64,000 bases of DNA from Roseateles hydrophilus (lineage in GTDB: Bacteria > Pseudomonadota > Gammaproteobacteria > Burkholderiales > Burkholderiaceae_C), in contig NZ_JAPPUY010000001.1 in NCBI RefSeq assembly GCF_026712245.1, positions 124,001 to 188,000 on the forward strand. Reading direction: 5' to 3'. Under the pieces are notes generated by a model. The model worked only from the letters and a program-made list of their open reading frames with translations, was not told where the DNA came from and did not search any database. This document shows, in pieces, positions 1-64,000 of this stretch. Each line of letters begins with the position of its first letter. The stretch's first letter is position 1. Position numbers and translations under genes: made by a program.

Positions 1-1
1 T

Positions 2-2518
<2,517 letters not shown>

Positions 2519-2526
2519 TTGGCGAG

Positions 2527-2560
2527 ACAACGCCAGCTTGTATAGACAAGTTGGCGTTGT
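2527..2560 (+). terminator. Stem-loop between nrdA and nrdB
   Basis: Two 15-base arms (2527-2541 and 2546-2560) pair completely as RNA, with one G-U, around a 4-base loop (ATAG), followed by AGTTTT. This resembles a rho-independent terminator or attenuator that could set the nrdA:nrdB ratio. The top of the stem plus loop (2537-2549, CTTGTATAGACAA) is identical to the reverse complement of the hut operator core at 25836-25848. The structure is seen; its function is inferred. Confidence 0.6.
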
Positions 2561-2674
2561 AGTTTTCGATGCCCTTGCGCAACAAAGTTTGCGCGAATGG
2601 CGCAAATAGCAGTTGCTGGTTCTTGTTGAACCGCGCCAGCACTGCAGATAATTCGAAGTGATAGGAAGCACACC

Positions 2675-3847
2675 ATGCTGGATTGGGACGAAGACCTGAA
2701 GTCCACTGATACCCACGCCGCGAAGCCCCTCGCGGCCATGCCGTCGGCGGCGCTGTCTGCGGCAGCCACGCACGCAGCAGCCAGCGTCTCGATGCCTTCG
2801 CCACAGCTGTCTGGTGAGGCCACGACGGCCCGCCGCGTGAAGGCGGCTGACAAGCGCATCATCAACGGCCAGACCGACGTCAACCAGCTGGTGCCCTTCA
2901 AGTACAAGTGGGCCTGGGAGAAGTACCTCGCCACCTGCGCCAACCACTGGATGCCGCAGGAAGTGAACATGAGCCGCGACATCGCGCTCTGGAAGGATCC
3001 CAACGGCCTGACCGAAGACGAGCGCCGCATCATCAAGCGCAACCTCGGCTTCTTCGTCACCGCCGACTCGCTGGCTGCCAACAACATCGTGCTGGGCACG
3101 TACCGCCACATCACGGCGCCCGAGTGCCGCCAGTTCCTGCTGCGCCAGGCCTTTGAAGAAGCCATCCACACGCACGCTTATCAATACATCGTTGAAAGCC
3201 TGGGTCTGGACGAGAGCGAGATCTTCAACGCGTACAACGAAGTCCAGTCCATCCGCGACAAGGACGAGTTCCTGATCCCCTTTATCGAGGCGATCATGAA
3301 CCCCGACTTCAAGACCGGCACGCTGCAGAACGACCAGACGCTGCTGAAGTCGTTGATCGTCTTTGCTTGCCTGATGGAAGGCCTGTTCTTCTACGTCGGC
3401 TTCACGCAGATCCTGGCCATGGGCCGCCAGAACAAGATGACCGGTGCTGCCGAGCAGTACCAGTACATCCTGCGCGACGAGTCCATGCACTGCAATTTCG
3501 GCATCGACCTGATCAACCAGCTCAAGAACGAGAACCCGCAGTTGTGGACGGCCGAGTTCAAGGCCGAAATCAAGGCGCTGTTCCTGAAGGCCGTCGAGCT
3601 GGAATACCGCTACGCCGAGGACACCATGCCGCGCGGCGTGTTGGGCCTCAATGCATCGATGTTCAAGGGCTATCTGCGCTTCATCGCGAACCGTCGCGCG
3701 GTGCAGATCGGCCTGGACCCGCTGTTCCCGAACGAAGAAAACCCCTTCCCGTGGATGAGCGAGATGATCGACTTGAAGAAGGAACGCAACTTCTTCGAGA
3801 CCCGCGTCATCGAGTACCAATCGGGCGGGGCCTTGAGCTGGGATTGA
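2675..3847 (+). CDS. nrdB: Class Ia ribonucleoside-diphosphate reductase, beta subunit
   Basis: Radical-generating di-iron subunit of ribonucleotide reductase, 390 aa, partner of NrdA. Visible metal ligands are Asp131 (TADSL), Glu162 and His165 in [10 protein letters not shown], Glu in EGLFFYVGF, and Glu and His in [10 protein letters not shown]. Tyr169 occupies the position of the E. coli Y122 radical, with the same E+3 H+7 Y spacing. The first 60 or so residues are Ala-rich and poorly conserved before the core begins. A GGAAG ribosome-binding sequence precedes the ATG. Transcription probably depends partly on read-through of the hairpin at 2527-2560. Confidence 0.97.
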
Positions 3848-3879
3848 CCCCCAGCCACCACCCGATCAAGACCTGGCCA

Positions 3880-3933
3880 ATGCAGCCACCGAGCGAAACC
3901 CGCATCCACACCCTTGAGGTGGCGGGGCTGCAT
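3880..3933. other. Inverted repeat downstream of nrdB
   Basis: In the 208-bp gap before the H1-like gene, ATGCAGCC (3880-3887) and GGCTGCAT (3926-3933) are perfect 8-bp arms, with shorter CCACC and GGTGG arms nested inside. No T-run follows, so a terminator is not clear. Nothing else in the gap could be assigned, and no convincing promoter was recognised. Confidence 0.3.
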
Positions 3934-4055
3934 GGCGAACCCATTCACCGTACCGAGGCGTTCCTCCTGAGCGACTCTCGGACGGTGAATAGCCGTATCT
4001 GCGCGGACCGGTCCGCACAGGGCGGTGACTTTTCCACTTGATCAAGGAGAAAACC

Positions 4056-4715
4056 ATGGCAACTGCAAAGAAGGCCGCTCCGGCCAAGAAGGCCGCCGCT
4101 CCGGCGAAGAAGGCCGCTGCTCCGGCAAAGAAGGCCGCTGCTCCGGCGAAGAAGGCCGCTGCTCCGGCGAAGAAGGCTGCTGCTCCGGCAAAGAAGGCTG
4201 CTGCTCCGGCGAAGAAGGCCGCTGCCCCGGCGAAGAAGGCTGCTGCTCCGGCGAAGAAGGCCGCTGCTCCGGCCAAGAAGGCTGCTGCTCCGGCGAAGAA
4301 GGCTGCTGCTCCGGCGAAGAAGGCCGCTGCCCCGGCAAAGAAGGCCGCCGCTCCGGCCAAGAAGGCCGCTGCTCCGGCGAAGAAGGCCGCTGCTCCGGCG
4401 AAGAAGGCCGCTGCCCCGGCGAAGAAGGCTGCTGCCCCGGCGAAGAAGGCTGCTGCCCCGGCGAAGAAGGCTGCTGCTCCTGCAAAGAAGGCTGCTGCCC
4501 CGGCGAAGAAGGCCGCTGCTCCGGCGAAGAAGGCTGCTGCCACGCCCGCCAAGAAGGCCGCCGCTGCCAAGCCGGCAGCCAAGCCTGCTCCCAAGAAGGC
4601 CGCTGCCAAGCCTGCCCCTGCCGCCAAGCCGGCTGCTGCTGCGCCCGCTCCCGCCGCCAAGACGGCACTGAGCCCGCAGGCTGCCTGGCCCTTCCCGACC
4701 GGCAACAAGCCCTGA
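4056..4715 (+). CDS. Histone H1-like Ala/Pro/Lys-rich DNA-binding protein
   Basis: A 219-aa, very basic, low-complexity protein of the bacterial histone-H1-like/AlgP type (compare Bordetella BpH1), expected to bind nucleoid DNA non-specifically through lysines. After MATAKKAAPAKK come 21 uninterrupted copies of the heptad AAAPAKK, then a less regular A/K/P tail ending WPFPTGNKP. The ATG at 4056 was chosen because AAGGAG (4044-4049) precedes it; the in-frame ATG at 4038 lacks this. Both strands of the repeat give long spurious open frames. Two hairpins follow. The family assignment rests on composition, so the exact role is inferred. Confidence 0.85.
   Translation: MATAKKAAPAKKAAAPAKKAAAPAKKAAAPAKKAAAPAKKAAAPAKKAAAPAKKAAAPAKKAAAPAKKAAAPAKKAAAPAKKAAAPAKKAAAPAKKAAAPAKKAAAPAKKAAAPAKKAAAPAKKAAAPAKKAAAPAKKAAAPAKKAAAPAKKAAAPAKKAAATPAKKAAAAKPAAKPAPKKAAAKPAPAAKPAAAAPAPAAKTALSPQAAWPFPTGNKP
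4092..4532 (+). repeat. 21-bp coding minisatellite, 21 copies
   Basis: Twenty-one tandem 21-bp units each encode AAAPAKK. The third bases of the Ala and Pro codons vary (GCC/GCT, GCG/GCA/GCC), so the protein is perfectly periodic while the DNA is slightly degenerate. Slippage or recombination could change the copy number in heptad steps without shifting frame. Confidence 0.9.
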
Positions 4716-4727
4716 GCGTTTGTTCTG

Positions 4728-4792
4728 ACGGGCCCTTGGGCCCGTTCCAGACGCGCAAAACCCGGCACGCTCGCGCGACGCCGGGTTTTTTT
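4728..4792. terminator. Tandem terminator hairpins
   Basis: A perfect ACGGGCCC/GGGCCCGT stem (4728-4745) is followed by an AAAACCCGGC/GCCGGGTTTT stem (4757-4792) ending in a run of seven T. The second is a textbook rho-independent terminator. Its A-rich left flank suggests it also serves the convergent minus-strand gene ending at 4845. Confidence 0.85.
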
Positions 4793-4844
4793 ATGCCTGC
4801 CTCTGCGAGGCGCTGGCGATGGTCGCTGTGAGCAGCGTCAGGCG

Positions 4845-5813
4845 TCAGGGATAGAACGCGACGACGCTGTAACCGCTGACGCGCTGGGTGCCGGTGCTGA
4901 AGCTGAAGGACAGGGCCTGCTCCGAGTCGGCATTCACGCGCTGCAACGACGGCAGCAAAGCCTCAGGGGCGATGACGCGGCGCGCGAGCGGCGCGCCTTG
5001 GGCGTCGGTGAGGCTCAACTCCAGCCAGGGAGGGGCCACATCGACCGCCGTCTTGTTTCGCAGCGTCAGATTGAGCTTGTACCCGCTGCTGCCCAGTGGG
5101 TTGAGCGATGTCGCATCGATGCTGAGGGCGTCGATGCGCTGCCAGGCTTGTACCTCGCAGCCCGCCACGCTGCACAGGGCTTGCAGCCCGGCGCGCAGCG
5201 GCGGGTGCAGTGCGGCCAGGGCATGGCGGAAGTGCAGGGCGATCTGCAGCAGCAACAGCAGCGTGAGCAGCACCGTGGCGGCAATCAGGGCGAGGCGAAC
5301 ACCGGGGCGCTGCCATCGCGCAGCCGTCTCGGCCCTGCGCATGAACTCTGGCACGGGGATTGGCGCGGCCGCCGGTGCGTCTGGCCTGGGCTCGGCAGCC
5401 AGCACGTCAGGTGCAGGCGCCGACGCTGGTGGGGCCGCCTCAGGGGCCAGGTCGTGGGTTTGCTCTTCCCAGCGAGGCTCCTGGCGCAGATCGTCGGCAG
5501 GCGGCCATCCCGTGGGCAGCGGGTCGATGCGCGGCTCGGGCTCGGGCGGCGGCATCCAACTGGGTTCGGGCGCCGGCGGTGGCTGCGGTGCGGGCGGCGG
5601 CGGCAGGGGCGCCTGCATCGCCGGGGCGGGCGGCGGCACGAAGGCGGCGGGCCAGGGCGGGGGCGTTTCCTGCTCGATGTCGAACAGCAGCTCACGCGCG
5701 TCGAAGATCTCGGCGCAGCGGCCGCAACGCACCCAGCCGTCGGAGACACGGAGTTGGTCTTCGACGATCCGGAAGATCGTGCCGCAAGCGGTGCAGCGCG
5801 TGGCCAGACTCAT
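4845..5813 (-). CDS. Zinc-ribbon and DUF3426 domain membrane protein
   Basis: A 322-aa protein. The N-terminus has an MJ0042-type zinc ribbon (CTAC, then CGRC about 17 residues on). A long Pro/Ala-rich linker follows (about residues 55-165), then one transmembrane helix near residues 175-195 (LALIAATVLLTLLLLL region) and a C-terminal DUF3426 domain. Topology is probably a cytoplasmic zinc finger and an extracytoplasmic C-terminus. Its ATG overlaps the prmA stop (ATGA), so it is the last gene of the aroQ-accBC-prmA series. Molecular function is not known. Confidence 0.85.
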   Translation of the reverse strand: MSLATRCTACGTIFRIVEDQLRVSDGWVRCGRCAEIFDARELLFDIEQETPPPWPAAFVPPPAPAMQAPLPPPPAPQPPPAPEPSWMPPPEPEPRIDPLPTGWPPADDLRQEPRWEEQTHDLAPEAAPPASAPAPDVLAAEPRPDAPAAAPIPVPEFMRRAETAARWQRPGVRLALIAATVLLTLLLLLQIALHFRHALAALHPPLRAGLQALCSVAGCEVQAWQRIDALSIDATSLNPLGSSGYKLNLTLRNKTAVDVAPPWLELSLTDAQGAPLARRVIAPEALLPSLQRVNADSEQALSFSFSTGTQRVSGYSVVAFYP

Positions 5814-6712
5814 TGCTGAGCGGGCCTCTGGGCAGTCATCAGGATCCAGCCATCCTCTTCATCACTGACGTCCAGCGCCAGCCAGGGCGCGTAGGCGGTC
5901 TTCAGTTCATCCGCCTGGCGCGACAGGATGCCGGCCAGGATGAGGTGGCCCCCGGCTGCGACGTGGGCGCACAGCAGCGGCGCCAGCAGCTTCAGCGGCT
6001 GGGCCAGGATGTTGGCGATGACCAGCGGGTACTCGCCCGAGGCCAGTTCCGGCAGGCCCACATTGAGCATCACGCCATTGGCGCTGGCGTTGTCGCGCGA
6101 CGAGGTGACAGCCGCCGGATCGATGTCCACGGCGTCAATCGACTGCGCGCCGTGCAGTGCGGCGCCGATGGCCAGGATGCCCGAGCCGCAGCCGTAGTCC
6201 AGCACACGGGGCCAGGCCTGTCCGCGCGTCGCGATCCAGCGCAGGCACATGCGCGTGGTGGGATGGGTGCCGGTGCCGAAGGCCAGGCCGGGATCCAGGC
6301 GCATGACGCGCTTGGCCTGCGGAGGGGCCTCGTGCCAGCTCGGCACGATCCAGAACTCGGACGTGATCTCGACGGGGGCGAACTGGCTTTGCGTCAGGCG
6401 CACCCAGTCTTGTTCGGGCACGGCCTGGATGGCCTGCACATGCACATCGGCAGCCCACTCTTGGGCCAGCAGCAAGGTGGCGGCCTCGGTGGCTTCGGGC
6501 TCGGTGGGGAAGAGGGCCTTCACCACCGAGCGTTCCCAACCCGCCTTGGGCGCGGGCATGCCGGGCTCGCCGAAGAGGGCGCGCTCGGCGTCGGTGTCGG
6601 CGTCCGCGTCCTCGACAGAGACCGCGAGGGCGTCGATCTCCATCAGCGCATCGCTGACGATCTCGACGTCGGCCTCGCGGCAGACCAGGGCTAGTTCAAA
6701 CAGTTGGCTCAT
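5810..6712 (-). CDS. prmA: Ribosomal protein L11 methyltransferase
   Basis: SAM-dependent enzyme that trimethylates ribosomal protein L11, 300 aa, the normal family length. The N-terminal substrate-recognition half precedes a Rossmann methyltransferase domain with the SAM-binding motif LDYGCGSGILAIGA and a downstream NILAQPL motif typical of PrmA. It starts 31 bp after accC on the same strand and overlaps the DUF3426 gene by 4 bp, indicating co-transcription. Confidence 0.96.
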   Translation of the reverse strand: MSQLFELALVCREADVEIVSDALMEIDALAVSVEDADADTDAERALFGEPGMPAPKAGWERSVVKALFPTEPEATEAATLLLAQEWAADVHVQAIQAVPEQDWVRLTQSQFAPVEITSEFWIVPSWHEAPPQAKRVMRLDPGLAFGTGTHPTTRMCLRWIATRGQAWPRVLDYGCGSGILAIGAALHGAQSIDAVDIDPAAVTSSRDNASANGVMLNVGLPELASGEYPLVIANILAQPLKLLAPLLCAHVAAGGHLILAGILSRQADELKTAYAPWLALDVSDEEDGWILMTAQRPAQQ

Positions 6713-6743
6713 GCGGCGTATTGTCCCGCGACAAGGCGCCGGA

Positions 6744-8093
6744 TCAGCGCTTGTGAGCCGCCATCCAGCCTTCGAGGTAATGGATGGATGTGCCGCCCTC
6801 GATGAACTTGGCGTCCGCCATCAGCTCGCGGTGCAGCGGGATGTTGGTCTGGATGCCTTCCACGACCGTCTCGCTGAGCGCGATGCGCATGCGGGCCAGG
6901 GCCTGCTCGCGGGTGTCGCCGTGGACGATGATCTTGCCGATCATGGAGTCGTAGTTGGGCGGCACGAAGTAGTTCGTGTACGCATGCGAGTCCACCCGCA
7001 CGCCCGGGCCACCCGGGGCGTGCCACATCGTGATGCGGCCGGGCGAGGGCACGAACTTGACCGGGTCTTCCGCGTTGATGCGGCACTCGATGGCGTGGCC
7101 GCGCATCTCGATCTGCCGCTGCGTGAAGGGGAGCTTCTCGCCGGCCGCGATCTTGATCTGCTGCTGCACGATGTCGATGCCCGTGACCAGCTCCGTCACC
7201 GGATGCTCCACCTGCACGCGGGTGTTCATCTCGATGAAGTAGAACTCGCCGTTTTCATACAGGAACTCGAAGGTGCCGGCACCGCGGTAGCCCATCTTCT
7301 TGCAGGCTGCGGCACAGCGGTCGCCCACCTTCTCGATGAGGCGACGCGGGATGCCGGGAGCCGGCGCTTCCTCGATGATCTTCTGGTGGCGGCGCTGCAT
7401 TGAGCAGTCGCGCTCACCCAGCCAGACCGCGTTCTTGTGCGTGTCGGCCAGCACCTGGATCTCCACATGGCGTGGGTTCTCCAGGAACTTCTCCATGTAG
7501 ACCTCGGGGTTGCCGAAGGCCGCGCCGGCCTCGGCACGCGTGGTCTGCACGGCGTGCACCAGGGCAGCTTCGGTGTGGACGACGCGCATGCCGCGACCGC
7601 CGCCGCCGCCGGCCGCCTTGATGATGACCGGGTAGCCCACCGAGCGGGCGATGCGGATGATTTCTTTCGGGTCTTCAGGCAGCGCGCCTTCGGAGCCGGG
7701 CACGCAGGGCACGCCCGCGCGGATCATGGCCTGCTTGGCGGACACCTTGTCGCCCATCAGGCGGATGGAGTCGGCGGTCGGGCCGATGAAGGTGAAGCCG
7801 CTGCGCTCGACGCGTTCGGCGAAGTCAGCGTTCTCGCTCAGGAAGCCATAGCCCGGGTGGATGGCCTCGGCATCGGTGACTTCAGCGGTCGCGATGATGG
7901 CCGGCATGCTGAGGTAGCTCTGCGCCGAGGGCGCGGGGCCGATACAGACGGCCTCGTCGGCCAGGCGCACGTATTTGGCTTCGCGGTCGGCCTCGGAGTA
8001 GACGACGACGGACTTGATGCCGAGTTCACGGCAGGCACGCTGAATGCGCAGGGCGATTTCCCCGCGATTCGCGATCAGAACTTTTTTAAACAT
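6744..8093 (-). CDS. accC: Acetyl-CoA carboxylase, biotin carboxylase subunit
   Basis: Carboxylates the biotin on AccB using ATP and bicarbonate, the first half-reaction of malonyl-CoA synthesis. The 449-aa length matches E. coli AccC. The chosen start gives the classic N-terminus [17 protein letters not shown]; a longer in-frame start at 8174 adds unrelated sequence. The ATP-grasp glycine-rich loop ([11 protein letters not shown]), the [14 protein letters not shown] motif and the C-terminal biotin-carboxylase domain are present. It lies 133 bp downstream of accB on the same strand. Confidence 0.98.
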
Positions 8094-8226
8094 TGCAGTT
8101 GCCCAGCGCACGGGGCGCATCGAAGCAAAGGGCCCTATCCAGCGGCTGAGGTGGCACTGGCGTTGCCAGGCCACCGACAGTGCGCCCGAACTGCGGGCGG
8201 CAAGGCCGGTAGGGAGCGGGCTTCAT

Positions 8227-8697
8227 TTATTCGATGATGAACAGCGGCTGGCCGAACTCGACAGCCTGGCCGTTCTCGCACAAGACCTTGGTGATCGTGC
8301 CGGTCTTGTCGGCCTCGATCTCGTTCATGATCTTCATGGCCTCGATGATGCAGATGGCCTCGCCTTCCTTGACGGCCTGGCCCACATCGGCGAACGGCTT
8401 CGCGTTCGGGCTGGACGCACGGTAGAAGGTGCCCACCATGGGCGACTTGACCACGTGGCCCGTCTCGACCGGCGCGGCAGCCGGCGCCGCAGCGGCGACG
8501 GCCGGTGCTGCAACCGGTGCGGCGGCCGTGACCACCGGCGCGGCAGGCGCGGCGGCATACACCGGCTGCACGGCCACAGCGGCGGCCGGGTCAGACTTGA
8601 CGATGCGGACCTTGCCGTCGGCTTCGGTGATTTCCAGTTCGGAGATGTTCGATTCCGAGACCAGGTCGATCAGGGTTTTGAGCTTGCGCAGGTCCAT
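8227..8697 (-). CDS. accB: Acetyl-CoA carboxylase biotin carboxyl carrier protein
   Basis: 156-aa biotin carrier of acetyl-CoA carboxylase, the same length as E. coli AccB. The N-terminal [16 protein letters not shown] is followed by an Ala/Pro-rich flexible linker (about residues 35-75) and the biotinyl domain, whose [12 protein letters not shown] motif holds the lysine to be biotinylated. Two adjacent ATGs exist (8700 and 8697). The second gives the conserved N-terminus and a 5-base spacing from GGAG, so it is preferred. It is transcribed from aroQ toward accC. Confidence 0.97.
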
Positions 8698-8755
8698 CAT
8701 GGCTCCAGGCGATGTTGTTGTTGTGGCGTGAGAAAAGGAGAACCGGTGCCGGAGA

Positions 8756-9202
8756 TCAGGCGCCGGTGGCTCCCAACGATTGAAGAGCGTGGCGCACGGC
8801 CAGGCGGTAGCCGTTGGCGCCCAGGCCGCAGATGACGCCCACCGCCAGATCACTCAGATAGCTGTGATGACGGAAGGGCTCGCGGCGGTGGATGTTGGAG
8901 AGGTGAACCTCGATGAACGGCAGCGCCACCCCGGCCAGCGCATCGCGGATGGCGACGCTGGTGTGCGTGTAGGCGGCCGGGTTGATGACGATGAAGCGCG
9001 TGCCGTCGCTGCGCGCGGCCTGGATGCGATCCACCAGCGCACCTTCGTGGTTGCTCTGGAAGCTCGTCAGGCTGGCGCCGGCATCGGCGGCGATCGCGCT
9101 CAGTTCAGCGTCGATCTGGGCGAGGGTCTGCGAGCCGTAGACCTCGGGCTCGCGGGTGCCGAGCAGGTTGAGGTTGGGCCCATGCAGGACAAGAATTTGC
9201 AT
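8756..9202 (-). CDS. aroQ: Type II 3-dehydroquinate dehydratase
   Basis: Shikimate-pathway enzyme converting 3-dehydroquinate to 3-dehydroshikimate, 148 aa, a normal type II size. The start was chosen for the conserved [19 protein letters not shown], which includes the catalytic loop arginine. [16 protein letters not shown] and the [15 protein letters not shown] lid and active-site motifs follow. The 112 bp upstream separates it from the TlpA-like gene and probably carries the promoter for aroQ-accB-accC-prmA-DUF3426, though I could not pin the elements down. Confidence 0.97.
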
Positions 9203-9314
9203 CAAACACGTGGCGCCGGACCGGACCCAAAGGTCTAGAGAGTCGCCACTAAATTGAGGAAGGGCGCACTTTACGCGTTTTGGCGCCGATTTCCGCGGGG
9301 GATAGGGGTTTTTC

Positions 9315-9836
9315 TCAAGTTGAGGCCAGCGCCCGCAGTTCCTGCAGGTGTGTGACCCCCAGGCGCCGCCAGCTGATCTCGCCCCTCTCGTCGAAGACCA
9401 GCGAGAAGGGCAGGCCGCCAGCCGGGTTGCCCAGTTCACGCACCAGCGACAGCCCCTGGGCGCCGGCCAGCGCGATGGAGAAGTCCAGCGGCGTCTTCTT
9501 CAGGAAGGCCTTGACCGGCTCCGCCTGGTCGATGGCCAGGCCCAGCACCTGCCAGCCCTTGCCCTTGGCTTCGCCGTAGAACTGATTGATCTCAGGCAGC
9601 TCCTTGATGCACGGCGGGCACCAGGTGGCCCAGAAGTTAACCAACAGCGGCTGGCCGCGCCAGCGGGCAACGTCCAGCTCCGCGCCGTCGACCCCGGGGA
9701 AGCGGCGCGCCCAGAAGGCCTCGGCGGCCGCCGACGGCGGTGGCTTGCTGCCCTGGCGCCATGCAAAGGTGGCGCCGAGCGCGGCTGCGCCCAGGCCGGC
9801 ACTGGCCAGCAGGAGTCGGCGTGAGAGAGGCGTCAT
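9315..9836 (-). CDS. TlpA-family periplasmic thioredoxin-like protein
   Basis: A 173-aa exported thiol:disulfide protein. The N-terminus [21 protein letters not shown] is a signal peptide or membrane anchor with twin arginines. The thioredoxin fold carries the active-site motif ATWCPPC and the cis-Pro region GGLPFS. It probably reduces disulfides or helps cytochrome c or heme protein maturation, as TlpA/ResA proteins do; the substrate cannot be told from sequence. The start overlaps the upstream gene's stop by 4 bp. Confidence 0.88.
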
Positions 9837-10423
9837 TCGTCAGCGGTGTCCAGCAAGGTTTGCAGGGCGGCCAGGTCGCCGCGCTCCGTCAGGCCGCGCG
9901 CGTCAGGCTTGAGGGCGCCCCGCAAATCGTCAAAGTCCAGGATGGTCAGGCAGATCGTGACACGCTCCTGCAGGGCGGGGCAGGGAGCGTCCAACACAAG
10001 CATGTCCACCGTGCGGCCTTTGCCGCCGCGCGTCTCGGCGACGTCGAAGTCCACACCGCGGTCCAGCAGCGCGATCTCAGCGGCCTTGCCGTCGTCGCAG
10101 TAAAGCTGCAGGTGGATGTTGGACAGCCGCGTCGCGGTGCCGCGCCAGACGGCGCCGGTGAGGTGCGGGCGGAAGTCGGCCAGCCGCGCCATCCACACGG
10201 CGGCCAGTTCGCGCAGCGCGCGCAGCTCGGCAGGTTGGGTGTCGGCGTGGAAGATGGCGATGTGCTCGCGCACGGCGTCCTCGACCTCGTCGTTGCCGGG
10301 CAGCGCGCCGCGCGGCATGCCCAGGTCGCGTGCCGCGCGCTGCTTGGCCGGGCCCCAGTCCATGCCCTCGTCGACGATGAGGCGGGCCGCGGCGGCGGCG
10401 ATCTCTGCGGTGAGCTCGGTCAT
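9833..10423 (-). CDS. Conserved protein of unknown function (196 aa)
   Basis: A cytoplasmic-looking protein with no signal peptide, membrane segment or motif I can assign. It begins with a helical segment (TAEIAAAAARLIVDEGMDWG) followed by a central WRGTATRLSNIHLQLYCDDG stretch rich in beta-strand character. Some betaproteobacterial homologues are, from memory, labelled as Mur-ligase related, but no ATP-binding GxxGK(T/S) motif is visible, so that label is not supported here. It sits in a cell-envelope and shikimate gene series, 7 bp after mtgA and overlapping the TlpA-like gene by 4 bp. Confidence 0.75.
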   Translation of the reverse strand: MTELTAEIAAAAARLIVDEGMDWGPAKQRAARDLGMPRGALPGNDEVEDAVREHIAIFHADTQPAELRALRELAAVWMARLADFRPHLTGAVWRGTATRLSNIHLQLYCDDGKAAEIALLDRGVDFDVAETRGGKGRTVDMLVLDAPCPALQERVTICLTILDFDDLRGALKPDARGLTERGDLAALQTLLDTADE

Positions 10424-10430
10424 GGCGGTG

Positions 10431-11147
10431 TCAGGGGAGTTGGGCGCTGTTCATGCGGCCCATGATGAGCGCTGCGCGGCCCATCACATAGGGCGAGCCC
10501 GGCTGGCGCTCGAAGCGCTTGGGCGCCGGCAGCATGACCGCCAGCCGCGCGGCCTCGAAGGTGCCCAGGCGTGACACATCGGTGCGGAAGTAGTGTCGCG
10601 CCGCTGCCTGCGCACCGAACAGGCCTTCGCCCCATTCGACGTTGTTCAGGTAGATCTCCAGGATGCGCTGCTTGCTGAGCAGGGTTTCCAGCATCAGCGT
10701 CAGCACCAGCTCCTGGCCCTTGCGCAGCAGCGTGCGTTCGCCCGACAGCAGCAGGTTCTTGGCCAGCTGCTGCGTGATGGTGGAGCCGCCGATGACCTTG
10801 GCCACGCCGCGCCCGCGCGCCTCCACGCGCGCCTGCGCCTTCTCGTTCTTCTTCCAGGCGCCCTGCAGGGCCTCCCAGTCCACGCCGCCGTGCGTGGCGA
10901 AGCCGTCGTCCTCGCTGGCGATGACGGCGCGCTTGAGCGTGCGCGGCAGGCGCTCGTCATCCACCCAGGCCTGCGCCCAGGCCACCTGCTGCTTGTCCTT
11001 CAGCAGCCGCAGCGCCTCGCTGCGCTGGAAGCTGGTGGACTGCGGCGCGAACACATTCATCAGCGCGATGCGCCCGGCAAACCACAGCTGCAGGCACAGC
11101 ACGGCCAGCGCCAGCACGGCCAGCAGCCGCAAGGCATGACGCTTCAT
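10431..11147 (-). CDS. mtgA: Monofunctional biosynthetic peptidoglycan transglycosylase
   Basis: Polymerises lipid II glycan strands at the inner membrane, 238 aa. One N-terminal transmembrane anchor ([18 protein letters not shown]) precedes a GT51 domain with the catalytic IASEDDGF motif, then [12 protein letters not shown] and [12 protein letters not shown]. There is no transpeptidase domain, hence MtgA rather than a class A PBP. The start was chosen because its ATG overlaps the aroE stop (ATGA at 11144-11147); a longer frame upstream is only the antisense shadow of aroE. Confidence 0.95.
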
Positions 11148-11959
11148 AGCGTGGCCCGCAGCGCCTTCAGCACTGGCGCGGTGTCGGGGCGCACGCCGCG
11201 CCAGAAGAAGAAGGCCTCGGAAGCCTGCTCCACCAGCATGCCCAGGCCGTCGCGCGGCTCGGCGCCGTGGCTGGCGGCCCAGTCCAGGAAGGCCTGTGCC
11301 TTGGGGCCGTACATCATGTCCAGCGCCAGCGCACCGGGCTTGAGCACGTGGGCGCCGACCGGCGCGGCCGCGCCGGACAGGCTGGTGCTGGTGGCGTTGA
11401 TGACGATGTCCTGCGCGGCGGGCGCCTCGGCCAGCGTGGCGGCGGTGAGCGGCACGCCGAGGTCGGCATGGCTGGCCACCAGCGCCTGCGCCTTGTCCAG
11501 CGTGCGGTTGACGACGGTGATGCGCGCCGGTCCGGCCGCGATCAGCGCGCCCAGGGCACCGGCGCTCGCGCCACCGGCGCCCACCAGCAACACCTGCAGG
11601 CCGGCCAGCGGGCGGCCGGTGTTCTTCTGGATGTCGTTGACGAGGCCGGCGCCGTCGGTGTTGTCGCCGGTCCAGCCGTCGGCGTCGAAGCGCAGCGTGT
11701 TGACGGCGCCGCCCAGCTGCGCGCGCTCGGTGCGGCGGCTGCACAGCTCGAAGGCGTCGAACTTGAACGGCACGGTGATGTTGCAGCCCTTGGCGCCAGC
11801 GGCCGCGAAGCCGCGCAGGCAGGCCTCGAAGCCGTCCAGCGGCGCCAGCAGGCGCTCGTAGCGCAGGGCCTGGCCGGTCTGTTCGGCGAACAGGGCGTGG
11901 ATGGTCGGCGAGCGGCTGTGTTCCACCGGGTTGCCGACAACGGCGTATCGATCGGTCAT
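11144..11959 (-). CDS. aroE: Shikimate dehydrogenase (NADP+)
   Basis: Reduces 3-dehydroshikimate to shikimate, 271 aa. The substrate site [10 protein letters not shown], the catalytic lysine in NITVPFK, the aspartate in GDNTDGAG and the NADP-binding [10 protein letters not shown] loop are all visible in order. It is the second shikimate gene in the window after aroQ. It follows the TonB-like gene by 58 bp and overlaps mtgA by 4 bp. Confidence 0.97.
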
Positions 11960-12017
11960 GGCAGGCTTTCTTGGAGGCTGATCGGCCGTGCGCGCGCGGC
12001 CGCGAGCGGTTCAGGGG

Positions 12018-12869
12018 TCAGGACTGTCCGGCCAGCGAGGTTTCCAGCTCTTCATCTCGGGTGAACTTGAAGCGGGATGTGATCACCAGCACCTCGGCGC
12101 CCTTGAGCATCTCCTTGGTGAAGACGCCGAACGGCGATGCGGCCTGAACGATGGCGATGGCGCGCTTGTCCAGCGTCGCGTTGCCGCTGGGCGAGACGAT
12201 CTCCGTCTCGATGACGCGGCCTTTGTGGTCCACGTGGATGTTCATGATGAGCTCGCCGTAGAGCTTCTTGCCGCGGTACTCGGGGAAGTCGCGCGTGCCA
12301 CGCTCCTCGATGCGGCGGCGCAGCCCGTCGTAGTACTGCGCGTAGACCACCTCGCGTGCTGCCGGGCTCACATAGCGCTTGCGCGGCCGGGCGCTTTCCA
12401 TGTTGACGCGCTTCTCGATCTCGGCGAGCAGGTCCACCAGCTGGCGGCGTTTCTCGGCCTGGGCGCGCTCGCGGGCGTCGGTCTTCTCGCGGCGCGGGTC
12501 GGGCGGCGGCAGCAGCGCCAGCTCGCGGCGCACCTGGGCCAGCAACTGTTGCTGCTGTTGCTGCAGCTGGGCGATCTGCGAGCTCTGGGCCTCGGCGGCG
12601 TCGCCCTCCTCGCTGTGCCGGGCGGGCGGCAGCGGCGAGGTGGCGCGGCCTTGCTCGGCATTGCCGCCGCCGGCCAGGTTGGCCTGGGCGAGCACGGCCG
12701 CCTTGGTGGGCAGCTCGTTGGAGCGGGTGTTGACCAGCACCACCTCCAGCGGCGTGTCCTTGAACACGCGGTTGAAGGACTCCGGCGACCCCATGCGCCA
12801 GCCCAGCAGAACGCCATGCACGCCCAGCGAGCAGGCAAGGGCGATTTGCAGGGTGCTGAGGCGGCGCAT
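12018..12869 (-). CDS. TonB-family C-terminal domain protein
   Basis: A 283-aa inner-membrane-anchored periplasmic protein. One N-terminal transmembrane helix (about 8-25) is followed by a Gln-rich segment (about 95-115) predicted to be coiled coil, an Arg/Glu-rich helix, and a C-terminal TonB-like domain (about 195-275; YGELIMNIHVDHKGRV). Unlike classical TonB there is little Pro-Glu/Pro-Lys repeat, so it may be an alternative energy transducer or a TolA/TonB-like structural protein. The start lies 2 bp after the exoribonuclease stop, and no exbB/exbD lies in the window. Confidence 0.8.
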   Translation of the reverse strand: MRRLSTLQIALACSLGVHGVLLGWRMGSPESFNRVFKDTPLEVVLVNTRSNELPTKAAVLAQANLAGGGNAEQGRATSPLPPARHSEEGDAAEAQSSQIAQLQQQQQQLLAQVRRELALLPPPDPRREKTDARERAQAEKRRQLVDLLAEIEKRVNMESARPRKRYVSPAAREVVYAQYYDGLRRRIEERGTRDFPEYRGKKLYGELIMNIHVDHKGRVIETEIVSPSGNATLDKRAIAIVQAASPFGVFTKEMLKGAEVLVITSRFKFTRDEELETSLAGQS

Positions 12870-12871
12870 CG

Positions 12872-14902
12872 TCAGGCGGCGGGCGTGGCCTCGGTGTCGG
12901 CGTTGCCGTCGTTGAGGTCGATGGCCAGCGCGATCGGCGCCGCAGCGGCCGCCAGGTCGTCGTCGTCGCCTTCCGCCTCGTCTGCGGCGGCCTGCTCGTC
13001 CAGGCGCTCGACCAGCGTTGCATGCACGTCCAGCGTCATCTCGTCCAGGCCGGTGATGCGCACTTTCACATGGCTGCCACGCGGCAGCGGCTCGCAGCCC
13101 AGCGCCTTGAACACCAGCGGCAGCTCGTCGGCGCGCACCAGGCCTTCCTTCATGACGGTGGCGGTCAGCTCGGTGGTGCCGTTCTGCTGCAGCCAGCGCA
13201 GCGTCCAGAAGCGCTCGATGCCGTTCTGGAAGCCGTTGTAGGCGGCGTAGGCCGACTCGAAGCCCGAGATGATGGAGAACAGCTGCGCATCCTTGGGCTT
13301 GAACGGCGCGGCCAGCGCGGCCGTGCGGCCGTGCCGCGCGCAGGCAATGATCTGCCACTGGTTGACCAGGTCCACGTAGCGGCGCAGCGGCGATGTGGCC
13401 CAGGTGTACTGCGCCACGCCCATGCCGGCGTGCGGCAGCGCCTTCACGCCCATGCGCACCTTGATGCCGGGCGCGAGGCTCGCCTGGCTGCGGTAGATGC
13501 CCGGCAGCCCCAGCTCGGCCAGCCAGCCGCCCCAGGCGGAGTTGGCCAGGATCATGGCCTCGGCGACGATGAGGTCCAGCGAGCTGCCGCGGGCGCGCAC
13601 GCTGATCTCCACCGACTCGCTGCCGTTGGGCGGCTCCATGCGCTCGCCGGCCAGGCGGAAGTTGTAGTCCGGCCGGTTGAAGTTCTCCGGCTTGCCGCGC
13701 ACCAGCTCGCGCTGCGCCTTCAGGTGCTTCGCCAGGCGCCAGCAGAAGGCCAGCTCGGGCGCGAAGGCGTAGTCGGCCGGCGCCTCGCCCGACAGCGAGG
13801 CGTCGGTGACGATGCCGTCCAGCTTGTCGTGGCGCAGGTTGGACGCGATGTGCACGCGCTCCAGCTTGGTTTCCTTCGCCTTGATCTCGAACGTCGCCTC
13901 GTCCATCGTGAAGTAGATGGACACGGCCGGGCAGTCGCGGCCCTCGATCAGCGTGTAGGCCTGCACGACCTCGTCGGGCAGCATGGTGATCTTCCATCCC
14001 GGCATGTAGACCGTGGACAGGCGCTCGCGGGCGACCTTGTCGACGGCCGAGTCCGGCGTGATGGCCAGGCCGGGTGCGGCGATGTGCACGCCGAAGGTGA
14101 TGGTGCCGGTGCCCAGGCCCTGCACGGAGAGGGCGTCGTCGATCTCGGTGGTCTGCGAGTCGTCGATGGAGAAGGCGCGCGCCGGGCTCAGCGCCAGCTC
14201 GTCCTTGATCTCCGGCGCGGTCAGGGCCGGGAAGCCCACGCCCTTGGGGAAGTTCTCGAACAGGAAGCGCTTCCAGTGGAACTGGTAGGCGCTGGTGATG
14301 GCGCCGGCGCCCTGCAGCAGATCCAGTGGCGCCTTGTGCGCGAGCTTGCTGGCCTCGACGACGGCCTTGTACTCGGGGCCGTTCTTGTCGGGCTTGAACA
14401 GGATCTTGTAGATCTGGTCCTGGATGGGTGCCGGGCAGGTGCCCGCCACCAGCTCCTGCGCCCAGGCCTCGATCTGCAGCGCCTGCTGGCGCTTGCGCTC
14501 GATGCCCAGCAGCGCGGCCTTCACTGTTTCCTCGGGCGCCTTCTTGAACTGGCCCTTGCCGGCGCGGCGGAAGTAGTGCGGCGCGTCGAACAGGCGGAAC
14601 AGCGCGGCGGCCTGCTGCACGACGCCGGCCTTGGCGTCGAAGTAGTCCCGCGCCAGGTCGGCGAAGCCGAACTCGCCCTCGGGCGCGAACTCCCAGGCCA
14701 GGTCCAGGTCGATGTCGTCGGCCAAGGCGCGCGCCTCGGTCAGCAGCTCGGCGGGTGCCGGCTTCTCGAACTTCAGCATCACGTTGGCGGACTTGACCTT
14801 GACCCGTTTGCCGGAATCAAGCTCCACCTGGAGCGAAGCATCGGCCTCGCTCATCACCCGGCCGGCGAGGAATTTCCCGGCGTCATCAAACAGCGCAAAC
14901 AT
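12872..14902 (-). CDS. RNB-domain exoribonuclease (RNase II/R family)
   Basis: A 676-aa 3'-5' exoribonuclease. The catalytic RNB domain shows the acidic cluster FSIDDSQTTEIDDAL, matching the metal-binding aspartates of RNase II, and later the AEAMILAN and TSPLRRYVDLVNQ motifs. An S1-like C-terminus follows and ends in an acidic Asp/Glu tail. The N-terminal region (about 1-200) is divergent from E. coli RNase II and RNase R, as is usual in Burkholderiales. It is transcribed with the TonB-like gene 2 bp downstream. Confidence 0.92.
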   Translation of the reverse strand: MFALFDDAGKFLAGRVMSEADASLQVELDSGKRVKVKSANVMLKFEKPAPAELLTEARALADDIDLDLAWEFAPEGEFGFADLARDYFDAKAGVVQQAAALFRLFDAPHYFRRAGKGQFKKAPEETVKAALLGIERKRQQALQIEAWAQELVAGTCPAPIQDQIYKILFKPDKNGPEYKAVVEASKLAHKAPLDLLQGAGAITSAYQFHWKRFLFENFPKGVGFPALTAPEIKDELALSPARAFSIDDSQTTEIDDALSVQGLGTGTITFGVHIAAPGLAITPDSAVDKVARERLSTVYMPGWKITMLPDEVVQAYTLIEGRDCPAVSIYFTMDEATFEIKAKETKLERVHIASNLRHDKLDGIVTDASLSGEAPADYAFAPELAFCWRLAKHLKAQRELVRGKPENFNRPDYNFRLAGERMEPPNGSESVEISVRARGSSLDLIVAEAMILANSAWGGWLAELGLPGIYRSQASLAPGIKVRMGVKALPHAGMGVAQYTWATSPLRRYVDLVNQWQIIACARHGRTAALAAPFKPKDAQLFSIISGFESAYAAYNGFQNGIERFWTLRWLQQNGTTELTATVMKEGLVRADELPLVFKALGCEPLPRGSHVKVRITGLDEMTLDVHATLVERLDEQAAADEAEGDDDDLAAAAAPIALAIDLNDGNADTEATPAA

Positions 14903-14919
14903 AGGGGCCGGATTGTCCC

Positions 14920-15510
14920 TCAGCGGGTGAGGTGCGCCAGCAAGGGCGGCAGATGCGCCTCGAAGTCGCTCAGGCCGTGGTCGCTGCCGTCCACCACCTC
15001 GCCGTCGCAGCCGGCATAGCGGGCCAGCATCTCGCGCCAGTCCAGCAGCTCGTCGCCCTTGGCGATCAGCGCGTAGTAGCGCGACGGGGTGCTCAGGCGT
15101 GCTGGCGGCGTCAGCGCCGCCAGCTCGGCCACGTGCTGGGCCGTGAAGTCGAACTTCAGCGTCGGGTCATGCCAGGCGGTCAGCTCGCCGATGTGCTGGG
15201 CGAGGTCGCGCGCCGGGTTGACGGCCGGGTTCAGCACGGCCGCGCGCCAGCCGCGGTGGGCCGGTTGCTCGGCCAGCGAGGTGGCGTAGAAGCCGCCCAG
15301 CGAGCTGCCGATGACGGCTGCGCCCTCGGCCGGCCAGCCGGCCACCAGCGCGGCCACCAGGGCCATCGCGTCGCGCGGTGAGGGCGGCAGCTGCGGGCAG
15401 GCGAACACCAGGCCGGGCTGGGTGGCAGCCCACTGGGCCATGCGCACGGCCTTGGCCGAGGCGGGCGAGGACCGGAACCCATGCAAATAAAGCAGATGAC
15501 TGAGCGCCAT
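14920..15510 (-). CDS. YqiA-like alpha/beta-hydrolase esterase
   Basis: A small 196-aa hydrolase of the YqiA/UPF0227 esterase family. It begins with the oxyanion segment LLYLHGFRSSP; the nucleophile elbow is GSSLGGFYA (Ser), and a C-terminal SDHGL supplies the catalytic His. No signal peptide is seen. The chosen ATG is immediately ahead of the conserved LLYLHGF. It heads the minus-strand series, 17 bp before the RNB exonuclease, and is divergent from the metalloprotease across 113 bp. Confidence 0.88.
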   Translation of the reverse strand: MALSHLLYLHGFRSSPASAKAVRMAQWAATQPGLVFACPQLPPSPRDAMALVAALVAGWPAEGAAVIGSSLGGFYATSLAEQPAHRGWRAAVLNPAVNPARDLAQHIGELTAWHDPTLKFDFTAQHVAELAALTPPARLSTPSRYYALIAKGDELLDWREMLARYAGCDGEVVDGSDHGLSDFEAHLPPLLAHLTR

Positions 15511-15623
15511 GACAGAAGTTTTCGCGTGAACTTTGGTGCTGCCGCGACGGGGGCGGCATCGGATTGACGCAAGTGTCGCCGCGCTTAAAGTCGCCCGCTT
15601 TTGGTTTCCTTCGGACACATCTC

Positions 15624-18335
15624 ATGACCCCGATGTCGCGTTCCGTTCTGGCCACCGCCGCGCTACTCGCGCTGGCGGCCCTGGCCCAGGCCCAGGCCCC
15701 GGCTGCCGCACCGGCCACCGCCGCGGCGCCTGCTGCACCCGCCGCCGCCGCGGCCCGCCCGCCGGTGGACCCCACCGCGCCCAAGCCGTTTGCCGACGTC
15801 ATCAAGGGGGCCAAGGAGCAGCCCGGCCTGTTCCCCATCTGGCGCAAGGACGACAAGGTCTGGCTGGAAATCCCCAAGGAAGCCTTCAACAAGCCCTTCC
15901 TGTTCACCGTCAACGTCGCGAACGCCGTGGGCGAGCGCGGCCTCTACGCCAGCCAGATGCTGGGCGACGAGATGGCCGAGTGGCGCCGCGTGGGCAACCA
16001 GATCCAGCTGATCGCGCTGAACATGAAGTTCCGCACCGATGACGCCGTCAACCGCCGTGCGCTGGAGCAGTCCTTCTCGCCCAGCCTGATCACGTCGGGC
16101 CCGGTGGCCAGTGCCGAGCACCCGGACCGCAAGTCGGTGCTGGTGGACGCCAGCGGCCTGCTGCTGGGCGACATCCCCGGCTACTCCACGCGCCTGGAGG
16201 CCGTCTACCGCCTGCCGTATGCGCCCGATCGCGCCAACTCGCACATCGAGTCCACCCGCGCCGAGGCCGGCCTGACCACGCTGACCTCGCGCGTGCACTT
16301 CGCCACCGCGCGCATCCCGGCGCCGCCGCTGACGCCGCCGCCCGTGGCCGTGCCCACGCCGCCGCAGGCCACGCCGGACCCGCGCTCGATGTTCTTCAGC
16401 TTCGTCTACAACTTCCGTGCGCTGCCCGAGCAGCCGGCGGCCATCCGTCGCATCGACCCGCGCCTGGGTCATTTCATGGAGACGTACACCAACCTTGGTG
16501 ACGACCTGAAGGCCAACCCGCGCGTGCACCTGCTGACCCGCTGGCGCCTGGAGAAGAAGGACCCGGCCGCCGCGCTGTCCGAGCCGGTGCAGCCCATCGT
16601 CTACTGGATGGACAAGAACATCCCGGTCAAGTACCGCGAGGCCGTCAAGGCCGGCATCCTGGAGTGGAACAAGGCCTTCGAGAAGATCGGCTTCAAGGAC
16701 GCGGTCCAAGCCAAGCAGCAGCCTGACGATGCCGACTGGGACAACATGGACGCCACGCACGCGTCCATCCGCTGGTTCACCGGCGCCGACGTCGGCTTTG
16801 CCATCGGCCCCAGCACCAAGGACCCGCGCACCGGCGAGATCCTGGACGCCGACATCGGCATGAGCGACGTCTTCGGACGCGGCAGCCGCCGCCTGGCCAG
16901 TGACGACGTGCTGGGCCAGCACGCCCATCACGGCCACAGCCATGACCACGGCCACAGCCATGCGCCGCTGGCCAGCTGGATGGGCGAGCGCAGCCGCGCG
17001 CTGGCCGAACAGCAGTGCACCTACATGGCCGACCAGGCCGGCGAGTTCGGCTTCGCGCTGGACCTGCTGGCGCTGCGCGACGGCCAGGACATGGACGGCC
17101 CCGAGGCCGAGGCGCTGGCCCAGGCTGTCATCAAGGACGTCGTCATGCACGAGGTGGGCCACACGCTGGGCCTGAAGCACAACTTCCGCTCGTCCACCAC
17201 CATCACCCAGGCGCAGCTGAAGGACAAGGCCTTCACCGAGGCCAACGGCATCTCCAACTCGGTGATGGACTACAACGCCTACAACCTGCCGCTCAAGGGC
17301 GAGCCCAAGGCCAGCCTGACCAACACCACGCTGGGCGCCTACGACTACTGGGCCATCGAGTACGCCTACAAGCAGGTGCCCGCCGAGCAGGAAGCGGCCG
17401 AGCTGGCCCGCATCGCCGCGCGCTCCATCGAGCCGCAGCTGGCCTATGCCGACGACATGGACCAGGGCGTGGGCGGCGTATACGACGGCTTCGACCCGCG
17501 CAGCAACCAGCGCGACCTGGGCGACGACCCGCTGGCCTACGCCAAGAAGCGCCTCAAGCTCAGCCAGGAGCTGTGGGAGCGCGTGCAGACGCGCAAGCCC
17601 CAGGCCGGTGAAGACCCGCTGCGCGCGCGCCGCTCCATCCTGGACTCGTTCCGCCAACTGGGCATGACGGCGCACAACGTCAGCAAGTACGTCGGCGGCC
17701 TGCAGGCCGAGCGCGTGGTGCCGGGCGTCACGCCGGGGCCGGCCTTCAAGCCGGTGGACAACGCGCAGCAGCGCGAGGCGCTGCGCTTCATCGCCAGCGG
17801 CCTGCTGGCCAGCGACGCGTTCAAGTTCCGTCCCGAGTTCCTCGTCACCCAGACGGTGGACTACAACGAGTGGGAGCGCGGCCTGCCGCTGTCCATCCCC
17901 GACGCCGTGGCCGCCGTGCAGGCCCGCGTGCTGGACCGCCTGATGTCGGCCGCCACCGCGCGCCGCCTCATTGAGCAGGGCGCTTACCTGCCTGAGGCCC
18001 AGCGCAAGGGCGCGGTGTCGCTGAGCGAGGTCTACGGCACCCTGCAGGGCGCCATCTTCAGCGAGCTGAAGAGCGGCGCCGAGGTGGACCGCATGCGTCG
18101 CAGCCTGCAGCGCGAGTACGTCAAGCGCCTGCAGGCGCAGCTGAACCGCTCGACCAACGCGGCCGCCAGCTACGCCGACGCCTTCTCGCTGGCGCGCTGG
18201 CACGCCAACCAGCTGGCCGGCGAGCTGCGCACGGGCGCGGCCAAGCCGGGCCTGTCGGTGGAGACGCGGGCGCATTTCGCCGAGCTGCAGGACATGCTCA
18301 ACAGCATGCTCAAGGCCACGCTGACGCGCAGCTGA
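15624..18335 (+). CDS. Secreted zinc-dependent metalloprotease (DUF5117/DUF5118/DUF4953 type)
   Basis: A 903-aa exported metallopeptidase. The signal peptide [25 protein letters not shown] is followed by an Ala/Pro-rich linker and a large N-terminal region of the DUF5118/DUF5117 type. The metzincin zinc site HEVGHTLGLKH spans residues 509-519 (His509, Glu510, His513, His519), and a downstream SVMDY supplies the Met-turn. An unusual His-rich stretch (8 His in residues 433-446) lies about 60 residues before the zinc site. The start at 15624 gives the best signal peptide; the more upstream start at 15564 does not. Substrate unknown. Confidence 0.9.
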   Translation: MTPMSRSVLATAALLALAALAQAQAPAAAPATAAAPAAPAAAAARPPVDPTAPKPFADVIKGAKEQPGLFPIWRKDDKVWLEIPKEAFNKPFLFTVNVANAVGERGLYASQMLGDEMAEWRRVGNQIQLIALNMKFRTDDAVNRRALEQSFSPSLITSGPVASAEHPDRKSVLVDASGLLLGDIPGYSTRLEAVYRLPYAPDRANSHIESTRAEAGLTTLTSRVHFATARIPAPPLTPPPVAVPTPPQATPDPRSMFFSFVYNFRALPEQPAAIRRIDPRLGHFMETYTNLGDDLKANPRVHLLTRWRLEKKDPAAALSEPVQPIVYWMDKNIPVKYREAVKAGILEWNKAFEKIGFKDAVQAKQQPDDADWDNMDATHASIRWFTGADVGFAIGPSTKDPRTGEILDADIGMSDVFGRGSRRLASDDVLGQHAHHGHSHDHGHSHAPLASWMGERSRALAEQQCTYMADQAGEFGFALDLLALRDGQDMDGPEAEALAQAVIKDVVMHEVGHTLGLKHNFRSSTTITQAQLKDKAFTEANGISNSVMDYNAYNLPLKGEPKASLTNTTLGAYDYWAIEYAYKQVPAEQEAAELARIAARSIEPQLAYADDMDQGVGGVYDGFDPRSNQRDLGDDPLAYAKKRLKLSQELWERVQTRKPQAGEDPLRARRSILDSFRQLGMTAHNVSKYVGGLQAERVVPGVTPGPAFKPVDNAQQREALRFIASGLLASDAFKFRPEFLVTQTVDYNEWERGLPLSIPDAVAAVQARVLDRLMSAATARRLIEQGAYLPEAQRKGAVSLSEVYGTLQGAIFSELKSGAEVDRMRRSLQREYVKRLQAQLNRSTNAAASYADAFSLARWHANQLAGELRTGAAKPGLSVETRAHFAELQDMLNSMLKATLTRS
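16920..16961 (+). repeat. His-rich coding insert with 15-bp direct repeat
   Basis: Fourteen codons hold eight histidines. CACGGCCACAGCCAT occurs twice (16929-16943 and 16947-16961), separated by one codon, so the tract looks like a local duplication inside the metalloprotease gene. Confidence 0.85.
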
Positions 18336-18446
18336 TCGCGCGGGCCGGCCGGCCCCGTGGACGCGGGAGACATCCCACGTTCTAGGGCCGGCCTGTGCTC
18401 GCCGCCCGGGCAGACTCGCGCCTCGTTTCGCGAGAAGGGTCTGCCC

Positions 18447-19247
18447 ATGAATGTTTGCCGTCTGCTCATCGTCCCGCTTGCCGTGCTGTTGCTCGGCGGT
18501 TGTGGCAAGTCGTCCACCTCGCTCGGGGAGGGCGGCTCGGTGATCAGCGGCTCGGCCGGCCCGGCCGGCGCCAGCAATGCCAGCCGGCAGCTCGTCAAGT
18601 GCGACGCGCCGGTGGCCACGATGGCGCTGATCGAGAACCCCAACGGCTACAGCTACGCCGGCAGCTACCAGCTGCCCGCCAGCCCCGTGCCGCTGGTGCG
18701 CCTGCTGGCCCAGCAAAGCGGGTGCTTCCGCGTCGTGGACCGCTCCGCCGGCCTGAAGGCCACCGTGCGCGAGCAGGAGCTCAAGGATGCCGGCATCCTG
18801 CGCAAGGACGGCAACACCGTCGCCAAGGGCAAGGGCTACGAGGCGCAGTACAGCCTGACGCCCAGCCTCACTTTCAGCGAGCAGGACGCTGGCCGGCAGA
18901 TCGGCGGCATCCTGCAGGCCATTCCCTACCTGAACAAGCTCGTCGGCGCGGCCGAGCAGGTCAAGCTCAAGCAGGCCCAGGCGGCGCTGCTGCTGACCGA
19001 CAACGAGACCACCGAGCAGGTCGCGGCGGCCACCGGGTCGGTCGAGGTGGCAGACCTGGGCGTCGGCGGCGCGGTGGTGGGCAAGCTCGGCGGCGCCGCG
19101 GGCGCGGGCTGGAGCAATTCCAACGAGGGCAAGGTCATTGCCGCGGCCTTCATGGACGCGCACAACCAGCTTGTCGTGCAGGTGCGCGAGCTGCAGGCCA
19201 AGGCGCTGCCGCCACCGGTCGCGACGCGCCAGAACCGCGGCGGCTGA
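18447..19247 (+). CDS. CsgG-like outer-membrane lipoprotein
   Basis: A 266-aa lipoprotein. The signal peptide MNVCRLLIVPLAVLLLGGC ends in an LGGC lipobox. The mature part has the CsgG-family pattern LVRLLAQQSGCFRVVDR...EQELKDAGIL, seen in curli-secretion CsgG and related surface-polymer lipoproteins. A central Ala/Gly-rich segment (residues about 200-215) could be membrane-interacting. It has a GAGAAGGG-like ribosome-binding region and lies 111 bp after the metalloprotease. No curli subunit or csgE/csgF genes are nearby, so an actual secretion role is only inferred. Confidence 0.75.
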   Translation: MNVCRLLIVPLAVLLLGGCGKSSTSLGEGGSVISGSAGPAGASNASRQLVKCDAPVATMALIENPNGYSYAGSYQLPASPVPLVRLLAQQSGCFRVVDRSAGLKATVREQELKDAGILRKDGNTVAKGKGYEAQYSLTPSLTFSEQDAGRQIGGILQAIPYLNKLVGAAEQVKLKQAQAALLLTDNETTEQVAAATGSVEVADLGVGGAVVGKLGGAAGAGWSNSNEGKVIAAAFMDAHNQLVVQVRELQAKALPPPVATRQNRGG

Positions 19248-19302
19248 GCGGCCCAAGGGCCCGCACGCCGGCCGGGGATGCCGGCGTGGCTATGCTTGGC
19301 GC

Positions 19303-19776
19303 ATGCAGTCGGCCAAGCCCTTCAAGATCCCCGAATCCGTTCTCGTCGTCATCCACACGCCTGACCTTCAGGTGCTGCTGATCGAGCGGGCCGACCACCC
19401 CGGTTACTGGCAGAGCGTCACCGGCTCCAAGGACGCGCTGGACGAGCCGGCCGCCGAGACCGCGCGCCGCGAGGTGCTGGAGGAGACCGGCTTCGACATC
19501 GCGGCGCTGGGCGCCCGCTTGACCGACTGGCAGCTGGCCAACGTCTACGAGATCTACCCGCAGTGGCGCCACCGCTATGCGCCCGGCGTCACGCGCAACA
19601 CCGAGCACGTGTTCGGCCTGCAACTGCCCGCGCCGCTGACGCCCACGCTCGCACCGCGCGAGCACCTGGCCTGGCAATGGCTGCCCTGGCAGGAGGCGGC
19701 CGACCGTTGCTTCTCGCCCTCCAACGCCGAGGCCGTGTTGCAGCTGCCGCGCCTGCTGGCCCGGCCCGCCGCGTGA
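19303..19776 (+). CDS. nudB: Dihydroneopterin triphosphate diphosphatase
   Basis: Nudix hydrolase removing pyrophosphate from dihydroneopterin triphosphate in folate synthesis, 157 aa. The Nudix box runs GSKDALDEPAAETARREVLEETG, shown by its key residues G, then RE and EE before TG; one residue is inserted in the first loop relative to the canonical spacing, as is common in betaproteobacterial NudB. KIPESVLVVIHTPDLQVLLI precedes it. Its stop overlaps the next gene's ATG by one base. Confidence 0.88.
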   Translation: MQSAKPFKIPESVLVVIHTPDLQVLLIERADHPGYWQSVTGSKDALDEPAAETARREVLEETGFDIAALGARLTDWQLANVYEIYPQWRHRYAPGVTRNTEHVFGLQLPAPLTPTLAPREHLAWQWLPWQEAADRCFSPSNAEAVLQLPRLLARPAA

Positions 19777-20567
19777 TGCGCTCCGTCGCCCGCCCCACGC
19801 CCCACGCGCCCGGCGCGGTGCTGCGCGTGGCGACCTACAACATCCACAAGGGTGTGCGCGGCCTGGGGCCGGCCAAGCGGCTGGAGATCCACAACCTGCA
19901 GATGGGCGTGGCGGCGCTGGATGCCGACATCGTGTGCCTGCAGGAGGTGCGGCTGTTCCACCACCGCGAGGCGGCCTTCTTCGACCAGACCTGGTTCGGC
20001 TGGCCCGAGCAGGGGCAGGCCGAGTTCCTGGCGCCGGCCGGCTACGAGGTGGCCTACCGCACCAACGCCAAGACCCGCTTCGGCGAGCATGGAAACGCGT
20101 TGCTGTCGCGCTGGCCGCTGGGGGATGTCGGCCACCATGACGTGTCGGACCACGCCTTCGAGCAGCGCGGCCTGCTGCACGTGCCCGTGCATTGGCAGGG
20201 CACGGTGGTGCATGTGGTGGTGGCGCATTTCGGGCTCATTCATTCCAGCCGCATGCGCCAGGTGGACCGGCTGGCGGCCTTTCTGCGCGAGCATGTGCCG
20301 GCGGGCGCGCCGGCGCTGGTGGCGGGCGACTTCAATGACTGGGGCGAGCGGCTGGACCCGGCCATGCGCGCCCACGGCCTGCACCGTGCCGGCCTGCCGC
20401 AGGGGCGGGCGCGCCGCGCCACCTTCCCGTCGCGGCTGCCGGTGTTCGCGCTGGACCGCGTCTACACCGTGGGCCTGCGCTGCACCGGCCTGCAGGTGCC
20501 GCGCGGCCCGAGCTGGGCGCGCATGTCCGACCACCTTCCCCTGCTGGTGGAGCTGGTGCTGGAATGA
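19776..20567 (+). CDS. Endonuclease/exonuclease/phosphatase family protein
   Basis: A 263-aa EEP-fold phosphodiesterase. The active-site segments are TYNIHKG (Asn), LQEVR (Glu), VAGDFNDW (Asp/Asn) and MSDHLPLL (Asp-His), in the family order. No signal peptide is evident. It is fused by overlap to nudB (1 bp) upstream and clsB (4 bp, ATGA) downstream. This gene order is common in Burkholderiales and suggests a phospholipid or nucleotide phosphate role, but the substrate is not known. Confidence 0.9.
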   Translation: MRSVARPTPHAPGAVLRVATYNIHKGVRGLGPAKRLEIHNLQMGVAALDADIVCLQEVRLFHHREAAFFDQTWFGWPEQGQAEFLAPAGYEVAYRTNAKTRFGEHGNALLSRWPLGDVGHHDVSDHAFEQRGLLHVPVHWQGTVVHVVVAHFGLIHSSRMRQVDRLAAFLREHVPAGAPALVAGDFNDWGERLDPAMRAHGLHRAGLPQGRARRATFPSRLPVFALDRVYTVGLRCTGLQVPRGPSWARMSDHLPLLVELVLE

Positions 20568-21823
20568 GGCTGGAGCTGCTGCGCCGGCGCCGCGCGCGTG
20601 CGGCCGAGGTGGGCTTCACCGGTGGCAACGAGGTCGAGCTGCTGCGCGGTGGTGATGAGCTCTTCCCGCGCATGCATGACGCCATCCGTCAGGCGCACAG
20701 CGACATCTGGCTGGCGACCTACATCTTCCACAGCGACGCCACCGCGCTCGCGTTGGCCGACGCGTTGATCGCCGCTGACCGGCGCGGTGTGCGCGTGCGG
20801 CTGGTGATCGACGGCTTCGGCAGCAACGGCAGCCTGCGCGAGCTGCGCGAGCGCTTCGCGGGCAGCGGCGTGGCGCTGGCGGTGTTCCGGCCCATGGACC
20901 GCTGGTGGCGCTGGCTGCAGCCGGGCCAGCTGCGCCGGCTGCACCAGAAGCTGTGCGTGGTGGACGGGGCCGTGGCCTTCGTCGGCGGCATCAACGTCAT
21001 CGACGACCGGCTGGACCTGCACCACGGCCCCAGCGAGCTGCCGCGGCTGGACTTCGCCGTCGCGCTGCGCGGCAGTCTGGTGGAGCTGGTGGGTCAGAGC
21101 GTGCGGGCCGTCTGGTCGCGCGCCTGGCTGGGGCGCGACTTCGACGACGCGCTGCTGGACTACGTGCCGCTGCGCCGCCGCCTGGGCCTGTGGTTCAGCC
21201 AGGTCTGGCGTGGCCCGCAGCGCCTGCCTGAGCCGGTGATGCCGATGTCGCCGGTCTGCGCAGCCTTTGTGCTGCGCGACAACCTGCGCCGCCGCCGCAC
21301 CATCGAGCATGCCTACGCCGATGCGATCACGAACGCCCGCAGCAGCGTGGACATCATCTGCCCCTACTTCTATCCCGGCCAGCGCATCCGCCAGGCGCTG
21401 CGCCGTGCGGCCGACCGGGGCGTGCGTGTGCGCCTGCTGCTGCAGGGCAAGCTGGACTACCGGCTGGCCGGCTGGGCCGCCGAGGCGCTTTATGCCGAGC
21501 TGATCGGCCACGGCGTGGAGATCCACGAGTACACGCCGGCCTTCCTGCACGCCAAGGTGGCCGTGGTGGACGGCATCTGGGCCACGGTGGGCAGCTCCAA
21601 CATCGACCCGCTGTCGCTGCTGCTCAACCTGGAGGCCAACGTCGTCGTGCACGACGCCGGCTTCGCCACGCAACTGGCCCGTGAGGTGGACGCGGCCGTC
21701 GCCGTGTCGCAGCGCGTTGGCGCGTCGGGCGGCAAGGGCCTGCGCGCCATGCTGCGCCGGGCCGTGGTGGCGTGGTTCGCCTACGTGTTCCTGAGGGTGG
21801 CGGGCGCGGCTGGGCGCTACTGA
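20564..21823 (+). CDS. clsB: Cardiolipin synthase B (phospholipase D family)
   Basis: A 419-aa phospholipase-D-superfamily enzyme making cardiolipin from phosphatidylglycerol and related donors. Two HKD motifs are complete: HQKLCVVDGAVAFVGGIN and HAKVAVVDGIWATVGSSN. There is no N-terminal transmembrane pair, which favours ClsB over ClsA. The basic C-terminal helix (LRAMLRRAVVAWFAYVFLRV) may associate with the membrane. The 3' end overlaps the convergent binding-protein gene by 7 bp. Confidence 0.9.
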   Translation: MRLELLRRRRARAAEVGFTGGNEVELLRGGDELFPRMHDAIRQAHSDIWLATYIFHSDATALALADALIAADRRGVRVRLVIDGFGSNGSLRELRERFAGSGVALAVFRPMDRWWRWLQPGQLRRLHQKLCVVDGAVAFVGGINVIDDRLDLHHGPSELPRLDFAVALRGSLVELVGQSVRAVWSRAWLGRDFDDALLDYVPLRRRLGLWFSQVWRGPQRLPEPVMPMSPVCAAFVLRDNLRRRRTIEHAYADAITNARSSVDIICPYFYPGQRIRQALRRAADRGVRVRLLLQGKLDYRLAGWAAEALYAELIGHGVEIHEYTPAFLHAKVAVVDGIWATVGSSNIDPLSLLLNLEANVVVHDAGFATQLAREVDAAVAVSQRVGASGGKGLRAMLRRAVVAWFAYVFLRVAGAAGRY

Positions 21824-22572
21824 GCGCCGCCCGTCAGGGGCGGGGGCGCGGCGCCGACGGCCGCATCGAAGCGGCGCAGCCACTCGGGCGAGACCTTCAT
21901 GCTGCAGGCCAGGTGGCGCCGCGGCGGTGCCGGCATACCGGGCAGCAGCACGGTTTCCAGCACCTGGGCATGGGGCTCGCCGCGGCGCTGCCATTCGCGC
22001 AGCTCGCCGGCCACCGAGATGGTGAAGTCCGCGTGGCTGCGGGCCAGCATCGTTGGCGGGTGGGCGCTGCTGGCGCTGGCGCGCAGTGGCGGCGGCCGGC
22101 GCTGCGCGATCCAGCCGTCCAGCGTCGCGCCGTAGGCCACGCCGTCGTACACCAGCAGCTTCAGCTGCGGTGACAGCACAGCCGCTCGCGCATCGGGCAG
22201 GGCCCGCAAGGCCGCCGCCGCATGGCGCGCGACCAGGAAGACCTGCTGCTCCTCCTGGTGGATGGGCCGCGAGAAGCGCGCGAAGCGCCGGCGCTCCGGC
22301 GTGTCAAACATGCCCAGCACGCACAACGGTTCGGTGTTGCGCTGCAGCGCCTGCAGGCTGCGCTTGAGCGGCACGGCCTCCCAGCGCAGTGCCAGCCCGG
22401 CGCGCTGGGCCCAGGTGGCGACGCGGCCGGCCATGGGCAGTGCGGGCGCGCCGTCCGGCCCGCTGCCGGGCAGGGGGATGTGGTGCACCACCATGACCGG
22501 CTCGGCGGCCGGCGCAGCGGCGGCCGCAGCGGTCAGCACGGCGAGGGTGGCGACGAGGGAGCGGCGCAGCAT
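21817..22572 (-). CDS. Periplasmic solute-binding-like protein (orphan)
   Basis: A 251-aa exported protein with signal peptide MLRRSLVATLAVLTAAAAAAPAAEP and a type-3 extracellular solute-binding fold signature (RWEAVPLKRSLQALQRN, LCVLGMFDTPERRRFARFSRPI). Such proteins without a linked permease often act as sensors or are remnants. No ABC partner is adjacent: clsB converges on one side and hutH lies downstream of it on the other. The ligand cannot be told. Confidence 0.75.
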   Translation of the reverse strand: MLRRSLVATLAVLTAAAAAAPAAEPVMVVHHIPLPGSGPDGAPALPMAGRVATWAQRAGLALRWEAVPLKRSLQALQRNTEPLCVLGMFDTPERRRFARFSRPIHQEEQQVFLVARHAAAALRALPDARAAVLSPQLKLLVYDGVAYGATLDGWIAQRRPPPLRASASSAHPPTMLARSHADFTISVAGELREWQRRGEPHAQVLETVLLPGMPAPPRRHLACSMKVSPEWLRRFDAAVGAAPPPLTGGAQ

Positions 22573-22625
22573 CGGGGTGGAGCCAGGTCTGCCCCGATTC
22601 TGCGCCCGGCCGGCGCGTGCGCGCC

Positions 22626-24127
22626 TCAGCCGGCGAAGCGGGGCGCGCCCGGCGCGGCCAGTGCGCCGGCCTGCACCAGCGCGGCGGCGCGCTCGATGTC
22701 GGGCGCGAGGTAGTGGTCGGCCGGCATGCTGGCGCAGTGCTGGCGCAGGTGGGCATGCAGCGCTTCCACGGCGGGCGAACTGGTCAGCGGGCGCAGGAAG
22801 TCGATGCCCTGCGCGGCGGCCAGCAGTTCGATGGCGACGATGTGGGCCGTGTTGTCCAGCATCGCGTGCAGCCGGCGCGCGCCGAAGGTGGCCATGGAGA
22901 CATGGTCTTCCTGGTTGGCGCTGGTGGGCAGGCTGTCCACGCTGGCCGGGTGGGCCAGGCTCTTGTTCTCGCTGGCCAGCGCCGCCGCCGTCACGTGGGC
23001 GATCATGAAGCCGCTGTGCAGGCCGGCATCGGCCGTCAGGAAAGGCGGCAGGCGCGAGATGCCCGGGTCGATCAGCATCGCGATGCGGCGCTCGGCGATG
23101 GCGCCGACCTCGGCAATCGCCAGCGCGAGGTTGTCCGCCGCGAAGGCCACCGGCTCGGCGTGGAAGTTGCCGCCGCTGATCATCACGTCGTCGAACACCA
23201 GCGGGTTGTCGGTCACCGCATTGGCTTCGCGCACCAGCACCTGCGCCGCGTGGCGGGCCTGGTCCAGCGCCGCGCCCATGACTTGGGGCTGGCAGCGCAG
23301 GCAGTACGGGTCCTGCACACGCTCGTCGCCTTCGCGGTGGCTCGCGCGAATGGCGCTGCCGGCGGCCAGCGCGCGGTAGATGCCGGCCACCTCGATCTGG
23401 CCGGGCTGGCCGCGCACCGCGTGGATGCGGGCGTCGAAGGGGCCGTCGCTGCCGCGGGCGGCGTCCAGCGTCATCGCGCCGCTGGCCAGCGCAGTGGCGA
23501 ACAGGCCCTCGAAGCGGATCAGCGCGTGCAGCGCCAGCGCGGTGCTGGCCTGCGTGCCGTTGATGAGAGCCAGGCCTTCCTTGGCCGCCAGCGTCAGCGG
23601 CGCCAGGCCCAGGCGCGCCAGCTCGGCGCAGGCCGGGACGCGCTGGCCGTCCACCAGCGCCTCGCCTTCGCCCATCAGTGCCAGCGTCAGGTGGGCCAGC
23701 GGGGCCAGGTCACCGCTGGCGCCCACCGAGCCTTGCGCGGGCACGTAGGGGATGAAGCCGGCGTTGAAGGCGTCGAGCAGCGACTGCACGACGACACGGC
23801 GCACGCCCGAGAAGCCGCGCGCCAGGCTGCCGGCCTTGGTGGCCAGCATCAGGCGCACGACGGGCGGGCTCATGGGCGCGCCCACGCCGACGGCGTGGCT
23901 GCGGATCAGGTTCAGCTGCAGCGCGGCGAGCTGGTCCTTGGCGATGCGGGTGCTGGCCAGCTTGCCGAAGCCGGTGTTGACGCCGTAGACCGGCGCGTCA
24001 CCCGCAGCGGCGGCGGCCACCAGCGCGGCGCTGGCGTCGACGGCCGCCCAGTCGTACAGCTCAAGCGTGATGCCGCCAGCGGCGATGTCGGCCAACTGGG
24101 CCAGGGTCAGGTGTCCGGGGTCGAGGT

Positions 24128-24131
<4 letters not shown>
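22626..24131 (-). CDS. hutH: Histidine ammonia-lyase
   Basis: Deaminates L-histidine to trans-urocanate, the first step of histidine degradation. It has 501 aa. The self-cyclising Ala138-Ser139-Gly140 triad ([12 protein letters not shown]) forms the MIO electrophile, and [11 protein letters not shown] carries the catalytic Tyr loop. Its start overlaps the hutU stop (ATGA at 24128-24131), so it is translated from the hutU-hutH transcript that begins at the operator near 25840. Confidence 0.98.
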
Positions 24132-25804
<1,673 letters not shown>

Positions 25805-25831
25805 GGGTACTCCTGTGGGGCGCGCTGGACT

Positions 25832-25861
25832 CTAGTTGTCTATACAAGTCAAGTCAACTAG
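25832..25861. promoter_or_regulatory. Predicted HutC operator between hutU and hutC
   Basis: The core TTGTCTATACAAG (25836-25848) is an imperfect palindrome (TTGT/ACAA) of the HutC type. It is nested in a larger inverted repeat, CTAGTTG (25832-25838) with CAACTAG (25855-25861), and overlaps direct repeats CAAGT-CAAGT-CAACT. It sits 28 bp upstream of hutU and 10 bp upstream of hutC, so repressor bound here would shut both directions. HutC binding and relief by urocanate are known for the family; the site itself is predicted. Confidence 0.75.
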
Positions 25862-25870
25862 CATCCGGGC

Positions 25871-26587
25871 ATGCCCAGAATCGCCAGCCCCGAGCCCCAG
25901 TACCTGAAGGTCAAGAACCACCTGCGCGAAGGCATCGCCAGCGGCCACTGGGTGGCGGGCGACCTGCTGCCCAGCGAGGGCGCGCTGGTGGCGCAGTTCG
26001 AGGTCAGCCGCATGACGGTGAACCGCGCGCTGCGTGAGCTGGTGCAGGAGGGGCTGATCGAGCGGGTGCAGGGCGTGGGCAGCTTCGTGGCGCAGCTGCA
26101 CCGCATCTCCTCCACGCTGAACGTGCGCGACGTGCACGAGGAAATCGTCGAGCGCGGCGGCCAGCACGAGGCGCGCGTGCATGCGCTGCTCAAGGGCAAG
26201 GCCACGCCGCAGCAGGCGGCCGAGCTGGGCCTGAAGCGCGGCGCGCCGGTGTTCCTCAGCCTCATCGTGCACCTGGAGAACGGCCAGGCCATCCAGTGCG
26301 AGGAGCGGGCCGTCAACCCGGCCTGTGCGCCTGACTACCTGGCGCAGGACTTCACCCGCATCACGCCCACGCATTACCTGCTCGACGTGGCGCCGTTGTC
26401 GGAAGCGCGCTACATGATCGAGGCGGCCCTGCCCGGCGAGGTGGAGGCCAAACTGCTGGGCATCGGCCGGCGCGATCCCTGCCTGGTGGTCAAGCGCATC
26501 ACCTACAGCCGTGGCGTGGCCGTCACAACGGTCAAGCTGACCCACCCGGGCGCACGTTACCAATTGCAAGGGAGCTTCTCGGCGTGA
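25871..26587 (+). CDS. hutC: Histidine utilization repressor, GntR/HutC family
   Basis: A 238-aa repressor with an N-terminal GntR winged helix (about 10-75; LPSEGALVAQFEVSRMTVNRAL) and a UTRA ligand domain (about 90-235) that in HutC binds urocanate. The leader between the operator and the ATG is only about 9 bases and shows no Shine-Dalgarno sequence, so translation may be weak or nearly leaderless. It is the first gene of the hutC-D-I-G-F unit and probably autoregulated. Confidence 0.93.
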   Translation: MPRIASPEPQYLKVKNHLREGIASGHWVAGDLLPSEGALVAQFEVSRMTVNRALRELVQEGLIERVQGVGSFVAQLHRISSTLNVRDVHEEIVERGGQHEARVHALLKGKATPQQAAELGLKRGAPVFLSLIVHLENGQAIQCEERAVNPACAPDYLAQDFTRITPTHYLLDVAPLSEARYMIEAALPGEVEAKLLGIGRRDPCLVVKRITYSRGVAVTTVKLTHPGARYQLQGSFSA

Positions 26588-26646
26588 GGAATGCCGGCCG
26601 GCGCTGCCGACAATCCGCGGCGAGCCATTGAAGCGGGAACGAGAAC

Positions 26647-27198
26647 ATGAGTTGGAGCAAGGTCAGCGCGGCAGACGTCCAGCCGCAGGCCTGGAAGAAC
26701 GGTGGCGGCACGACGCGTGAGCTGCTGGCCTGGCCGCATGCGCACGATTGGGTGCTGCGCGTCAGCGTCGCGCGCGTGGACCGCGATGGGCCGTTCTCGG
26801 CCTTTCCCGGCGTGCACCGCCAACTGGCGGTCATCGGCGGCGCCGGGCTGCGCCTGTTCGACTGGCCGCAGAGCATGGGCGACGAGCCGCTGGGCTTCGA
26901 CGGCGGGCTGGCCCCGGACGCCCAGCTCATCCGCGGCGCGACGGACGTGTTCAACGCCATGGAGCGCCACGGCAACCTGGAGGTTCTGCCGGCCAGCCGG
27001 GTGCTGCTGCCGCGCACGCCGTGGGTGGGCCTGTTCACCGTGGAAGGCGGGCTGCTGGAGCACGGCCACCGCGCCATGCCGCTGGCGCCGCTGACGCTGG
27101 CCTGGTGCGAGGCGCCGGCCGCGCAGAGCTGCGTCTTCATGGGCCCCGACGCCACCGCCAGCCATGCCTGGTGGCTGACCTGGAGCGCCGACACATGA
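26647..27198 (+). CDS. hutD: HutD family protein
   Basis: A 183-aa cupin-fold protein of the HutD/Ves family, found in hut operons and thought to modulate histidine utilisation rather than catalyse a pathway step. Typical features are [15 protein letters not shown] near the N-terminus, [20 protein letters not shown], and ATDVFNAM. The 59-bp gap after hutC holds no recognisable regulatory element. Its stop overlaps the hutI start (ATGA). Confidence 0.93.
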
Positions 27199-28370
27199 AG
27201 CTGTGGCGGGGTGGGCGCCTGGCCACGTTGGCCGGTGAGCGCGGCTGGGGCCTGATCGACGACGGCGCGCTGCTGGTGGGCGACGACGGTCTGCTGCACT
27301 GGGTGGGCCCCAGCGCCGAGGCGCCGCCGGCCGACGAGGTGGTGGAGCTGCACGGCGCGCTGGTCACGCCGGGGCTGGTGGACTGCCACACCCACCTCGT
27401 CTATGGCGGCAACCGCGCACAGGAGTTCGAGCAGCGCCTGCACGGTGCCAGCTATGCCGACATCGCCCGGGCTGGCGGCGGCATCCGCTCGACGGTGGCG
27501 GCCACGCGCGCCGCCAGCGAGGCCGAGCTGCTGGCCTCGGCCACGCGCCGTGCCCAGGCGCTGATGCGCGAGGGCGTGACGACGCTGGAGGTCAAGTCCG
27601 GCTACGGGCTGGACGCCGGCACCGAGGCGCGCATGCTGCGCGTGGCCCGCCAGCTGCGTGGCGTGGACGTGCGCACCACCTACCTGGGCGCCCATGCGCT
27701 GCCGCCCGAATTCAGCGACGCCGATGCCTACATCGACGCCGTCTGTGCCTGGCTGCCGGCGCTGCATGCCGAGGGCCTGGTCGATGCGGTGGACGCCTTC
27801 TGCGAGAACATCGCGTTCAGCCCGGCCCAGGTGGCGCGGGTGTTCGAGGCGGCGGGCCGCCTGGGCCTGGCCGTCAAGCTGCATGCCGAGCAGCTGAGCG
27901 ACCAGGGCGGCGCCGCACTCGCCGCCCGCCACGGTGCGCTGAGCTGCGATCACCTGGAGTTTCTGAGCTCGGCCGGCATCCAGGCCATGGCCCAGGCCGG
28001 CAGCGTGGCCGTGCTGCTGCCGGGTGCCTTCTACGCGCTGCGCGAGACCCGGCTGCCACCCGTGCAGGCGCTGCGCGATGCCGGCGTGCCCATCGCCATC
28101 GCGACCGATCACAACCCGGGCAGCTCGCCCACGCTGTCGCCGCTGCTGATGCTGAACATGGCCTGCGTGCTGTTCCGCTTGACGCCCGAGGAGGCCTGGC
28201 GCGGGATCACCGTCCACGGAGCGCGTGCGCTGGGCCTGCGCGACCGCGGCCAGCTCGTCGCCGGCCAGCGCGCCGACTTCTGTCTCTGGGATGGCGCCCA
28301 TCCGCGCGAGCTGGCAGCATGCTTCGGACATAACCCGCTGATAGAACGGGTGTGCCAGGGAGGAACATGA
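27195..28370 (+). CDS. hutI: Imidazolonepropionase
   Basis: Metal-dependent amidohydrolase that hydrolyses imidazolone-5-propionate to N-formimidoyl-L-glutamate, third step of the pathway; 391 aa. The metal ligands His65 and His67 lie in [11 protein letters not shown], with later KLHAEQLSD and [10 protein letters not shown] ligand motifs. The ATG at 27195 overlaps the hutD stop and gives a typical N-terminus; frames extending upstream are shadows of hutD. Confidence 0.97.
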
Positions 28371-29161
28371 GCGTCTATGAACTGCAGCGCGGCCGCGTGC
28401 CGCTGCTGATCAGCCTGCCCCACGTGGGCACCGACATCCCGCCGGCGCTGGCCGACCGCCTGGTGCCCCGTGCGCTGGCCAGCGAGGACACCGACTGGCA
28501 CCTGGCGCGCCTGTACCGTCCGCTGGCCGAGGCCTTGGGCGCCAGCCTCATCGTGGCGCGCTACAGCCGCTACGTCGTCGACCTGAACCGCCCGCCGGAT
28601 GACCAGCCGCTGTACCCCGGCGCGTCGGGCGGCACGGGCCTGGTGCCCACGCGCTTCTTCAGCAGCGAGCCGCTGTACCGCGACGGCGCCGAGCCCGACG
28701 CCGCGGCCATTGCCGAGCGCCGTGACGCCTACTGGCGGCCCTACCACGATGCGCTGGCCGCCGAACTGCAGCGCCTGCATGCCGAGCACGGCCGCGCACT
28801 GCTGTTCGACGGCCACAGCATCCGCTCCGAGCTGCCCTGGCTGTTCGACGGCCAGCTGCCGGCGCTGAACCTGGGCACGGCCGACGGCGCGTCCTGCGAT
28901 CCTGCCATCACCCGCCGGCTGGGCGCGGTGCTGGCCGCGCAGACGGCCTACAGCCAGGTCGTCAACGGCCGCTTCAAGGGCGGCTACATCACGCGCCACT
29001 ACGGCCAGCCCGGCCAGGGCGTGCATGCGGTGCAGCTGGAGATGTGCCAGCGCTGCTACATGGACGAGGCGCGCGACCCGCGCGAGGCCTATGACGAAGC
29101 CGCCGCCGCCCGCGTGGCGCCGCTCATCGAGCAGCTGCTGACGGAGTTGCTGGCATGCTGA
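28367..29161 (+). CDS. hutG: N-formylglutamate deformylase
   Basis: Hydrolyses N-formylglutamate to glutamate and formate, the last step of the HutF branch; 264 aa. N-formylglutamate amidohydrolase motifs include [40 protein letters not shown] and the C-terminal YITRHYGQP...[18 protein letters not shown] precedes the ATG at 28367, which overlaps the hutI stop. The enzyme is the amidohydrolase-type HutG, not the agmatinase-like formiminoglutamase. Confidence 0.95.
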
Positions 29162-30525
29162 AGCAACTCCATGCGCCCCTGGCCTGGGTCAACGGCGGCT
29201 GGCAGCGCGATGTGCTGCTGACCGTGGACGGCACCGGCCACTGGGCCGAGATCACCGTCAACCACCCGGCGCCGCCCGGCGCGGAGCTGCTGGCCGGGCC
29301 GGTCATCCCCAGCCTGGTCAACGCGCACAGCCACGCCTTCCAGCGCGCCTTCGTCGGCCTGGCCGAGCGGCGCGAGGCCGGGCAGGACGACTTCTGGAGC
29401 TGGCGCGACCGCATGTACGCGCTGGCGCTGCGCATCTCGCCGCAGCAACTGCGCGCCGTGGCCAGCCAGCTCTATGCCGAGCTGCTGCGGGGCGGCTACA
29501 CCCAGGTCTGCGAGTTCCACTACCTGCACCACCCGGCCGCCGGCCAGGCGTTCGAGGACGAGCTGGACATGGCCTGGGCGCTGGCCGGCGCGGCCGAAGA
29601 CACCGGCATCGGCTTGACGCTGCTGCCGGTGGTCTACACCCGCAGCGGCTTTGCCGCCGCCGGCTTGCGCCCCGACCAGCATCGCTTTGCAGCCGATGCC
29701 GACTGGGCCTGGCGGGCCTGCCAGCGCATCAACGCAGCCGGGCTGCCGCGCGTCAACGCGGGTGTCGCGCTGCATTCGCTGCGCGGCGCGTCGCCGGCCG
29801 ACATCAAGCGGCTGCGCGAGGTGGTGGGCAGCCACGACCTGCCGCTGCACATCCACGTCGCCGAGCAGACGGCCGAGGTGGCCGATTGCCTGGCCGCCAC
29901 CGGCCAGCGGCCGCTGCAATGGCTGGCCGAGGGCGGCCACCTGGACACGCGCTGGCAGCTGGTGCATGCCACGCATGCCGAGCCGGCCGAGATCGAGGCC
30001 GTGGCCGCCAGCGGCGCCGGCATCGTCATCTGCCCTGGCACCGAGGCCAACCTGGGTGACGGTTTCGCGGATCTGCCGCGCTGGCTGCAGGCCGGGGTGC
30101 CGCTGACGGTGGGTTCGGACAGCCAGGTCACGCGCGGCTGGGTGGAGGAGCTGCGCTGGCTGGAGTATGGCCAGCGCCTGCTGCACCGGCAGCGCAACAT
30201 CGCCGCGCTGCCTGGCGTGCAGCCGTCCAGCGCGGCCCGGCTGTTCGAGGCGGCCGTGCATGGCGGCGCCCGTGCGGCCGGTTTCGCGGCCTGGGGCCTG
30301 ACGCCCGGCGCCCGGGCCGATGCGCTGGTGCTGAACCGCGATGCCGATGGTCTGCGCGGGCTGCCTGACGACGCGCTGCTGGATGCCGTCGTGTTCGGCA
30401 GTAACGGCATGCCGTGGCAGTCGGTGTGGGTGGCGGGCCGGGCGCGGCCGTGGCGCGAGCCGCAGCGGATTCGTGATGCTTTCACGAACGCCATGCAAGC
30501 GCTGTGGGCGGCTGACAGCCCCTGA
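29155..30525 (+). CDS. hutF: Formimidoylglutamate deiminase
   Basis: Amidohydrolase-superfamily enzyme that deiminates N-formimidoyl-L-glutamate to N-formylglutamate; 456 aa. Metal ligands His58 and His60 lie in VNAHSHAFQRAF, with downstream HIHVAEQ and the TVGSDSQV aspartate. It overlaps hutG by 7 bp. Its presence with HutG shows that the five-step route (ammonia plus formate) is used rather than direct formiminoglutamase. Confidence 0.96.
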   Translation: MLKQLHAPLAWVNGGWQRDVLLTVDGTGHWAEITVNHPAPPGAELLAGPVIPSLVNAHSHAFQRAFVGLAERREAGQDDFWSWRDRMYALALRISPQQLRAVASQLYAELLRGGYTQVCEFHYLHHPAAGQAFEDELDMAWALAGAAEDTGIGLTLLPVVYTRSGFAAAGLRPDQHRFAADADWAWRACQRINAAGLPRVNAGVALHSLRGASPADIKRLREVVGSHDLPLHIHVAEQTAEVADCLAATGQRPLQWLAEGGHLDTRWQLVHATHAEPAEIEAVAASGAGIVICPGTEANLGDGFADLPRWLQAGVPLTVGSDSQVTRGWVEELRWLEYGQRLLHRQRNIAALPGVQPSSAARLFEAAVHGGARAAGFAAWGLTPGARADALVLNRDADGLRGLPDDALLDAVVFGSNGMPWQSVWVAGRARPWREPQRIRDAFTNAMQALWAADSP

Positions 30526-30542
30526 TCAGTCCGACGCTTGGC

Positions 30543-30577
30543 GTTGTCGTGGGGAGCGGCTAGGCTCCCGCCACAAC
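30543..30577 (+). terminator. Hairpin after the hut operon
   Basis: GTTGTCGTGGGGAGC pairs, with one bulge, with GCTCCCGCCACAAC around a 6-base loop. It lies between hutF and the chemoreceptor gene and immediately before the latter's GGAGGG. There is no T-run, so it is either a weak terminator of the hut transcript or a structure in the chemoreceptor leader. Confidence 0.4.
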
Positions 30578-30593
30578 CTCGGAGGGTGTGGTG

Positions 30594-32147
30594 ATGAAGC
30601 TGAGCGATTTCACGATCAAGGCGCGCCTGCTCGCCTTGGCTGCCCTGGCGGTGCTGGGCATGCTGGTTGTCGGCATTCAAGGGTTGCGCAGCCTGTCGCA
30701 GTCCAACGCCGAGTTCGCGCACTACGTGGCCAACGATGTGGACGCGCTGACGCAGTTGGCCGGCATACGCGCCGGTGTGGGCAATCTGCGGCGCTACGAG
30801 AAGGACTTGCTCATCAACCTGACGGATGCGAAGTCGGTCGAGCGCTACCGCAAGGACTGGATGGCGACGTTCGACAAGGTCGCCACCAGCCTGGACCGCA
30901 TCGCCAAGCTGGACATGCCGGCTGACGTGCAGCGAATGCCGGCGGAGTTGCAGAAGTCCCTGCAGGACTACCGCAGCGGTTTCAGCGGCATCCTGGAGCG
31001 CCTGGCGCGCGGCGAGTTTGCCGACACGGCGGCTGCCAACCAGGCGATGGAGCCGGTCAAGGGCCCGGTGCGGGCCATGGACAAGACACTGAACGAGATG
31101 ACGGAGCGCATCGACAAGCATTCCGCCGACCAGGTCGCGAAGCTGGCGGCGCATGAGGCCAGCATCCGGCGCAATCTGGTGTTGGTGGTGGCGGCGGCGG
31201 TGCTGCTGCTGCTGGCTTACACGGCGGTCAACATCCGTTCCATCCTGGCGCCGCTGGCGGTTGCCGTTCGCGCGGCAGAGCGTATTGCGGCGCACGACCT
31301 GAGCCAGGCCATCCGCGTCGTCGGGCGTGACGAAACCTCCGCGCTGATGCGGGGTGTGCGGGGCATGCAGGAGTCCCTGGCCCAGGTGGTGACGGGCGTG
31401 CGCCAGAGCACCGACAGCATCGCCACCGCCTCCCGCGAGGTGGCCATCGGCAGCCAGGACTTGAGCAACCGCACCGAGCAGGCGGCGTCCAACCTGCAGG
31501 AGACGGCCTCGGCCATGGAAGAGCTGACGGCCAGCGTCACGCACAACGCCGAGTCGGCCCGGCAGGCCCAGCAACTGGCCGGCGACGCGGCCGAGGTGGC
31601 TCGGCGTGGCGGTACGGTGGTGGACCAGGTGGTGCAGACCATGGGTCAGATCAGCGCTTCGTCCGCCAAGATCGCCGACATCATTGCCGTCATCGACGGC
31701 ATTGCGTTCCAGACCAACATCCTGGCGCTGAATGCCGCCGTGGAGGCCGCGCGGGCCGGCGAGCAGGGGCGGGGCTTTGCGGTGGTGGCCGGCGAGGTGC
31801 GCACGCTGGCCCAGCGTTCGGCCGAAGCCGCCAAGGAGATCAAGACGCTGATCACCCACAGCGGCGAGAACGTGGACAACGGCGCCCAGCTCGTCACGCA
31901 GGCGGGCCGCACCATGCACGAGATCATCGAGGCGATCGCGCGCGTCAGCAGCATCGTGTCGGAGATCAGCCATGCCACCGGCGAGCAGAGCACCGGCATC
32001 GGCCAGATCGGCCAGGCCATCGCGGGCCTGGACCAGATGACGCAGCAGAACGCGGCGCTCGTGGAGGAGTCGGCCGCCGCAGCCGCCAGCCTGCGCCAGC
32101 AGGCCGATGAGCTGGCGCGCTCGGTGGCGGTGTTCAAGCTGGGGTGA
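30594..32147 (+). CDS. Methyl-accepting chemotaxis protein
   Basis: A 517-aa chemoreceptor. TM1 lies near residues 10-31, a four-helix-bundle periplasmic sensor of about 150 residues follows, then TM2 ([19 protein letters not shown]), a HAMP domain and a cytoplasmic signalling hairpin with the conserved tip [30 protein letters not shown] (key residues E, R, G). There is no C-terminal NWETF tether. The ATG at 30594 is favoured by GGAGGG seven bases ahead over the GTG at 30588. It follows the hut genes, so sensing of amino acids is possible but unproven. Confidence 0.93.
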
Positions 32148-32281
32148 CTGCGGGCCGCCGCCCAGGTGGGGCGGCTGTCGATTCAGCGCGCGGCCTCGCC
32201 ATCCGTCGCGGCGCGCTGGGGCCGGGCCAGGCGGCGACGCACCATGCGTGCATCGCAACCCGAACCGCAAGGAGCCGCCCC

Positions 32282-32563
32282 ATGAACCACGACCTCAACA
32301 CCACCGACCTGCACGCCCTGGCCCAGCGCCGTGTGGACATCAAGATGGGTTTCCTGATCCACCTGGGCGTGTTCCTGGCGGTGAACCTGGGCATCTCGCT
32401 GGCCCGCTACCTGGCTGGCGGCAGCTTCCAGCCCTTCTTCCCCGTGTGGGGCTGGGCCATCGGCCTGGTGGCCCACGGCGTGGGCACCGCCGCCAGCCTG
32501 ATGGGCTGGAACCTGCGCGAGCGCCTGGTCAGCGCCGAGCTGGCCTCGCTGCAGCGCCGCTGA
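32282..32563 (+). CDS. Small 2TM-domain membrane protein
   Basis: A 93-aa protein with a short hydrophilic N-terminus and two hydrophobic helices, about residues 22-44 (MGFLIHLGVFLAVNLGISLA) and 52-73 (FFPVWGWAIGLVAHGVGTAA), ending in a basic tail. This is the arrangement of the 2TM family, some members of which are fused to LytTR regulators or histidine kinases. AAGGAG precedes the ATG. Function unknown. Confidence 0.8.
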   Translation: MNHDLNTTDLHALAQRRVDIKMGFLIHLGVFLAVNLGISLARYLAGGSFQPFFPVWGWAIGLVAHGVGTAASLMGWNLRERLVSAELASLQRR

Positions 32564-32581
32564 GCGAGGCCGGGCGCGGCC

Positions 32582-35500
32582 TCAGGCCGCGGCCGCCGTG
32601 CCGCGCTTGCGGCTGAACTTCTGGATCACGTCGTCCACGATCTCGTACAGCACCGGGATCACCAGCAGGCTCAGGAAGGTGCTGGTGATCAGGCCGCCGA
32701 TGACGACGATGGCCATCGGGGCGCGGAAGCTCGGGTCCGTGCCGAAGCCCAGCGCGATGGGCATCATGCCTGCGCCCATGGCCAGCGTCGTCATGACGAT
32801 GGGCCGCGCGCGCTTGTGGCAGGCGTCCAGCAGCGCATCCAGCCGGGACAGGCCGTGTTCGCGCTGCGCGACGATGGCGTACTCCACCAGCAGGATGGAG
32901 TTCTTCGTCGCGATGCCCATCAGCATGATCATGCCGATCATGGCCGGCATGGACAGGTCGGTGCCCGTCACGAACAGCGCCAGGATGGCGCCCGGGATGG
33001 ACAGCACCAGCGCCCCGAGGATGGTGACCGGCTGCACCCACGCGTGGAACAGCAGCACCAGCACGATGTAGATGCACGCCACGCCCGTGCCCATGGCCAG
33101 CAGGAAGCCCTGGCCCAGCTCCGCGAAGGCCTCGGCGTCGCCGATCTCGGCCTTGGTGACGCCCGGCGGCAAGTTTTTCAGGCTGGGCAGCTTGTCGGCC
33201 GCGGCCTGCACGTCGGACAGCGACTGGCCGTTGAGCTCCAGCTCGAAGTTGACGTTGCGCAGCCGGTCGTAGCGGTCGATCTGCGCCGGGCCACTGGCCA
33301 GCTGCAGCTCGGCCACCTGGCGCAGCGGCACCGGGCCGCGTGCGCCCGGCACGGTCAGCTCGCCCAGCAGCGCGAGGTCGGCGCGGGCGGCGTCCGGCAG
33401 GCGCACGACGATGGGCACCTGGCGCTGGCTGAGGTTGAGCTTGGGCAGCAGCTGGTCGTAGTCACCGGCCGTTGCGATGCGCAGCGTGTCGGCAATCGCC
33501 GCCGTGCTCACACCCAGGTCCGCGGCGCGGGCGGCGTCGGGGCGCACGATGAGCTCGGGCCGCTGCAGGCTGGAGCTGCTGGTCACCTGGCCGATGCCGG
33601 GCAGGCCGCGCAGCTCGCTCTCCACCTTGGCGGCGTGCTGGGCCAGCGTCTCGCCGTCCTCGCCGGCGAGCACCAACTGGTACTTCTCGCTGGAGCCGCC
33701 GAAGCTGACCTTGATGCGCGCGCCGGCGATGCTGGCCAGTTGCGTGCGCAGCTCGCGCTCGATCTGCTGCTTGCTGATGCCGCTGCGTTCCTGGCGCGGC
33801 GTGAGGTTGAGCGTCAGCGTGGCCTTGCGGGCCTCGGCCGCACCGCTCATCGCGAACGGGTCGCCGCCGGCGCTGCCGCCGCCCACGGCCGTGTAGATCA
33901 GCTTGACGTGGCCGTGCTGGGCCGCCACGGCGCGGGCCTGCTCGGCAATGACACGGGTCTCTTCGTAGGTGCTGCCGGGCGGCAGCTCGATGCTGATCTG
34001 CGTCTGGCTGAGGTCGTCCGGCGGGATGAAGGCCTTGGAGATCTTGTCCATGAACAGCGGTGCGCAAGCGGCCATGCTGAACGCGACGGTCAGCGCCATC
34101 GTCTTGCCCTTGTGCGTGAACGCCCAGCGCGCCCAGCGCATGTAGGCAGGCATCCAGAACGGGTCCTTGTGCGCGTGCTTGGGGGCTTTCAGGATGTAGG
34201 CCGCCATCATCGGCGTCAGCATGCGGGCCACCACCAGCGAGAAGAACACGGCGATGGCCGCCGTCCAGCCGAACTGCACGAAGAACTTGCCCACCACGCC
34301 GCTCATGAAGGCCGTGGGCAGGAACACCGCGATCAGCGTGAAGGTCGTGGCGATGACGGCCAGGCCGATCTCGTCGGCCGCCTCGCGGGCGGCTTCCAGC
34401 GGTGTCTTGCCCTGCGTCAGGTGACGCATGATGTTCTCGATCTCGACGATGGCGTCGTCCACCAGCACGCCGATGACCAGCGACAGCGACAGCAGCGTCA
34501 CGACGTTGAGCGTGAAGCCCATCAGGTACATCACATAAAAGGCCGGCAGTGCCGACAGCGGCAGCGCCACCGCGCTGACCAGCGTGGCCCGCCAGTCGCG
34601 CAGGAAGAACCACACCACGACGACGGCCAGGAAGGCGCCTTCCAGCAGCAGCTTCATGCTGCCGTCGTAGTTCTCGATGACGGGGTCGACGAAGTTGAAG
34701 GCCTCGGTGACGGTGATGTCCGGATGCGCCGCCTTCAGCTCCTCCAGCGCCGCGCGCACGCGCTCGGCCACGTCCACCTCGCCCGCGCCCTTGGCGCGCA
34801 CGACCTCGAAGCCCACCACCGGCTTGCCGTTCAGGAAGGCACCGGCGCGCCGCTCCGCCAGCGTGTCGCTGACCGTGGCCACCTGATCCAGGCGCACGCG
34901 GCGGCCGTCGGCCAGCGGGATGTCCATCGCGGCCAGCTCCTCGGCGCTCTGCACGGTGGCGATGGTGCGCAGCGACTGCTCCGCGCCGCCCAGCTGGGCG
35001 CGGCCGCCCGGGGCTTCCTGCTGCACGTTCTTCAGCTGGCGCGACACCTCGGCGGCGGTCACGCCCAGCGCCAGCATGCGGGACGGGTCCAGCGCCACGC
35101 GCAGCTCGCGGCTGACGCCGCCGACGCGGGCCACCGAGCCCACGCCGCGCACGGCCAGCATGCGCTTGGTGACCTGGTTGTCGACGAACCAGGACAGCGC
35201 CTCGTCATCCATCGCGCTGGACGAGACCGTGTAGGTCAGGATGGGCATGCCCGACAGGTTCATCTTGGTGATGACCGGGTCGCGCAGGTCGGCGGGCAGG
35301 TCGGCGCGGATGCGGGCCACCGCGTCGCGCGTGTCGTCCAGCGCCTCCTGCAGCGGCTTCTCCAGCCGGTACTCGACCGTGATGCTGGCGCTGCCGTCCT
35401 GCACCTTGGTGTAGATGTGCTTGACGCCTTGGGCCGACGCGACCGAGTTCTCGATCTTGCGGGCCACCTCGGTTTCCATCTGCGCGGGCGCGGTGCCCGG

Positions 35501-35656
35501 CAGCGAGGCGGAGATGACGATGGTGGGCAGTTCGATGTCGGGGAACTGCTGGATCTTCATCTGCTTGAAGCCGTACAGGCCGGCGGCCGTCAGCATGATG
35601 AAGAACATGATGGCCGGCACCGGGTTGGCGATGGACCAGCGGGAGACGTTGAACAT
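32582..35656 (-). CDS. RND efflux transporter permease, HAE1 family
   Basis: A 1024-aa inner-membrane proton-driven drug/solute exporter of the AcrB/MexB superfamily. The N-terminal helix begins SRWSIANPVPAIMFFIMLTAAG, and two large periplasmic loops separate the twelve membrane helices. The proton-relay segment GVLVDDAIVEIENIMRH (Asp-Asp) lies in the fourth helix. It is last in the operon tetR-OMF-MFP-RND, 12 bp after the adaptor gene. Substrate cannot be inferred. Confidence 0.93.
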   Translation of the reverse strand: MFNVSRWSIANPVPAIMFFIMLTAAGLYGFKQMKIQQFPDIELPTIVISASLPGTAPAQMETEVARKIENSVASAQGVKHIYTKVQDGSASITVEYRLEKPLQEALDDTRDAVARIRADLPADLRDPVITKMNLSGMPILTYTVSSSAMDDEALSWFVDNQVTKRMLAVRGVGSVARVGGVSRELRVALDPSRMLALGVTAAEVSRQLKNVQQEAPGGRAQLGGAEQSLRTIATVQSAEELAAMDIPLADGRRVRLDQVATVSDTLAERRAGAFLNGKPVVGFEVVRAKGAGEVDVAERVRAALEELKAAHPDITVTEAFNFVDPVIENYDGSMKLLLEGAFLAVVVVWFFLRDWRATLVSAVALPLSALPAFYVMYLMGFTLNVVTLLSLSLVIGVLVDDAIVEIENIMRHLTQGKTPLEAAREAADEIGLAVIATTFTLIAVFLPTAFMSGVVGKFFVQFGWTAAIAVFFSLVVARMLTPMMAAYILKAPKHAHKDPFWMPAYMRWARWAFTHKGKTMALTVAFSMAACAPLFMDKISKAFIPPDDLSQTQISIELPPGSTYEETRVIAEQARAVAAQHGHVKLIYTAVGGGSAGGDPFAMSGAAEARKATLTLNLTPRQERSGISKQQIERELRTQLASIAGARIKVSFGGSSEKYQLVLAGEDGETLAQHAAKVESELRGLPGIGQVTSSSSLQRPELIVRPDAARAADLGVSTAAIADTLRIATAGDYDQLLPKLNLSQRQVPIVVRLPDAARADLALLGELTVPGARGPVPLRQVAELQLASGPAQIDRYDRLRNVNFELELNGQSLSDVQAAADKLPSLKNLPPGVTKAEIGDAEAFAELGQGFLLAMGTGVACIYIVLVLLFHAWVQPVTILGALVLSIPGAILALFVTGTDLSMPAMIGMIMLMGIATKNSILLVEYAIVAQREHGLSRLDALLDACHKRARPIVMTTLAMGAGMMPIALGFGTDPSFRAPMAIVVIGGLITSTFLSLLVIPVLYEIVDDVIQKFSRKRGTAAAA

Positions 35657-35668
35657 CGCAGCGGCTCC

Positions 35669-36796
35669 TTACTTGGGCGCGCGGGCGGCGTCGCCCGTCG
35701 CGGTGGCGACCAGCACCGTGTCGCCATCGGCCAGGAAGCCCACGCCCGACTCCACCACCACCGTGCCGGCCGCCAGGCCCGCGCGGATCTCGATGCGCGT
35801 GCCTTCGCGGCGGCCCACCTGCACCTTCTGCTGGCGCACCTTGTTGCCGTCGATGCGGAACACATAGCTGAAGCCGTCGCGCAGCAGCACGGCGCTCTGC
35901 GGCAGCGTCAGCGCGGCGCTCTCGCCCAGCACGAACTCGCCGCGTGCGAACAGGCCCGCGCGCAGCGCCTCGCCGCCGCCGCTGATGTCCACATAGACCA
36001 GGCCGTTGCGGGTCTGCGGGTCGATCTGCGGCGCGATGCGGCGCACGCGGCCGTCCACCGGTGGCGCGCCGCTGGGCTGCACGCGCACCTTCTGGCCGAT
36101 CTTGAGCTGGCCCAGCTCGGCCCCGGGCACCTCGGCGCGCCACTCCAGGCGGCCGCTGCGTTGCAGACGGAACAGCTCCTGGCCCGGCTGCACCAGCGCG
36201 CCGGGCGTGGCGATGCGGGCGCTGATCACACCGTCGTCCGGCGCGGTGATCTGCGTGTAGGACAGGCGCAGCTGATCGGCCTGCACGCGGGCCCGCGCCG
36301 CGGCCACGCGGGCCTGGGCGGCGGCGTCGGCGGCCAGCGCCTGGTCGATGGCCTGGGCCGACAGTGCGTCGCTGCCCTGCAGCGTCTTCACGCGCGCTGC
36401 CGTCTGGCCAGCCTCGCGGGCAGCGGCCTCGGCCTCCAACAGCGCGGCCTTGCTGGCGGCGAGGTCGGCCTCCAGCGTGCCGGGGCTCAGCCGGGCCAGC
36501 AGCTGGCCTTTCTTGACGCGGTCGCCCACGTCGACATTGAGCGCGGCCAGGCGCTGGCCGCCGATCTCGGCGCCGATGACGACGTCCTGCCAGGCCGCGA
36601 TGGAGCCGGTGCCGGCGAGCGTCTGCGGCCAGGTGGCCGACTGGGCCAGCACGCGCTTGACGGTCAGTGCCGGCTTGGGCGCCGCACTGGCGGCGGCCTG
36701 CTGGGCCTCGGCCGGGCCGGACAGCGCGATGACGAAGGCCGCGGCCAGCGCGAGCGTCAGGGTGGCGGTGAGGAGGGTGGGGATGCGGGTCTTCAT
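35669..36796 (-). CDS. RND efflux periplasmic adaptor (membrane fusion protein)
   Basis: A 375-aa adaptor linking the inner-membrane pump to the outer-membrane channel. The signal peptide MKTRIPTLLTATLTLALAAAF is followed by a lipoyl/barrel-sandwich half (GEIGGQRLAALNVDVGDRVKKGQ region), an alpha-hairpin rich in Ala/Gln (about residues 120-185) and beta-barrel domains with TQITAPDDGVISAR. It is transcribed between the outer-membrane factor and the pump. Confidence 0.92.
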   Translation of the reverse strand: MKTRIPTLLTATLTLALAAAFVIALSGPAEAQQAAASAAPKPALTVKRVLAQSATWPQTLAGTGSIAAWQDVVIGAEIGGQRLAALNVDVGDRVKKGQLLARLSPGTLEADLAASKAALLEAEAAAREAGQTAARVKTLQGSDALSAQAIDQALAADAAAQARVAAARARVQADQLRLSYTQITAPDDGVISARIATPGALVQPGQELFRLQRSGRLEWRAEVPGAELGQLKIGQKVRVQPSGAPPVDGRVRRIAPQIDPQTRNGLVYVDISGGGEALRAGLFARGEFVLGESAALTLPQSAVLLRDGFSYVFRIDGNKVRQQKVQVGRREGTRIEIRAGLAAGTVVVESGVGFLADGDTVLVATATGDAARAPK

Positions 36797-36839
36797 GTCA
36801 GTTGTCCAGGGAAATTTGTGGGCTCACGTCGTGCGTTCT

Positions 36840-36960
36840 TGCGGGCCGAGCGCCGGGCCGCTCCCAAGTCGGCCCGCCTGAGGCGATGTGCATGCGGCTC
36901 CAGGCCGCATGCATCGCCGTCCCCTGGGGGGACCGACCGGGCCGGCCCGCGTTCAGCGCG
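36840..36960. repeat. Structured intergenic element (REP-like) inside the efflux operon
   Basis: The 184-bp gap between the adaptor and outer-membrane-factor genes is unusually long for this operon. It holds a strong hairpin (36883-36917: GCGATG plus GCATGCGGC with a bulged T, pairing with GCCGCATGCATCGC) flanked by GC-rich arms (GGGCCGAGCGCC, CCTGGGGGG, GGGCCGGCCCGC). This looks like the extragenic palindromic repeats scattered through Burkholderiales genomes. No second copy was noticed in this window. Confidence 0.4.
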
Positions 36961-36980
36961 GCCGGACAGGGCGAGGGGCT

Positions 36981-38390
36981 TCATTCCTTCCAGCCGCCGC
37001 CCAGGGCGCGGTACAGGCTGATCCAGGCCAGCGCCTGCTCGGCGCGCACGCCCAGCACGGCGTCGTAGGCGGCCAGCGCGTTGCGGTAGGTGGTGTTGCG
37101 CTGCACGCCGCTTTGCAGGCCGGCCTGGGCCTGGGCGCCGGTGCGCAGCGCGATCCCTTCCCATTCGCGCTTGACGGCGTCGATCTCGCGCTCGCGCTCG
37201 CTGCTGGCGGCCACGCGTTGCAGTTGCTCCTCCACCTCAGCCACGGCCTGCTGCCAGCGCGCCTGCAGCGCCGCGGCGGCTTCGTCGGCCGCGGCCTCGG
37301 CGCCTTGGGCGCGGGCCTGGCGCAGGCCGGCATCGAACAGCGGCAGGCTCAGCGAGGGGCCGAAGGCCCAGGTCGAGGCGTTGCTGGTGATGCCACCAGC
37401 GCGCAGCCGCGTCTCGCCGGCCAGCGCGGCCAGGCTGAGCTGCGGCCAGCGCTGCGCCTCCACACTGCGCTGCTGCTGCACGCTGGCGATCCAGCGTTGG
37501 TGCGCGGCGGCGAGATCGGGCCGCTGGGCGAGCAGCTGGGCGGGCAGGCCGGTCACGTCAAAGGCAGGCGCGCGGGGCTGGCTGCGGCGCAGTGCGATGC
37601 CTTCCGGCGCGACGGCCGGCGGTGCCAGCTCGGCGGCCAGCACCTCGGCGCGCTCGCCGCACAGCAGGGCCAGCGTCTGCAGCGCGATCTGCGCCTCCGC
37701 CCGCCACTGGCTGCGGTTGGCCGTGGCCACGGCGCGCTCGGTGTTCAGCAGCGCGGCGTCGCTGGCGCTGAGGAGGCCGGCCGCCTGCTGCTGGCGGCCC
37801 CAGGCGGCGGTCTGCTCGGCGAAGCGGGTGTCGAGCTCGGCGCTTTCCTCGCGGGCCTGGGCCAGGCGCAGCTGCACATAGGCCTGGGCCACGTCGGCGG
37901 CCAGGCTGACGCGGGCGGCATGCCAGTCGGCCGTGGCGGCCGAGGCCTCGGCGGCACCGGCCTCGGCGGCGGCGCGCTGGCCGCCGAAGAGGTCGATCTC
38001 CCAGCTGGCGTTGAGCGTGGCGCCGGCCTGCGTGCTGTTGCCGGGCACACCGTTGAGCGCACGGCCGCGCTGGGCCTGGGCGTTGGCGGTCAGCGCGGGC
38101 AGCAGCGCGGCGCGGGCCTGGGCAGCACCGGCCTCGGCCTGGCGGCGGCGTGCGGCGGCCTGGGCCAGCGTCGGGCTCTGGCCTTGCGCGCGCTCGATGA
38201 GGCGGGCCAGGGCCGGGTCGCTGAAGGCCTGCCACCAGGTGCCCAAGGCGGCCGTGCTGCCGCCATGGGGCAGTGGCGAGCGCCAGGCGGCGGGGATGGC
38301 GGTGGACGCCGGCGGCGCGGCAGGCGGGGCCGTGGTGCAGGCCGCGAGCAGCGCCAGCAGCGGGGCAGCGAGCAGGAGTCGTGTGGTCAT
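36981..38390 (-). CDS. Efflux outer-membrane lipoprotein, NodT/OprM family
   Basis: A 469-aa TolC-like channel subunit. The lipoprotein signal MTTRLLLAAPLLALLAAC has an LAAC lipobox, and two repeats of the outer-membrane efflux domain follow with long helical Ala/Gln-rich segments (AQAAARRRQAEAGAAQAR region). It completes a tripartite pump with the adaptor and RND genes downstream. Its ATG overlaps the tetR stop (ATGA at 38387-38390). Confidence 0.93.
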   Translation of the reverse strand: MTTRLLLAAPLLALLAACTTAPPAAPPASTAIPAAWRSPLPHGGSTAALGTWWQAFSDPALARLIERAQGQSPTLAQAAARRRQAEAGAAQARAALLPALTANAQAQRGRALNGVPGNSTQAGATLNASWEIDLFGGQRAAAEAGAAEASAATADWHAARVSLAADVAQAYVQLRLAQAREESAELDTRFAEQTAAWGRQQQAAGLLSASDAALLNTERAVATANRSQWRAEAQIALQTLALLCGERAEVLAAELAPPAVAPEGIALRRSQPRAPAFDVTGLPAQLLAQRPDLAAAHQRWIASVQQQRSVEAQRWPQLSLAALAGETRLRAGGITSNASTWAFGPSLSLPLFDAGLRQARAQGAEAAADEAAAALQARWQQAVAEVEEQLQRVAASSEREREIDAVKREWEGIALRTGAQAQAGLQSGVQRNTTYRNALAAYDAVLGVRAEQALAWISLYRALGGGWKE

Positions 38391-39040
38391 GGGTTCAGGT
38401 GGCGTTGGCGTTCGTAGTCGACCAGCACGCAGCCCCAGTCGGCCAGGCGGTGGCAGGTCTGTTCCAGGTGCGGGTCGTCGGCGAGCAGCTCGGGGTGGAA
38501 GGCGTCGAGCACGGGGCGGCTCAGCGCGTAGTCGTGCGCCATGGCCTGCAGGCCCATGGCGAGCTGGTGCAGCGCGGCGTTGGGCGCGTCCATGCCGGCG
38601 TGGCGGGCCAGCAGCTGCGCGAAGCGGTCGAAGATGGGCCCGATCTCACCGGTGACCATCTCCATGAAGATGCGGCTGGGCGCCACCATCTCGCGCAGAA
38701 AGAGCTGGGTGCTGCAGCTGCCGTCGTCGAACAGGAAGGGCCGCACGAAGCGGCAGATGGCCTCGTGCAGGCTGATGGCCGGGTCGTCGAAGCCGGCCAT
38801 GCTGAGCTGCAGGTCGCGCACCGGGCCGCGCAGCACCTCGGCGTACAGGCCGTCCTTGTCGCCGAAGTGGTAGTGGATGGCGCCGGGGTTCACGCCGGCG
38901 GCGCTGCAGATTTCGCGGGTGGTCACCGCGTCGAAGCCGCGCTCGCCGAACAGCCGCATGGCTTCGGCCAGCAGGCGCTCGCGGGCGGGGAGGGCGGGTG
39001 CAGGAGCGGCAGCAGGGTCGGGCGGCGGTCGGGCGGGCAT
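38387..39040 (-). CDS. TetR-family transcriptional regulator (CerR-like C-terminal domain)
   Basis: A 217-aa regulator. A Pro/Ala-rich N-terminal extension precedes the TetR helix-turn-helix (about residues 25-70; FDAVTTREICSAAGVNPGAIHYHFGDKDGLY), and the C-terminal half matches the CerR/DUF1956 ligand domain. It is the first gene of the efflux operon and sits just downstream of a palindromic operator, so self-repression with the pump genes, relieved by a pump substrate, is likely. Confidence 0.92.
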   Translation of the reverse strand: MPARPPPDPAAAPAPALPARERLLAEAMRLFGERGFDAVTTREICSAAGVNPGAIHYHFGDKDGLYAEVLRGPVRDLQLSMAGFDDPAISLHEAICRFVRPFLFDDGSCSTQLFLREMVAPSRIFMEMVTGEIGPIFDRFAQLLARHAGMDAPNAALHQLAMGLQAMAHDYALSRPVLDAFHPELLADDPHLEQTCHRLADWGCVLVDYERQRHLNP

Positions 39041-39061
39041 GGCGGCCGCACTCTACCGCCA

Positions 39062-39079
39062 ACCAAGCGCTTGCTTGGT
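39062..39079. promoter_or_regulatory. Predicted TetR operator upstream of the efflux operon
   Basis: The 18-bp site ACCAAG-CGCTTG-CTTGGT has perfect 6-bp outer arms and an internal CAAGCGCTTG palindrome. It lies 22 bp upstream of the tetR start within the only gap (57 bp) between the asparaginase and tetR genes, overlapping the expected promoter. Confidence 0.7.
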
Positions 39080-39097
39080 CTCGTTTTGTATCGTTTT

Positions 39098-40156
39098 TTA
39101 CGTCGGATTGAGGACGCCGCCGAGCGCGGCGGCCAGTGGCGCGGCCGGCTGCAGGCGTCCCACCTCGGTGCCGCGCCAGTTGCGCAGCGTCAGGTGGTGC
39201 AGGCCCGCCAGCAGGCGGTGCTGCGCGTCGTCCAGCCCGGGCAGCAGCGCGGCGGCCACGGCCGCCATGGCGGTTTCGGCGGCGCGCGCCGCGCCGTCGT
39301 CGATCTTCAGCGCCACGCCCAGGCCCAGCGCGGGCAGGGCGGCGCAGTACACGCCCTCGGCGCCGATCTTGCAGAACAGCTGCTCGCCCAGCGCCTGCAT
39401 GACGACGGTGTCAAAGCGGTCCGTGCCGCCGACCATGAACGGCGCCGCGGTCACCGCGCGGCGCAGCCGGCGCGCCGCGTGGGCATGGGCGTCGGACAGG
39501 CCCTGGCCAGTGCCGGCGCGCGCGAAGGCCAGCGCCAGCGCGCGCAGTGGCAGCGCGAAGGTGGGGATGGAGCAGCCGTCGATGCCGCGCGGCGCGTGTT
39601 CGACGTCCACGCCCGTGGCGGCCGACAGCGCGGCCGACACCTCGCGCATGACGGGGTGTTCGGCGGCCACATAGCCGCGGGCGAACTCGGCCGGCTCCGC
39701 CCCGGCCTGGCGCGCCATCAGGCAGGCCACGCAGACGAAGCCGCTGTGCTTGCCCGAGCAGTTGTTGTGCAGCGGCGTGGCGACGTCACCGCGCGCCGCC
39801 ATGGCGCGCAGCACCGGCTCGCGGCCGGGCCATTGGGTGCCGCATTCCAGCGCGCTCGCGTCGAGCCCCAGCTTGGCCAGCACACCGGCGGCGGTGGCCA
39901 CATGCGCGGGTTCGCCGCTGTGCGAGGCGCAGGCCAGCGAGAGTTCCTCGTCGGTCAGCGAGAAGGCGTCGGCCGCGCCGCTGGCCACCAGCGGCAACGC
40001 CTGCAGCAGCTTGACGGCGGAGCGCGGGAACACGGGGCGGTCCACGTCGCCCTGCGCGGTGTGCACGCGGCCCGAGGCGTCGACGATGGCCAAGGCGCCG
40101 GTGTGGCGCGACTCGATGGTGTCGCCCCGCAGGACGTCGATGAGGGTGGGGTTCAT
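39098..40156 (-). CDS. L-asparaginase II-family protein
   Basis: A 352-aa protein of the PF06089 asparaginase family, similar to the thermolabile/Rhizobium-type rather than the E. coli AnsB fold. Visible family motifs are DVDRPVFPRSAVKLLQALP, LACASHSGEP, HNNCSGKHSGFV and GIDGCSIPTFALPL. No signal peptide is seen, so it is probably cytoplasmic. It is monocistronic, with 173 bp before the divergent TonB-dependent receptor gene. Confidence 0.88.
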   Translation of the reverse strand: MNPTLIDVLRGDTIESRHTGALAIVDASGRVHTAQGDVDRPVFPRSAVKLLQALPLVASGAADAFSLTDEELSLACASHSGEPAHVATAAGVLAKLGLDASALECGTQWPGREPVLRAMAARGDVATPLHNNCSGKHSGFVCVACLMARQAGAEPAEFARGYVAAEHPVMREVSAALSAATGVDVEHAPRGIDGCSIPTFALPLRALALAFARAGTGQGLSDAHAHAARRLRRAVTAAPFMVGGTDRFDTVVMQALGEQLFCKIGAEGVYCAALPALGLGVALKIDDGAARAAETAMAAVAAALLPGLDDAQHRLLAGLHHLTLRNWRGTEVGRLQPAAPLAAALGGVLNPT

Positions 40157-40329
40157 GCGGCGAGTCTAGGAGGCTGCGCGGTGGCGCCAGGCATGGTCGT
40201 GGCGGCCGATGCGTTGCCGCGCGCCCACACCCCGCGCCACTTGCGCACACGCTTGCGCGGCGCGGTTCTTGCTGACTCGAGAATCGCGCACTTTTTGCCG
40301 TTTCTCCAACCCAACGAGGTGACCTCACT

Positions 40330-43014
40330 GTGAACACGACCCGCCGCCTGCCCCTGCTGCCACTGGCCGCAGCCCTGCTGACCTGCTTCTCCCCGGCCCT
40401 GTGGGCCCAGGCCACGAGCGGTGATGGTGCGGCGGGTGGCGAGGCGGCCGACAAGGCCTCGCTGGCCCGCGTCACGGTCACCGGCTCCAACATCCGCCGC
40501 GCCAGTGCCGAGACGCCCAGCCCGGTGCAGAAGCTCAGCGCCGCCGACATCGCCCGCAGTGGCTACAGCACGCTGGGTGAGGTGCTGCAGCACCTGTCGG
40601 CCAACAACATGGGCTCGCTGGGCCAGGCCACGCCGGGCGCTTTCGGCGCCGGCGGCAGCGGCATCTCGCTGCGCGGCCTGACGGTGGGCGCGACGCTGGT
40701 GCTGATCGACGGCCACCGCATGGCGTCCTACCCGCTGCCGGACGACGGCCAGCGTGATTTCGTCGACATCGCGTCCATCCCGGTCGAGGCCGTCGAGCGC
40801 GTGGAGGTGCTGAAGGACGGCGCGTCGGCCATCTACGGATCGGATGCGATGGCCGGCGTCGTCAACGTCATCCTCAAGCGCAGCCATGAGGGCACGACGC
40901 TGCAGGCCGAGGTGGGCAGCGCGTCCAAGGGCGATGGCCGCATGGTCAAGGTCTCGGGCATCCGCGGCTTTGGCGATCTCACGCGCGACGGGGTCGCGGG
41001 TTATCTGAGCGCGGGCTTTCGGCGCCAGAACGCGGTGTTGTTGAGTGAGCGGCCGGCGCTGGGCGGCTCGGACTGGACACGCTACGGCGGTGACGACCTC
41101 GGCCTGGTGGCCAACCCCGAGCTGCAGGTGGCGCCCGAGACGCGCACCTACAGCCTGCTCGGCAAGGTGACGGCGCTGCTGCCGCAGGACTGGACGCTGT
41201 CGGTCGCCGCTTCGGTGCTGGGCAGCCGGGCCACGCAGGTGGGCCTGCTGAACTGGGTGTCGCCGGACGGCGGCATCACCACCTTCAACTTCGGGCCCAA
41301 CCACCCCAGCCCGCAGCCCACGCTGCTCAACGGCACCAACGTCATCGACCCGGCCACCGGCAGCCCGGTGGACTATGAATTCACCGACCTGCCGGCCCAG
41401 CGCTCGCAGACGTCCACGCAGTCGCAGCGCCTGGTGGCCGAGCTGTCGGGCGGCATCGCCGGCTGGGACCTGCAGGCCACGCTCGGCCTGACCCGGGTGG
41501 CGACCGACCTGACGCTGAAGAACATCGTCAGCCTGCCGGCGCTGCAAGCGGCGCTCAGCAGCGGCAAGTACGTCATCGGTGCCAACAACCCGGCCAGCGT
41601 GTTGGCCAGCCTCACGCCCGAAGGTCGCTCCACGTCCACCAACACGCTGAACTTCATCTCGCTGCGCGCCAGCCGCGACCTGATGAAGCTCGGCGGCGGC
41701 AACCTGGCGCTGGGCACCGGTGTGGAGTTCAGCAAGCGGTCGTTGAACGAGCGCTTCCCCGAGGGCTTCTCCAGCGGCGCCCAGGCCAGCAACATCTACG
41801 CCTTCGGTGTGGGCAAGCAGACCATCACGGCCGGCTATGTCGAGCTGGCGGCGCCGCTGACCCCGCAGCTGGAAGTGGACGCTGCGATGCGCGTGGACCA
41901 TTACGACACCTATGGGTCGTCCGTCACGCCCAAGGCCGGCGTGAAGTACGTGCCGGTGAAGGAGCTCATCCTGCGCGGCACCTGGGCCGGGGGCTTCCGC
42001 GCGCCCAACCCGGTGGAGATCGGCACCAGCGGGTCGAGCGCTGGCTACCTGCCGCCGCTGGTGGACACCGCGCTGTGCAAGCTGGTGCAGCCGGGCCAGC
42101 CCTGCGACATCGGTGTGGGCGGCACGCAGCTGCAGCTGCCGGGCAAGGACCTCAAGCCGGAGAAGTCGCGCTCCATGACGCTGGGCTTCGTGTTCGAGCC
42201 CATCCCGACGATGAACGTGTCGGTCGACTACTACGACATCAAGATTCGCAACCAGATCGTGTCGGTGGGCCTGTTCGGCCAGGGCCAGATCGACACACCC
42301 GAGGCCTACGGCACCAAGCTCTACCGCGTGAACAGCCCCACCACGCCGAACGCCGCGCCCACGGGGGCCGACGACACCATCCTGTACGGCACCTATCCCT
42401 TCATCAACCTGGGCAGCGCGCGCACCAGCGGCGTGGATGTGGACTGGCGCATGAAGCTGGATGCCGGCGCCTGGGGCCAGTTCACGCCGCAGCTGCAGTG
42501 GTCGCACATGATCCGCTACACCATCGACCGCGGCCCCGGCCAGGTCTACGAGATGGCAGGCACGCACGGCCCGAGCTTTGTCTCCACCAACACCGGCACG
42601 CCCAAGGACCGCGCCTCGCTGGGCCTGGCCTGGGCGCGCGGGCCGGTGGAGCTGAGCGGCACGCTGAACTACGTGAGCGGCATGAAGGTGGAGGACAGCA
42701 GCTACAACCTGCCCGACTGCGCCTCGGCCCTGTCCACGATCTATCCCAACGGCCTGCCCGCAGGGGGCTCGCCGCTGTGCCGCGTGCCGTCCTTCACCAC
42801 GGTTAACCTCAACGCCAGCTGGCAGCTCACGCCGGGCCTCAGCCTGCGCATGGCGGTCACCAACCTCTTCGACCGGGCCGCGCCCATCGACGCCTTCGCG
42901 TCCGGCTCCAGCGGCGGCGGCGTGTCCTCGGGCGGCGCGCACTACAACCCCTCGCTGCACCAGGAGGGCGCCGTGGGCCGCTACCTGAGCGTGGGCGCGA
43001 CCTGGCGCTTCTGA
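40330..43014 (+). CDS. TonB-dependent outer-membrane receptor
   Basis: An 894-aa receptor. The signal peptide ends near ALWAQA. The plug domain contains VTVTGSNIRR, LRGLTVGATLVLIDGHRM and VEVLKDGASAIYGSDAMAGVVNVILK, and the beta-barrel ends in an aromatic residue (TWRF). This plug type is common in receptors for oligosaccharides and other large substrates. Translation appears to start at GTG with GAGGT nine bases ahead; no in-frame upstream ATG exists. The adjacent convergent GH5 glycanase suggests glycan-derived substrates, which is inference. No substrate-specific motif was found. Confidence 0.9.
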   Translation: MNTTRRLPLLPLAAALLTCFSPALWAQATSGDGAAGGEAADKASLARVTVTGSNIRRASAETPSPVQKLSAADIARSGYSTLGEVLQHLSANNMGSLGQATPGAFGAGGSGISLRGLTVGATLVLIDGHRMASYPLPDDGQRDFVDIASIPVEAVERVEVLKDGASAIYGSDAMAGVVNVILKRSHEGTTLQAEVGSASKGDGRMVKVSGIRGFGDLTRDGVAGYLSAGFRRQNAVLLSERPALGGSDWTRYGGDDLGLVANPELQVAPETRTYSLLGKVTALLPQDWTLSVAASVLGSRATQVGLLNWVSPDGGITTFNFGPNHPSPQPTLLNGTNVIDPATGSPVDYEFTDLPAQRSQTSTQSQRLVAELSGGIAGWDLQATLGLTRVATDLTLKNIVSLPALQAALSSGKYVIGANNPASVLASLTPEGRSTSTNTLNFISLRASRDLMKLGGGNLALGTGVEFSKRSLNERFPEGFSSGAQASNIYAFGVGKQTITAGYVELAAPLTPQLEVDAAMRVDHYDTYGSSVTPKAGVKYVPVKELILRGTWAGGFRAPNPVEIGTSGSSAGYLPPLVDTALCKLVQPGQPCDIGVGGTQLQLPGKDLKPEKSRSMTLGFVFEPIPTMNVSVDYYDIKIRNQIVSVGLFGQGQIDTPEAYGTKLYRVNSPTTPNAAPTGADDTILYGTYPFINLGSARTSGVDVDWRMKLDAGAWGQFTPQLQWSHMIRYTIDRGPGQVYEMAGTHGPSFVSTNTGTPKDRASLGLAWARGPVELSGTLNYVSGMKVEDSSYNLPDCASALSTIYPNGLPAGGSPLCRVPSFTTVNLNASWQLTPGLSLRMAVTNLFDRAAPIDAFASGSSGGGVSSGGAHYNPSLHQEGAVGRYLSVGATWRF

Positions 43015-43025
43015 CGCGCGCGGGC

Positions 43026-43052
43026 GGCGCCCCGCGCGATGCGTGGGGCGCC
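43026..43052. terminator. GC-rich hairpin between receptor and glycanase genes
   Basis: GGCGCCCC (43026-43033) and GGGGCGCC (43045-43052) form a perfect 8-bp stem just after the receptor stop codon in a convergent gap. There is no T-run, so termination efficiency is uncertain. Confidence 0.45.
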
Positions 43053-43084
43053 AGCGGCGAGCCGGGCAGGTTCGCCGCCTGGCA

Positions 43085-43115
43085 GACGGGCCGCGCGACC
43101 GACGGGCCGCGCGAC
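43085..43115. repeat. Two-copy 15-bp direct repeat
   Basis: GACGGGCCGCGCGAC occurs at 43085-43099 and again at 43101-43115, one base apart, in the convergent gap just before the glycanase stop codon. Confidence 0.8.
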
Positions 43116-43123
43116 TTGCCCCG

Positions 43124-45724
43124 TTACTGGGCGTTCACCTTCAGCCAGTTCAGGTTCCACTCCTTGCCCACCGACTTGAGCCGCAGCGTGTGGTTGCCGG
43201 CCGTCAGCGGGAAGGCCGTGCTGGTCTGCGTGACCCAGGTCTGCCAGCCGCCGGTGTTGGGCACGGCCATCGCGTTCAGCACCTTGGTGCCGTCCACCCA
43301 GACCTCGAAGCCGGTGCTGCCGTTGGCGCTCGCCAGCCGGTAGTCGAGGGTGAAGTTGCCGGCGGTGGCGACGCTGATCTTGAACTCGATGTAGTCGTCG
43401 GGGTCGAAGTGGCCGACGTTCTGGCCGCCCCCGGTGTCGCTGCTGTTCTCCAGCTGCACGCCGCTCATGGCCGTGAAGCTCTCGGCCTGCAGCGTGGCGG
43501 GCACCGGCACATGCGCGATGGTGGTGCTGACCGCGGCGCTGTCGTAGCTCTCGTTCACCGCCGTCAGCGCCGTCACCACGTAGTAGTACGTGGCGCCGGG
43601 CGTGGCGCTGGTGTCGGTGTAGCTGGCGGTGCTGACCTTGTCGGCCAGCTTCGCGTAGTTGCCGGCCGCGCTGCTGGCACGGTAGACGCTGTAACCCGTG
43701 ACCTTGGCGTCGGTGCTGGCCGTCCAGCTCAGCGCATTGCCGCCGGCACCCTCGGTGAGCTTGAGGCCGGCCGGGCGCTCGGGCAGCTGGAAGACCTCCG
43801 GCGCGGTGGCGCTGGTCATCCACTGCGCCAGGCCGCTGTGGACTTCATAGGCCTGCGTCGCATAGCCCTTGAACAAGGCCTCGATGTCGGCGACCGGGGC
43901 GGTGGCGAAGTCCACCTTGCCGGTCATGTCGACGATGTCCTTGCCGGCCACGGGCACCGTGTCCACAAGGTACATCTCGGCCCAGGTGTTGGCGCTGCCG
44001 TTGTCGCGGAACAGGCCGCTGAGCGTGTAGCTGCGCCCGCCCTGCAGCGTGATGGCCTGGTAGATGCCGCCGTTGACCTCGCCCGTGCTGCCGGCCGGCC
44101 GCGTCACGCGCAGCATGGCGCCGTCGCTGCCGGTGGGCGCCTGGCCGGCACCGGTGTGGTTGAAGTCCAGCTGCAATGCACCGCTGATGGTCAGCGTCGT
44201 CCAGCCGCTGGCGCTGCCGAAGCCGCCGTTGGCGATCAGCTCGGCGTTGCTGGTGGTGTCGACGAGGCTGATCTTGTCGAACGTGACGTCCGGGTTGCTG
44301 CCGCCCAGCGCGCCGGTCTTGATGACGAAGTAGTAGGTCTTGGGGCCGCTGCCACCGACCTTGATGGTGGGCGCCTTCACGGCGCAGGCATTGGCGAAGC
44401 TGCTGTTCCAGCCGGCGCAGTCCCAGGTGCTGGCCTTGGTGACCATGCCCACGCCGGTGTCGAAGTTGGTGTTGGGCGCATTGGTGACCATGCCCCAGGT
44501 GCCCTTGCCCGAGCCACCCGCCGGGCTGACGATCTTGTAGGCCCACGAGGTGGAGGCCCAGCCGTACTTGGCGTAGGTGTCGTAGGTGGCGCGGCCGATC
44601 TGGCCGCCCAGGTCCAGCCCGGCGCCTTGCCAGGGCTGGAACTCACCCACCAGCAGCGGCACTTTGAGCGCGCTGACCTGCTTGTCGTAGGCGCACACGC
44701 CGGTGGTGCCGGTGGGGCCGCAGCGCAGCCAGTCGCGGTGCACCTTGTAGTGCGAGTCGCCCGGGCGGTCGCCGAACAGGCCGGGGTAGGGGTGGATCTC
44801 GAACGCCACGTTGGTCATGCCCTTGGCCGTCGGGTCGCCGTAGGCGTCGATGCTGCCGTAGTGGCTGGGCAGCAGCACGATGTGCTTGGGGTCGATGGCG
44901 CGGATGGTCTTGTAGAGCTCCTCCACGCGGGTGACCATGGCCTCGGGCGTGGAGCCCCAGGGTTCGTTGAGCGGGTCATACGCCGCCACGACCGGCTCGT
45001 CCTTGTACTTGGCGGCGATCTGCTGCCACAGCCAGCGCGTGCGCTCCTGCGCGTCGGTGTCGGTCCAGTACTTGTTCTGGCCCGAGCAGCCGGTGTGGTC
45101 GTTGGGCGTCTGGCCGCCGTGCGCACCGTGCAGGTCCAGGATCACGTACATGCCGCGCTTCTTGGCCTCGGCAATGCTCCAGTCCAGGTACTTCCACGCG
45201 TCGGCGCGCAGCGTCTTGGGCTTCTTCTCGTCCTCGATGACGCTCCACAGAATGGGCAGGCGCACGACGTTGAAGCCGAAGGCCTTCATCTGGTCCCAGT
45301 CCCGCTCGGTGAGCCAGCTGTCGCGGAACAGCTTGATCAGCCGCTCCTTCTCGTCAAAGCCGAAGCGCTCGGTCAGCTTGGCCTCCAGCGTGCACTGGTC
45401 GGTCACGCCGTTGCCGCCCTGGCCCATCATCCAGAACTCCTGCACCAGCCAGTTGCCGAGGTTGGTGCCCTTGAGCAGCACCTGCTTGCCGTCGGCGTCC
45501 ACCCACTGGGTGCCCTGGGTTTTGAGCAGGGTCAGCCCGGCGGGGGGCGGTGTCGGCGTAGGGGTGGGCAGGGCGGGCGTCGCTGCGTCGCTGCCGCCCG
45601 AGCCGCCACAGCCGGCCAGCAGGGCGGCGCTGAGCAGGCTGCTCAGTCCGGTCAGGTGGGCTCGCCGCGTGAGGCGGCGCGATGGCTGCGGGCAGCCGCT
45701 GTCCTTGGAAGTTCCTGGTTGCAC
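43124..45724 (-). CDS. Modular GH5-type glycoside hydrolase lipoprotein (CBM, FnIII, CBM6)
   Basis: An 866-aa extracytoplasmic glycanase. A twin-arginine-like start leads to the lipobox LLAGC (Cys39), then a Pro/Thr linker. The GH5 catalytic domain spans about 65-430, with acid/base Glu254 (DPLNEPWG) and candidate nucleophile Glu361 (LLVGEFQPW). A CBM4/9-like segment follows (about 480-610; ELIANGGFGSASGWT), then a fibronectin type III module (about 645-735) and a C-terminal CBM6 (about 741-866). Cellulase or exo-beta-1,3-glucanase-type activity is likely; the exact glycan is not determined. A LacI-type palindrome lies 22 bp upstream. Confidence 0.88.
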   Translation of the reverse strand: MQPGTSKDSGCPQPSRRLTRRAHLTGLSSLLSAALLAGCGGSGGSDAATPALPTPTPTPPPAGLTLLKTQGTQWVDADGKQVLLKGTNLGNWLVQEFWMMGQGGNGVTDQCTLEAKLTERFGFDEKERLIKLFRDSWLTERDWDQMKAFGFNVVRLPILWSVIEDEKKPKTLRADAWKYLDWSIAEAKKRGMYVILDLHGAHGGQTPNDHTGCSGQNKYWTDTDAQERTRWLWQQIAAKYKDEPVVAAYDPLNEPWGSTPEAMVTRVEELYKTIRAIDPKHIVLLPSHYGSIDAYGDPTAKGMTNVAFEIHPYPGLFGDRPGDSHYKVHRDWLRCGPTGTTGVCAYDKQVSALKVPLLVGEFQPWQGAGLDLGGQIGRATYDTYAKYGWASTSWAYKIVSPAGGSGKGTWGMVTNAPNTNFDTGVGMVTKASTWDCAGWNSSFANACAVKAPTIKVGGSGPKTYYFVIKTGALGGSNPDVTFDKISLVDTTSNAELIANGGFGSASGWTTLTISGALQLDFNHTGAGQAPTGSDGAMLRVTRPAGSTGEVNGGIYQAITLQGGRSYTLSGLFRDNGSANTWAEMYLVDTVPVAGKDIVDMTGKVDFATAPVADIEALFKGYATQAYEVHSGLAQWMTSATAPEVFQLPERPAGLKLTEGAGGNALSWTASTDAKVTGYSVYRASSAAGNYAKLADKVSTASYTDTSATPGATYYYVVTALTAVNESYDSAAVSTTIAHVPVPATLQAESFTAMSGVQLENSSDTGGGQNVGHFDPDDYIEFKISVATAGNFTLDYRLASANGSTGFEVWVDGTKVLNAMAVPNTGGWQTWVTQTSTAFPLTAGNHTLRLKSVGKEWNLNWLKVNAQ

Positions 45725-45746
45725 TGGTTGTCTCCGTTGTTGAATA

Positions 45747-45760
45747 TGGAACCGGTTCCA
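45747..45760. promoter_or_regulatory. LacI-family type operator before the GH5 gene
   Basis: TGGAACCGGTTCCA is a perfect 14-bp palindrome with the central CG characteristic of LacI/GalR-family operators. It lies 22 bp upstream of the glycanase ATG in a 262-bp divergent gap. The gap otherwise shows only AT-richer DNA (45741-45785) that may be the promoter. No LacI-family gene is in the window, so the regulator is unlinked. Confidence 0.7.
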
Positions 45761-45986
45761 ATTTAGTATCCAAGACCTTGCTTTGGCGTGTCAACACTGC
45801 GGAACCCGCAGGCCGGCTGGCGCCTGGCTGGGCAGTGCTGGTCATGGCTCTCCCCCTGTTCGCGCGGCCAGTCGGTGTCGGGCGAGGGATGGACTGTCGC
45901 GTTGGCGCGGCAACACTACGGCGCGCCGTCTGCTGCGTTGCCCGGCGGCGCAGCGGGCGTGATCCACCACGACCGAGGAGACCCCG

Positions 45987-46658
45987 ATGAACCCATCTCG
46001 CCTGGCCGCCACCGCAGCGGCCACCGCTGCGTTGTGCTGCGCTGGCGCTGCCTACGCAGCCGACACCTGGAGCCTGGTCAGCGACTACGCGCCGGCCACC
46101 AACCCTAATGGCCCCTGGACCTATGGCCAGCTCATCGACGGCCGTCAGGACCAGTTCAGTGCGCTGGCCTGGCATGCCGCCACGGCCAGCTATGGCGTGG
46201 CCGCGTCAGGCCAGGTCTTCATCTACCGCAACAACGGTGCGGTGACCGACTTCGGCATCGCGCCCGGCCAGGTCTCGCTGGAAAGCGACTGGGGCCATGC
46301 CGCCGTGCTGTGGACGGCGCCCAAGGCGGGCGACTACCGCGTCGTCGTCGCCCTGGGCGGCACCCTCGTGGGTGGGCCGGGCGGCTATGGCAACAACTTC
46401 GCCCAGTATGGCGGCGTCGCGGTCGACGGGAGCAAGCAGGGCGAGATCTCGTTCATCAACAACGTCAAGCAGTGGGACTTCACCGTCAGCCTCGCTGCAG
46501 GCAGCAAGGTGCTGACCTACGTGCTGAACCCGGGCTTTGCCAATGGCGGCAACACGCAGACGCAAATCACGGTCAGCGCGGTGCCCGAGCCAGCGTCCGC
46601 GCTGATGCTGGCGGCGGGTTTGGGTGGGCTGGTGGCGTGGCGACGGCGCCGGGCCTGA
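45987..46658 (+). CDS. PEP-CTERM sorting-domain exported protein
   Basis: A 223-aa secreted protein. The signal peptide ends AAYAA, a beta-rich mature domain follows, and the C-terminus is a canonical PEP-CTERM signal: VPEP, a hydrophobic helix (ASALMLAAGLGGLVAW) and RRRR. Such proteins are processed by exosortase/EpsH systems in exopolysaccharide-producing bacteria. GAGGAGA precedes the ATG. No exosortase gene is in the window. The mature domain was not recognised. Confidence 0.88.
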   Translation: MNPSRLAATAAATAALCCAGAAYAADTWSLVSDYAPATNPNGPWTYGQLIDGRQDQFSALAWHAATASYGVAASGQVFIYRNNGAVTDFGIAPGQVSLESDWGHAAVLWTAPKAGDYRVVVALGGTLVGGPGGYGNNFAQYGGVAVDGSKQGEISFINNVKQWDFTVSLAAGSKVLTYVLNPGFANGGNTQTQITVSAVPEPASALMLAAGLGGLVAWRRRRA

Positions 46659-46698
46659 CGGGCCGCACGCGCCTGGGTGGACGCAAGAGCGAGGCCGC

Positions 46699-48405
46699 TC
46701 AGTCCACGTGCACGCGGTTGCGGCCGGCGCGCTTGGCCGCGTAGAGCGCCTGGTCGGCGCGCTCCAGCAGCGTGTCGGCCGACTGCGGCGGCACGCCGCC
46801 TGCCAGCCCGACACTGATCCGCACCGCCAGGCCCGGCGTGATGGCGGGCCAGTCGTGCTCCACGACGGCCAGGCGCAGCCGCTCGCAGATCTCGGCCGCC
46901 TGTTGCGGCGCGATGCCCACGAGCACGGCGAGGAACTCTTCGCCGCCCACGCGCGCCATCAGGTCGGCGCTGCGCAGGCGGTGGCGCAGCAACTGGGCCA
47001 GTTGCTGCAGCACGGCGTCACCCACGGCGTGACCATGGGTGTCGTTGATCTTCTTGAAGTGGTCCACATCCAGCATGGCCACGCTGATGACCTGGTTGGC
47101 GACGCGCGCGCCCGCCACCAGCAGCGGCAGGGCGAACTCGGCATGGCGGCGGTTGTGCAGGCCGGTCAGCACGTCCTCGTGGGCGGCGCGGTCCAGCGCC
47201 ATGGCGTGCTCGCGCAGGCGCTGCTGCTCGTTCTCCAGATGCGCCGCGCGGGCGCGCTCGCGGCGGGCGTCCGCCGCGGCGCTGTCGGCGCGGGCCTGGG
47301 CCTGCTCGACCTGGTCGCGGATCAGGATGACCTCGGTTTGCAACACCAGGTTGTCACGGCTGATCTGGCGGTCCAGGCTCACCAGCTGTTCCAGCCAGGC
47401 CAGCGCCTCGCGGTGCTGGCCACTGGCCTTGTGCGTTTCGTACAGCGAGCGCACCAGCAGCCGGCGCAGCTTGGGCGGCGGCGTGCTGGCCGCGTTGAGC
47501 AGCGCCTCCAGCATGCGGGCCGCCTGCTCGGGCTCGCCCTTGAGGCTCAGGAAGGCCGCACGCTGGGCATCGGCCTCGATGGCCAGCATGCGGTAGCCGT
47601 GGTCATGGGCCAGGTGGCCGAACTCGTTGAGCAGCGGCAGCGCCTCGTCCAGCAGCCCGCCGGCGAGCAGCGCGTTGATGACGTTGGACACCGACACCGC
47701 CACCGCGTACGGGCTGCCCGAGACGCTGCGTGCGAGCTGTGCCGCCTGTTCCGCCGTTCGGCGTGCCTCGCTGGCCGCTTCGTCCAGGGCTGCGCGATCG
47801 CCCAGCACCTGGGCCTCCTCGACGCGGCGCAGCCAGAAGTAGGCCAGGTTGTTCAGGCAGGCGATGCGCACCTCGTTGGCCTGGGCGGCTTCGGCAATCT
47901 CCAGCGCCTGCTCGGCGGAGGCGCAGGCCTGTACCGGGTTGTCCAGGCTCGCGTAGGCAATGCCCACGCGGCACAGCGCCCAGGCTTCGCGCACGGTGTC
48001 GCCCGCGCGCCGCGCCGCCGCCAGGGCCTTCATGCCGGCCTCCAGTGCGTCGCGTCCCATCAGCAGCTGGGCATAGACATAGGCTTGCGCCGTCAGCGCG
48101 TCAGCCAGCAGTGCGTCGTCCATCAGGCGCTGCGCCAATGCCAGCGCCTCGGACGCGCAGCGTGCGCTGGCCGTCAGGCGCCCCAGTCGCGGGTATTGCT
48201 GTGCCAGCAGCACCAGCACCTCGCAGCGGCGGCGTGTTTCGCCGGCCGGGCAGCTGAGCAGCAGGCGGGCCAGGGCATCGCTGGCAGATTCGCAGGCGCC
48301 GGCCGCGGCCAACTGGCGCTGCATGGCCACGGCGGCATCGAACGCGTCGGCGTCGAACGCACGCGGGATGACGGGCTGGGCGGGAAAGTCGATCAGATCT
48401 GACAT
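46699..48405 (-). CDS. TPR-repeat diguanylate cyclase
   Basis: A 568-aa cytoplasmic protein. Tetratricopeptide-like helical repeats fill about residues 40-340 (ARCASEALALAQRLMDDALLADAL; ACASAEQALEIAEAAQ), then a coiled coil (about 360-410) and a GGDEF domain with the active motif GGEEF. The inhibitory c-di-GMP site RxxD is present as RSAD just upstream, so product inhibition is expected. There is no transmembrane segment. Its start is 30-50 bp from the divergent DUF429 gene. Confidence 0.92.
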   Translation of the reverse strand: MSDLIDFPAQPVIPRAFDADAFDAAVAMQRQLAAAGACESASDALARLLLSCPAGETRRRCEVLVLLAQQYPRLGRLTASARCASEALALAQRLMDDALLADALTAQAYVYAQLLMGRDALEAGMKALAAARRAGDTVREAWALCRVGIAYASLDNPVQACASAEQALEIAEAAQANEVRIACLNNLAYFWLRRVEEAQVLGDRAALDEAASEARRTAEQAAQLARSVSGSPYAVAVSVSNVINALLAGGLLDEALPLLNEFGHLAHDHGYRMLAIEADAQRAAFLSLKGEPEQAARMLEALLNAASTPPPKLRRLLVRSLYETHKASGQHREALAWLEQLVSLDRQISRDNLVLQTEVILIRDQVEQAQARADSAAADARRERARAAHLENEQQRLREHAMALDRAAHEDVLTGLHNRRHAEFALPLLVAGARVANQVISVAMLDVDHFKKINDTHGHAVGDAVLQQLAQLLRHRLRSADLMARVGGEEFLAVLVGIAPQQAAEICERLRLAVVEHDWPAITPGLAVRISVGLAGGVPPQSADTLLERADQALYAAKRAGRNRVHVD

Positions 48406-49201
48406 TGGCAGCGCGCATTCTGCCCACCCTGAGAATGCTCACCATGCAAGAGCGCATGTTTTTTGGAATCGACTTCACCAGCGCGCCACGCCGCGCCAAG
48501 CCCATCACGGTGGCCGCGGGCCGGCTGCACGGTGCCGTTGTGCGGCTGGACGGGCTGACAGCGTTGGACAGCCTGGAGGCCTTCTCGGCGTGGCTCGCGC
48601 AGCCCGGGCCCTGGCTGGGTGGCTTCGACCTGCCGTTCGGCCTGCCGCGCGAGCTGGTGGTGCAGCTCGGCTGGCCCACCGACTACGCGGCGCTGATGGC
48701 CCACTACGCCGCGCTGGACCGCGCCGACATCCGCGCGCGCTTCGCCGCCTTCTGCGATGCGCGGCCGGCGGGCGCCAAGTTCGCGCATCGGGCCTGTGAC
48801 GGCCCGGCCGGCGCCAGCCCTAGCATGAAGTGGGTCAACCCGCCGGTGGCCTGGATGCTGCATGCCGGCCTGCCGCGCCTGATCGAGGCCGGTGTGCACC
48901 TGCCGGGCCTGCTGGCCGGCGACGAGGCGCGCATCGCGCTGGAGGCCTACCCCGGCCTGCTGGCGCGCGAACTCATCGGCCGGCGCTCCTACAAGAGCGA
49001 CACCAAGGCCGCACAGACGCCCGAGCGGCTGATCGCCCGCAAGGACATGGTCGACGCGCTGGAGCAGGGCCGCTCGCGGCTGGGTCTGCGCCTGAAGCTC
49101 AGCCACGCGCAGCGCGATGAGTTGGTGGCCGATGCCAGCGGCGACCGCCTGGACGCCGTGCTCGCGCTGCTGCAGGCCGCCTGGGCGGCCGGGCAGCCGC
49201 G

Positions 49202-49938
<737 letters not shown>

Positions 49939-49942
<4 letters not shown>

Positions 49943-51594
49943 GGAGCAGTGTTCTTGGTCGAAGTCAGGGAGCTGCGCGACAGCAGGGCCACCGGCGCCA
50001 GGCCGGCCAGCACGATGGCGAAGGCCGCCAGCGCGCCTTCCTCGTAAGTGCCGCGTGCGGCCTCAGCGTACAGCAGCGTGGCCAGGGTCTCGAAGTTGGC
50101 CGGGCGCAGCAGCAGCGTGGCGGGCAGCTCCTTCATCGCGTCCACGAACACCAGCAGCGCGGCGCTCACCAGCGCCGGGCGCAGCAGCGGTAGGTGCACG
50201 CGGCGCAGCGTGCCCGTGACCGTCTCGCCCAGTGCGCGTGCGCTGTGCTCCAGCGACGGCGGGATGCGCGCGAGGCCGGCGTCGATGCCGCCCACCGGCA
50301 TGGCCAGGAAGCGGATGGCGCAGGCCACGGCCAGCACGACGCCCAGGCTCATCAGCGGCAGGCTGCGCAGGCCCAGCAGGTCGGCCAGCGCGTGGTCGGC
50401 GGCGAGTGCGGGCGTCAGCAGGCCGATGGCCAGCACGGTGCCGGGCAGCGCATAGCCCACCGAGGCTAGGCGCGCCTGCCAGTGGTCGCGGTTGGCGACG
50501 CTGCCCTGGTTGCGCGCCGTCCAGGCCACCACCAGGCCGGCCGCCAGCGTGGCTGCCGTCACGCCAAGCGCCAGGCCCAGCGTGTTGCCCAGGCCCTGCA
50601 GCAAGCCCGCCGAGATGCCGCCGCCCTGCAGCAGCCGCTCGGCCGACTCCCACGCCAGGTAGGCGGCCGGCGCCGCAAAGCCCAGCAGCACCGGCAGGCT
50701 CAGCGCCAGCGTGGCACCCCAGGCCCGCGCGCCGCGCAGCCGGCGCGGGCGGATGCCGGCCATGCGGCGGGTGGAGCCGTAGCGCTGGTGGCGCCGGCCC
50801 TGGCGTTCCAGCCAGATCAGCCCGAACACCACCACCAGCGCCGCGCAGGCCAGCTGCGCCGCGCCCGCCAGGTCGGAGCGGGTGATCCAGGTGCTGTAGA
50901 TGGCCACGGTCAGCGTCTGCACGCCGAGGAACTCCGACGCGCCGATGTCGTTCAGCGTCTCCAGCAGCGCCAGGCTCACGCCCACGGCCAGCGCCGGGCG
51001 CGTCAGCGGCAGTGCGACGCGGCGGAACGCGCCCCAGCGCGTCTCGCCCAGCGACTGCGCGGCCTCCAGCAGGTGGGCCGGCAGCGTGGCGAACAGCGCG
51101 CGGGCGGTCAGGTAGACGTAGGGGTACAGCACCAGGCCCAGCAGCACGATGGCGCCGCCCATGGAGCGCAGGTCGGGCAGGCGGAACTCGCGCGGGCTGT
51201 CAAAGCCCAGCAGCCAGCGGATGGCCCCCTGCACCGGCCCGATGGGGTGCAGCAGGTCCAGGTAGGCGAAGGCCACGATGTAGGTGGGCATGGCCAGCGG
51301 CAGCAGCAGGGCCCAGTGCAGCAGGCCGCGGCCGGGGAAGTCGTAGGCCGTGACGACCCAGGCGCAGCCGGTGCCGATGATGAGCACCAGCAGGCCCACG
51401 CCGGCCATCAGCTGCAGCGTGTTCCACGCGGCCGTGGGCAGCACATGGGCCAGCAGATGGCGCCAGTGCTCGAACTCGCCGCCCAGCGCCAGCCAGGCCA
51501 ACTGCAGCACGGGCGCGACGACGCCCAGCGCGATGACGATGGACGTGGCTCGCCACAGCGGCCCGACGGACCGCTGCGCTGTCATGGGAAGCAC
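49939..51594 (-). CDS. Fe(III)-type ABC transporter permease (fused two-domain)
   Basis: A 551-aa inner-membrane permease of the FbpB/SfuB type with about twelve membrane helices, formed by two homologous permease halves. EAA-loop-like segments are visible in each half (EAAQSLGETRWGAFRRVALP and EHSARALGETVTGTLRRVHLP). It is transcribed between the binding-protein gene (68-bp gap) and the ATPase. Confidence 0.92.
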
Positions 51595-51662
51595 CGGCGC
51601 GTGGCGCGCTCAGGCGGGGGCGGGCGGCTGGCGCGCCCGGCCGTGGGGGCGGGGTTCACGCG

Positions 51663-52706
51663 TCAGCGGTCGAAGCCCAGCTTGTCCACCAGCACGCTGG
51701 CCTGTTTGCGGTGCTTGGCCATCTCGGTCAGCGACAGGCTGTCGGCCTTGAGCGTGCCGACGGCGGCGGCGATCACCGGGTCCAGCGTCACGCCAGCGCG
51801 CACCGGGTACTCGTAGTTGGCCTGGGCGTAGAGCTCCTGGGCCGAGGCGGAGGTCAGGAACTCCAGCAGCTTCACCGCGTTGGCGCGTTGTGGCGCGTGG
51901 CGGGCCACCGAGGCGCCGCTGATGTTGACGTGCGTGCCGCCGGTCTTGGCGAAGGTGGGCTTGATGACCTTGATGGCGTCGCCCCACTTGCGGGCGTCGC
52001 TGCCTTCCTTGGCAGTCTTGAGCTGGCCCACGTAGTAGGAGTTGGCCAGGCCGATGTCGCAGATGCCTCCGAGGATGTCGCGGGCCACGTCACGGTCGCC
52101 GCCTGCCGCCTTGCGCGCGAGGTTGGCCTTGACGCCCTGCAGCCACTTCTCCGTGGCGGCCTCGCCGTTGTGGGCGATGTGGGCGGCGATCAGTGCGGTG
52201 TTGTACGGGTGCTGGCCGGCGCGGGTGCAGATCTTGCCCTTCCACTTCGGGTCGGCCAGGTCCTCGTAGCGCAGCGCGCTCAGCGGCAGGTTCTTCTCGG
52301 CGTACAGCACGCGGGCGCGCAGCGACAGCGCGAACCACTGGCCGTCGGCGGCCCGCAGGTGCGCGGGGATGGCGCTCTCCAGCTCGGCCGATTTGACCGG
52401 CTGCGTGACGCCGCCTTCCACCAGGTCCAGCAGGTTGCCCACGTCCACGGTCATCAGCACGTCGGCCGGCGAGCGGGTGCCTTCGGCTTTCACGCGCTCC
52501 AGCAGGCCGTCCTTCACGAATACCGTGTTGACCTGGATGCCGCTGCGCATGCTGAACGCGGTCAGCAGCGGCTTGATGAGGCCGGGCTCGCGGGTGGTGT
52601 AGATCGTCACTTCCTCGGCGGCTTGCGCGGGCAGCGCGGCGGCCAGGCACAGCGTGAGAGCAGCAAAGATCGCGCGGCGAACGGGGGCGCGGGGAGCGAT
52701 GGACAT
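51663..52706 (-). CDS. Periplasmic Fe(III)-binding protein of ABC importer
   Basis: A 347-aa ferric-iron-binding protein of the FbpA/FutA/AfuA family. The signal peptide ends AALPAQAAEE. EVTIYTTREPGLIKPLL begins the mature N-lobe, and the tandem tyrosines in NSYYVG are the typical Fe(III) ligands of the family. The start at 52706 gives a clean signal peptide; an upstream in-frame start at 52787 would run through the Fur box. Iron repression is expected. Confidence 0.92.
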   Translation of the reverse strand: MSIAPRAPVRRAIFAALTLCLAAALPAQAAEEVTIYTTREPGLIKPLLTAFSMRSGIQVNTVFVKDGLLERVKAEGTRSPADVLMTVDVGNLLDLVEGGVTQPVKSAELESAIPAHLRAADGQWFALSLRARVLYAEKNLPLSALRYEDLADPKWKGKICTRAGQHPYNTALIAAHIAHNGEAATEKWLQGVKANLARKAAGGDRDVARDILGGICDIGLANSYYVGQLKTAKEGSDARKWGDAIKVIKPTFAKTGGTHVNISGASVARHAPQRANAVKLLEFLTSASAQELYAQANYEYPVRAGVTLDPVIAAAVGTLKADSLSLTEMAKHRKQASVLVDKLGFDR

Positions 52707-52753
52707 GAATGAATTCCTGGTGACGTCATCCACCGCGCGAGGCGGTGAAATTG

Positions 52754-52772
52754 GATGAGAACCATTATCAAT
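52754..52772. promoter_or_regulatory. Fur box upstream of the Fe(III) importer
   Basis: Read on the minus strand, ATTGATAATGGTTCTCATC matches the 19-bp Fur consensus (GATAATGATAATCATTATC type) at most positions. It lies 48 bp before the binding-protein start, in the short gap after the metallophosphoesterase gene, where it would cover the importer promoter. Confidence 0.85.
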
Positions 52773-52783
52773 CAAGCCGACGC

Positions 52784-53617
52784 TCACAGATCCGTAATCA
52801 CCTCGGCGTGTCCGGCCATTGCCAGGTGCGTGACCAGCGGCAGCCCGGGGCCCCAGGCGTGGATCAGCCAGCCGGCGGGCTCCAGCGCCAGTGCCAGCGG
52901 GGCACCGGGTGCCAGGTCCAGCGCCAACTGGTGCGCGGTGGACGGCGCCGTCACCGCCGGCGCGTGGGCGATGCGGCCCAGCGTCATGCGGTGCAGGTGG
53001 CCGCAGGCGACCAGCTGCACCTGCGGGTGGGCCGCGATCAGCGCCTCGAAGGCGGCCAGGCCCTGCTGCAGCGCCATCGTGTCCATCACCGCCAGGCCGC
53101 TGGCATGCGGCGGGTGGTGCAGGGCGACCAGCGTGGGCAGGTCCGGGCGTGCGGACAGCAGCGCGTCGGCTTGGGCCAGCCGGGCTTCATCCAGCCCGCC
53201 TTCGGGGCGGCCGCTCTGCAGGCTGTCCAGCACCACCAGGCGCAGCGGGCCAGGCAGGTCCAGCGCGTACTGGATGGCCGGTGCGTCGGCGTCGCCCAGG
53301 TGCACGCCGGTCGTGCCGGCGAACGCGGCCTGCAGCGCGCGGCGTTCGTCATGGTTGCCGGGCAGCAGCGCCAGCGGCAGGCCCGCGTCCAGCAGCGGCT
53401 GGAGCAGTTCGCGCAGCCGGGCGTACTCGGCGGGGTGGCCGGCGTCCACCAGGTCGCCGGTGGCCAGCACGGCGACGGGGCGAGGGCGGATGGCCAGCAC
53501 GCGCTCGACCGCATGGCGCAGCGCGGCGGCGGTGTCGATGCGCCCGGAAATCAGCGTGCCGGGGCGGGTGATGTGCAGGTCGCTGAGCTGGACCAGCAGG
53601 TAGGGCGTGGCGTCCAT
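52784..53617 (-). CDS. Calcineurin-type metallophosphoesterase (CpdA/GpdQ-like)
   Basis: A 277-aa cytoplasmic phosphodiesterase. All five blocks of the family are seen in order: SDLHI, TGDLVD, PGNHDE, HHPPH and GHLHR, which bind the two metals. Similarity is to the CpdA/GpdQ branch (cyclic AMP or glycerophosphodiester hydrolysis), and the substrate remains undecided. It ends only about 11 bp before the Fur box, so some read-through into the importer is possible. Confidence 0.88.
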   Translation of the reverse strand: MDATPYLLVQLSDLHITRPGTLISGRIDTAAALRHAVERVLAIRPRPVAVLATGDLVDAGHPAEYARLRELLQPLLDAGLPLALLPGNHDERRALQAAFAGTTGVHLGDADAPAIQYALDLPGPLRLVVLDSLQSGRPEGGLDEARLAQADALLSARPDLPTLVALHHPPHASGLAVMDTMALQQGLAAFEALIAAHPQVQLVACGHLHRMTLGRIAHAPAVTAPSTAHQLALDLAPGAPLALALEPAGWLIHAWGPGLPLVTHLAMAGHAEVITDL

Positions 53618-53662
53618 GGGCGGCGACTCTAACGGCGAGTTGTTGCCGCCAGCCCCGGCTGC

Positions 53663-54579
53663 TCACTTGCGCATGAGGGTACTTTTCCCGAACAGCGATT
53701 CGATCAGGTCCACCGCCACCAGCGCGGTCTTGTTGCGCTCATCCAGCGCGGGGTTGAGCTCCATGACGTCCAGCGAGGCCATGCGGCCGGTGTCGTGGAT
53801 CATCTCCATGCACAGGTGCGCCTCGCGGTAGGTCGGGCCGCCGCTGACGGTGGTGCCCACGCCCGGGGCCATCACCGGGTCGAGGAAGTCGACGTCGAAG
53901 CTCACGTGCAGGTGGGTGTTGTCGTCCAGCGTGGCCAGCGCGAGCTCCATCGTGTGGCGCATGCCCACCTCGTCGATGAAGCGCATGTCGAAGACCTCCA
54001 GGTCCTGCTCGTGCACGAAGCGGCGCTCGCCCTCGTCGACGCTGCGGATGCCGATCTGGCGCACCCACTTCGGGCTGATCGCGGGCGTGTGGCCGCCGAT
54101 CTCGATGAGCTCCTGCGGGCCGAAGCCGCACAGGCAGGCCACCGGCATGCCGTGGATGTTGCCGCTGGGCGTCAGCGCGCTGGTGTTGAAGTCGGCGTGG
54201 GCGTCCAGCCACAGCACGCGCAGCTTCTTGCCGACGTCGCGGCAGTGGTGGGCTACGGCGGCGATGGAGCCCAGGCCCAGGCAGTGGTCGCCGCCCAGCA
54301 GGATGGGCATGCGTCCGGTCTTGAGCTCGTTGTAGACGGCGTCGTGCACCGTGCGGTTCCAGGCCACCACCTCGGGCAGGTGGCGGTAGCCGTCGGTGGG
54401 CGGCAGCCAGGGATTGGCCGGGCCGCTCAGGTTGCCGCGGTCCAGCACGTCCACGCCGCGCGCGCGCAGCGCCTCGGCCAGACCGGCCACGCGCATGGCT
54501 TCGGGGCCCATGCTGGCGCCACGGGCGCCAGCGCCGATGTCGGTGGGGGCGCCGATCAGGGAGACGTTGCGGAGTTTGG

Positions 54580-54583
<4 letters not shown>
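53663..54583 (-). CDS. rocF: Arginase
   Basis: A 306-aa ureohydrolase converting arginine to ornithine and urea. Mn-binding motifs are GGDHCLGLGS, WLDAHADFN and SFDVDFLDP. GNIHGMP and the C-terminal LDVMELNPALD are also typical of arginase rather than agmatinase. The ATG at 54583 overlaps the LOG-family gene stop (ATGA). Arginase identity is likely, though related ureohydrolases cannot be fully excluded. Confidence 0.9.
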
Positions 54584-55455
<872 letters not shown>

Positions 55456-55545
55456 GGGCGGGGCAGATTCTGGGCGGGGTACCGCAGGATTTTGTGCCTC
55501 AAAACCGCCCCGGCGCCGGATTTCATCCAGCGTCTGTCCGGGGTT

Positions 55546-56508
55546 TCACGGTCCGACGAACTGGTTGCGCCCCAGCGCCTTGGCCCGGTAGAGCATCTCG
55601 TCCGCACGGGCCAGCAGTTCAGCGGCGACCAGGCCGTGGCCCGGGTCGCAGGTGATCAGCCCGCCGGACAAGGTGATGTGGCTGGCCACGTCCGACGCCG
55701 GGTGCGGCAGGGCCGCGCCTTTGAACACGCGGGTGATGGCCTGCGCCAGCATGCGGGCGCCGGAGCGCGGCGTGTCGGGCAGGATGATGGCGAACTCCTC
55801 GCCGCCGAAACGGGCGACGGAGTCCAGCGGGCGGCGCGCCACCTGGCGCAGCAGCGTGCCGACCTGGCGCAGGCACTCATCGCCGGCGCTGTGGCCCAAG
55901 GCGTCGTTGTAGCGCTTGAAGAAGTCCACGTCGCACAGCATCAGCGTGATCGGGCTGCGGGTGCGGGCGCACATGCGCAGCGCCTCGTCGAGGTGGTCAT
56001 CCAGGCCGCGGCGGTTCAGCAGGCCGGTCAGCGCGTCGTGCGAGGCCTGGCGTTGCAGCTCACGGTTGACGCGGTGCAGCTCCTCGGTCACCGCCTGCAG
56101 CTGCGCGCGCATGGCGCGCAGGCGCTCCATGGCGTGCAGCTTGGCTTCGAGCACCACCGGGTGCACGGGCTTGATGAGGTAGTCGTCGCCGCCCGCGGCG
56201 ATCCCTTCGGCCACCCGCGTGGCCTCGGAAATGCTGGACATGAAGATGACGGGCGTCCAGCGGTCGTGCACGCGTTCGCGCTCACGGAGTTGTTGCGCCA
56301 GCCAGTAGCCGTCTTCGCCGGGCATCGCGACATCGGACAGCACGAGGTGCGGCTGGTGTCGCTCAAAGAGTTCCAGCGCCCAGGCGGCGCCGGAGGCCTC
56401 GATCACCTGATGGCCCAGCTTGTCGAGCACATAGGCCACGCTGCCGCGCACGCTCTCGTCGTCGTCGACGACCAGGATGCGCAGGCCGGTCGAAGTTGTG
56501 AAGCTCAT
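55546..56508 (-). CDS. Response regulator with GGDEF domain (diguanylate cyclase)
   Basis: A 320-aa PleD/WspR-like protein. The receiver domain (about 10-125) has the acidic pocket VVDDDES, phospho-acceptor Asp in VLSDVAMPG and Lys in LIKPVHP. A short coiled coil (about 125-150) leads to a GGDEF domain with GGEEF and the I-site RPLD. The start at 56508 overlaps the moeB stop (ATGA). No histidine kinase is in the window. Confidence 0.92.
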   Translation of the reverse strand: MSFTTSTGLRILVVDDDESVRGSVAYVLDKLGHQVIEASGAAWALELFERHQPHLVLSDVAMPGEDGYWLAQQLRERERVHDRWTPVIFMSSISEATRVAEGIAAGGDDYLIKPVHPVVLEAKLHAMERLRAMRAQLQAVTEELHRVNRELQRQASHDALTGLLNRRGLDDHLDEALRMCARTRSPITLMLCDVDFFKRYNDALGHSAGDECLRQVGTLLRQVARRPLDSVARFGGEEFAIILPDTPRSGARMLAQAITRVFKGAALPHPASDVASHITLSGGLITCDPGHGLVAAELLARADEMLYRAKALGRNQFVGP

Positions 56509-57260
56509 GGGGCGCGATGGGAACACAAAGCGCAGTCCGGGTCGCGCTGCAGGGCGATCTCGCTCCACTGCATGCGCCGGCCGTCCAGCATCAGCAGGCG
56601 CCCGGCCAGCGGCTCGCCGATGCCGGCCAGCAGCTTTAGCGCCTCGGCCGCCTGCAGGCTGCCGACGATGCCCACCAGCGGCGCAAACACGCCCATCGTC
56701 GAGCAGGCGGCGTCCTCAAAGCCGGATTCGGGCGGGAACAGGCAGGCGTAGCAGGGGTGGGTGCCCGAGCGGCTGTCGTAGACGCTGATCTGCCCATCGA
56801 AGCCGATCGCCGCGCCGGAGACCAGCGGCTTGCCGTGCCGCACGCAGGCCGCGTTGACGCGGTGGCGCGTGGCGAAGTTGTCGGTGCAGTCGATGACGAC
56901 GTCGGCCAGCGGCGCGAGTTCGTCCAGCAGCGCCTCATCGGCCTTCTGCGCCAGCGCGCGCACCTGCACGCCCGGGTTCAGCGCCGCCATGCGGGCCGCG
57001 GCAGACTCGACCTTGAGCTGGCCCAGGCTGGCCATGTCGTGCGCGATCTGGCGCTGCAGGTTGGTCAGCGACACGGTGTCGTGATCCACCAGCGTGAGCC
57101 GGCCCACGCCGGCCGAGGCCAGGTACAGCGCCACCGGCGAGCCCAGGCCGCCCGCGCCGATCACCAGCGCGTGCGCGTCCAGCAGCCGCTGCTGGCCCTC
57201 GATGCCAATCTCGTCGAGCAGCAGGTGGCGGGAATAGCGCAGCAGGTCATCGTCGGTCAT
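56505..57260 (-). CDS. moeB: MoeB/ThiF-family adenylyltransferase
   Basis: A 251-aa E1-like enzyme that adenylates the C-terminal glycine of MoaD or ThiS. The nucleotide loop VIGAGGLGSPVALYLA, the catalytic-arginine segment NLQRQIAH, the DCTDNFATR motif and two zinc CxxC pairs (CYAC and CALC) are all present. MoeB versus ThiF cannot be separated by sequence alone. It follows the cupredoxin gene by 31 bp on the same strand and overlaps the response-regulator gene by 4 bp. Confidence 0.88.
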   Translation of the reverse strand: MTDDDLLRYSRHLLLDEIGIEGQQRLLDAHALVIGAGGLGSPVALYLASAGVGRLTLVDHDTVSLTNLQRQIAHDMASLGQLKVESAAARMAALNPGVQVRALAQKADEALLDELAPLADVVIDCTDNFATRHRVNAACVRHGKPLVSGAAIGFDGQISVYDSRSGTHPCYACLFPPESGFEDAACSTMGVFAPLVGIVGSLQAAEALKLLAGIGEPLAGRLLMLDGRRMQWSEIALQRDPDCALCSHRAP

Positions 57261-57291
57261 GCCGCCAAGCTTAAAGCGGCGCCGGCTTGCT

Positions 57292-57978
57292 TCAAGCGCC
57301 GGCCTGGCGGCGCCGCACCGGGGCGACCTGGGTGTTCACGGTCACCGCTGCGCCGCCGGCCGCCACGTCCAGCGTGATGGGTGCCGTGTCCAGCACCTGG
57401 TCGGGGTGCCAGATGCGCACGCGCGCCGGCCCGGCCGGCAGCGCCGTGAAGCGGGCCTGGCCGTCGGCCTCGCTGACCCGCGCCCAGGGTGTGTCCGCCA
57501 CGTAGAGGTGGCCGCGCATGGAACCATGCAGGTGGCAGCCCAGCAGGTAGGCGCCGGTCTGCGTGACGCTGCGGGTCTCCCGCGCCAGCGTGTCGCCCAC
57601 CTTGCCGGCTAGGCGCAGCTGCTGGTTCTGGCCCGGGTCCAGGTAGAAGCCACCTGGCCCGACCGGGCCGAGGATGACGTGGTGATCCCAGGCGTCCAGG
57701 TTGGTGAAGCTGACGCGGGCGCCCGCGTGCACCACGGTTACATAGGGCTTGAAGCGCATCTTCTGCTGCTGGATGGTGGCCTCTAGCATCGGCGTGACGG
57801 CGCCGGCCGGAAGAGTGGACTGCACCATCACCACCGCATCGGCCAGCGGCTGGCCGTGCTTGTCGAGCACGCGCACGGCAAGGTCGGCGGCGTGGGCAGG
57901 CAGGGCCAGCGCGGCGAGGGCGCCCATCAGGGCCAGGTGGGCAAGGTGCGCGGCGGCGCGCGAAAAGCGGACAGGCAT
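57292..57978 (-). CDS. Exported cupredoxin-like (plastocyanin/methylamine-utilisation-type) protein
   Basis: A 228-aa periplasmic protein. The signal peptide (MALIGALAALALPAHAA-like region, ending about residue 30) is followed by a cupredoxin-like fold with copper-ligand candidates His in DHHVILG and Cys-His-Met in GCHLHGSM. An Ig-like carboxypeptidase-regulatory beta-sandwich seems to form the C-terminal third. ATG 57978 was chosen because it directly precedes the signal peptide; an upstream Met at 58008 is possible, but it would place the start at the promoter's -10 element. An ECF-type promoter lies 32 bp upstream. Confidence 0.82.
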   Translation of the reverse strand: MPVRFSRAAAHLAHLALMGALAALALPAHAADLAVRVLDKHGQPLADAVVMVQSTLPAGAVTPMLEATIQQQKMRFKPYVTVVHAGARVSFTNLDAWDHHVILGPVGPGGFYLDPGQNQQLRLAGKVGDTLARETRSVTQTGAYLLGCHLHGSMRGHLYVADTPWARVSEADGQARFTALPAGPARVRIWHPDQVLDTAPITLDVAAGGAAVTVNTQVAPVRRRQAGA

Positions 57979-58009
57979 GTGGGGCTCCGTGCAAGGCAGA
58001 ACCCGCACT

Positions 58010-58037
58010 TACGCCAGCAGGCCGCGACTGGATGCAC
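58010..58037 (-). promoter_or_regulatory. ECF-type promoter of the cupredoxin gene
   Basis: On the minus strand, GTGCATCC (58037-58030) is followed by exactly 16 bases and CGTA (58013-58010). The -10-like CGTA lies 32 bp before the cupredoxin ATG. The same bipartite element with identical spacing precedes the sigma gene and the DUF3034 gene. Confidence 0.75.
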
Positions 58038-58077
58038 GGCGCCGACCTGCGCCTGCCGGCGCGTCGGCCAGGGTGTG

Positions 58078-58749
58078 TCAAATGGCGCCGACGGAGACGA
58101 TGGGCCCGGTGGGCGCTCCGGTCGGCGAGCCGCCGGCCGGCTCCAGGCTGACCGCCAGCGCCTTGGCGCCGCGCAGTATTTCGCCACGCAGCACCGTCGT
58201 GGCATCACGCCCCGACACCAGGCCCAGCGAGCGAGGCGCCGCCTGATCGGGCACCACCCACAGCTCCAGCGCCCGGCCCTCGGCCACCTGGGCCAGGCCC
58301 AGCGGCTTGAGCACCAGCGCGCGGCCGTCGGCGCTGACGCTGGCGACGAAGCCGGCCGGCAGCAGCGAGTTGCCGTCCGGCGTTCGCTCCAGCACCACCA
58401 CCAGCGGCGGCTGTGCCACCGGTGGCTGCAGCTGCAGCACGACCAGTGCCAGCGCGGCCGTCACGGCCAGCCCCGAGAGGCCGCGCCACAGCCCCAACCG
58501 TTGCCACCAGCGTGGCGGCGCACCGAACAGCCGCGCTTGCAGCTGCTGCCACACCTGCGGGCGGGGTTGCAGCTCGACGAGCGGCGTGGCGAGCGTGTGC
58601 ACCCGAGCCTCCCAGGCCCACACGGCCGCAGCCAGCGTGGGGTGGGCGGGCAGCAGCTGCTGCAGGCGCCGCCGCGCACCGCCGCGCAGCGTGCCCAGGG
58701 CGTACTCGGCGGCCAGACGATCGGCCAATTCGCGATTGCTGTAGTCCAT
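58078..58749 (-). CDS. Anti-sigma factor (RskA-like)
   Basis: A 223-aa membrane protein. The N-terminal cytoplasmic helical domain (about 1-85; ELADRLAAEYALGTLRGGARRRL) resembles zinc-free anti-sigma domains, one transmembrane helix follows (about 95-112; LSGLAVTAALALVVLQL), and the periplasmic C-terminus matches the RskA domain (LELWVVPDQAAPRSLGLV). It is encoded 1 bp after the sigma gene and should hold that sigma factor inactive at the membrane. Confidence 0.9.
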   Translation of the reverse strand: MDYSNRELADRLAAEYALGTLRGGARRRLQQLLPAHPTLAAAVWAWEARVHTLATPLVELQPRPQVWQQLQARLFGAPPRWWQRLGLWRGLSGLAVTAALALVVLQLQPPVAQPPLVVVLERTPDGNSLLPAGFVASVSADGRALVLKPLGLAQVAEGRALELWVVPDQAAPRSLGLVSGRDATTVLRGEILRGAKALAVSLEPAGGSPTGAPTGPIVSVGAI

Positions 58750-58750
58750 C

Positions 58751-59395
58751 TCAACGCGCTCCGGCCGAGGGTAGGGCCGCGCGGGCGGCACGGTCCAGGC
58801 AGTCGCGCAGGCTTTGCAGCCCGCGCCGTATCCAGCTCTTCACCGTGCCCAGCGGCTGGGCCATGCGGCCCGCCACCTCGGCGTGCGAGAGGCCGTCGTA
58901 GTAGGCCATTGCCAGGCTGGCTCGCTGGCGCTCCACCAGGCCTTCCAGGCAGTGCTCCAGCGTGTGCTGTTCCGACGCCTGCTCCAGCAGGGCCAGCGGC
59001 CCGGCGGCCGTGTCGGGCAGCTGGGCCAGCAGGTCGTCGTCGCCATCACCGTCGCCGTCGGACCGGGCGCTGTAGCGGCTGATGGTGTCCGGCTCGCGGC
59101 TGCGCCGGCGCAGGCCGTCGATGGCACGGTTGCGGGCGATGCTCATCAGCCAGGTCATGGGCCGCCCGAGGGCCGGGCTGTAGCTGCCGGCGGACCGCCA
59201 GACCGTCACATAGACCTCCTGCAGGATCTCCTCGGCATGGCCGCGGTCACCCACCAGCCGCACGATGACAGCCAGCAGCGTGCCACTGCTGGCCTTGTAC
59301 AGCGCTTCAAACGCGGCACGGTCGCCCAGCGCCGTGCGGGCCATCCAGGTGTCCAGGGCGTCGGGCGCAGCGGCAGGGGAAGGGGTGTGGGTCAT
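58751..59395 (-). CDS. ECF RNA polymerase sigma factor (SigK-like group)
   Basis: A 214-aa extracytoplasmic-function sigma factor. Region 2 holds AEEILQEVYVTVWRSAGSY and WLMSIARNRAIDGLRRR, a linker is Asp-rich (about residues 105-120), and region 4 is YYDGLSHAEVAGRMAQPLGTVKSWIRRGLQSLRD. Pairing with an RskA-like anti-sigma suggests the SigK-type ECF group. A candidate autoregulated promoter lies at 59491-59518, giving a leader of roughly 90 nt. Confidence 0.93.
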   Translation of the reverse strand: MTHTPSPAAAPDALDTWMARTALGDRAAFEALYKASSGTLLAVIVRLVGDRGHAEEILQEVYVTVWRSAGSYSPALGRPMTWLMSIARNRAIDGLRRRSREPDTISRYSARSDGDGDGDDDLLAQLPDTAAGPLALLEQASEQHTLEHCLEGLVERQRASLAMAYYDGLSHAEVAGRMAQPLGTVKSWIRRGLQSLRDCLDRAARAALPSAGAR

Positions 59396-59490
59396 GGCTT
59401 GGCAGGTCGAGGCCGGGCAGGGGCAGGGACGTGGGCGATTGTTGACGCGCAGGCGCCGGCCAGGGGAGAGCCGGTCGGCACTGTGGGATC

Positions 59491-59518
59491 TACGTCACGC
59501 CGCGGCAATTGGATGCAC
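59491..59518 (-). promoter_or_regulatory. ECF-type promoter of the sigma/anti-sigma operon
   Basis: On the minus strand, GTGCATCC (59518-59511), 16 bases, CGTA (59494-59491), followed by about 95 bases to the sigma ATG. Its -35 element forms one arm of a perfect GGATGCAC/GTGCATCC inverted repeat whose other arm is the -35 of the divergent DUF3034 promoter. Confidence 0.75.
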
Positions 59519-59523
59519 AGGCC

Positions 59524-59551
59524 GTGCATCCGTTGGCGCACCGCGTGCGTA
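59524..59551 (+). promoter_or_regulatory. ECF-type promoter of DUF3034-hemoglobin operon
   Basis: GTGCATCC (59524-59531), 16 bases, CGTA (59548-59551), then 37 bases to the DUF3034 ATG. The -35 elements of this and the divergent sigma promoter are separated by only 5 bp (AGGCC). Confidence 0.75.
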
Positions 59552-59588
59552 GGTGCCTGGGTCCATTGCAACTCCAAGGAGTGTTCCC

Positions 59589-60488
59589 ATGACTCTGCGC
59601 ATCTCCCGCGCCGCTGTCGCCGCGGCCCTGGCCGTGGCGGGCGCCGCCCAGGCCGGCGACGGCAAGCTGCTGCTGACCGGCGGCGTCAGCAGCATCGACG
59701 GCGCAGCCGGCGGCGGCCTGACGCCCTGGGCCGTGACCGGCAGCTACGCCACCACTGGCGAGTTCGGTGCCACGGCCTTCGCGACGGCCGTGAAGACGGG
59801 CGACTACGGCTTCAAGGTGATCGGCGCAGCCGTCAGCTGGGGCGACCGCGTCGAGCTGTCGCTGGCCCGCCAGGACCTGGACACCCGCGACAACCTCGCC
59901 CCGCTGGGCTTGGCCGGCCTGCACCTGAAGCAGGACATCCTTGGCCTGAAGCTGCGTGTGGCGGGCGACGCGGTGCTGGACAGCGACCGCTGGATGCCCC
60001 AGATCGCCGTGGGCCTGCAGCACAAGCGCACCGATGCCGGCGCGCTGGCGCCCACGCTGTTCGGCCCGCTGGGCGCGCGCCGCTCCGGCACGGATGTGTA
60101 TGTCAGCGCCACCAAGCTGTTCCTGGCGCCCGGCATCGTCGTCAACGGCACGCTGCGCGCCACGCGGGCCAACCAGAACGGCCTGCTCGGCTTTGGCGGC
60201 GCCCAGGGGCGCGGCTACCAGCTCAAGCCCGAGATCTCGGTGGCCAAGCTGCTGTCTCCCCAGGTGGCGGTGGGGGCGGAGTTCCGCGCCAAGCCCGACA
60301 ACCTGAACCGCTCGGTGCTGGGCGACGGCGCGCTGCGCGAGAACGCCTGGTTCGACGTCTTCGTGGCCTGGGCGCCCAGCAAGCAGGTGTCGCTCACGGC
60401 CGCCTATGTGGACCTGGGGCGCATCGCCCCGGCCGTCCAGCCGCGCCGCCAGACCGGCGCCTACCTGTCCGCCCAGCTGGCCTTCTGA
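59589..60488 (+). CDS. DUF3034 family outer-membrane-barrel-like protein
   Basis: A 299-aa exported protein with signal peptide MTLRISRAAVAAALAVAGAAQA and alternating beta-strand sequence ending in a C-terminal aromatic (AQLAF), as expected for an outer-membrane beta-barrel. Conserved DUF3034 segments include KLLLTGGVSSIDGAAGGGLTPW (key residues GGVSSIDGA) and RVELSLARQD. AAGGAG precedes the ATG. It lies 28 bp before the hemoglobin gene and divergent from the sigma gene. Function unknown; a pore or sensor role is inferred. Confidence 0.87.
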   Translation: MTLRISRAAVAAALAVAGAAQAGDGKLLLTGGVSSIDGAAGGGLTPWAVTGSYATTGEFGATAFATAVKTGDYGFKVIGAAVSWGDRVELSLARQDLDTRDNLAPLGLAGLHLKQDILGLKLRVAGDAVLDSDRWMPQIAVGLQHKRTDAGALAPTLFGPLGARRSGTDVYVSATKLFLAPGIVVNGTLRATRANQNGLLGFGGAQGRGYQLKPEISVAKLLSPQVAVGAEFRAKPDNLNRSVLGDGALRENAWFDVFVAWAPSKQVSLTAAYVDLGRIAPAVQPRRQTGAYLSAQLAF

Positions 60489-60516
60489 GGCCGCGCTTCC
60501 TCTTTTGGAGACTTCC

Positions 60517-60957
60517 ATGACCCACCCCCTCCGAACTCTGGCCGCGATGGCCGCCGCCGTGCTGCTATCTACCGCGCAGGCCCAGACGCCCGCGGCCGAT
60601 GACAGCCTCTACCGCGCCTGGGGCGAGAAGGCCGGCATCCAGGCCGTCATGCAGGACTTCGTGGTCCGGCTGCAGGCCGATGCCCGCATGGCCCCGTTCT
60701 TCAAGGACACCAACCGCGACCACCTGGCCACTCAACTCACCGAGCAGCTGTGCCAGCAGGCCGGCGGCCCCTGCGTCTACAAGGGCGTGCCCATGAAGGA
60801 GGCGCACGAGGGCATGGCGATCGGTCGGCGCGACTTCAACGCGCTGGTCGAGGTGCTGCAGCAGAGCATGGCGGCCAAGGGCATCCCGTTTGCGGCACAG
60901 AACGCAATGCTGGCGCGCCTGGCGCCCATGCACCGCGACATCATCAACAAGCCGTGA
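60517..60957 (+). CDS. Exported group 1 truncated hemoglobin
   Basis: A 146-aa protein whose first 23 residues (MTHPLRTLAAMAAAVLLSTAQAQ) are a signal peptide, so this hemoglobin is probably periplasmic, unlike classical cytoplasmic TrHb1. The globin part has DFVVRLQADARMAPFF (helix B to CD1 Phe) and GVPMKEAHEGMAI, where His is the probable proximal heme ligand. At the usual B10 Tyr position the residue seems to be Val. It could bind O2 or NO, or transfer heme. GGAG precedes the ATG. Its end overlaps the convergent GDPD gene by 14 bp. Confidence 0.88.
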   Translation: MTHPLRTLAAMAAAVLLSTAQAQTPAADDSLYRAWGEKAGIQAVMQDFVVRLQADARMAPFFKDTNRDHLATQLTEQLCQQAGGPCVYKGVPMKEAHEGMAIGRRDFNALVEVLQQSMAAKGIPFAAQNAMLARLAPMHRDIINKP

Positions 60958-61699
60958 TCGGCGCGGCGCCCGGCCCCAGCCGGTCCACGGCGTCGCTGAT
61001 GACGCCGTCCACGCCTTGCGCGATCAACCGTGCGGCCTCGGTGGCGTCGTTGACGGTGTAGACCAGCGCCCGCCAGCCGCGGGCATGCAGCCGCTCGATG
61101 AGGGCACGGTCCATCAGCCGCCAGTTGGTGATGACGGCCACCACGCCCAGCGCCTCGGCGGCCGCGGGCCAGCCGTCCCACAGCTCGTCCAGCAGCAACG
61201 CGCGGGGCAGGGTAGGCTCGGCATCACGGGCGGCGGCCAGTGCGTCGGGTTGAAAGCTGCTCAGTAGCGGCGGCAGCTCAGCGCCGGCCCACAGCCGCGC
61301 GGCCTCACGGGCCACGGCGGCGCCGGTGGCGGCCTCGGTGCCCGGGCAGGGCTTGATCTCGATGTTCAGCGCACAGCCGTTGGCGTGGCAGAAGGCGGCG
61401 ATCTGGGCCAGCCGGGGCAGAGGCTCGGCGGCGTAGGCCGGGCTGTGCCAGGCGCCGGCATCCAGGCGGGCCAGATCGGTCCAGTGCTGCGTGGCCGGTG
61501 AGCCCTGGCCGCCGGTGGTGCGGTCCAGCGTGTCGTCGTGCAGCAAAAAGGCTTCGCCGTCGCCGCTGAGCTTGACGTCACATTCGAAGGCTCGCCAGCC
61601 GAATCCCGCGCCGAGGCGGAACGCCGCGAGCGTGTTCTCCGGGGCCAGCTTGCCCGCGCCGCGGTGCGCGAGCCACAAGGGATAGGGCCAGGGCGTCAT
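60944..61699 (-). CDS. ugpQ: Glycerophosphodiester phosphodiesterase
   Basis: A 251-aa GDPD-family TIM-barrel enzyme hydrolysing glycerophosphodiesters to glycerol-3-phosphate and an alcohol. The catalytic segment is WLAHRGAGKLAPENTLAAF (His, Arg, Glu-Asn), followed by FECDVKLSGDGEAFLLHDDTLDRTT (Glu, Asp, His) and ALNIEIKP. No signal peptide is present, indicating the cytoplasmic UgpQ type. The start at 61699 is the one just before the conserved HRG motif. Divergent from the FAD oxidoreductase across 49 bp. Confidence 0.92.
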   Translation of the reverse strand: MTPWPYPLWLAHRGAGKLAPENTLAAFRLGAGFGWRAFECDVKLSGDGEAFLLHDDTLDRTTGGQGSPATQHWTDLARLDAGAWHSPAYAAEPLPRLAQIAAFCHANGCALNIEIKPCPGTEAATGAAVAREAARLWAGAELPPLLSSFQPDALAAARDAEPTLPRALLLDELWDGWPAAAEALGVVAVITNWRLMDRALIERLHARGWRALVYTVNDATEAARLIAQGVDGVISDAVDRLGPGAAPITAC

Positions 61700-61748
61700 T
61701 CGCCGGATTCTGAAGGGAAATACCCCGCTGCGATAATTCCGCTCCTCT

Positions 61749-64000
61749 ATGAACGCACCGCATCCCCTGATGCCGGCCGCCGCTGATGTGGCCGACACCG
61801 TCGCCCACGACGCCCCGCGCCTGCGCGAGATTCCGTACAACTACACGTCGTTCTCCGACCGCGAGATCGTCATCCGGCTGCTGGGCTCGCGGGCCTGGAC
61901 GCTGCTGGACCAGCTGCGCGGCGAGCGCCGCACGGGCCGGTCCGCGCGCATGCTGTACGAGGTGCTGGGCGACATCTGGGTGGTGCAGCGCAACCCCTAC
62001 CTGCAGGACGACCTGCTGGACAACCCCAAGCGCCGGGCGCAGCTGATCGAGGCCCTGCATCACCGCCTGGGTGAGGTGCAAAAGCGCCGCGACCCGCTGA
62101 GCGACCCGCAGCGCGACGCCGCGGTGGGCGAGCTGCTGCAGGCCGCGCGCGGCGCGGTGGCCGAGTTCGACAAGTTCTTTGACAGCACGGCCGCGCTGCG
62201 AAAGCGTGCCGCCAAGACGCTGGCCCGCCACACGGCCAAGGACAACATCAAGTTCGACGGTCTGGCGCGCGTGTCCCACGTGACGGACGCGACCGACTGG
62301 CGCGTCGAGTACCCCTTCGTCGTGCTGACGCCCGACACCGAGGCCGAGATGGCGGGCCTGGTGGGCGCCTGCTTCGAGCTGGGCCTGACCGTCATCCCGC
62401 GCGGCGGCGGCACGGGCTACACGGGCGGCGCAGTGCCGCTGGTGTGGAACAGCGCCGTCATCAACACCGAGAAGCTGGAGGCGCTGCGCGGCGTCGAGAT
62501 GCTGCGCCTGCCGGGGCTGGACCGGGAGGTGGCCACCATCTTCAGCGAGGCCGGCGTCGTCACGCAGCGCGTGGCCGACCTGGCCGAGCAGCACGGCTTC
62601 GTCTTCGCGGTGGACCCGACGTCCGCCGAGGCCAGCTGCATCGGCGGCAACGTGGCCATGAATGCCGGTGGCAAGAAGGCCGTGCTGTGGGGCACGGCGC
62701 TGGACAACCTCGCCAGCTGGCGCATGGTGACGCCCGAGGCCAAGTGGCTGGAGGTGATCCGCCTCAACCACAACCTCGGCAAGATCCACGATGTGGAGAC
62801 GGCCAGCTTCGAGCTGCGCTACTTCGACGCGTCGGGCAAGACGCTGGAGAAGACCGAACGCCTGGACATCCCCGGCCGAGTGTTCCGCAAGGAAGGCTTG
62901 GGCAAGGACGTCACCGACAAGTTCCTCGCCGGCCTGCCCGGCATCCAGAAGGAAGGCTGCGACGGCCTCATCACCAGCGCGCGCTGGATCGTGCACCGCA
63001 TGCCGGCGCACACGCGCACCGTCTGCCTGGAGTTCTTCGGCAACCCCAAGGACTGCGTGCCCAGCATCGTGGACATCAAGGACTACATGTTCTCGATTGC
63101 GTCCACCGGCGTGCTGCTGGCGGGCCTGGAGCATTTGGACGACCGCTACCTGAAGGCGGTGGGCTACGCGACCAAGAGCAAGCGCGGCGGCTTCCCGAAG
63201 ATGGTGCTGATCGGCGACATCGTCGGCGACGACGCCGATGCCGTGGCTCGCGCCACCAGCGAGGTCGTGCGCCTGGCCAACGGCCGCTCGGGCGAGGGCT
63301 TCATCGCCGTCAGCGCCGATGCGCGCAAGAAGTTCTGGCTGGACCGCAAGCGCACCGCCGCGATCAGCAAGCACACGAACGCGTTCAAGGTGAACGAGGA
63401 CGTCGTGATCCCGCTGCACCGCATGGGCGAGTACACGCTGGGCATCGAGCGCATCAACATCGAGCTGTCCCTGCGCAACAAGCTGGAGCTCGTCACGGCG
63501 CTGCAGGCGCTGTTCACGACGGGCAAGCTGCCGCTGGGCAAGAGCGACGACGCGGGCGAGATCCCCAGCGCCGAGCTGCTGGAAGACCGCGTGCAGCAGG
63601 CGCTGGCGCTGCTGCGCGAGGTGGGCGAGCTCTGGCAGGGCTGGCTCAATGGCCTGGATACCGGTTTCTTCGAGCAACTGCAGACGCATGAGCTGCGCGC
63701 GTCGTGGAAGACGCAGATCCTCAAGCCGCTGCAGACGCTGTTTGCCGGCGCCGCCTTCGAGCCGCTGCTGGCCGAGTGCCGCCGCATCCACAAGGACGTG
63801 CTGCGCGGCCGCGTGTGGGTGGCGCTGCACATGCATGCCGGCGACGGCAATGTGCACACCAACATCCCCGTCAACAGCGACAACTACCAGATGCTGCAGA
63901 CGGCCCACGAGGCCGTGGCCCGCATCATGGTGCTGGCGCGCAGCCTGGACGGCGTGATCTCCGGCGAGCACGGCATCGGCATCACCAAGATCGAGTTCCT
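61749..64000 (+). CDS. DUF3683-type FAD-binding oxidoreductase (3' end cut by window edge)
   Basis: The open frame from 61749 runs through the right edge, giving 750 visible residues. The N-terminal DUF3683 region (about 30-190, [21 protein letters not shown]) precedes an FAD-binding type 4 domain (about 195-420) with the [12 protein letters not shown] loop near residue 217. An FAD-oxidase C-terminal domain follows with [13 protein letters not shown] near residue 695 and the tail [10 protein letters not shown]. Homologues known to me are about 1300 aa with a C-terminal Fe-S domain beyond the window, related to GlcD/D-lactate dehydrogenases; the substrate is uncertain. Confidence 0.92.

Follow-up and report, generated by a model that had tools for sequence, protein, structure and literature searches.

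A predicted autoregulated SigK-type ECF regulon for a DUF3034 protein, an exported truncated hemoglobin and a cupredoxin in Roseateles hydrophilus

Three copies of a bipartite element in a 64,000-nucleotide (nt) window of the Roseateles hydrophilus genome, the whole stretch of DNA that we analyzed, very probably mark an autoregulated ECF sigma regulon of the SigK-RskA (ECF19-like) type. From the placement and conservation of these elements, the sigma factor would direct transcription of its own gene and that of its anti-sigma factor, of an operon for a DUF3034 protein and a globin, and of a gene for a cupredoxin.

Results

A sequence-only reading of this region had proposed three identical ECF promoters, and we recovered all three where it had placed them, on the same strands and in promoter position. 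The window contains precisely three copies of the element GTGCATCC-N16-CGTA, and none arose in 100 dinucleotide shuffles. The first copy (59491..59518, minus strand; -35 TGCATCC at 59511-59517, N16, -10 CGTA at 59491-59494) precedes the sigma/anti-sigma operon; the second (59524..59551, plus strand; -35 TGCATCC at 59525-59531, N16, -10 CGTA at 59548-59551) precedes the DUF3034-globin operon; and the third (58010..58037, minus strand; -35 TGCATCC at 58030-58036, N16, -10 CGTA at 58010-58013) precedes the cupredoxin gene. All are exact matches, but the word "identical" holds for the 8 + 4 core bases and not for the spacers, which are unlike one another. The last base of CGTA lies 37 nt from the start codon of the DUF3034 gene, as had been read, 31 nt (not 32) from that of the cupredoxin gene, and 95 nt from that of the sigma gene. 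When the search was relaxed to at most two mismatches, 7 sites were found against a shuffle mean of 4.94, no excess over chance, so the signal resides in the exact core only.

The sigma gene (58751..59395, minus strand) encodes a protein of 214 amino acids (aa) in which Pfam recognizes Sigma70_r2 at residues 32-100 and Sigma70_r4_2 at residues 146-196, with no model for region 1 or 3, which is the domain content of an ECF sigma factor. Its closest solved homolog is SigK (4nqw_A, E 2.2e-29), with 2q1z next (E 1.1e-19). The best NCBIfam model is likewise that of SigK (NF007228), but the score of 154 bits falls short of the cut-off (226 bits), which indicates kinship with SigK and leaves the protein outside NCBI's own SigK subfamily. 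Both SigK cysteines have aligned counterparts, Cys149 and Cys199, which 39 of 43 alignment rows retain. According to the accessible portion of PMC7509140, the two cysteines (133 and 183 of SigK) occur in 94% of ECF18 and 56% of ECF19 sigma factors, and SigK of Mycobacterium tuberculosis belongs to ECF18.

The next gene after sigma on the same strand (58078..58749, minus strand) encodes an RskA-type anti-sigma factor (Pfam RskA_C, E 6.8e-20). RskA_C was its only Pfam match, and the cupin domain of a ChrR-type anti-sigma factor was not found among the Pfam results. By eye, its N terminus (LAAEYALGTL / LADRLAAEYALGTL) resembles the AS19-1 helix-1 consensus HTLAGAYALDAL given in the accessible portion of PMC7406223, where RskA of M. 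tuberculosis is counted in AS19-1, the regulator class of ECF19. Since the available text of one source assigns SigK to ECF18 (PMC7509140) and that of the other assigns RskA to AS19-1 and thus to ECF19 (PMC7406223), we use the label "SigK-type, ECF19-like." Judged by domains, solved homolog and cysteines, the pair is SigK-RskA-like and ECF19-like, which bears out the earlier guess of a SigK-type system.

The three predicted effectors all have signal-peptide-like N termini. The DUF3034 protein (59589..60488, plus strand; Pfam DUF3034, E 2.8e-96) is a predicted outer-membrane beta-barrel: its AlphaFold model has 12 strands at a mean pLDDT of 74.6, which drops under 50 at residues 1-6, 15-51, and 196-202, and Foldseek ranks outer-membrane barrels highest, FapF and OmpG among them, at TM-scores of about 0.5. 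From this model, the protein is very likely a barrel. The gene that follows (60517..60957, plus strand) encodes a group 1 truncated hemoglobin, its signal-peptide-like start judged by eye, that matches Pfam Bac_globin; its best profile matches are HbN and other group 1 chains, with HbN (1idr/2gl3) nearest among solved structures. His97, which we take to be the proximal ligand, is invariant in 20 of 20 aligned sequences, as are Cys79 and Cys86; the conservation of these two cysteines in an exported globin suggests a disulfide outside the cytoplasm. The third effector (57292..57978, minus strand) is a cupredoxin-domain protein, identified by its copper-ligand pattern, profile matches, and model fold; a Pfam search of this protein matched no cupredoxin model. 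Its type 1 copper ligand pattern (His99, Cys148, His151, and Met154) is invariant in 28 sequences, its profile matches are to copper nitrite reductase and amicyanin, and its model (mean pLDDT 92.8) resembles AcoP, amicyanin, auracyanin, and plastocyanin, with 104 to 139 columns spanned and TM-scores by target of 0.48 to 0.69 in the best 20 Foldseek rows.

Conservation in related genomes, a check that the sequence-only reading had itself named, came out in its favor both near and far. Roseateles puraquae (L217) shares the gene order of the window (cupredoxin, anti-sigma, sigma, DUF3034, globin), and all three elements are present with their places unchanged. The arrangement by which we recognized autoregulation, one element at fixed spacing before both the sigma gene and its putative targets, was thus found in R. 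puraquae as well as in the window. A short metagenome-bin contig (L216) keeps both divergent elements and stops before its cupredoxin gene would start. When the region between sigma and DUF3034 was aligned across three sequences, neither TGCATCC nor CGTA varied at either promoter, and the spacers and flanks had diverged; the cupredoxin promoter alignment (two sequences) likewise has invariant boxes with a diverged spacer and flanks.

For more distant comparisons, we took the best 80 of the 118 DUF3034 loci found, 79 of which yielded a 250-nt upstream region. G[CA]ATCC-N16/17-CGTA lies upstream of DUF3034 in 51 of these 79 regions from the best 80 of 118 loci (46 with N16 and 5 with N17), counts that are not independent because the loci are mutually related. 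The 12 other spacers examined in the same 79 regions (N10 to N15 and N18 to N23) gave no match, and 200 rounds of shuffling averaged 0.04 matches and never exceeded 2. Among the N16 sites of this set, the second base of the -35 box varies by lineage (15 GCATCC versus 31 GAATCC), and this choice of C or A may reflect differences in region 4.2 of the sigma factor. The remaining 28 of the 79 regions have no exact element; 6 of them are one mismatch away at N16. A second and less biased sample, an even draw across the family, contained DUF3034 in 52 of 150 genomes. With the R. hydrophilus genome left out, the element precedes DUF3034 in 26 of 51 relatives (12 GCATCC and 14 GAATCC), and two further loci have it farther upstream (L056, about 1.1 kb; L069, ahead of the cupredoxin gene). 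When 66 N16 sites were aligned, a T preceded the -35 box in 61 and a purine followed it in all 66, neither of which had been imposed by the search. The pattern TGMATCC-N15-GCGTA gave 179 matches in 100 family genomes, versus 8 when reversed.

Conservation, fixed spacing, and placement in relatives are thus as the ECF promoter reading predicted. We consider it very improbable that the element is instead an ordinary transcription-factor site or a chance repeat with no promoter function. A dimeric regulator could indeed bind two conserved blocks held a constant distance apart, but the pair is nonpalindromic and keeps one orientation, its spacer is 16 bp (rarely 17 bp), it lies mostly 28 to 108 nt ahead of the start codon, and at many loci an ECF sigma gene is found in the same cluster. 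A chance repeat was rejected on the shuffle counts given above, 0 in 100 for the window and a mean of 0.04 against 51 of 79 for the DUF3034 regions (best 80 of 118 loci).

The organization of the distant loci bears on which genes share the putative regulator. DUF3034 and an adjoining globin gene form a nearly constant pair, and cupredoxin and sigma-anti-sigma genes often follow or lie nearby; many relatives have DUF3034, globin, and cupredoxin in one row behind one promoter, often followed by sigma and anti-sigma. In the lineage of the window, these same genes are distributed over three units, and every unit carries a copy of the element. Within the best 80 of 118 loci, the element was found in 16 of 40 sigma upstream regions (N16 only), 4 of 53 cupredoxin regions, and 0 of 76 globin regions, and the globin and cupredoxin figures fit a globin gene, and usually a cupredoxin gene, that is read from the DUF3034 promoter. 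We regard the retention of the element by the effectors despite rearrangement as the strongest argument that they share a regulator.

The identity of that regulator is less uniform across the family. We sampled 29 homologs of the sigma factor by similarity from the genomes of 25 relatives and searched the 350 nt ahead of each for the N16 element, which was present at the genes of 11 homologs and missing from those of the other 18. Eight of the 11 homologs most similar to the window sigma factor are among those without it (L089-L094, L096, and L111); in these eight loci, an RskA-like gene follows sigma despite the missing element. G007 has the most similar sampled sigma factor (61% identity) with the element at its own gene, and its DUF3034 gene has none. 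A genome of the same genus as the window, G030, has the element before DUF3034 at N17, with a best sigma match that is only 38% identical. The correlation between presence of the element and presence of the sigma factor across genomes proved too loose to use.

A second ECF system also came to light in the relatives. In G007 and G030 (among loci L175, L179, and L038), GCATCC-N16-CGTA precedes ChrR-cupin genes beside a different ECF sigma gene. SnoaL-like and SRPBCC-like genes also lie behind the element in G007, and in G142 by eye behind a less perfect element. These placements suggest that a single promoter type may serve two ECF subgroups, or that the subgroups overlap, and the G007 and G030 cases mean that the sigma factor reading the element is not constant within the family. 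They also lend some weight to a rival reading in which the promoters are real ECF promoters, read by more than one ECF subgroup, and the effectors in R. hydrophilus are driven wholly or partly by another of its ECF sigma factors. Looser copies of the element near a ChrR-associated sigma gene in G142, the presence of the element before DUF3034 in G030 and G142 with no close relative of the window sigma factor, and the 18 sampled homologs without an element of their own all point the same way, as does the count of 23 region-4.2 matches in the R. hydrophilus genome (17 above cut-off), which means that other sigma factors exist there. We nevertheless judge this rival unlikely. A single sigma factor of the genome matches at E <= 1e-25, it is encoded between the target units, and its own promoter carries the element; this arrangement is kept in R. 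puraquae, and there is no full-consensus site elsewhere in the R. hydrophilus genome. The window sigma factor is, on these grounds, the preferred candidate for the regulator of all three units.

We surveyed that genome (4,772,216 bases in 13 contigs, 98.66% complete) for further members of the regulon. A scan for GTGCATCC-N16-CGTA, as the sequence-only reading had proposed, returned the three promoters together with one additional exact copy inside a 428-aa open reading frame, which by eye from its translation encodes an acyl-CoA dehydrogenase. The same four sites, the fourth again reading GTGCATCC, are the only matches to TGCATCC-N16-CGTA. The bare core GMATCC-N16-CGTA has 10 matches, 7 of them outside the three promoters, and none in the reversed control; the count of 10 is near that expected by chance. 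The fuller consensus learned from relatives, TGMATCCR-N15-CGTA, fits only the three window sites among these 10, and the other 7 were rejected as regulon members because they lack the T before or the purine after the -35 box. Their location within long open frames is no argument either way, since in this G+C-rich DNA the three real sites also lie in such frames (431 to 581 codons). At N17, the GMATCC core has two matches in the genome, neither with both the preceding T and the following purine, and the reversed control has six.

The claim that the regulon is self-contained accordingly stands for full-consensus sites in this genome and fails as a general statement, given that relatives have up to 13 sites and that the ChrR-cupin ECF system shares the element. 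Across 16 sampled relatives, TGCATCC-N16-CGTA occurs at 1 to 13 sites each, 73 in total versus 5 for the reversed pattern. Flanks were obtainable for 70 of the 73, and downstream genes were counted if they started within 350 nt. A gene of a listed family lies downstream of 43 of the 70 sites, and the other 27 have no assigned gene. Behind the 43 are DUF3034 (10), sigma (7), and DUF4331, DUF2282-like, SnoaL-like, and TonB-receptor genes (3 each), the DUF2282-like label having been given by eye to proteins with no Pfam match. In 13 of the 43, the site is the source of the query protein itself; within this set, therefore, the genes for SodC, glutathione peroxidase, a catalase-family protein, RPE65, and DUF4198 were each seen in a single genome. 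Pfam analysis of the genes behind the element identified DUF3455 in four genomes and Ferritin_2 in two, along with DUF4331, Sod_Cu, GSHPx, and Catalase. DUF4331 genes stand behind the element in L043 (by Pfam), in L163, L172, and L181 (by similarity), and in L048, L053, and L060 (by eye). Taken by their predicted functions, the putative targets in relatives suggest an envelope redox-stress regulon.

The spread of sites in these 16 relatives, several of them before redox genes, raises the possibility that in R. hydrophilus too the regulon exceeds three units through promoters with weaker elements. Such an extension is compatible with the autoregulated three-unit regulon that we favor, and we consider it possible but doubtful: the genome has no other full-consensus site, and DUF4331, a recurrent target elsewhere and the candidate for a fourth target, was not found in it.

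Discussion

The data suggest a simple circuit. At rest, the RskA-like anti-sigma factor, which by analogy with its family would span the membrane, would hold the sigma factor. Release would follow a signal from beyond the inner membrane, most probably oxidative or redox stress, and sigma-bound RNA polymerase would then read the three promoters, each with a -35 box of TGCATCC(A/G), a 16-bp spacer, and a -10 box of CGTA. The predicted output is the sigma factor with its inhibitor, the outer-membrane barrel with the exported hemoglobin, and the cupredoxin. The redox-stress part of this scheme is tentative, with somewhat less than an even chance of being right in our estimate, and derives from the nature of these proteins and of the genes behind the element in relatives.

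SigK promoters have a -35 box that contains CATCC. The closest known counterpart, SigK-RskA of M. tuberculosis, shares several properties with the system described here: its SigK is the nearest solved sigma factor, both cysteines are present, an RskA_C anti-sigma gene lies directly downstream, and the targets are exported. The systems differ in the targets themselves, which are mpt70 and mpt83 in M. tuberculosis and here a DUF3034 barrel, an exported truncated hemoglobin, and a cupredoxin, and in that the NCBIfam SigK model scores the window protein below its cut-off. The RpoE-ChrR singlet-oxygen regulon of Rhodobacter sphaeroides and Pseudomonas syringae (PSPTO_1043) is similar as a small, autoregulated ECF oxidative-stress regulon, and two relatives have the window-type element at an ECF system with a ChrR-cupin gene; none of the three target units of the window, however, appears in its core list in the accessible portion of PMC5507510. 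In Sinorhizobium meliloti, overproduction of RpoE1 or RpoE4 raises the expression of periplasmic redox genes, including pseudoazurin, but these sigma factors belong to another ECF group (ECF26) and their promoters read GGAAT ... CGTC rather than GCATCC ... CGTA, according to the available text of PMC6180224. We found no description of the present regulon in the open-access papers searched. The switch is of a known type, and the gene set under it seems undescribed.

One speculative interpretation, which we think unlikely to be correct in every part, is that DUF3034, the cysteine-paired hemoglobin, and the cupredoxin form an envelope heme-copper chain for oxygen, peroxide, or nitric oxide, and that the SigK-type sigma factor with GMATCC-N16-CGTA is its dedicated, family-wide switch, which in several lineages would also control DUF4331, DUF3455, SodC, and peroxidase-like proteins. 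If such an envelope unit with a dedicated switch exists, three DUF families would acquire their first assigned function. The analysis connects several uncharacterized families, namely DUF3034 and, in relatives, also DUF4331 and DUF3455, with a single putative switch and provides a testable promoter signature for this sigma type. An exported two-cysteine truncated hemoglobin that travels with a cupredoxin is also an unusual candidate for periplasmic redox or nitric-oxide chemistry, and the regulon hints at conditions in which to study the globin.

Some minor features of the region between the sigma and DUF3034 genes were also observed. The two divergent 8-base -35 motifs are separated by 5 bp in the window (59519-59523), compared with 18 and 19 bp in L216 and L217, respectively, where an A-tract lies between them. 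The two divergent promoters of the window may be mutually exclusive. The predicted RNA fold of the sigma leader was no better than that of shuffled sequences (z 0.25). Within this 5' leader, a 13-bp block, CGATTGTTGACGC (59436-59448), shows no variation among the window, L216, and L217, a degree of conservation equal to that of the promoter boxes.
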